In this document: in pieces, positions 1 to 28,562 of the stretch
Numbering within the stretch: the first letter of the stretch is position 1
How the letters are laid out: every line of letters begins with the position of its first letter
IMG/VR virus record: IMGVR_UViG_3300009071_000043
Location: 1 to 28,562 of that record
DNA: 28,562 nt
Reading direction: 5' to 3' (one strand)
Source of the DNA: a virus
Position numbers and translations under genes: made by a program
The notes under the pieces: generated by a model
The model's input: only the letters and a program-made list of their open reading frames with translations
The model's database searches: none
What the model was told of the DNA's origin: nothing

Positions 1-3
1 AAA

Positions 4-378
4 ATGGCAATTACTTACAAATGGGACATCCCACAAATGAACGCTCACATTCAGGCAGAGGGTGAAGACAATGTAATATACACGGTACATTACAGATACA
101 CTGGCTCTGAAGAATCTGGAGGAGAAACTTACTCATCAACTAATATTGGAACACAAAGTTACACGTACGTAGCTGGAGATCCTTTTGTACCTTACGCAGA
201 TACAGAAGCTTTTGAAAACGTAGTTATCGGATGGTTAGAAGATTCTTTAGATGTACCTGCAATGCAAGCTAGCATAGCTGCAACTATACAATCTGAGATT
301 ACACCAGTAAACGAAGATCTATATTTCACTTGGCAAAATCCAACTCCACCGGTACCACCAGTAGAAGACGAAGATTAA
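4..378 (+). CDS. Small conserved phage protein, probably highly expressed (DUF7936-like)
   Basis: A 124-aa acidic, soluble protein with no signal peptide or membrane segment. It opens MAITYKWDIP, has a Ser/Thr/Tyr-rich, likely beta-stranded middle, a helical stretch around residues 75-100 and a Pro-rich acidic tail (PPVPPVEDED). The opening and general layout resemble a family of short uncharacterised proteins in marine phages that I associate with the name DUF7936; that match is from memory. Codon use is unusual for the window: eight of nine Tyr codons are TAC, whereas the neighbouring terminase and portal genes mostly use TAT. The capsid gene shows the same shift, which suggests strong expression and perhaps a virion role. 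The ATG lies three bases into the window, so its leader is not visible. A 73-nt gap separates it from the next gene. Function unknown. Confidence 0.8.
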   Translation: MAITYKWDIPQMNAHIQAEGEDNVIYTVHYRYTGSEESGGETYSSTNIGTQSYTYVAGDPFVPYADTEAFENVVIGWLEDSLDVPAMQASIAATIQSEITPVNEDLYFTWQNPTPPVPPVEDED

Positions 379-385
379 TAAGGTA

Positions 386-395
386 AAGTGCACTT
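386..395. promoter_or_regulatory. 10-bp perfect palindrome in an intergenic gap
   Basis: AAGTGCACTT reads the same on both strands and lies 8 nt after the stop of the first gene. The rest of the 73-nt gap (379-451) is very AT-rich and holds no Bacteroidota-type TAnnTTTG -7 box that I can see. The palindrome could bind a dimeric regulator or be chance; no second copy was noticed in the other gaps. Confidence 0.2.
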
Positions 396-451
396 AAAAC
401 GTGTAATTATATAAATAACAATTAATTAATAACAATTTAAATTAAATCAAC

Positions 452-706
452 ATGGCAGAAGAAGCTAAACAAATGATTTCTGAAAAACAATTAAAAACTA
501 TTCAGGAATTAACATCAAAACAAAACGAAATGGTATTACAACTAGGGTCGTTTGAAGTTCAAAAAAGTGCAGTACTAGAACAATTTAAAACAAACAATAA
601 ACTTGTTGAAGATTTTAAAAAAGAACTTGAAGAAGAGTTTGGTCAGGTACAAGTAGACTTAAAAACTGGAGAAATCTCAGAACTTCCTTCAGATGACAAG
701 AAGTAA
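452..706 (+). CDS. Small coiled-coil phage protein
   Basis: An 84-aa charged protein, almost wholly helical. Residues about 8-68 carry spaced Ile/Leu/Val positions between Glu, Lys and Gln, as expected of a coiled coil (ISEKQLKTIQELTSKQNEMV, then EEEFGQVQVDL), and the tail is acidic (SDDKK). It has no enzymatic motif, signal or membrane segment. It resembles small helical proteins often found next to structural genes in marine phages, which have no agreed function. The end overlaps the next gene by 14 nt (693-706), so the two are probably translationally coupled. The ATG is preceded by an A/T-rich leader without a Shine-Dalgarno site. A prefoldin-like chaperone role is possible given the GroES-like protein two genes on, but that is speculation. 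Confidence 0.8.
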   Translation: MAEEAKQMISEKQLKTIQELTSKQNEMVLQLGSFEVQKSAVLEQFKTNNKLVEDFKKELEEEFGQVQVDLKTGEISELPSDDKK

Positions 707-923
707 TATTAGAAAGATAAGCATCGGGTCAGATTATAAAAATGACGCGATGCATTATTCTGTTGGTCAACAAGTATATGGAGGTCATGAAATATCTCAT
801 ATACTATTAAACGAACAAGACAAGTCTTATAATATTTTTATTAAAAAAAATTCAGAAGTATTACCATGGAAAAAATTTAATTCTAACATGGCGATATCAG
901 TAGAATACGATTTACAATATTAA
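693..923 (+). CDS. Conserved hypothetical small phage protein
   Basis: A 76-aa protein, probably a small beta-rich fold: alternating hydrophobics in ISIGSDY, HYSVGQQVYG, HEISHILL, YNIFIKK and the ending MAISVEYDLQY. I recognise the opening pattern (RKISIGxDYK...AMHY.VGQ) as typical of a small conserved family in marine phages with unknown function. The gene overlaps the preceding one by 14 nt and its TAA (921-923) directly abuts the ATG of the GroES-like gene at 924, so these genes are almost certainly co-translated. The HEISH stretch at residues 32-36 fits the HExxH zinc-protease pattern, but the protein is too small and beta-rich for a peptidase. Confidence 0.75.
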   Translation: MTRSNIRKISIGSDYKNDAMHYSVGQQVYGGHEISHILLNEQDKSYNIFIKKNSEVLPWKKFNSNMAISVEYDLQY

Positions 924-1532
924 ATGAATAGTGTATTTAATTTTATAGTTAAACCTTATAATAAAAGGTACGACAATGAAATAAAAGTAGGTAATAAATC
1001 TTTAATAGTTAACACTAAAATTGATGATTTTGTTAACGTTAGTAGAAAAGCTATTGTTGTTTCTACGCCTTTAGCTTATAAAACATTCATAAATGTAGGT
1101 GATGAAATAATTGTTCATCATAATATATTTAGAAGATGGTATGATATAAAAGGCAACGAACGTAATAGTGCTAAATATTTTAAAGATAATTTGTATTTTG
1201 CTCAACCAGATCAAGTTTTTTTATATAAAAAAGACAACAAATGGAAGTCGTTTAATGATAGTTGCTTTGTTCAACCTATAAAAAATGATGACAAATTTAG
1301 CACTGATAAAACTAAAAAGCTTATTGGTATATTAAAAATAGGTAATAGCTCCTTAGAAGCGCTAGGAATTAACCCAGGAGACACTGTAGGCTTTAGGCCA
1401 AAAAGAGAATGGGAGTTTGCTATCAATGGAGAGTTATTATACTGTATGAAATCTAATGATATTGTAATTAAATATGAACACAAAGAAGACCAAATTAAAT
1501 ATAATTCTAGCTGGGCAAGTAGCCGTAGATGA
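924..1532 (+). CDS. GroES-like co-chaperonin with two tandem barrels
   Basis: A 202-aa protein that reads as two consecutive GroES-like beta-barrels. The first runs from about residue 7 to 102: an opening FIVKPYNKR, a GroES-style turn VGDEIIVHHN (58-67), and a closing NLYFAQPDQVFLYK (89-102). The second runs from about 115 to 185: an opening FVQPI, a polar stretch (120-132) where the GroEL-binding mobile loop would lie, then PGDTVGFRP (151-159) and a closing GELLYCMKSNDIVIKYE (169-185), close to the GroES ending that contains EEYLIMxxxDILAIVE. T4 gp31 is a known phage co-chaperonin needed to fold the capsid protein with GroEL. I infer a similar job here, given the position just before the terminase, portal and capsid genes. 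It abuts the gene before and overlaps the next by 59 nt. The fold call rests on motif order only, with no structure prediction. Confidence 0.6.
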   Translation: MNSVFNFIVKPYNKRYDNEIKVGNKSLIVNTKIDDFVNVSRKAIVVSTPLAYKTFINVGDEIIVHHNIFRRWYDIKGNERNSAKYFKDNLYFAQPDQVFLYKKDNKWKSFNDSCFVQPIKNDDKFSTDKTKKLIGILKIGNSSLEALGINPGDTVGFRPKREWEFAINGELLYCMKSNDIVIKYEHKEDQIKYNSSWASSRR

Positions 1533-1749
1533 ATTAATAAAAGTAGCCAAAGAACCTATTGTAGACGGTGAAGATGATATAACTGCTGATAGACTTAAAA
1601 ACGCGGCTGCTACAAAAAAATTAGCTATATTTGATGCTTTTGAAATTTTAACTAGAATTAAAGAAGAGCAAGACATGCTTGATGAAAAACCTAAAGAAGT
1701 TAAAAAAGAAACTACATTTCGTGGTTTTGCTGAAGGGAGGTCTAAATAA
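1474..1749 (+). CDS. Small conserved phage protein before the terminase; candidate small terminase subunit
   Basis: A 91-aa helical, charged protein. The best-preserved part is ADRLKNAAATKKLAIFDAFE (residues about 38-57), followed by an acidic/basic linker and the ending FRGFAEGRSK. I know this pattern from small proteins just upstream of the large terminase in marine phages. A small-terminase (DNA-recognition) role would fit the position, but no helix-turn-helix is clear, so it is only a suggestion. The first 20 codons overlap the preceding gene by 59 nt in another frame; no later ATG precedes the conserved block, so the overlap looks real. The gene ends TAATG, sharing one base with the terminase start, and its last codons contain the terminase Shine-Dalgarno site. 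Confidence 0.7.
   Translation: MNTKKTKLNIILAGQVAVDELIKVAKEPIVDGEDDITADRLKNAAATKKLAIFDAFEILTRIKEEQDMLDEKPKEVKKETTFRGFAEGRSK
1735..1740 (+). promoter_or_regulatory. Strong Shine-Dalgarno site for the large terminase
   Basis: GGGAGG lies 8 nt before the ATG at 1749, inside the end of the preceding gene. It stands out because nearly all other starts in the window have A/T-rich leaders with no such match. It supports the ATG at 1749 as the terminase start despite the TAATG overlap. Confidence 0.6.
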
Positions 1750-3953
1750 TGTACAAGCAAACTTTATACAAGGTATTACCTGATTATATTAAACCTAAAA
1801 TTCTTAAACGAATGAACAGGTATAGTAAATGGGAGTATGGATATAATGAAGATCATGATATGATTGTTATATCTAGAACAGGTAAAATTGGAGAGGTTTA
1901 TGAAATACAAAATCTTAAAATAGCTTTACCTTTAGCAGAAAACATTTATAAGTTTGAAAAAAATAGATGGACTAGATTTGATTATCCTAAAGTATTAAGC
2001 AGAATAAAAACGGTTTTTGATTGGAGAGAATACCCAGAAGAGTTTAAAGAAAAATGGTATGATTATATTGATCTTGAGTTTAAAAGACGTGAAGAAGGTT
2101 TTTGGTATATAAACAAAGATAAACCTATATTTATAACTGGTACTCATTACATGTACTTGCAATGGTCAAAAATTGATGTTGGCCAACCAGATTTTAGAGA
2201 ATCAAATAGATTATTTTTTATATTTTGGGAAGCATGCAGAGCAGATGATAGAAGTTATGGTATGTGTTACTTAAAAAACAGACGATCTGGATTTTCATTT
2301 ATGGCATCTGGTGAAACTGTTAACATGGCTACAATATCAACTGATGCGCGTTTTGGTATATTATCAAAATCAGGTGCTGATGCTAAGAAAATGTTTACAG
2401 ATAAGGTAGTACCAATATCAGTTAACTATCCTTTCTTTTTTAAACCAATACAAGATGGTATGGATCGACCGAAAACAGAGCTAGCGTATCGTGTGCCAGC
2501 CTCCAAGTTCACAAGAAGGTCTATAGTATCTACAGAAAAAAATGAAGATCTTGCCGGGCTTGACACAACTATTGATTGGAAAAATACTGGTGACAATGCT
2601 TATGATGGTGAGAAACTAAGATTATTAGTACATGATGAAAGTGGTAAATGGGAAAGACCTAATGATATACAAAACAATTGGCGTGTTACTAAAACAACGC
2701 TAAGACTAGGTTCTAGAATTATAGGCAAGTGCATGATGGGATCAACATCAAACGCTTTAGATAAAGGTGGTAGAAACTTTAAAAAATTATACGATGACTC
2801 AGACGTTACAAAAAGAAATGCTAATGGACAAACTCGTTCAGGACTCTATTCTTTGTTCATTCCTATGGAGTGGAATTACGAGGGATACATTGATTCTTAT
2901 GGCTATCCTGTCTTCGACACGCCATCAAAAAAAGTGTATGGACCTCATGGAACGCCAATCAAAATTGGGGTTATTGAATACTGGGAAAATGAGGTAGAAG
3001 GTCTTAAACAAGACCAAGATGGTTTAAATGAATTTTACAGACAGTTTCCACGTACAACAAAACATGCGTTTAGAGATGAGTCTAAAATGTCTTTATTTAA
3101 TCTAACCAAAATTTATCAACAAATAGATTATAATGAAGACCTAGAAAGAAATTCAGTTGTTACGACTGGTAGTTTTCATTGGGAAGACGGTGTTCAAGAT
3201 ACTAAAGTTATCTTTGTGCCAAACAAAAACGGTAGATTTAAAGTGTCATGGGTTCCGCCTGTTCATTTACAAAACCAAATATTTGTAAAGCATAACATGA
3301 AATATCCTGCCAACGAGCATATAGGAGCTTTTGGTTGTGATAGTTATGATATATCAGGTACAGTAGATGGTAAAGGTTCTAACGGATCTTTGCATGGTTT
3401 AACTAAATTTAGCATGGACGAAGCTCCTTCTAATCATTTTTTCTTGGAATATATAGCTAGACCGCAAACTGCTGAAATGTTTTTTGAAGATGTTTTAATG
3501 GCTTTGCATTTTTATGGAATGCCAATATTAGCAGAAAACAATAAGCCAAGATTATTGTATTATCTTAAACGTAGAGGTTACAGAAACTTTTCTATGAATA
3601 GACCAGATAAAATAAAACTATCAATAACAGAAAGAGAAATAGGTGGCATACCTAACTCAAGTGAAGATATTAAACAAGCTCACGCTGCAGCTATAGAAAC
3701 TTACATAGAGGATCATGTTGGTGACTTAGGTGAAAGATTTGGTAGCATGTATTTTCAAAGAACACTAGAGGACTGGGCTCAATTTGATATAAATAATAGA
3801 ACCAAGCATGATGCCTCTATTAGTTCAGGGCTTGCTATCATGGCATGTAATAAAAATAAATATAGACCAATAAATGAAATAATTAGAGAAAAGGTTTCTT
3901 TAGGTTTTTCAAAATACAACAATAAAGGAGATTTTTCTAAAATAATAAAATAA
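1749..3953 (+). CDS. terL: Terminase large subunit (packaging ATPase-nuclease)
   Basis: A 734-aa motor that would pump DNA into the prohead through the portal and cut the concatemer. The ATPase half shows a Walker-A-like KNRRSGFS at residues 176-183 (the classic Gly-Lys-Ser/Thr is relaxed, as in many terminases) and a Walker B LLVHDES at 292-298 with Asp296 and catalytic Glu297. The RNase H-like nuclease half has acidic residues in GCDSYD (Asp531, Asp534) and KHDAS (Asp688) near the C-terminus. The length is at the long end for terminases and matches the crAss-like group. The start is supported by GGGAGG upstream. The portal gene begins directly after the stop (TAA-ATG, no gap). Around 2455-2520 the gene uses a more G+C-rich codon set than the rest. 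The assignment is firm; the crAss-like affinity is moderate. Confidence 0.93.
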   Translation: MYKQTLYKVLPDYIKPKILKRMNRYSKWEYGYNEDHDMIVISRTGKIGEVYEIQNLKIALPLAENIYKFEKNRWTRFDYPKVLSRIKTVFDWREYPEEFKEKWYDYIDLEFKRREEGFWYINKDKPIFITGTHYMYLQWSKIDVGQPDFRESNRLFFIFWEACRADDRSYGMCYLKNRRSGFSFMASGETVNMATISTDARFGILSKSGADAKKMFTDKVVPISVNYPFFFKPIQDGMDRPKTELAYRVPASKFTRRSIVSTEKNEDLAGLDTTIDWKNTGDNAYDGEKLRLLVHDESGKWERPNDIQNNWRVTKTTLRLGSRIIGKCMMGSTSNALDKGGRNFKKLYDDSDVTKRNANGQTRSGLYSLFIPMEWNYEGYIDSYGYPVFDTPSKKVYGPHGTPIKIGVIEYWENEVEGLKQDQDGLNEFYRQFPRTTKHAFRDESKMSLFNLTKIYQQIDYNEDLERNSVVTTGSFHWEDGVQDTKVIFVPNKNGRFKVSWVPPVHLQNQIFVKHNMKYPANEHIGAFGCDSYDISGTVDGKGSNGSLHGLTKFSMDEAPSNHFFLEYIARPQTAEMFFEDVLMALHFYGMPILAENNKPRLLYYLKRRGYRNFSMNRPDKIKLSITEREIGGIPNSSEDIKQAHAAAIETYIEDHVGDLGERFGSMYFQRTLEDWAQFDINNRTKHDASISSGLAIMACNKNKYRPINEIIREKVSLGFSKYNNKGDFSKIIK

Positions 3954-6347
3954 ATGATTCAAGGAAATTATAACAGTGGTTTTCCAAGTCAGGTGGTACC
4001 TGATGCAGAGAAAATGAGTTTAGAATACGGTACTCGTGTAGGTAGAGCTATAGAGTATGAGTGGTTCAGAAGCAATAGAGGTGGTGACAGGTTCTCTATG
4101 AATTTTGCTAATTTTCATAACTTAAGATTATATTCTAGAGGAGAACAGTCTATACAAAAATACAAAGATGAATTATCTATTAATGGTGATTTGTCTTACC
4201 TTAACCTAGACTGGAAACCTGTACCTATTATACCTAAGTTTGTAGATATAGTTGTTAACGGTATGTCTCAAAGAGATTATGACGTTAAGGCTTATGCTCA
4301 AGATCCTGAATCACAAAAGAAAAGAACTAATTACGCTGAAGGTTTATTAAGAGATATACAGGCTAGGTCTTTCTTACAAAAGGCAGAACAAGAAATTGGT
4401 ATGAATTTATGGACTACTTCAGCTCCAGAAAACTTACCTGAAAATAAAGAAGAGTTAAGTTTGCACATGCAACTTAGTTACAAGCAGTCTATTGAAATAG
4501 CAGAAGAAGAAGCTATATCAAATGTAATGGCTCAAAACAAATACATACAGACTAAAAAAAGAATGCTACAAGATTTAGTTGTATTAGGTATTGGTGCTGT
4601 AAAAACTAATTTCAATAGATCAAACGGTATAACTGTTGAGTATGTTGATCCAGCTAATTTAGTATATTCTTACACTGATGATCCTAATTTTCAAGATCTT
4701 TATTATGTTGGTGAGGTTAAAATGATACATTTAGCTGATTTACAAAAGCAGTTTCCAGAATTAACACCGGATGAATTAAAAAGAATAGAAAAGTTTCCAG
4801 GAACTCAAAATTATCTTAGAAACTGGAATGAATCACCAGACATGGTTGCTGTTTTGTTTTTTGAATATAAAACATATAGTAATCAAGTATTTAAAATAAA
4901 ACAAACTGATCAAGGTTTAGAAAAAGCTTTAGAAAAAACTGATTTTTTTAATCCTCCACCTAGTGATAATTTTAACAGAGTTTCTAGATCAATAGAAGTA
5001 TTATATACTGGCGCAAAAGTTTTAGGTATAGATAATATGTTATCATGGGGTGTTTCGCAAAACATGACTAGACCTTTTTCTAACATGACAAAGGTTAATA
5101 TGAATTATCAAATTTGCGCTCCTAGAATGTATAGAGGACGTATAGAATCGTTAGTTGGAAGAGTAACAGGTTTTGCTGATATGATACAATTAACTCATTT
5201 AAAGTTACAACAAGTTATCGCAAGAATGGTTCCAGATGGTGTTTTTGTTGACGTTGATGGTTTAGCTGAGGTTGATCTAGGTAATGGCACAAACTATAAT
5301 CCACAAGAAGCATTAAACATGTATTTTCAAACTGGTTCTATAGTTGGTAGATCTTTAACTCAAGACGGTGATCCTAACAGAGGTAAAGTTCCTATTCAAG
5401 AATTGCAAACATCTAGCGCAAACGGTAAGATACAATCGCTTATAGGTACTTATCAATACTACTTACAAATGATACGTGATGTGACCGGGCTTAATGAAGC
5501 TCGTGATGGTAGCACGCCTGACAAAGACGCTTTAGTAGGTATACAAAAAATGGCAGCGGCAAATTCAAACACAGCTACAAGACATATACTACAAGCTTGC
5601 TTATATCTAACAGTTAAAGCAGCTGAAAACATATCTTTAAGAATAGCTGATATGTTAGAGTATGATTTATTGGCAGACACTCTTAAAAAATCTGTAAGTA
5701 ATTTTAATGTAGGTACATTAGAAGAAATGAGTAATTTAAATCTATTTGAGTTTGGTATATATTTAGAACTTGAGCCAGATGACGAAGAAATTGCTAAACT
5801 AGAAGAAAACATACAAGTTGCTTTACAATCAGGTCAAATATTTTTAGAAGATGCTATAGATATTAGACAGATTAAAAATTTGAAATTAGCTAATCAAATG
5901 CTAAAAGTAAAACGTAAAGCAAAACAAAAAATGGATCAAGAGATTGCGCAGCAAAATATACAAGCTCAATCACAAGCTAACATACAGGCTCAAGAAGCTT
6001 CTGCTTTATACGAAGTTCAAAAACACGAAGCAATGGCTGCGTCTAAACTACAAATAGAACAAGGTAAAGCTCAGTTTGAATTGCAAAAAATAGAAAAAGA
6101 AGCTCAAATAAAAAAAGAAATAATGGAAATTGAGTTTCAATATCAAAAACAATTAGCTCAAATGGAAAAAGGATATATGAGCAGTAAAGAAACAGAAATA
6201 GAAGATCGTAAAGATAAAAGAACAAAAATGCAAGCTACACAACAAAGTGAAATGATTGCGCAAAGAAACAATGACTCAGGCCCTGTAGATTTTGAATCAG
6301 GTAATGATAGTCTTGGTGGAATAAATCTAAATGGCTTTGGCCTTTAG
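3954..6347 (+). CDS. Portal protein (crAss-like type)
   Basis: A 797-aa protein that should form the twelve-subunit ring at the special capsid vertex, through which DNA enters and leaves. The N-terminal part contains LNLDWKPVPIIPKFVDIVVN (residues about 82-101) and MSQRDYDVKAYAQDP, a pattern I associate with portals of crAss-like and related marine podoviruses. The central part is mixed alpha/beta, with GLNEARDGSTPDKDALVG typical of the portal stem region. From about residue 660 to 765 lies a long Gln/Glu/Lys/Ala-rich coiled coil, which probably forms the barrel at the portal crown inside the head. The gene starts directly after the terminase stop and ends with TAG, a sign that TAG is not recoded. 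Gene order terminase-portal-scaffold-capsid supports the call. Confidence 0.9.
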   Translation: MIQGNYNSGFPSQVVPDAEKMSLEYGTRVGRAIEYEWFRSNRGGDRFSMNFANFHNLRLYSRGEQSIQKYKDELSINGDLSYLNLDWKPVPIIPKFVDIVVNGMSQRDYDVKAYAQDPESQKKRTNYAEGLLRDIQARSFLQKAEQEIGMNLWTTSAPENLPENKEELSLHMQLSYKQSIEIAEEEAISNVMAQNKYIQTKKRMLQDLVVLGIGAVKTNFNRSNGITVEYVDPANLVYSYTDDPNFQDLYYVGEVKMIHLADLQKQFPELTPDELKRIEKFPGTQNYLRNWNESPDMVAVLFFEYKTYSNQVFKIKQTDQGLEKALEKTDFFNPPPSDNFNRVSRSIEVLYTGAKVLGIDNMLSWGVSQNMTRPFSNMTKVNMNYQICAPRMYRGRIESLVGRVTGFADMIQLTHLKLQQVIARMVPDGVFVDVDGLAEVDLGNGTNYNPQEALNMYFQTGSIVGRSLTQDGDPNRGKVPIQELQTSSANGKIQSLIGTYQYYLQMIRDVTGLNEARDGSTPDKDALVGIQKMAAANSNTATRHILQACLYLTVKAAENISLRIADMLEYDLLADTLKKSVSNFNVGTLEEMSNLNLFEFGIYLELEPDDEEIAKLEENIQVALQSGQIFLEDAIDIRQIKNLKLANQMLKVKRKAKQKMDQEIAQQNIQAQSQANIQAQEASALYEVQKHEAMAASKLQIEQGKAQFELQKIEKEAQIKKEIMEIEFQYQKQLAQMEKGYMSSKETEIEDRKDKRTKMQATQQSEMIAQRNNDSGPVDFESGNDSLGGINLNGFGL

Positions 6348-6372
6348 ATAGTATTATTTATTAATTTTATAT

Positions 6373-6408
6373 TATTATATTATGTCAGAAACAAAAGAAA
6401 CAAAAGAA
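6373..6408 (+). repeat. Start-region repeat, copy 1 (scaffold gene)
   Basis: Nine leader bases (TATTATATT) plus the first nine codons of the scaffold gene match 9104-9139 at 35 of 36 positions. Both copies span the ATG and encode MS(E/K)TKETKE. Similarity stops after this point on both sides. Confidence 0.7.
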
Positions 6409-7581
6409 GAAGTAATTGCTTCAAATCCTATTGAAACAGGAGAAGCAATTAACGAATCAAAATCAGATTACAAAGTTGATCTAAAAACAGGAACAACTAA
6501 AAAACAAGAACCATCTACTGTTACAAAAGTAGATTTAACAAAAAAACAAGAACAAGATGCCGTTCAAGTCGGAGAAACAAAGGAAGTGGTTGTGGGCGAA
6601 CAAGCCGGAGATAGCCCTAAAGTGGACGAACAAATATCGGAGCCCGTTAAAATTACTGAAAATTTCAAACAAATCCAAGAAATAACAAAGGACGAAGTTA
6701 AAAAAGTAGAAACCGTTGTTGAAGAAGCTATAAGAGATGAAAAAGTTTTAGGTAAACAATTACCTGAAAACGTTGAAAAATTAGTTTCGTTTATGGAAGA
6801 TACTGGTGGTACGGTAGAAGATTACGTAAGATTAAATGCAGATTATTCTAACGTAGACGGTCAAACATTGTTAAAAGAATATTATAAAAAATCTAAACCG
6901 CATCTTAACGATGAGGAAATAAGCTTTATCATGGAAGATAATTTTTCTTATGATGAAGAAATTGATGACGAGCGAGAAGTCAGAAAGAAAAAACTCGCAC
7001 TTAAAGAAGAGGTTGCAAAAGCTCATGGCTATTTGGAAGAACTAAAGGGTAAATATTACGACGAAATCAAGTTGAGACCGGGCGTTACTCAAGAACAACA
7101 AAAAGCTATGGAATTTTTTAATCGATATAACGAAAATCAGCAAGTTGCTACACAACAACATGAGGATTTTAAAGCTAAAACTAAACAACTACTCTCTGAT
7201 GACTTCAAAGGTTTTGAATTCAAATTAGGAGATAAAAATTTTAGATATGGTGTTAAAAATCCTAATGAAGTTATTGAATCTCAGTCAAACATTAGTACGT
7301 TTGTTCAAAAGTTTTTGGATAAAGACGGCGCCGTTACAGATCACGAAGGATATCACAAAGCAATATATGCTGCTAGGAATGCAGATACGATAGCACAACA
7401 TTTTTATGAGCAAGGTAAAGCCGATGCTGTTAAAGATGTAGTTGCTAAATCTAAAAACATTAGCAACGAATCTAGGCCACAGCCTACAGGAGATGTTTTT
7501 GTTGGAGGATTTAAAGTAAAAGCTGTTAGTGGTTCTGATTCTCGTGGACTTAAAATAAAAACACGTAAATTTAACAATTAA
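6382..7581 (+). CDS. Scaffold-like head assembly protein
   Basis: A 399-aa, very hydrophilic, acidic protein between portal and capsid genes, the usual place for a scaffold. The first ~110 residues are a low-complexity Lys/Glu/Thr/Val tail. A better-ordered block follows at about 130-260 (ENVEKLVSFMEDTGGTVEDY, then NDEEISFIMEDNFSYDEE and a long helix of Lys/Glu), as in scaffold-type proteins of marine phages. The C-terminus is basic (LKIKTRKFNN), as often seen where scaffolds dock onto the capsid protein. There is no Ser-His or other protease triad, so a fused maturation protease is not supported. Codons from about 6558 to 6651 are richer in G and C (GTC, GCC, GTG, CCC) than the surroundings. 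Its start region is nearly identical to that of the gene at 9113. Scaffold role is inferred from position and composition. Confidence 0.75.
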   Translation: MSETKETKEEVIASNPIETGEAINESKSDYKVDLKTGTTKKQEPSTVTKVDLTKKQEQDAVQVGETKEVVVGEQAGDSPKVDEQISEPVKITENFKQIQEITKDEVKKVETVVEEAIRDEKVLGKQLPENVEKLVSFMEDTGGTVEDYVRLNADYSNVDGQTLLKEYYKKSKPHLNDEEISFIMEDNFSYDEEIDDEREVRKKKLALKEEVAKAHGYLEELKGKYYDEIKLRPGVTQEQQKAMEFFNRYNENQQVATQQHEDFKAKTKQLLSDDFKGFEFKLGDKNFRYGVKNPNEVIESQSNISTFVQKFLDKDGAVTDHEGYHKAIYAARNADTIAQHFYEQGKADAVKDVVAKSKNISNESRPQPTGDVFVGGFKVKAVSGSDSRGLKIKTRKFNN

Positions 7582-7592
7582 AATTAACAATT

Positions 7593-9035
7593 ATGGGAAT
7601 ATTAACTCCTCAATTTGGTAGTTTAGTGCCTTCACAGTCACAACAGACTTTGGCTAACAACTACTTAAACTTCAACGGCGCTGCTGGTGGAGGAACATTC
7701 GCACAACAATACCTTCCTGAAATTTATGAAGCTGAAGTAGAAAGATACGGTAATCGTACTATCTCTGGTTTCTTAAGAATGGTTGGTGCTGAAATGCCAA
7801 TGACATCTGATCAAGTAATTTGGTCAGAACAAAATAGATTACACATTGCATACGATAACGTTGCTTGTAATCAAAATCAAACAATCACGTTACCTGCTGG
7901 CGTTGCAAACGTATTAGCACCTAACATGACTGTTGTAATTATGGATCCAGCTAATCCATCTGCTACTGTACATGCTATCGTAGGAAATGGTGCTGCTCAA
8001 ACAGGAAACCAAACCGCTACAGTTTATCCTTACGTTGCTGCTAACCTTGCCGGTTTATCAGCTACTGGGCTAAAACTATTTGTATATGGTTCTGAATTTG
8101 CTAAAGGTACTGCTGGTTCTACTGAGAACATCACTCCTTCTTTTACGCAATATGCTAACTCACCTATCATTATTAAATCCAATTATCAAATAAATGGATC
8201 TGATACTGCTCAAATCGGTTGGGTTGAAGTTGCTGCTGAAGATGGAACATCAGGATTCTTATGGTATCTAAAAGCTGAAGGCGAAACTAGATTAAGATTT
8301 GAAGATTACTTAGAAATGAGTATGGTTGAAGGTCAATTAGCTACGGCTGGTTCTGGTTTTAGCGCTAATCAAGCTTTAATACCTGGATTTGGTGGTGCTG
8401 CGCCTGTAGTTGCTGCTAAAGGAACTCAAGGTTTATTCTCTGCTATACAGTCAAGAGGTAATGTACTTGCTGGATACGGTGGAACTTTAACTGATTTTGA
8501 TTCAATATTACAAAACTTAGATTCTCAAGGAGCTATTGAAGAAAACATGCTTTTCTTAGATAGAGCTACAGAATTACAGTTTGATAATATGTTAGCACAA
8601 CAAAACTCTTACGGAGCTGGAGGTACATCTTACGGTGTATTTGAAAACTCTGAAGAAATGGCGTTGAACTTAGGATTTTCTGGTTTTAGAAGAGGTTCTT
8701 ATGACTTCTACAAAACTTCATGGAAATACTTAAATGATGCTTCTACAAGAGGTGGTTCTGGAAACTTCACTGGTGGTGACAACATCGACGGTGTATTAGT
8801 ACCTGCAGGAACAACTACTGTGTATGACCAATTACTTGGTACAAACATACGTAGACCATTCCTACATGTGCGTTACAGAGCTTCACAAGCTGATGATAGA
8901 AGAATGAAGTCTTGGATCACAGGATCTGTTGGTGGTGCATTCACTACAACAAATGATTTCATGCAAGTATCTTTCTTATCTGAAAGATGTTTAGTAACAC
9001 AAGCTGCAAATAATTTCGTATTATTCGTTGCTTAA
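7593..9035 (+). CDS. Major capsid protein (crAss-like HK97-fold)
   Basis: A 480-aa protein that forms the icosahedral shell. The N-terminal region includes YLPEIYEAEVERYGNRTISG (residues about 40-59) and EMPMTSDQVIWSEQNRLHIA, a pattern I know from capsid proteins of crAss-like and related marine podoviruses. A Gly/Ala/Thr-rich beta domain lies at about 90-210. A further mixed domain has long helices around EDYLEMSMVEGQL and a conserved ending LSERCLVTQAANNFVLFVA. Codon use fits a very highly expressed gene: 12 of 20 Tyr codons are TAC, and Phe TTC is far commoner than in the flanking genes. A stable hairpin follows the stop by 14 nt. There is no obvious cleaved delta domain. The HK97 fold is assumed from family. 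Confidence 0.9.
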   Translation: MGILTPQFGSLVPSQSQQTLANNYLNFNGAAGGGTFAQQYLPEIYEAEVERYGNRTISGFLRMVGAEMPMTSDQVIWSEQNRLHIAYDNVACNQNQTITLPAGVANVLAPNMTVVIMDPANPSATVHAIVGNGAAQTGNQTATVYPYVAANLAGLSATGLKLFVYGSEFAKGTAGSTENITPSFTQYANSPIIIKSNYQINGSDTAQIGWVEVAAEDGTSGFLWYLKAEGETRLRFEDYLEMSMVEGQLATAGSGFSANQALIPGFGGAAPVVAAKGTQGLFSAIQSRGNVLAGYGGTLTDFDSILQNLDSQGAIEENMLFLDRATELQFDNMLAQQNSYGAGGTSYGVFENSEEMALNLGFSGFRRGSYDFYKTSWKYLNDASTRGGSGNFTGGDNIDGVLVPAGTTTVYDQLLGTNIRRPFLHVRYRASQADDRRMKSWITGSVGGAFTTTNDFMQVSFLSERCLVTQAANNFVLFVA

Positions 9036-9049
9036 TATTTATGTAATTT

Positions 9050-9076
9050 TTACCCTCGTTATATCAACGGGGGTAA
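9050..9076 (+). terminator. Hairpin terminator after the capsid gene
   Basis: TTACCCTCGTT, loop ATATC, AACGGGGGTAA form an 11-bp stem with one G-T wobble, 14 nt past the capsid stop. The following bases are T-rich but interrupted (TTATTACTTTTAT), so it may be a partial terminator or a 3'-end stabiliser for the capsid message. Confidence 0.65.
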
Positions 9077-9103
9077 TTATTACTTTTATAAACTATTTAA
9101 TTA

Positions 9104-9139
9104 TATTATATTATGTCAAAAACAAAAGAAACAAAAGAA
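9104..9139 (+). repeat. Start-region repeat, copy 2 (gene after capsid)
   Basis: It matches 6373-6408 at 35 of 36 positions, covering nine leader bases and the first nine codons; the one difference changes Glu to Lys at residue 3. The two proteins are otherwise unrelated. Confidence 0.7.
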
Positions 9140-9889
9140 TTTAACCCAGAAAAAGGCTGGGAAATAAAAGATAGAAATTATTTTCTTACTGGAACAGATA
9201 GACCTTTAACTTATACGCTACCTTCAAAGCACTCATCACGTTATCCTTTATTATGGTTTAACGAGCATACAGGAGAGCAAAAAGCTATAAGATATGCTAA
9301 TAATCAAATGTCTCCATTTGAAGCAGATCAAAAAGGTGAAGTAACAATGTCTCATATTATATTTAGAGATGGTACATTACACGTTCCTAAAAGAATGCAA
9401 TCATTGCAAAAGCTTTTATCAATATATCACCCTTATAAAGATAGTAGATACACTGAACATTTACCAGTGGCTGAAGCTCAAAATGATTTACACATATTAG
9501 AACTAGAAATAGAGGCTTTAAATCATGCTAAAAACATAGGTATAAACGAAGCTGAAGCAATATTAAGAGTTGAAAAAGGCTCGGTTGTATCTGAAATGAG
9601 TTCTAAAGAAATAAAAAGAGATATACTATTGTTTGCTAAAAACGATCCAGAATTATTTATTGAACTAGCTAAAGATGATAATGTTCAATTAAGAAACTTT
9701 GGAATTAAAGCTGTTGAAGCTAGAATAATATCTTTGTCTAGCGACAATAGAGATTTCAAATGGGCAAGTAATGGTCGTAAACTTATGACTGTACCTTTTG
9801 AAGAACATCCATACTCAGCTTTAGCTGCATGGTTTAAAACAGATGAAGGTTTAGAAGTTTATAAAACTATAGAGAAAAAACTCTCTTAA
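9113..9889 (+). CDS. Conserved phage protein of unknown function, between capsid and neck genes
   Basis: A 258-aa soluble protein. Two blocks look conserved: GWEIKDRNYFLTGTDRPLTY (residues about 15-34) with PSKHSSRYPLLWF, and the C-terminal DNVQLRNFGIKAVEA with KWASNGRKLMTVPFEEHPYS (about 221-240). The middle is helical. I recognise the family from many marine phages, always near head and neck genes, but know no function. It sits alone between two hairpins (9050-9076 and 9900-9933), so its message level may be set apart from both the capsid and the tail genes. Its leader and first nine codons copy those of the scaffold gene. A minor head, head-completion or assembly role is plausible but unproven; no catalytic motif is visible. 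Confidence 0.8.
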   Translation: MSKTKETKEFNPEKGWEIKDRNYFLTGTDRPLTYTLPSKHSSRYPLLWFNEHTGEQKAIRYANNQMSPFEADQKGEVTMSHIIFRDGTLHVPKRMQSLQKLLSIYHPYKDSRYTEHLPVAEAQNDLHILELEIEALNHAKNIGINEAEAILRVEKGSVVSEMSSKEIKRDILLFAKNDPELFIELAKDDNVQLRNFGIKAVEARIISLSSDNRDFKWASNGRKLMTVPFEEHPYSALAAWFKTDEGLEVYKTIEKKLS

Positions 9890-9899
9890 CCTGTAATAC

Positions 9900-9933
9900 T
9901 AATATAGGGTCCGTTCACTCGGGCCCAATATTA
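9900..9933 (+). terminator. Hairpin terminator before the neck and tail genes
   Basis: GGGTCCG, loop TTCACT, CGGGCCC give a 7-bp G+C-rich stem with one T-G wobble. It is extended outward, past one A-A mismatch, by six A-T pairs (TAATAT with ATATTA). It starts 10 nt after the stop of the preceding gene and ends 16 nt before the next ATG. There is no long T-run, so strength is uncertain. Confidence 0.6.
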
Positions 9934-9949
9934 TAATAAAAATTGACAA

Positions 9950-10861
9950 ATGGCAATAAACGTAAATACTGTTTATAAAACAGTCTTATTAATACTTAAC
10001 CAACAGCAAAGAGGTTACATGACACCTGACGAGTTTAATAAAGTCGGTGCTCAAGTACAACTTAATATGTTTGAAAATTACGCTAGTGATTTAAATCAAC
10101 AATATCGTGTTGCACAAAACGATACAGAGTATGCTAATAGAGTTAAAAATATAGACGAAAAAATTGACATTTTTAAAAAAATTGGAACCGCTAACTATAA
10201 CACAGCGAGTTCATATTTCACTCTTCCTTACGCTACTTCAACACCAGAGTTTACACAGACTATAGCTAACAACGGTGGCGTAACTTACGTTACTACTTAT
10301 TCAGGTTCTCTTTTTGATAAACAATGGAAAGTTACAGCTAATAATGTTGAGGTTTATAATTATACTTTTACGCAAAGTGCAACTAGTACAACTTTTGTTT
10401 TTACGTCAGCGCCAGCTGGAGCTTTAGTGTTTCAGTTGTTTGATATAGATTTATATAGACTAGGGACTGTTATATATAACGACGCTACTAAAGTACAGAT
10501 GATAGACAGAAATGAATGGTATTTAATTAAAAGAGCTCCTTTGGTTGCACCTACAACTTCTCAACCTGTGTTTTTGTATGAAGATAAAAAAATATATATT
10601 TATCCTTCTTCTATAATAAATAGCGTACAAGTTTCTTATATTAAAAAACCAACAAACCCTATATGGGGTTATGTGCCAGGGGCTTTAGGACAGTTTATTT
10701 ACAACGAACAAACATCTACTCAATTTGAATTACATTCATCAGAGCAAACAGAACTAATATTAAAAATATTAATGTACGCTGGTGTTATTATAGAAGATCC
10801 AAACTTAGTACAAATAGCTTCACAAAAAGTACAAGGTGATGATTTAAATGAAAAAAGCTAA
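9950..10861 (+). CDS. Neck ring / head-tail adaptor protein
   Basis: A 303-aa protein likely to form part of the ring stack between the portal and the short tail. The helical N-terminus carries VNTVYKTVLLILNQQQRGYM (residues about 5-24) and TPDEFNKVGAQVQLNMFENY. A beta-rich central region at about 80-160 is followed by conserved pieces NEWYLIKRAPLVAPTTSQPV, IYIYPSS, VSYIKKPTNPIWGYV and FELHSSEQTELILKILMYAG. I associate this set with adaptor/ring-type proteins of crAss-like and marine podoviruses, in the position where T7-like phages have tail tubular protein A; this is family recall. The next gene starts 3 nt after its stop, and the gene after that is also only 3 nt further on, a tight neck operon. 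Confidence 0.75.
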   Translation: MAINVNTVYKTVLLILNQQQRGYMTPDEFNKVGAQVQLNMFENYASDLNQQYRVAQNDTEYANRVKNIDEKIDIFKKIGTANYNTASSYFTLPYATSTPEFTQTIANNGGVTYVTTYSGSLFDKQWKVTANNVEVYNYTFTQSATSTTFVFTSAPAGALVFQLFDIDLYRLGTVIYNDATKVQMIDRNEWYLIKRAPLVAPTTSQPVFLYEDKKIYIYPSSIINSVQVSYIKKPTNPIWGYVPGALGQFIYNEQTSTQFELHSSEQTELILKILMYAGVIIEDPNLVQIASQKVQGDDLNEKS

Positions 10862-10864
10862 TAA

Positions 10865-12061
10865 ATGGGACTACTTACAGAAAATAATTTACAATACTAC
10901 GGAGGAACTCAACTGTTTACTCAGAATGCTAATACGCAAAACTTTGTTAGTACATTTGACACTGAGTTAGTGTTTACTACAAACAATCCTACTAACACAA
11001 ATTATTCATTAAATAATTGCGAGCTATATCAAAGTGCAGATCTAGGTGTCACGTGGACGCCTTATAATACATTAGCTAATGCAAATTACACAGCTACTTT
11101 TAATCCCTTAACTAATACTGTTACAACAAATACAGCAATAGCTGCTGGAACTTGGTTTATGATACAGTTGAGGCAAACTGCTATAGAAAACAACTACGGA
11201 AGTTACGAGTATATTAGCATTGGTGATATAGTTAATAACTACTTAGTGGCATACGTTGGTGAAGGTAAACTAGTGCCTAATGTAAAAAGAACAGATGTTA
11301 TATTTCATGCTAAGCGTGGATTACAAGAATTTAGTTATGATACTTTAAAAAGTATAAAGTCAGTTGAATTAAGTATACCTTCTAGCTTATCATTAATAAT
11401 ACCACAAGATTATGTTAATATAGTAAGATTATCTTGGATAGATCAACTAGGCGTTCAAAGAATAATATACCCTGCTAATAATTTAACTACAGCTCCTTAT
11501 TCAGCTTTATCACAAGATCAAGCTGGTTTTCCTATACAAGATGCTAATTCTAATAACATAGAAGTTCCACCAACTACCGTAGAGAGATGGAACCAAGCTG
11601 ATACAAGAAAAATAACAGGAAACTACACGTGGAACGCTGCATATAATACAGACGCTTGGTTAGATGGCTATCCTATGTTATGGCAACAAGCTGTTGGTGA
11701 AAGATATGGTTTAAATCCATCAACTACACAGGTAAATGGTTGGTATCTTATAGATGAAAGAAGAGGTACTTTTAATTTTTCAAGTAATTTAGCTAGAAAA
11801 TTAATAGTATTAGAATACATATCAGACGGGCTTGCTACTGATTTAGATACTAAAGTACCTAAGTTAGCAGAAGATGCAATGTACGCGCATATAAATCACT
11901 CTATATTAGCTAGCAGAATAAATCAACCTGAATATATAGTTCAAAGATATAAAAAAGAAAGAAGTGCTAAACTAAGAAATGCTAAGATAAGATTATCTAA
12001 CATAAAACTTGATCAAATTGTTCAAGTAATGAGAGGTAAATCTAAGTGGATTAAAAATTAA
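10865..12061 (+). CDS. Neck ring / tail adaptor protein 2
   Basis: A 398-aa protein. Residues about 20-110 form a Thr/Asn-rich beta domain, which looks like an inserted or variable decoration. The conserved body begins near 118 with SIGDIVNNYLVAYVGEGKLV, then RTDVIFHAKRGLQEFSYDTL, a stretch IPQDYVNIVRLSWID, and the helical ending AEDAMYAHINHSILASRINQ with the basic RYKKERSAKLRNAKIRLSN and final RGKSKWIKN. I recognise this strongly conserved body from marine phages of this type, where it accompanies the preceding gene. A ring or adaptor role in the neck is inferred from that pairing and gene order. The basic C-terminus could contact DNA in the channel. Confidence 0.75.
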   Translation: MGLLTENNLQYYGGTQLFTQNANTQNFVSTFDTELVFTTNNPTNTNYSLNNCELYQSADLGVTWTPYNTLANANYTATFNPLTNTVTTNTAIAAGTWFMIQLRQTAIENNYGSYEYISIGDIVNNYLVAYVGEGKLVPNVKRTDVIFHAKRGLQEFSYDTLKSIKSVELSIPSSLSLIIPQDYVNIVRLSWIDQLGVQRIIYPANNLTTAPYSALSQDQAGFPIQDANSNNIEVPPTTVERWNQADTRKITGNYTWNAAYNTDAWLDGYPMLWQQAVGERYGLNPSTTQVNGWYLIDERRGTFNFSSNLARKLIVLEYISDGLATDLDTKVPKLAEDAMYAHINHSILASRINQPEYIVQRYKKERSAKLRNAKIRLSNIKLDQIVQVMRGKSKWIKN

Positions 12062-12064
12062 TAC

Positions 12065-15000
12065 ATGGCAGAAATTAAAAATACCTTTTTAAAAGGTAAA
12101 ATGAATAAAGATTTAGACGCTAGACTTGTTCCTAATGGAGAGTATAGAGAAGCAACAAACTTACAAGTGAGTAGATCAGAAGGATCGACTGTTGGTGAGT
12201 TTGAAAATATTTTAGGTAGTCAAGCTGTTGCATCTACTGGTAATGAAAACATAAAAATTATAGGGTATTTTGCTGATAAAACTAATGATATAATATATTT
12301 TTTTGCTACAGATTATTATAATAACGAAACACCTGTTGTTAGGGCTGCTAACACAAACATATGTAGAATATACTCATATAACATAAATACTAACATAACT
12401 TCGTTATTAGTAAGTGGTTATTGGTTAAACTTTAATCAAGCATTTCCTATTTACGGTGTTAACTTGCTTGAAGAATTACTTTTTTGGACAGACAATTTAA
12501 ATCAACCAAGAAAAATAAATATAAGCAAAGCAAATCCTACAAATTTAGCAACACCTACTTATTATTATAATGAAGACCAAATATCTGTAGCTAAATACTA
12601 TCCGTTTGAGCCTATAGTTGCTATGGAAAGAAATTCATATACAGTAGATGGCGCTGTAAACAATAGTAATTTAGTTGTTTTAGACTCTGCAGCTACTAAT
12701 GTACAGATAGGAGATATTGTTAGTGATAGAATTAAAACAGGTGCAATAATTATAAATTCTTTAATTACTGTAATTGAGATAACAGCAAATAAAACTGTTA
12801 AATTATCACAAGCTGTAACTTTAGCAGACGGTTTTAAAATAGATTTTAGTAGACCTTCTATGGAAAACCAGTCTAGTGAGTATGTTAGCAACTACAGTTT
12901 AATAGAAAGTTATGCTGTGGCTAGTGGAGCCGCTGGTTCTAACATAACTATAGCAACTAGTTTATTAAATAGCACACCAACAGTAGGCATGTATGTTACT
13001 TGTCCTACAAACGCCGCAGCAATAGCAAGCAGCGGTCTTGGCGCTACACCAGCTAATACTGGAGTTATAACTTCTGTAACTATTAGTGGCACCAACACAA
13101 TCATAACTTTAGATGTAGCAAACACTATAGCATCATTTACACCTTTTCCAGATTTACTAGTAGGCAAAAACCCTAATTATAATCCTCAATGGAAAGGTGA
13201 TCCAGATTTATTAAAACAAGAATACGTAAGATTTAGTTATAGGATTAAATTTATTGACAATGAGTATTCTTTAATGGCTCCTTTTAGTCAAATAATGTTT
13301 ATACCTGAGCAATATGGTTTATTCGGTAAAGGTATAAAAACACAACTAGAAGACATGAACGACGCTTATCAAAGTACTATAGTGTCATGGATGCAAAACA
13401 ATGTTGATAATATATTGCTGAGAATACCTATACCAAAAATAATAAAGTCTAATCAAGTTTTAGCAACAGCAGCCAATGCTACTGCTTTGATAGAAAGCCT
13501 TCACGTTAAGTCTATTGATATATTGTATAAAGAGTCTGATTCTTTAGCTGTAAAAGTTCTTGACACTGTGCAAATAACAAGCGCCACAACATTTACATCT
13601 ATAATATATGAAGACTTAATTCATTTTAATAATACGGTTAAGTACCTAGACTATAATTACGAGTCTAGTAAACCTTATAAGACTTTACCAGAAAATCAAA
13701 CCGTTAGAGTATACGACAAAGTACCTATACAAGCATTATCACAAGAAATAATTGGAAATAGAGTTGTGTATGGTAATTATGTAGATAAGCATAGTAGTCC
13801 TTTGGCTGCTAATTATGGTGTTATTATAGCTGATAAATCTGTAGTTTATGATAACTATACTCAATTCCCTAATAGCTCTTTAAAAGAAAACAGAACTTAT
13901 CAAGTTGGTTTAGTTTTATCAGACAGATATGGTAGACAATCAAATGTTGTTTTATCTACTCAAGACGACAATCCTAATCAACCTGGTTCTACAGTGTTTT
14001 CATCTTATAAAAAATATTTAGATAACGATGTATTTAATTGGTTAGGTGATGCTTTTAGAATTACTTTTAATGAAGCTATCCCTGTTGATAATCCTGGTCC
14101 TGGTATATGGAACGCTATAACAACTCCATTAGGTTGGTTTTCTTATAAAACCGTAGTTAAACAACAAGAGCAAGATTATTATAATGTTTATTTACCAGGT
14201 TTTGTAAATGGTTATCCAGTAATAGAAAACATAGAGCAAAACGAAACCGCGTTTACTGTTTTAACTGGTGATAATGTAAATAAAGTACCTAGAGATTTAA
14301 CAGAAGTTAGTGGTCAACAAACTCAATTTAATAGTAGCGTTAGATTATTTGGAAGAGTAAACAACCCAGATTTAAACAATAAACAAACTGGAACACCAGT
14401 TATACCATATACAAATCATTCAACTCCTTGGAACCAACAATATTACCCTAATATAAGTTCTGAGTTTGTAAGAAATATTACAACAATACAAGATGGCGAG
14501 ATACAAGCGTCACCTTTTCAAGCTGGGGTAACTGCTGGTGCTTTTGATAATGCTACAGGTAAAATACCTTGGGGTACTACGCCTGGAGGCAGTAATAATG
14601 ACATGGCTCCATTGTACAATGCTGATGCTAATCCTTATTTTGCAGAGCTAAGCGTAGGTCAAAGAGTATTAGAAACTAATGACACAGACCCTGTAAATGC
14701 TTCAAGGAATAGAAGTAATCAACTAGGCGCTATATGTACAATTAATGCGGCTGGATCTTCTGGCGCAATAATTACTATGCAGCCTTTTTTAACTATATCT
14801 GAGACAGATCCTACGGTTTCTTTGTTAGATATATTTTGGGAAACATCTTCTACTGGTAATTTAGTAGATTTAAACGCTGCTATTGATGCTCAATACGAAG
14901 GGCTAGTTACAACAACAGACACAGAATTATCTTTCTTTGAAGATGCAGAGCCTGAAACAGCTATTGATGCTAGTTTTAGTTTTGTTGATGGTGGAGGAAC

Positions 15001-16342
15001 TCCTAGAAATAACTTAAATTCTGCAGTCATAACAACTATAGTAGATAGCGCAGGTAACGCTGTAAACAACAAAACTTTTGAATTAAGACTTAATACTGGA
15101 GGTAGCGCTGGTACATACGGCTTATACACTGGTGACGCGGCTACTACAGGTTTAGATGCTTATTTTTGGTACGGAACTAATTCTCCTCAAGTAAATAATT
15201 ATACAATAACATTTACAACTAATTACACAGCGGGTAGTGGAACTGTTTATTCTGATACTATATCTACAATGAATGTTAAGGTTAAAAATAGAGCTCCAGA
15301 AACTTTAGTAGGAAATCAATGTCCTATAACTTTAACTGGAGTTGACGCGCCGTCTGTAAACGATACTAATATATTTAATTTTATAACTGGTGAAACAGTT
15401 GGAGGAACTGCCGCGTACGGTAAATGGGTTAATGGATCTGCGGATGTTAATAATTATCAGCAAGAATTAGTATTTAGTATTATATCTCAAGTAGATACTA
15501 ATGGTGCTGTAAATATATTTGAATTTGCTACGCCATCTAACGGCGTGTTAACCGTTAAATCAGGATCATCATTAGTTACAGGGCAAACTTACACTATTAA
15601 CGTAGGTGTAACAGATAACAATGGAATAACAACAGGCGCTACAGGTTATACAGGCATACAAAGCAATTGCTCTTTATCATTTACTGTAGGTGCTCAACAT
15701 ATAAATAGGGCCCCTTGTAACGGACCAATACTTACTGGGTTAAATATTGGTTGTGGAAATTATAGACAAATATGGGCTTTTGTCAACAGTGCTTTAGAAA
15801 CTGGAGTTGGTGGTGGTTTAGGAACATACCCTTCAACAGGTATACCTACTATATTTTATGGCACATCAAACAATTATACTTATTACAATGTAGCAAATAA
15901 GTATAGCGGAAGTATAATAGGTAGCACTACTAGCGGAGGATTAAATTCTGGGGCTAGAATGTATATAGAACCTACGCTTAGGTTCACATCAGCACCAGCT
16001 ACTGATGAAGGAGCTAATGTTTATTACACTATACAGTATAGACAAAACTCGCAATCATCTTGGTCGCAAGCTGTTTATTATAAAATACAACAAAATGGTG
16101 GCGCAATAGTCACAAGTGCAGGGACTGTAGGTACAGCGAATTATTTAAATGGAGTATATTTAAGTGGAGCAGCTACAGATTACAAAACAAAATATTGGTT
16201 TGAAGTAGCTGGTGAATACAGAGTGTTGTCTTCTTATGTGCAAGGTCCAATATGTTCTACAGGATCAGCAAGTACAGTTACATTTTTTCCAGACTTTGGA
16301 GATGGTGAATATACTAACCAATGTAGTTTAGGTCCATTGTAA
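12065..16342 (+). CDS. Muzzle / tail stabilization-type protein with C-terminal Ig- and cadherin-like modules
   Basis: A 1425-aa virion protein. The N-terminus (residues 4-50) carries FLKGKMNKDLDARLVPNGEY and LQVSRSEGSTVGEFENILGS, a signature I associate with the tail-muzzle or stabilization proteins of crAss-like and marine podoviruses. The body to about residue 950 is beta-rich, with VRFSYRIKFIDNEYSLMAPF (about 385) and a conserved tyrosine-rich RTYQVGLVLSDRYGRQSNVV (about 620). From about 965 the style changes: an Ig-like region to ~1077, a cadherin-like repeat (about 1078-1220) whose core VFSIISQVDTNG...GVLTV...YTINVGVTDNNG matches the cadherin pattern, then a Gly/Ser/Tyr-rich terminal domain containing paired Cys. 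The C-terminal third is probably exposed and may bind the host surface. It starts 3 nt after the preceding gene. The muzzle call rests on recall; the modules are seen in the sequence. Confidence 0.72.
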   Translation: MAEIKNTFLKGKMNKDLDARLVPNGEYREATNLQVSRSEGSTVGEFENILGSQAVASTGNENIKIIGYFADKTNDIIYFFATDYYNNETPVVRAANTNICRIYSYNINTNITSLLVSGYWLNFNQAFPIYGVNLLEELLFWTDNLNQPRKINISKANPTNLATPTYYYNEDQISVAKYYPFEPIVAMERNSYTVDGAVNNSNLVVLDSAATNVQIGDIVSDRIKTGAIIINSLITVIEITANKTVKLSQAVTLADGFKIDFSRPSMENQSSEYVSNYSLIESYAVASGAAGSNITIATSLLNSTPTVGMYVTCPTNAAAIASSGLGATPANTGVITSVTISGTNTIITLDVANTIASFTPFPDLLVGKNPNYNPQWKGDPDLLKQEYVRFSYRIKFIDNEYSLMAPFSQIMFIPEQYGLFGKGIKTQLEDMNDAYQSTIVSWMQNNVDNILLRIPIPKIIKSNQVLATAANATALIESLHVKSIDILYKESDSLAVKVLDTVQITSATTFTSIIYEDLIHFNNTVKYLDYNYESSKPYKTLPENQTVRVYDKVPIQALSQEIIGNRVVYGNYVDKHSSPLAANYGVIIADKSVVYDNYTQFPNSSLKENRTYQVGLVLSDRYGRQSNVVLSTQDDNPNQPGSTVFSSYKKYLDNDVFNWLGDAFRITFNEAIPVDNPGPGIWNAITTPLGWFSYKTVVKQQEQDYYNVYLPGFVNGYPVIENIEQNETAFTVLTGDNVNKVPRDLTEVSGQQTQFNSSVRLFGRVNNPDLNNKQTGTPVIPYTNHSTPWNQQYYPNISSEFVRNITTIQDGEIQASPFQAGVTAGAFDNATGKIPWGTTPGGSNNDMAPLYNADANPYFAELSVGQRVLETNDTDPVNASRNRSNQLGAICTINAAGSSGAIITMQPFLTISETDPTVSLLDIFWETSSTGNLVDLNAAIDAQYEGLVTTTDTELSFFEDAEPETAIDASFSFVDGGGTPRNNLNSAVITTIVDSAGNAVNNKTFELRLNTGGSAGTYGLYTGDAATTGLDAYFWYGTNSPQVNNYTITFTTNYTAGSGTVYSDTISTMNVKVKNRAPETLVGNQCPITLTGVDAPSVNDTNIFNFITGETVGGTAAYGKWVNGSADVNNYQQELVFSIISQVDTNGAVNIFEFATPSNGVLTVKSGSSLVTGQTYTINVGVTDNNGITTGATGYTGIQSNCSLSFTVGAQHINRAPCNGPILTGLNIGCGNYRQIWAFVNSALETGVGGGLGTYPSTGIPTIFYGTSNNYTYYNVANKYSGSIIGSTTSGGLNSGARMYIEPTLRFTSAPATDEGANVYYTIQYRQNSQSSWSQAVYYKIQQNGGAIVTSAGTVGTANYLNGVYLSGAATDYKTKYWFEVAGEYRVLSSYVQGPICSTGSASTVTFFPDFGDGEYTNQCSLGPL

Positions 16343-16362
16343 AAAACAAGTAAAAACAAGTA
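16343..16362 (+). repeat. Tandem 10-mer, two copies, in the gap after the muzzle gene
   Basis: AAAACAAGTA occurs twice in a row directly after the TAA of the muzzle gene, ending 11 nt before the next ATG. It could be polymerase slippage or an A-rich translation enhancer; the gap holds no hairpin. Confidence 0.6.
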
Positions 16363-16373
16363 ATAATTAATAT

Positions 16374-17750
16374 ATGGCAGTTACTATTGAATTAGGTTAT
16401 TTTAATACCTTTGCATTAAAGAGATTAGCTAGCACAGCAGTGCCGCAAGTAGCTGACCCTAATGAAGACTGGTTTATTGAAGAATCAAGAATAAAAGGTG
16501 GTTATAATAATACAACTGTTGACTTTGGAGTTAAGGCTTATTTAGTTGAAGAAGAAGCTCAATCATCTACTAGAGCTAATTCTTTAATATATTCAGGTGT
16601 ATTTAACTCACGAACAGGTATAAACCAAACTAATCAATTTAGTGTAGCAGAAGAAATAACTAGAAGCGTAGACCCAATAGGTGGATCAATACAAAGATTA
16701 CACGCAGAAGACACAAACCTTATAGTATTTCAAGAAAGAAAAGTTAACAGAGCTTTGATAGATAAAGACGCTATATATTCAGCTGAAGGTTCTGCAATAA
16801 CAACTACCGCTAATTTAGTTATAGGTCAAATAACTCCTTACGCAGGTAACTGGGGTATTGGTACAAATCCAGAATCTTTTGCCGTTTACGGTTATAGAAA
16901 ATACTTTGTTGATAAAAATAGAAATGCTGTATTAAGATTATCACAAGATGGTATTACTGAAATATCTAATTACGGTATGAGTGATTACTTTAGAACACAA
17001 TTATCTACTATTACATCTACAGGAACTTTAACCGGAGGTTATGACATACATAATCAAAACTATATATTAAATATAGTAACTGAGTATGGTTCTTCTGATT
17101 ACCAAACATTGTGTTTTGATGAAAGAAGTATTGGTTGGACAACATTTTATACATACAATCCTAGCTTTATAACTAGTGTAAAAGGTAATTTATATACTAG
17201 TAAAAACGGTAAATGGTATCAAAGTTATGTAAAAGGAGCCCCTAGAAATAAATTTCATGATGACGCAGTTTCAGCGCCTAGTGAAGTTAAATTTATATTA
17301 AATCCAGCTCCTGATAAAATGAAAAACTTTAACACAATAAGTTACGAAGGAACTAACGGTTGGGAAGTTACATCTATATTAAGCGACGAAACAGGACTTG
17401 ATTTAAATGTAGATGAAGATGCTTGGGAAATATCAACTGACACAGCTTCAACAATATGGAGTTATAATCAAGGTCAATACACAGATGGCGGAGTAGTACA
17501 ATATGCTGGGTTTGCTAGAAAACAAAACAAATACGTAGCCGCTATAAAAAGTAATACTCCAGCTCAACAAGATGAAGTTATTTTTGGCGACTCAATGATG
17601 GGTATAAAAGGTTATACAGCTTTAGTTACAATGAGAACAGACATTGGAAGAGATGTAACAGCCAATGGGCAAACACAAACGTTATTACCTACGGCTGTTG
17701 GTCAATTAAAAGAATTATTTTCTGTGGGAAGTACTTTCTCACTGCAATAA
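16374..17750 (+). CDS. Tail structural protein (second muzzle/stabilization-type protein)
   Basis: A 458-aa, beta-rich protein without signal or membrane segment. Recognisable conserved pieces are EESRIKGGYNNTTVDFGVKA (residues about 36-55), SGVFNSRTGINQTNQF, DPIGGSIQRLHAEDTNLIVF, RKVNRALIDKDAIYSAEG, GYRKYFVDKNRNAVLRLSQD and GITEISNYGM. I know this chain of motifs from tail proteins of marine and crAss-like podoviruses, where it follows, or may be part of, the protein class encoded just upstream. A Tyr/Gly-rich beta region (about 215-300) suggests a propeller or barrel exposed on the tail. Both genes probably build the distal tail tube. They are 31 nt apart, with an A-rich tandem repeat between them. 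Possibly a split product of a longer ancestral muzzle protein; that is a hypothesis. Confidence 0.72.
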   Translation: MAVTIELGYFNTFALKRLASTAVPQVADPNEDWFIEESRIKGGYNNTTVDFGVKAYLVEEEAQSSTRANSLIYSGVFNSRTGINQTNQFSVAEEITRSVDPIGGSIQRLHAEDTNLIVFQERKVNRALIDKDAIYSAEGSAITTTANLVIGQITPYAGNWGIGTNPESFAVYGYRKYFVDKNRNAVLRLSQDGITEISNYGMSDYFRTQLSTITSTGTLTGGYDIHNQNYILNIVTEYGSSDYQTLCFDERSIGWTTFYTYNPSFITSVKGNLYTSKNGKWYQSYVKGAPRNKFHDDAVSAPSEVKFILNPAPDKMKNFNTISYEGTNGWEVTSILSDETGLDLNVDEDAWEISTDTASTIWSYNQGQYTDGGVVQYAGFARKQNKYVAAIKSNTPAQQDEVIFGDSMMGIKGYTALVTMRTDIGRDVTANGQTQTLLPTAVGQLKELFSVGSTFSLQ

Positions 17751-17756
17751 AATTAT

Positions 17757-18167
17757 ATGAAATTAAATATTAGAAAAATACAACATAACGACTGGGATAC
17801 TTTAGTTTCTTGGTGGTTAGAATGGAGATACTGGAAAGTGGCTCCACCTAAAGATTTTTTACCAGACAATGGAACTGGTGGGTTTATGGTTGAAAAAAAT
17901 GGTATACCTATAGTTTCAGGTTTTTTATATTTTACTAATTCACAAGGTGTTTTATTAGAATGGATAGTATCAAATCCAAACTACAGAGATAATGACAGAA
18001 AAGATGCTATAATTCTTTTAATAGATACAGCAGAAGAGTTTATAAAAAAACAAGGTAAATCTTACATATTCAGCATAGGTAGAAACAAACATTTAATAAA
18101 AATACATAAAAAGTTAGGTTATTCTGTAGATGAAAAACCTTCTTATGAAATAATAAAAACAATTTAA
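17757..18167 (+). CDS. GNAT-like N-acetyltransferase fold protein
   Basis: A 136-aa protein with the layout of a GNAT acetyltransferase: beta strand LNIRKIQHNDWDTLVSWW (residues 3-20), a central hairpin GGFMVEKNGIPIVSGFLYFT, strand VLLEWIVSNPNYRDNDRKDA (about 64-83), helix AIILLIDTAEEFIKKQG, strand SYIFSIGRN and the final helix-strand LIKIHKKLGYSVDE. The acetyl-CoA pyrophosphate loop, normally Q/RxxGxG/A, is here DNDRKDA, lacking the glycines, so catalytic activity is doubtful. T7 packs a GNAT-fold protein (gp13) with its internal virion proteins, and this gene sits just before the likely cargo genes, so an assembly or structural role is plausible. A late-expressed enzyme modifying a host or phage protein remains possible. 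It starts 6 nt after the tail gene and ends 1 nt before the next ATG. Confidence 0.7.
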   Translation: MKLNIRKIQHNDWDTLVSWWLEWRYWKVAPPKDFLPDNGTGGFMVEKNGIPIVSGFLYFTNSQGVLLEWIVSNPNYRDNDRKDAIILLIDTAEEFIKKQGKSYIFSIGRNKHLIKIHKKLGYSVDEKPSYEIIKTI

Positions 18168-18168
18168 T

Positions 18169-18894
18169 ATGGCAGCAGTAACAGCAGCGGTCGCTGGCAC
18201 AGTAGGTGGCGCAGTAGTTAAAGGCATTGGAGCTAAAAAAGCAGCAAGAAGAGCAGGTAGAAAAGCCGCAGCTGCACGTAGAGCTATTGCAGACTTAGAA
18301 AATGGGAGACAAGAGGTTATAAATCCTTTTGATAACATGGAAGGAGTTTCAGATATGGCTCAAAACTTAACTGGTATGATGTCTAATCCTATGGCTAACC
18401 TAGGTGTGGCAACTCAAGCAGCAGAGATGCAAGCAGAAGAGGCAGATATAGCACTAGCAAACACTCTAGATACACTAAGAGCCACAGGGGCTGGTGCTGG
18501 AGGGGCTACAGCGTTAGCACAAATGGCGCTTAAGAGTAAACAAGGTATAAGCGCTAGCATACAACAACAAGAAGCGCAAAACCAAAAATTAAGAGCTCAA
18601 GGAGAGCAAAACTTACAACAAAGACAAGTTGCTGAAGAACAAAGAGTACAAGGTGTAGAAATGAACGACGCTATTAGATTACAAAACGCTGAATCGCAAG
18701 GTAGAATGTTTGAATTTAACACACAAGAAAGTAGAGATAATACTAAGCTTAGCAGATTATATGGTCAACAAGCAAACGCAGAAGCTAATCAAGCGCAAGC
18801 AAGAGCGTCAGGTGTTAATGCTTTAGCAGGTGGATTAAGTGGTATAGGCAATTTAGCAACTTCAGGTGCTTTTGGTGAATTTCCACCTCAATAA
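18169..18894 (+). CDS. Ala/Gln-rich internal virion protein (T7 gp14-like in style)
   Basis: A 241-aa, low-complexity, almost wholly helical protein. It begins with a small-residue hydrophobic helix (residues 2-20, AAVTAAVAGTVGGAVVKGI) followed by a strongly basic stretch KKAARRAGRK. The middle has Met/Asn-rich segments and a Gly/Ala run, and residues about 115-215 are a long Gln/Glu/Ala-rich helix. An N-terminal amphipathic or membrane-active helix followed by Gln-rich coiled coil is typical of internal virion proteins such as T7 gp14, which leave the head and form a channel in the envelope. No sequence family is recognised with certainty. The neighbouring GNAT-like, 536-aa and giant proteins echo the T7 order of gp13-gp14-gp15-gp16. 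Inferred: ejected with DNA and membrane-associated. Confidence 0.65.
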   Translation: MAAVTAAVAGTVGGAVVKGIGAKKAARRAGRKAAAARRAIADLENGRQEVINPFDNMEGVSDMAQNLTGMMSNPMANLGVATQAAEMQAEEADIALANTLDTLRATGAGAGGATALAQMALKSKQGISASIQQQEAQNQKLRAQGEQNLQQRQVAEEQRVQGVEMNDAIRLQNAESQGRMFEFNTQESRDNTKLSRLYGQQANAEANQAQARASGVNALAGGLSGIGNLATSGAFGEFPPQ

Positions 18895-18905
18895 TAATAA
18901 AAACA

Positions 18906-20516
18906 ATGGCAAAACAAAATCAAGCAGGTTACCCAGTAACAGTAATAAAACCTTTTGACGAAAGAGAAATACAATCTATAGCAGCGCCTTTTGTTGCTTT
19001 AGGAAACGCATGGCAACAAGGTCAAGATGCTCTTACAGCAAAGCAAAAAGCTATACGTAACAGAGAGGCTACAATGTACGAAACTGCTTACAAAAGTTTA
19101 GGTAAAATAGAAGGCGTTGATTACGCCACCTATGATGATAACATGAGAAAGTTTTTTGATGGCAAAGTAGATGATTATGTTAAAATCAAAAACAATATTG
19201 ATTCAGGTCTTATAAATCCTCAAGAAGGCGCTAGGTCTTTAGCTTATATATCTAACATGATAGATGAATATAAAACTTTAGCACCAAAAGTTTTAGCTCA
19301 AGCTAAATACATGATGGATAATGGAGCTGGAGGTAATAATTTACTATCAAAATTAAACGATCCTAATTTAGAAATATTATTTTCAAAGTTATTAGAAGGA
19401 TCTGGTGAAGTTACTTTAGCAGAAGACAATAGCGGTAAAATGTATTTGAAAGGGTCAGGTAAATTAGATGGAGAAGATTGGAACTATAACTTAAACTTAA
19501 GTGAGTTTGAAAAATTAGACGCTAAAGGAGATAGTTTAGCAATAACAACAGTGGCTTTAGATGACTTAGGTTTAACTGACGTAGCTAAAGCGGCTTTAGA
19601 AGCTTCAACTTATGAAGAACAAAAAGAAAACGGAACTTCTATAGCTTACACCAATATTGATCAAGTTAAAAAAGTATTAAGCGGTCCTATGAATAATGCT
19701 ATTGTCGACATAACTAAAGGTGAAGACTTTGCTAGCGTGTGGGCTGATCAAATATATAAAGACAAAACAGTAGATCAATTAAAAGACGAAAACTTATTGT
19801 GGGACGCTGCTGATCCAGCTAAAATGAAAACAGCTATTGATTGGTTAATAGATCAAGCTATAGATATAAATGTTCCTATACAGCAACAAATTCAATTTGA
19901 AGAAAGAGGTGAAGATGGTTCTTTTGATCCTACTAGCAATATGGTAGGTGTAGATGAAAACTCTACTTTTAATGTAAAACCTAAGGTAAAAGTTGAAGAT
20001 GTTTCTGATACGCAAGCTGGAGATACAGTTAATATTTATACAACTGATCCTGTTGGTTCTATGCAAGCTACTGAAAAAAGCGGCGACTACCTTAAAGTAA
20101 CTGAAAAAGGAAGTATAATAACTGTGTCTTTTGGAGACGAAACTGAATTAGATGACGATGGTAAACCTGTGTCTCCTGAGGTTATAAAATATGATCTTAA
20201 TAAACAAAAAGATTTTATTGCATATTTTCAAAAAATAAGAGAAAGGAACAAAAGGTTTGAAGGCACGGCTCAAGATTCACAAAAAAGAAAAGAAGACTTT
20301 TTACAAGAATTAAAAATAAAATTTATTAAACAAAAAAATCAAAAAAGAGACGCAGGCGCTAGAAACGAAATAAGTGATACGTATACGCTTGAAGATTTTA
20401 AAAACTCAAAAGATACAAGCTCTATGAGCTTAGACGAAATAATAAGCGCGTATAAAAAAGAAGTAGATAAAAGAGTAAAGCAGCTTCAAGAAGTGGCTGA
20501 TTACAAAGTTAAATAA
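18906..20516 (+). CDS. Large helical virion protein, probable ejected cargo protein
   Basis: A 536-aa acidic/basic mixed protein with no signal or membrane segment. Residues about 15-150 are helical (EREIQSIAAPFVALGNAWQQ; KQKAIRNREATMYETAYKSL; a following Asp/Lys/Tyr-rich block). A beta-containing part with EVTLAEDNSGKMYLKGSGKL (about 173-192) follows, then an acidic linker (about 330-430) and a Lys/Glu-rich helical tail to the end. I do not recognise a family. Its place between the Ala-rich protein and the giant protein is where T7-like and crAss-like phages encode internal or cargo proteins, so a role in the ejected protein complex is inferred from position, size and helical character. It begins 11 nt after the preceding gene and ends 7 nt before the giant gene. 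Confidence 0.65.
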   Translation: MAKQNQAGYPVTVIKPFDEREIQSIAAPFVALGNAWQQGQDALTAKQKAIRNREATMYETAYKSLGKIEGVDYATYDDNMRKFFDGKVDDYVKIKNNIDSGLINPQEGARSLAYISNMIDEYKTLAPKVLAQAKYMMDNGAGGNNLLSKLNDPNLEILFSKLLEGSGEVTLAEDNSGKMYLKGSGKLDGEDWNYNLNLSEFEKLDAKGDSLAITTVALDDLGLTDVAKAALEASTYEEQKENGTSIAYTNIDQVKKVLSGPMNNAIVDITKGEDFASVWADQIYKDKTVDQLKDENLLWDAADPAKMKTAIDWLIDQAIDINVPIQQQIQFEERGEDGSFDPTSNMVGVDENSTFNVKPKVKVEDVSDTQAGDTVNIYTTDPVGSMQATEKSGDYLKVTEKGSIITVSFGDETELDDDGKPVSPEVIKYDLNKQKDFIAYFQKIRERNKRFEGTAQDSQKRKEDFLQELKIKFIKQKNQKRDAGARNEISDTYTLEDFKNSKDTSSMSLDEIISAYKKEVDKRVKQLQEVADYKVK

Positions 20517-20523
20517 TATATAT

Positions 20524-23500
20524 ATGAATCAACCAGAATTTTATACAGCAATTGGTTTTGACGAACCAGTTGATATAAATGAATTGAGTGAAGAAAATAA
20601 AAAGTTCTTTTTTGAACAGTTCTCACCTAAACCAGTAAAGAAAAACGATCCTGCTGTAAATGCGGAGACCAATGTGGGATCGACAAACAATACGGTCTCA
20701 CTATCGGCGGATGGTTCTTTGGATTTAGAAGAAGCGAGAAGATTAATACAAAAAGATAAAGAACTAGCAGGGACAGAAGAAGAGTTAATTTTACAAGCAA
20801 AAGAAAAATTATCTAAATTAAGACAAGATATTTCTAGTCAAACTACTAGAAGAGAAGAGGCTGATCAAGCAACTGAGTCCATGTTTCCAAATATGAGCAT
20901 GTTTGATAAGTCTTCTTTTAAAGGTCCCTTTAGTAACGAAGACAATAAGAACGTTTCTAAAGACACTCAAAAAAATAGTATAATAGATGACGCATATTAT
21001 TATACTTTAAGCGTTAAAGATTTTTTTGATAGAAATCCTATTGGCCCAGGAAGTTTAGGTGATTATACAGAAAAAAAAGAAATAAGCACTATTGTAGAGG
21101 GAAAAGAAATATTAAAAGATCCAGAAAAAATAAGGGATTTTAATATTATTAAAGCAAATAGAAAAAAAGTTGCCATAAATGAATTAACAAAGCAAGGTAA
21201 CAAAAACATTTCTGATGAGAAAATTTTAAAATATATAAAAGATAACAAAGACGATAAAGTTTTTCAAACATCTGTTGATGATCTTTTTATAAATAATTAT
21301 ATAAAAGCAGAGCAAAAAGAAGCTATAATAAAACGTAACACAAAAGAATCTGGTTGGGATGGTTTTACTGAAGGTGATAGTCAAAATAGATCAGAAGAAG
21401 CAGCTGCTTTAGTCGCTAGTAACTTAGACAAACAAGCACAAAGCAATATAGCTACATCTGTAAACATAGATTCTAAAATACAAAAAATTGATCAATCGCT
21501 AAAGTCTTTACAAACTTTAAAGCCAAAAAATCAAGAAGAGGCTGATTTGATAATAGAGCAAGCGGGTTTATTTATAAAAGAGAGACAAGGATTAATTGAC
21601 GCTTATGGTGATGTTGTTAATAAGCAAATAGAAATAGGTACTAAAGCAGAAGATATTAGAGGTTATTTAGATACGGTTAGTCGTAACCAAGGTTGGCTAG
21701 TAAATCCCGTAGGAGCCTTAGTAGGTGGTGCGTATGATTTTGTCGATGGTGTTGATGAATTTGTAGATAGAATTACTTATACACCATGGGAAGCTGTTGG
21801 TGATGTTGTTAAATATACTACAGATAAAGATTCTTGGCTTCATAAAGGCGTGTTGGCTATGGAAGGTTTAGAAAAAACTAATTTTGGCATTGACACTGCT
21901 ATAAACAACATGAGAGAAGGTTTAGCGGAACCTATTAGCGTAAGTGAAATAGACAATTGGAGTGATATGTGGCAATGGAGTTCTTATTTAGTAGGGTCTC
22001 AAGCTACAAACACAGCTGTTATGTTAACCACAGGTGGATGGGCGCTTCCATTGCTAGGTGCTAGCTCAGCAGGCGCGTCGTTTAATAACATGCAAGAAGA
22101 AATAGACTTATACGGAGCTGAGTATACGCCTCTTCAAATGTACACTGTTGCTTTAGGTACTGGTTTAGCAGAAGCTTTAAGTGAAAGAATAACCTTAGGT
22201 CAATTAAATAGAATAAAAAGAGGTTTAGCAGCTAGTAAAAAATCTTTAAAACAAGGTAGTAGAGATTACATAAAAAATTTATTTACAGAAAAAGGAGCTA
22301 AAAACGCTGCTTTAGGCGCTATTGTTTATGGTAAAGAAACTTTTGAAGAAGGTTTTACTGAAGCTATAGCTGGTTTTTCACAAAGAGCTTTAGAAAGATA
22401 TGTGTTAGACAAAGACGTTGATTTATTTGACGGTATGTTAGATGAATTTATATCTGGAGCATTTATGAGTGGTTTTGTTTACAAAGCGCCTGGTTTAGGT
22501 ATAAAAATGTACAGAGCGTTTCAACCACCTGATTCTAATGAAGCAATAGGTAAGATTCAGACAAGAATGGATGAAATAGGTAATATACTTATGAACAATC
22601 CTTCTATGGACGGTAAAATAAGAAAAAAATTAGAAGACGAGTTACAAGAAGGCGCTACTAAAGTTCAGCAGATAATGGCTAGAGACTTTAAGAACATGGA
22701 TAAGATGACTCAGCAAGAGCAAAACGATTTGATGGAAAAAGAAGATCAAATATATAAGCTGAGACAATTATATGACGCTACTCTTAACGATAACACTATA
22801 AATGAAAAAGATAAAACAGATATATTAAACAGTTTAAATTCTGAGTTTAAATCAATAAGAAACGATAAAGTAAAAATATTATCTGAAGTTAATGTAAGAG
22901 AAGAAATAGCTTTAGCTCAAAAACTAGGCAAAGAAACAGGTAGAACTGATTTTGGTGAAGACGCTGTTGGAACAGGTCAAGCTGTAGAAGTTGTAGAAGA
23001 TGACGCTGCTTTTATGGAAATGACTAACTCAAATGAAACTAACGTTGAAGGTACTGAGTTAGATAATGGTCAAATAGTTCTTAATAAAGCTCAAATGCTT
23101 GCCTCTGCTATGCGTAACAATGGTAATATAGGCACTGGTATACATGAGGTTTTACACAAAGTGTTAAAATCTGAATTTAGTAGAGATCCAGTAAAGGCTA
23201 AAAAATTAAAAGACCAATTTTTAAAAGTATTAAAATCTGAAAATAAATCAATACATGATTTAGTTATAGCTAGAGCTGATGCAAATTACAGTCCAGATTA
23301 TTTAGAAAAAAATCCTGATGAATACATTACGATATTTGCTAGTGTATTAAAAGAAAATAACATAGAGTACAGCCAAGCGACAGACAGTGTGTTTAAAAAA
23401 TTAGCTAATTTTGTTGGTGGTTTATTTAGTAGTAAATTAGATGTTGATCCAAGCGATTTTAAATTTAAGGACGGTAAAGATCTATATAACTTTGTTCAAA

Positions 23501-26500
23501 CATATGTTAAAAATACTTCTGAAGGTAAAATATCTGAAAGAGCTAAACAATTAGCGGACGCAGGTAAAGACATTACAACTGATACTAAACTTTCTAAAAA
23601 TGCTTCTGAAACTGTTCAAGAAATATTTGAAACAAAAGGTAAAGATGGTGCTTTTGAAATAATAGAACAATATAGAGGTATGGCTAACAAATTAGCTAAC
23701 AAATACCAAAACGTACCTGGATTTGAAAGGCAATTACTTGTTGATGAAATACTAACAGGTAAACGTGGCGTTATAGATATGATAAACGAATATAACGCCG
23801 AAACTAATGTTCCCTTAGCTGCTTATATAAATAAATTTTTGTCATCAAGAGCTATAGAAGCTGCTAATAGAGTTTTAAAGCAAGAGTTTGAAACTGATGT
23901 AACAGAAGCCAAAGCAGTTGTTGCTACAGAAACTTCTAAAGAAGTTGAAACTAAAACAAAACCAAAACCAAAGCCTAAGTTAAGAAAAGATTTAAAATTA
24001 CAAGATGATGTTATAGACAAAATTAAAAACGCTGTAATTAAAACTTTTGGAACTAAATTACCTAGTGTTAAATCACCTAAGTTTAAAAAACAATTAGAAA
24101 AACAATTTAAAACAGAACTAAAACCTGTTATAGCTAAGTTGATGGGTAGAACTGATAGTTATGAAACTTTTTTAAGAGACAATTTTGAAGCTATATACAA
24201 AGCACTACCTCAAGAAATAATAAACAAAAGATTTAGAGACTTTGCAGATCCTGTAATGAAAGACGGTAAGCAAGTAAGAGAAAAGACAGCGCAAGGTAAC
24301 GCTGTTTTTACTAAGAAAAAAATAACTAAAGCTGAATTTATAAAATACTTTTTAGGTTCTGATGTAGGTAGATCTACTCAAGGAACTAGAAAAACTGCAC
24401 TAGCAGAGGCATTGGCCCAAGAATTAGCTTTAGACGCTACTATGGAAGTTATACAAAACCCAGGCGTGTTAGAAAAAGCTATAGCTATATCTAATTTAGT
24501 AGACGGTGATTTTACTGTAGAAGGAGTTTCTATAAGTATAAAAAGACCTAAAGGCGTTAAGTTTTCTAAAGTTGAGTTAAACGACTTTAATGACGATATA
24601 GCTGATCAATTAACTTTAACTAACGCTTTTCAAAGTGGTCCTTTTAATACTGTAAAATTACAACAATACAATAGCCAAGCTCTTAGTTATAAAAAATTAT
24701 TAAAAGATTTAAATGTTGAGGGGTTTGATATGAAAACTGCTAAAGGTAGAAAACAGTTTTTAGACTACGCTTATACTAGCAACATGATAACTAAGCTTCC
24801 TAAGGTTTTTTGGAGAAGCATGCAAGGAACAACTGATGATTCTGTTTTAGATCCAAATATTCGTTCAAAACCTGAATCACAATCCGATACTGGTTATCAA
24901 ATTTTAATACAAGAGTTAGACGATAGTGGAAACCCAGTGTCAGTTGGTTACGACGTTGATACGTTTGACAGTAGTACTTTGAGAGATTTTGCTGGTAATT
25001 TACCTTTTAGAAATGTAACAGAAGCAGACGCTTGGATAGATCAAATTGAAAATGGAGAGTATGAAATAGACGGTGTAGTACAACCTGCTGTTAAGTTTGC
25101 AAATGAAAATTCTGTTAGCCCTAATATTATGGCTGCTTTGTCAAGTACAAAGTACACTAATATGAAAGAGAATAAAAAACAAAGTTTTAATAAAATAAAA
25201 ACTAGTAAATTTCAAGCTGAGCAAGATAAATCAATAGATGGGTTAAAAGAAATATTTTTAATATTTGAACAAGCTATTAAAGATGATAAAAACGCGGCAG
25301 CTTTTGTAGGCGCTATATTAGCATCTACACCTTCTAATCAAGGTCACTTTATGAGAACATCAGCACCTATTAGGTTTTTTACAACTAATTTACAAGCTGG
25401 GCCAAAAGGGATAAGATTTGTAGAAGAACATAGTTTACCAGCTTCAAGTGTTGCTAAGTACTTATTTGCATTAGCTATAAACGGAACAGTGGAATCTAAA
25501 TTTAATGGTGTTAAAAACAACTATTACCAAGGCGCAATTAACGAAATAGATGATAAAAAACTAAAAGGAACAATGTTAAATGGTGAAAAGTTTAACTATG
25601 GTTCTATAATGCCTTTAGGTTGGACTATAAATGACCAAACATGGGCTAGATACTTTAATATAAACGTAGGTAATACAAGAGGCGGTATTGATCCTGCTAA
25701 AATTATATGGAATGACGGTAAAAGTATTGCTGAAAAAACAGGAGTTAATTCTTATGGCTTTATAGCGAAAGGAGAAACTAAAATTACTGAAAAAGAAGCA
25801 AAAACTCAAAACGGAAAAATGTCTAGAAACATACCAGTCGATGCTTCTATTAGTAAGCAAGTTGAAATAATGTCTAACATGGATAAAACCATGAAGCTTG
25901 CTAGAAATATTGACACGCCTGAAAAAGGTATTAGCGTGTTTGATTTTGACGATACTTTAGCTAGAACAAATAGCAAGATATTAGTTACAATGCCTGATGG
26001 TAAAAAAATGAAAATAGACGCTACAGAGTTTGCTAGAAGAGATGCTAAGCTAACTGCTAAAGGAGCTAAATACGATTTTAGTGAATTTAACAAAGTTGTA
26101 GATGGTAAAAAAGGACCACTTGCTGATTTAGCGTTAAAACGTCAAGGTAAGTTTGGTAGTAAAGATATATTTGTGTTAACAGCTAGACCACAAATAGCCG
26201 CTAGTGCAATTAAAAAGTTTTTAGACGGTATAGGGTTAAGTTTACCTTTAGCTAATATAACAGGTTTAGAAAATGGATCACCACAAGCAAAAGCTGATTG
26301 GGTTTTATCTAAAACAGCTTTGGGTTATAATAATTTTTATTTTGCAGATGACGCAATTAAAAACGTAAAAGCAGTTAAACAAATACTAGACCAAGTAGAC
26401 GTTAAGTCTAAAGTTCAAATTGCTAAATTTAGTAAAGCATCAAACCTTAATAAGCAGTTTAATGATATTATAGAAGATGCAACAGGTATTGCTAACTATA

Positions 26501-28431
26501 AAAACTTTTCAACAGCAAGAGCAAGAACTTTAGGTAGAGGTAAAAGCGCGGGTTGGTTTATACCACCTCAAGCAGAAGACTTTGTAGGTTTATTATATCC
26601 TTTACTAGGTAAGGGTAAAACTGGTGATGCTGGTATGAAATTTTTTAAAGAAAACTTATTAGATCCTTTTAATAAAGCTGAAAACGCTTTAACACAAGCT
26701 AAAATATCTGTAGCAAATGATTTTAGAGCTCTTAAAAAACAATTTAAAACTATACCTAAAACTCTTAAAAAAGAAGCTATGGATGGTTTTACATATGGAG
26801 ATGCTGTAAGAGCATATATATGGGCTCAGCAAGGTATGGAAATACCTGGGTTATCAAAAAGAGATGCTGTAGAGTTAATATCTTTTATTGAAAACGATTT
26901 TGAATTAAAGCAGTTTGCTCAAGGTTTGCAAATGATACAAAAAGATAGAATGTATCCTGAACCTGACGAGTCTTGGTTAGCTGGAACTATAACTACTGAT
27001 ATTATAGGAGGTATAAACAATGTTGTAAGAAAAGATTATTTACAAGAATGGGAACAAAACATAGATATTATGTTTTCTCCTGAAAACTTAAATAAACTTG
27101 AAGCTGCTTACGGACAAAACTATAGAGAAGCTTTAGAAAATATTATAGCTAGAATGAAGTCTGGTACTAACAGACAAAAAAGCAGTAGTAGAGTTATAAA
27201 CGAAATAACAGATTGGCTAAACAACTCTGTTGGAGCTATCATGTTCTTTAACACTAAATCTGCTATATTACAAACTATATCAGCTATAAATTTTGTTAAC
27301 TACGGAGATAACAATATATTAAAAGCTGGTTTAGCGTTTGCTAATCAACCTCAATATTGGAAAGATTTTAATAGATTATTTAATTCTGAATACTTAGTAG
27401 CAAGGCGTAATGGCTTAAAGATAAATGTAAACGAATCTGAAATAGCAGACGCTGTTAAAGATGCTAAAAACAAACCAAAAGCAGCTATAGCTTATTTACT
27501 TAAAAAAGGGTTTTTACCTACACAAATAGCAGATAGCTTTGCTATTGCTTCAGGTGGTGCAACTTTTTATAGAAATAGAATAAATACTTATTTAAAACAA
27601 GGATTAACACAACAAGAAGCAGAGTCAAAAGCGTTTGAAGACTTTTATGCTATATCAGAAGAAACACAGCAGTCTAGTAGAACAGATCGTATAAGTCAAG
27701 AACAAGCTAGTGTTGCTGGTAGAGTTATATTAGCTTTTGCTAACACTCCGCAGCAATACGCTAGAAGATCTAAAAAAGATTTCTTAGATTTAATAAACGG
27801 AAGAGGTGGACCAGGAGCTTGGAAAGGTCAAATAGGTAGAATAATATATTATCAAGGCGCGCAAAACTTAATGTTCAACGCCTTACAAAACGCTTTATTT
27901 GCTATGTTGTTTGATGATGAAGATGAAGAGCCTCAAGACAAGTCTTTAAGAATAGCTAACGGTATGGCTGACTCTACTTTAAGAGGCATGGGAATATATG
28001 GAGCAGCGGCATCAACTTTAAAAAATATAATACTTAAATATTATACTGAAAATCAAAAGAAAAATCCTAAAACTGAAGATGCTGCTTTAGAAATGTTAAG
28101 CTTTTCACCACCATTAGATTCTAAAGTAACTAAATTTAGATCAGCATTGCGAACTCTTAATTGGGAAAAAGACGAAATAGCAGAAAAAGGATTTAGTTTA
28201 GATAACCCAGCTTATTTAGCTGGTGGGCAAATTCTTTCATCATTTACAAATATTCCTTTAGATAGAGTTATAAAAAAATATAACAACTTAGATAAAGCTT
28301 TTGAACAAGAAACTGAAACATGGGAAAGTATTGCTTTAGTATTGGGTTGGTCAGAATGGGAAGTAATGGGTCCGCCAGTTTCAAAAAAGAAAACTAAAAA
28401 TAAAAGTAAAAAAAGAAAACGTAAATTTTAA
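20524..28431 (+). CDS. Giant polyvalent-type virion protein with metallopeptidase-like and HAD phosphatase domains
   Basis: A 2635-aa protein, over a quarter of the window, likely carried in the head and injected. Seen in order: a polar helical N-terminal region; Gly/Ala-rich hydrophobic segments at about 395-415 and 487-520; a HEVLH motif at 874-878 (His874, Glu875, His878) with a possible third zinc ligand Glu933 in NPDEYITIF; a Lys/Pro linker (KTKPKPKPKLRKD) near 1145; a conserved block around GAILASTPSNQGHFMRTSAP and EHSLPASSVAKYL (His1636). A full HAD phosphatase set follows: DFDDT (1807-1811), LTARP (Thr1886), Lys1923 and ADD (Asp1942, Asp1943). The C-terminal part has a hydrophobic stretch (about 2231-2262), the block ISEETQQSSRTDRISQEQAS (2377-2396) and a basic tail ending KKRKRKF. 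This matches the idea of phage 'polyvalent' proteins that deliver several activities. Substrates are unknown. Confidence 0.8.
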   Translation: MNQPEFYTAIGFDEPVDINELSEENKKFFFEQFSPKPVKKNDPAVNAETNVGSTNNTVSLSADGSLDLEEARRLIQKDKELAGTEEELILQAKEKLSKLRQDISSQTTRREEADQATESMFPNMSMFDKSSFKGPFSNEDNKNVSKDTQKNSIIDDAYYYTLSVKDFFDRNPIGPGSLGDYTEKKEISTIVEGKEILKDPEKIRDFNIIKANRKKVAINELTKQGNKNISDEKILKYIKDNKDDKVFQTSVDDLFINNYIKAEQKEAIIKRNTKESGWDGFTEGDSQNRSEEAAALVASNLDKQAQSNIATSVNIDSKIQKIDQSLKSLQTLKPKNQEEADLIIEQAGLFIKERQGLIDAYGDVVNKQIEIGTKAEDIRGYLDTVSRNQGWLVNPVGALVGGAYDFVDGVDEFVDRITYTPWEAVGDVVKYTTDKDSWLHKGVLAMEGLEKTNFGIDTAINNMREGLAEPISVSEIDNWSDMWQWSSYLVGSQATNTAVMLTTGGWALPLLGASSAGASFNNMQEEIDLYGAEYTPLQMYTVALGTGLAEALSERITLGQLNRIKRGLAASKKSLKQGSRDYIKNLFTEKGAKNAALGAIVYGKETFEEGFTEAIAGFSQRALERYVLDKDVDLFDGMLDEFISGAFMSGFVYKAPGLGIKMYRAFQPPDSNEAIGKIQTRMDEIGNILMNNPSMDGKIRKKLEDELQEGATKVQQIMARDFKNMDKMTQQEQNDLMEKEDQIYKLRQLYDATLNDNTINEKDKTDILNSLNSEFKSIRNDKVKILSEVNVREEIALAQKLGKETGRTDFGEDAVGTGQAVEVVEDDAAFMEMTNSNETNVEGTELDNGQIVLNKAQMLASAMRNNGNIGTGIHEVLHKVLKSEFSRDPVKAKKLKDQFLKVLKSENKSIHDLVIARADANYSPDYLEKNPDEYITIFASVLKENNIEYSQATDSVFKKLANFVGGLFSSKLDVDPSDFKFKDGKDLYNFVQTYVKNTSEGKISERAKQLADAGKDITTDTKLSKNASETVQEIFETKGKDGAFEIIEQYRGMANKLANKYQNVPGFERQLLVDEILTGKRGVIDMINEYNAETNVPLAAYINKFLSSRAIEAANRVLKQEFETDVTEAKAVVATETSKEVETKTKPKPKPKLRKDLKLQDDVIDKIKNAVIKTFGTKLPSVKSPKFKKQLEKQFKTELKPVIAKLMGRTDSYETFLRDNFEAIYKALPQEIINKRFRDFADPVMKDGKQVREKTAQGNAVFTKKKITKAEFIKYFLGSDVGRSTQGTRKTALAEALAQELALDATMEVIQNPGVLEKAIAISNLVDGDFTVEGVSISIKRPKGVKFSKVELNDFNDDIADQLTLTNAFQSGPFNTVKLQQYNSQALSYKKLLKDLNVEGFDMKTAKGRKQFLDYAYTSNMITKLPKVFWRSMQGTTDDSVLDPNIRSKPESQSDTGYQILIQELDDSGNPVSVGYDVDTFDSSTLRDFAGNLPFRNVTEADAWIDQIENGEYEIDGVVQPAVKFANENSVSPNIMAALSSTKYTNMKENKKQSFNKIKTSKFQAEQDKSIDGLKEIFLIFEQAIKDDKNAAAFVGAILASTPSNQGHFMRTSAPIRFFTTNLQAGPKGIRFVEEHSLPASSVAKYLFALAINGTVESKFNGVKNNYYQGAINEIDDKKLKGTMLNGEKFNYGSIMPLGWTINDQTWARYFNINVGNTRGGIDPAKIIWNDGKSIAEKTGVNSYGFIAKGETKITEKEAKTQNGKMSRNIPVDASISKQVEIMSNMDKTMKLARNIDTPEKGISVFDFDDTLARTNSKILVTMPDGKKMKIDATEFARRDAKLTAKGAKYDFSEFNKVVDGKKGPLADLALKRQGKFGSKDIFVLTARPQIAASAIKKFLDGIGLSLPLANITGLENGSPQAKADWVLSKTALGYNNFYFADDAIKNVKAVKQILDQVDVKSKVQIAKFSKASNLNKQFNDIIEDATGIANYKNFSTARARTLGRGKSAGWFIPPQAEDFVGLLYPLLGKGKTGDAGMKFFKENLLDPFNKAENALTQAKISVANDFRALKKQFKTIPKTLKKEAMDGFTYGDAVRAYIWAQQGMEIPGLSKRDAVELISFIENDFELKQFAQGLQMIQKDRMYPEPDESWLAGTITTDIIGGINNVVRKDYLQEWEQNIDIMFSPENLNKLEAAYGQNYREALENIIARMKSGTNRQKSSSRVINEITDWLNNSVGAIMFFNTKSAILQTISAINFVNYGDNNILKAGLAFANQPQYWKDFNRLFNSEYLVARRNGLKINVNESEIADAVKDAKNKPKAAIAYLLKKGFLPTQIADSFAIASGGATFYRNRINTYLKQGLTQQEAESKAFEDFYAISEETQQSSRTDRISQEQASVAGRVILAFANTPQQYARRSKKDFLDLINGRGGPGAWKGQIGRIIYYQGAQNLMFNALQNALFAMLFDDEDEEPQDKSLRIANGMADSTLRGMGIYGAAASTLKNIILKYYTENQKKNPKTEDAALEMLSFSPPLDSKVTKFRSALRTLNWEKDEIAEKGFSLDNPAYLAGGQILSSFTNIPLDRVIKKYNNLDKAFEQETETWESIALVLGWSEWEVMGPPVSKKKTKNKSKKRKRKF

Positions 28432-28434
28432 ATA

Positions 28435-28562
28435 ATGGAAGAGTTATCAGACAAGTCACAAGTAAAACTTGACATAAAAACATTAATAGGTATAATAGCA
28501 GGTATTGTATCTATAGCGGGTATATGGTTTGACTTAACAGCTAAGATAAGCACCATAGACAG
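28435..28562 (+). CDS. Small one-pass membrane protein, incomplete at the window end
   Basis: Only the first 42 codons are present. The ATG is 3 nt after the giant gene's TAA. The visible part reads MEELSDKSQVKLDIKTLIGI followed by IAGIVSIAGIWFDLTAKIST: a short charged head and one clear hydrophobic segment at about residues 17-33, then a polar stretch. It is probably a membrane protein with its N-terminus on one side and a helical or coiled tail to follow. Similar small proteins follow structural genes in marine phages and are sometimes guessed to be holin- or spanin-like, but nothing here proves a lysis role. The missing end prevents a decision. Confidence 0.7.
   Translation, partial: MEELSDKSQVKLDIKTLIGIIAGIVSIAGIWFDLTAKISTID

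Follow-up and report, generated by a model that had tools for sequence, protein, structure and literature searches.

The giant protein encoded near the end of the window (the whole stretch of DNA analysed, whose source record is a virus contig of 28,562 bases) is a single polypeptide with two unrelated conserved enzymatic domains, a zincin and a HAD phosphatase. It probably works like a phage-type polyvalent protein; the fold predicted for its C-terminal half is common to many of these. As a whole, the data are best explained by such a protein being packed, delivered and self-processed, a reading to which we give a probability of about 0.55. What is new is an invariant HAD core, a HAD cap slot that holds a nested kinase in some relatives, and a sigma2-like domain. 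The conserved HAD/C-terminal core, the slot and the sigma2-like domain, together with a conserved Glu1635-His1636 pair, were missed by an earlier, sequence-only reading of this DNA.

Domain architecture, family and genomic setting

The features of the gene are as follows.

20524–28431, + strand: gene encoding the giant protein (2635 aa; ATG start)
21901–22881, + strand: N-terminal module, candidate packaging part (aa 460–786; tblastn and blastp homology)
22999–23553, + strand: zincin-type metallopeptidase domain (aa 826–1010; sub-threshold Pfam M90, alignment, AF2)
23143–23157, + strand: HEVLH, catalytic and zinc-ligand motif (aa 874–878; HExxH in 156/162)
23320–23322, + strand: Glu933, probable third zinc ligand (alignments, AF2 helix)
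23596–23877, + strand: sigma70-region-2-like helical domain, a probable remote relationship (aa ~1025–1118; hhalign, Foldseek, PDB HMM, position test)
25426–25431, + strand: conserved Glu1635-His1636 pair within an alpha/beta domain that precedes the HAD (79/80 each, AF2 strand)
25876–26418, + strand: HAD phosphatase domain (aa ~1785–1965; alignment, motif census, AF2)
25942–25956, + strand: HAD motif I, DFDDT (aa 1807–1811; 80/80 for D1807, D1809 and T1811)
25993–25998, + strand: tip of the cap/flap hairpin after Pro1824, an insert site in relatives, empty here
26179–26181, + strand: HAD motif II, Thr1886 (LTARP; 80/80)
26290–26292, + strand: HAD motif III, Lys1923 (80/80)
26347–26352, + strand: HAD motif IV, Asp1942-Asp1943 (80/80)
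26419–28368, + strand: all-helical conserved C-terminal module (aa ~1966–2615; conservation profile, AF2, BFVD Foldseek)

Scans with the whole giant protein against Pfam, PHROGs, NCBIfam and the PDB gave no significant match, Pfam likewise matched none of six long N-terminal regions, and neither LPD38 nor other Pfam LPD domains were found in the giant. With the protein itself as the query, 267 giant relatives were retrieved from IMG/VR. With the C-terminal alignment as the query, the core was found to be encoded in at least 588 IMG/VR stretches, yet in no isolate: the HAD/C-terminal half was absent from 50,697 phage records at the sensitivity used. The giant belongs to uncultured aquatic phages, and its relatives, of ~1800 to 3700 aa, lie in the same gene order.

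In an alignment of 81 proteins, residues 1–1800 are poorly conserved and residues 1801–2615 show high conservation throughout. Before residue 1780, only H874, E875, H878, E933, E1635 and H1636 reach 93% or more, and residues 1351–1560, between the zincin and HAD modules, form a variable region. The HAD and the C-terminal module are present in all members, with conservation far above that of the remaining protein; on the evidence of the alignment they make up an invariant core, not optional cargo.

Terminase relatives were found in phages of Flavobacterium, Cellulophaga, Tenacibaculum and Maribacter, the nearest being that of the metagenomic phage ctfjg026 (64%). Terminase, portal, virion genes and giant follow one gene order in phi38:1, Elemovirus and ctfjg026, the giant being called structural in two of the three, and the window's upstream genes at 16374 and 18169 recur in 77 and 73 of the examined loci. 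The giant of ctfjg026 (L085, 741–12320) has 3859 aa, two HExxH motifs, no HAD of the window type and weak C-terminal similarity; that the giants differ so much, with terminases so close, indicates rapid domain replacement in the giant gene. Twelve MAG contigs (L087–L098) carry the giant, in bins assigned to Woesearchaeota, Aliivibrio, Ilumatobacteraceae and Flavobacteriaceae, and the non-matching labels are probably binning errors. Host assignment from these contigs was rejected since the bins are mixed, so that only the sister isolates, phages of Flavobacteriia, point to Bacteroidota.

The sequence-only reading had placed the giant at the end of the virion operon, which is correct to within one gene, a short ORF beginning at 28435. 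This ORF (28435–28562 in the window) has a hydrophobic segment and resembles the small post-giant proteins of L003, L009 and L019; in other relatives the gene after the giant is membrane, signal-peptide or amidase-like. The hydrophobic segments attributed to the giant itself are not membrane-like, because no 19-residue stretch exceeds a Kyte-Doolittle value of 1.15, against the 1.6 usual for a membrane helix.

The zincin-type site and the sigma-like domain

The HEVLH motif at residues 874–878, the sole HExxH of the protein, and Glu933 lie where they had been proposed to form a metallopeptidase-like site. Exactly one HExxH is present in 156 of 162 full-length non-redundant relatives, 792–1299 aa ahead of the HAD (74 of 78 full-length members in the first set), while composition shuffles of family members yield the motif by chance in 0.4% of proteins. 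Two of the 162 (L024 and L026) have an HExxxH variant in its place. In a 58-member alignment with a mean column identity of 15%, H874, E875, H878 and E933 are invariant, and in the full alignment E933 is found in 78 of 79 members. By these sequence counts, the zincin and HAD sites are both far beyond chance. EExxH occurs as a natural variant in L028, L140 and L164 and the site is lost in L154, providing a ready control set for the peptidase's role.

The AF2 model of residues 780–1345 (mean pLDDT 78.5) shows a strand-strand-helix arrangement, the HExxH helix, further helices and then the E933 helix, with pLDDT of 88–95 in the zincin part. This confidence and the strand-strand-helix-helix order are inconsistent with a motif lying in an unstructured or coiled helix. 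Zincins were not seen among the listed PDB fold matches of this model. The best Pfam match of the segment is to the MtfA-type peptidases (M90; 20.9 bits, E 3e-4 over 130 aa), but it falls below the Pfam cut-off of 26.2 bits, and M90 is matched in only one of 58 members. The site fits the zincin of polyvalent proteins rather than a named peptidase family: as described in the main text of PMC5512222, that zincin has HExxH and a Glu on the following helix, and an HExxxH variant too. From alignment and model together, a real zincin-type site is highly likely, with Glu933 as its probable third ligand.

Residues 1015–1125, compared with a profile of 21 sigma factors, gave an hhalign score of 25.8 (P 3.6e-4). 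The maximum was 12.2 for 300 column-shuffled sigma profiles, 9.5 for the reversed profile and 15.3 when 77 other giant windows served as targets, and this stretch ranked first when the sigma profile was run against 64 giant windows. In a position test, the best match of a primary-sigma profile fell 120–360 aa behind HExxH in 39 of 118 proteins, where 10.3 were expected; a broader sigma profile gave 24 of 152 against an expected 13. A Foldseek list consisted mostly of sigma70 factors, at non-significant E values of 0.6–5, and six sigma-factor sequences (sigma factor, SigI, WhiG) appeared among 35 sub-threshold matches of a PDB HMM search. Helical order, register and the signature Y/F-x-P...F/L-x-x-Y are held in common with region 2 of group-3 and primary sigma70. 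In contrast to sigma70 factors, the domain is weakly conserved and has no Pfam sigma match in 44 members; the comparison covered region-2 profiles, and no region 4 was identified. A general Pfam scan of residues 1032–1330 gave no recurring helix-turn-helix family. The claim is kept moderate because the giant's sigma-like profile found no sigma factor in three bacterial genomes; residues ~1025–1118 are probably a remote relative of sigma70 region 2.

The HAD phosphatase and its cap slot

The HAD motif residues named by the sequence-only reading (D1807, D1809, T1886, K1923, D1942 and D1943) are all at those positions and, with T1811, are found in 80 of 80 members. The complete motif set is present in 163 of 173 relatives, and nine of the ten exceptions bear a long insert. 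In the AF2 model of residues 1560–2620 (mean pLDDT 79.3), motif I sits at a strand end and is followed by a beta-hairpin, a helical cap, the LTAR strand, the Lys1923 helix and a strand ending in DD, a predicted fold that is Rossmann-type HAD. The motifs are on the expected consecutive strands and helix. Invariant motifs and predicted fold together bear out the proposal of a complete and probably active phosphatase, and the HAD is almost certainly active.

By sequence, the HAD has no significant match among solved structures and none to a Pnkp in the PDB. A PDB fold search with the C-terminal model returned HAD acid phosphatases at E 0.5–1.5 (best about 0.5), which is not significant; matches to dynein and importin, also not significant, were dismissed as helical noise. 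PHROG 415, labelled polynucleotide kinase, was rejected as evidence on the substrate, being a general HAD profile that matches all 14 control genomes, including archaea. Beyond the HAD the predicted C-terminal module is all helical. In a Foldseek search of BFVD, the C-terminal model matched four direct relatives (30–45% identity), followed by dozens of giants from phages (E 1e-12 to 1e-4), several of which are annotated as ART-PolyVal, large polyvalent protein-associated or MuF C-terminal.

Ahead of the HAD, an alpha/beta domain (residues 1608–1645, 25345–25458) carries the E1635-H1636 pair, with PA after it, in 79 of 80 members; the pair may mark a third active site.

Motifs I and II stand 70–79 residues apart in 154 of 172 members; among the others, the distance is 270–279 in nine, 118 in seven, 160 in one and 203 in one. 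Every insert begins right after the hairpin proline (TMP in the window), a point that we take to be the HAD cap (C1) site. A P-loop kinase lies between motifs I and II in nine of 173 relatives (L088, L091, L193, L197, L202, L208, L231, L255 and L256). These inserts are of the AAA_33/zeta/polynucleotide-kinase type, fall into two sequence types and are scattered on the tree. Those that were scanned matched AAA_33 (up to 4e-16), Zeta_toxin (9e-11 and 2.5e-12) and the PHROG 505 polynucleotide kinase (7e-12). Against the PDB they matched chains labelled 'metallophosphoesterase' but of the Pnkp-kinase type at 0.0015, and T4 polynucleotide kinase at 0.08. On a FastTree phylogeny of the C-terminal module (170 rows), kinase presence needs six changes by parsimony, so the kinase was gained or lost several times. 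The members with a distance of 118 (a 46-aa insert; L013 and six others) form one clade of seven.

Sequence comparison indicates that insertions enter the HAD at its cap, a slot occupied in some relatives so as to give a nested kinase-phosphatase pair; in the window's own HAD the slot is empty and there is no kinase. With a P-loop kinase repeatedly gained or lost at the cap, these proteins offer a natural domain-in-domain arrangement of an unusual kind, relevant to HAD cap evolution. The cap may also simply be a place where insertions are tolerated. Other cap inserts measure ~130 aa (locus L064:14249-15205) and ~85 aa (locus L227:10043-10870); an ART identity, suggested for the former by its sequence pattern, was not supported. 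The same kinase type occurs with another large N-terminal domain in the 778-aa gp053 of Agrobacterium phage Atu_ph07 (L284), and in the Melnitz phages (L283) a kinase gene adjoins a HAD-like gene.

Proposed role, alternatives and known systems

In the reading that we prefer, the giant chain would be made late with the virion proteins and packed in the particle through its N-terminal and C-terminal modules. It is likely to be a virion component, as suggested by gene order and by a distant homologue annotated as a structural protein. It would be delivered to the host together with the DNA, and ejection is somewhat favoured on balance. The zincin would then cut its own chain in variable linkers and so release the HAD/C-terminal part from the N-terminal one. 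Self-cleavage falls a little short of even odds: the variable residues 1351–1560 suit a linker and would be a natural place for cleavage, and no cleavage site was found in the giant. The N4 virion RNA polymerase is packed uncut though it has a zincin (main text of PMC5512222), so cleavage, if any, could follow packing or entry. Once freed, the HAD would act in the host by dephosphorylating a nucleotide or nucleic-acid end. An end-healing-like role is suggested by the nested kinase that this HAD has in some relatives, and such a substrate is tentatively proposed. The sigma2-like domain would dock on host RNA polymerase, which is more doubtful; if it does, it would offer a means of taking over transcription at entry without a virion polymerase, a strategy not described in the literature found. 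That one self-cutting virion protein brings both sigma-like RNA polymerase capture and a HAD (with nested kinase in some) healing or editing nucleic-acid ends at entry is a long shot; if true, transcription takeover and RNA/DNA repair would be carried in by the particle.

Alternatively, the zincin may not cut the giant at all and may be an effector cleaving host proteins after delivery, with the HAD as a second, independent effector. The zincin's flanks have diverged strongly and its catalytic residues have been kept, as in an arms race, and the option is listed in the main text of PMC5512222; against this, the position of the zincin is constant in almost every member, which suits a processing domain better than exchangeable cargo, and we consider the proposal rather improbable. 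Slightly less probable still is that the HAD/C-terminal half serves chiefly in assembly or ejection, with the HAD contributing to particle construction, for instance through action on a phosphorylated virion partner. Universal presence and far higher conservation are expected of a core virion part, and the C-terminal fold recurs in other giants, but D1807, D1809, T1886, K1923 and D1942-D1943 would not stay invariant if the role were purely structural, and the repeated enzyme inserts at the cap suggest that catalysis matters.

About as unlikely as the assembly role is a virion-delivered transcription factor, whose sigma2-like domain, freed by the zincin, redirects host RNA polymerase via the clamp, with the HAD as an accessory. 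The hhalign score with its shuffle and real-window controls, the position test, the sigma-rich Foldseek list and the sigma chains among sub-threshold PDB HMM matches speak for it. Set against these are the lack of a Pfam sigma match in 44 members, the failure of the profile to find sigma factors in three bacterial genomes, the lack of an identified region 4 and the strong divergence across the family. Decay or chance, leaving functionless motifs, would accord with EExxH in three members and the lost site in one, but it is contradicted by the conservation of HExxH (156 of 162, with two HExxxH at the same site) and of the HAD residues, and has a negligible probability.

Of known proteins, gp101 of Cellulophaga phage phi38:1 and gp18 of Elemovirus, each annotated as a 'structural protein', match the N-terminal module (tblastn E 2e-6 / 2e-7; blastp for the elemoF giant). 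Both share this module with the window's giant and occupy the same place, ending the same virion gene order. They differ from it in that phi38:1 gp101 (1691 aa) has neither HExxH nor HAD motif I, and elemoF gp18 (3694 aa) has HExxH and no HAD of the window type. A search of phi38:1, Elemovirus, ctfjg026, HTVC008M, Melnitz and Atu_ph07, run without a positive control, gave no window-type HAD.

Phage RNA-repair enzymes (PNK-HAD; PMC7824862) likewise combine a kinase with a HAD phosphatase in a single chain. T4-type Pnkp thus resembles the nine kinase-bearing relatives, whose kinase matches polynucleotide-kinase profiles. However, that kinase is nested in the HAD cap and not in tandem, the window's protein has none, and the HAD of this family is not demonstrably of the Pnkp family.

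A close comparison, already drawn by the sequence-only reading, is with polyvalent proteins (Iyer et al., 2017; PMC5512222), and it is sustained by the BFVD fold matches and by the architecture described in the main text of that paper. A giant multi-domain chain, a zincin and a virion gene context are common to both, zincins being the commonest domain of polyvalent proteins and proposed there to process their own chain. The main text has no HAD phosphatase among the polyvalent domains. Accounts of polyvalent proteins usually present them as shuffled cargo; in the window's family, by contrast, the HAD and C-terminal module are universal, so that a defined, testable enzyme is a constant part of a giant phage protein.
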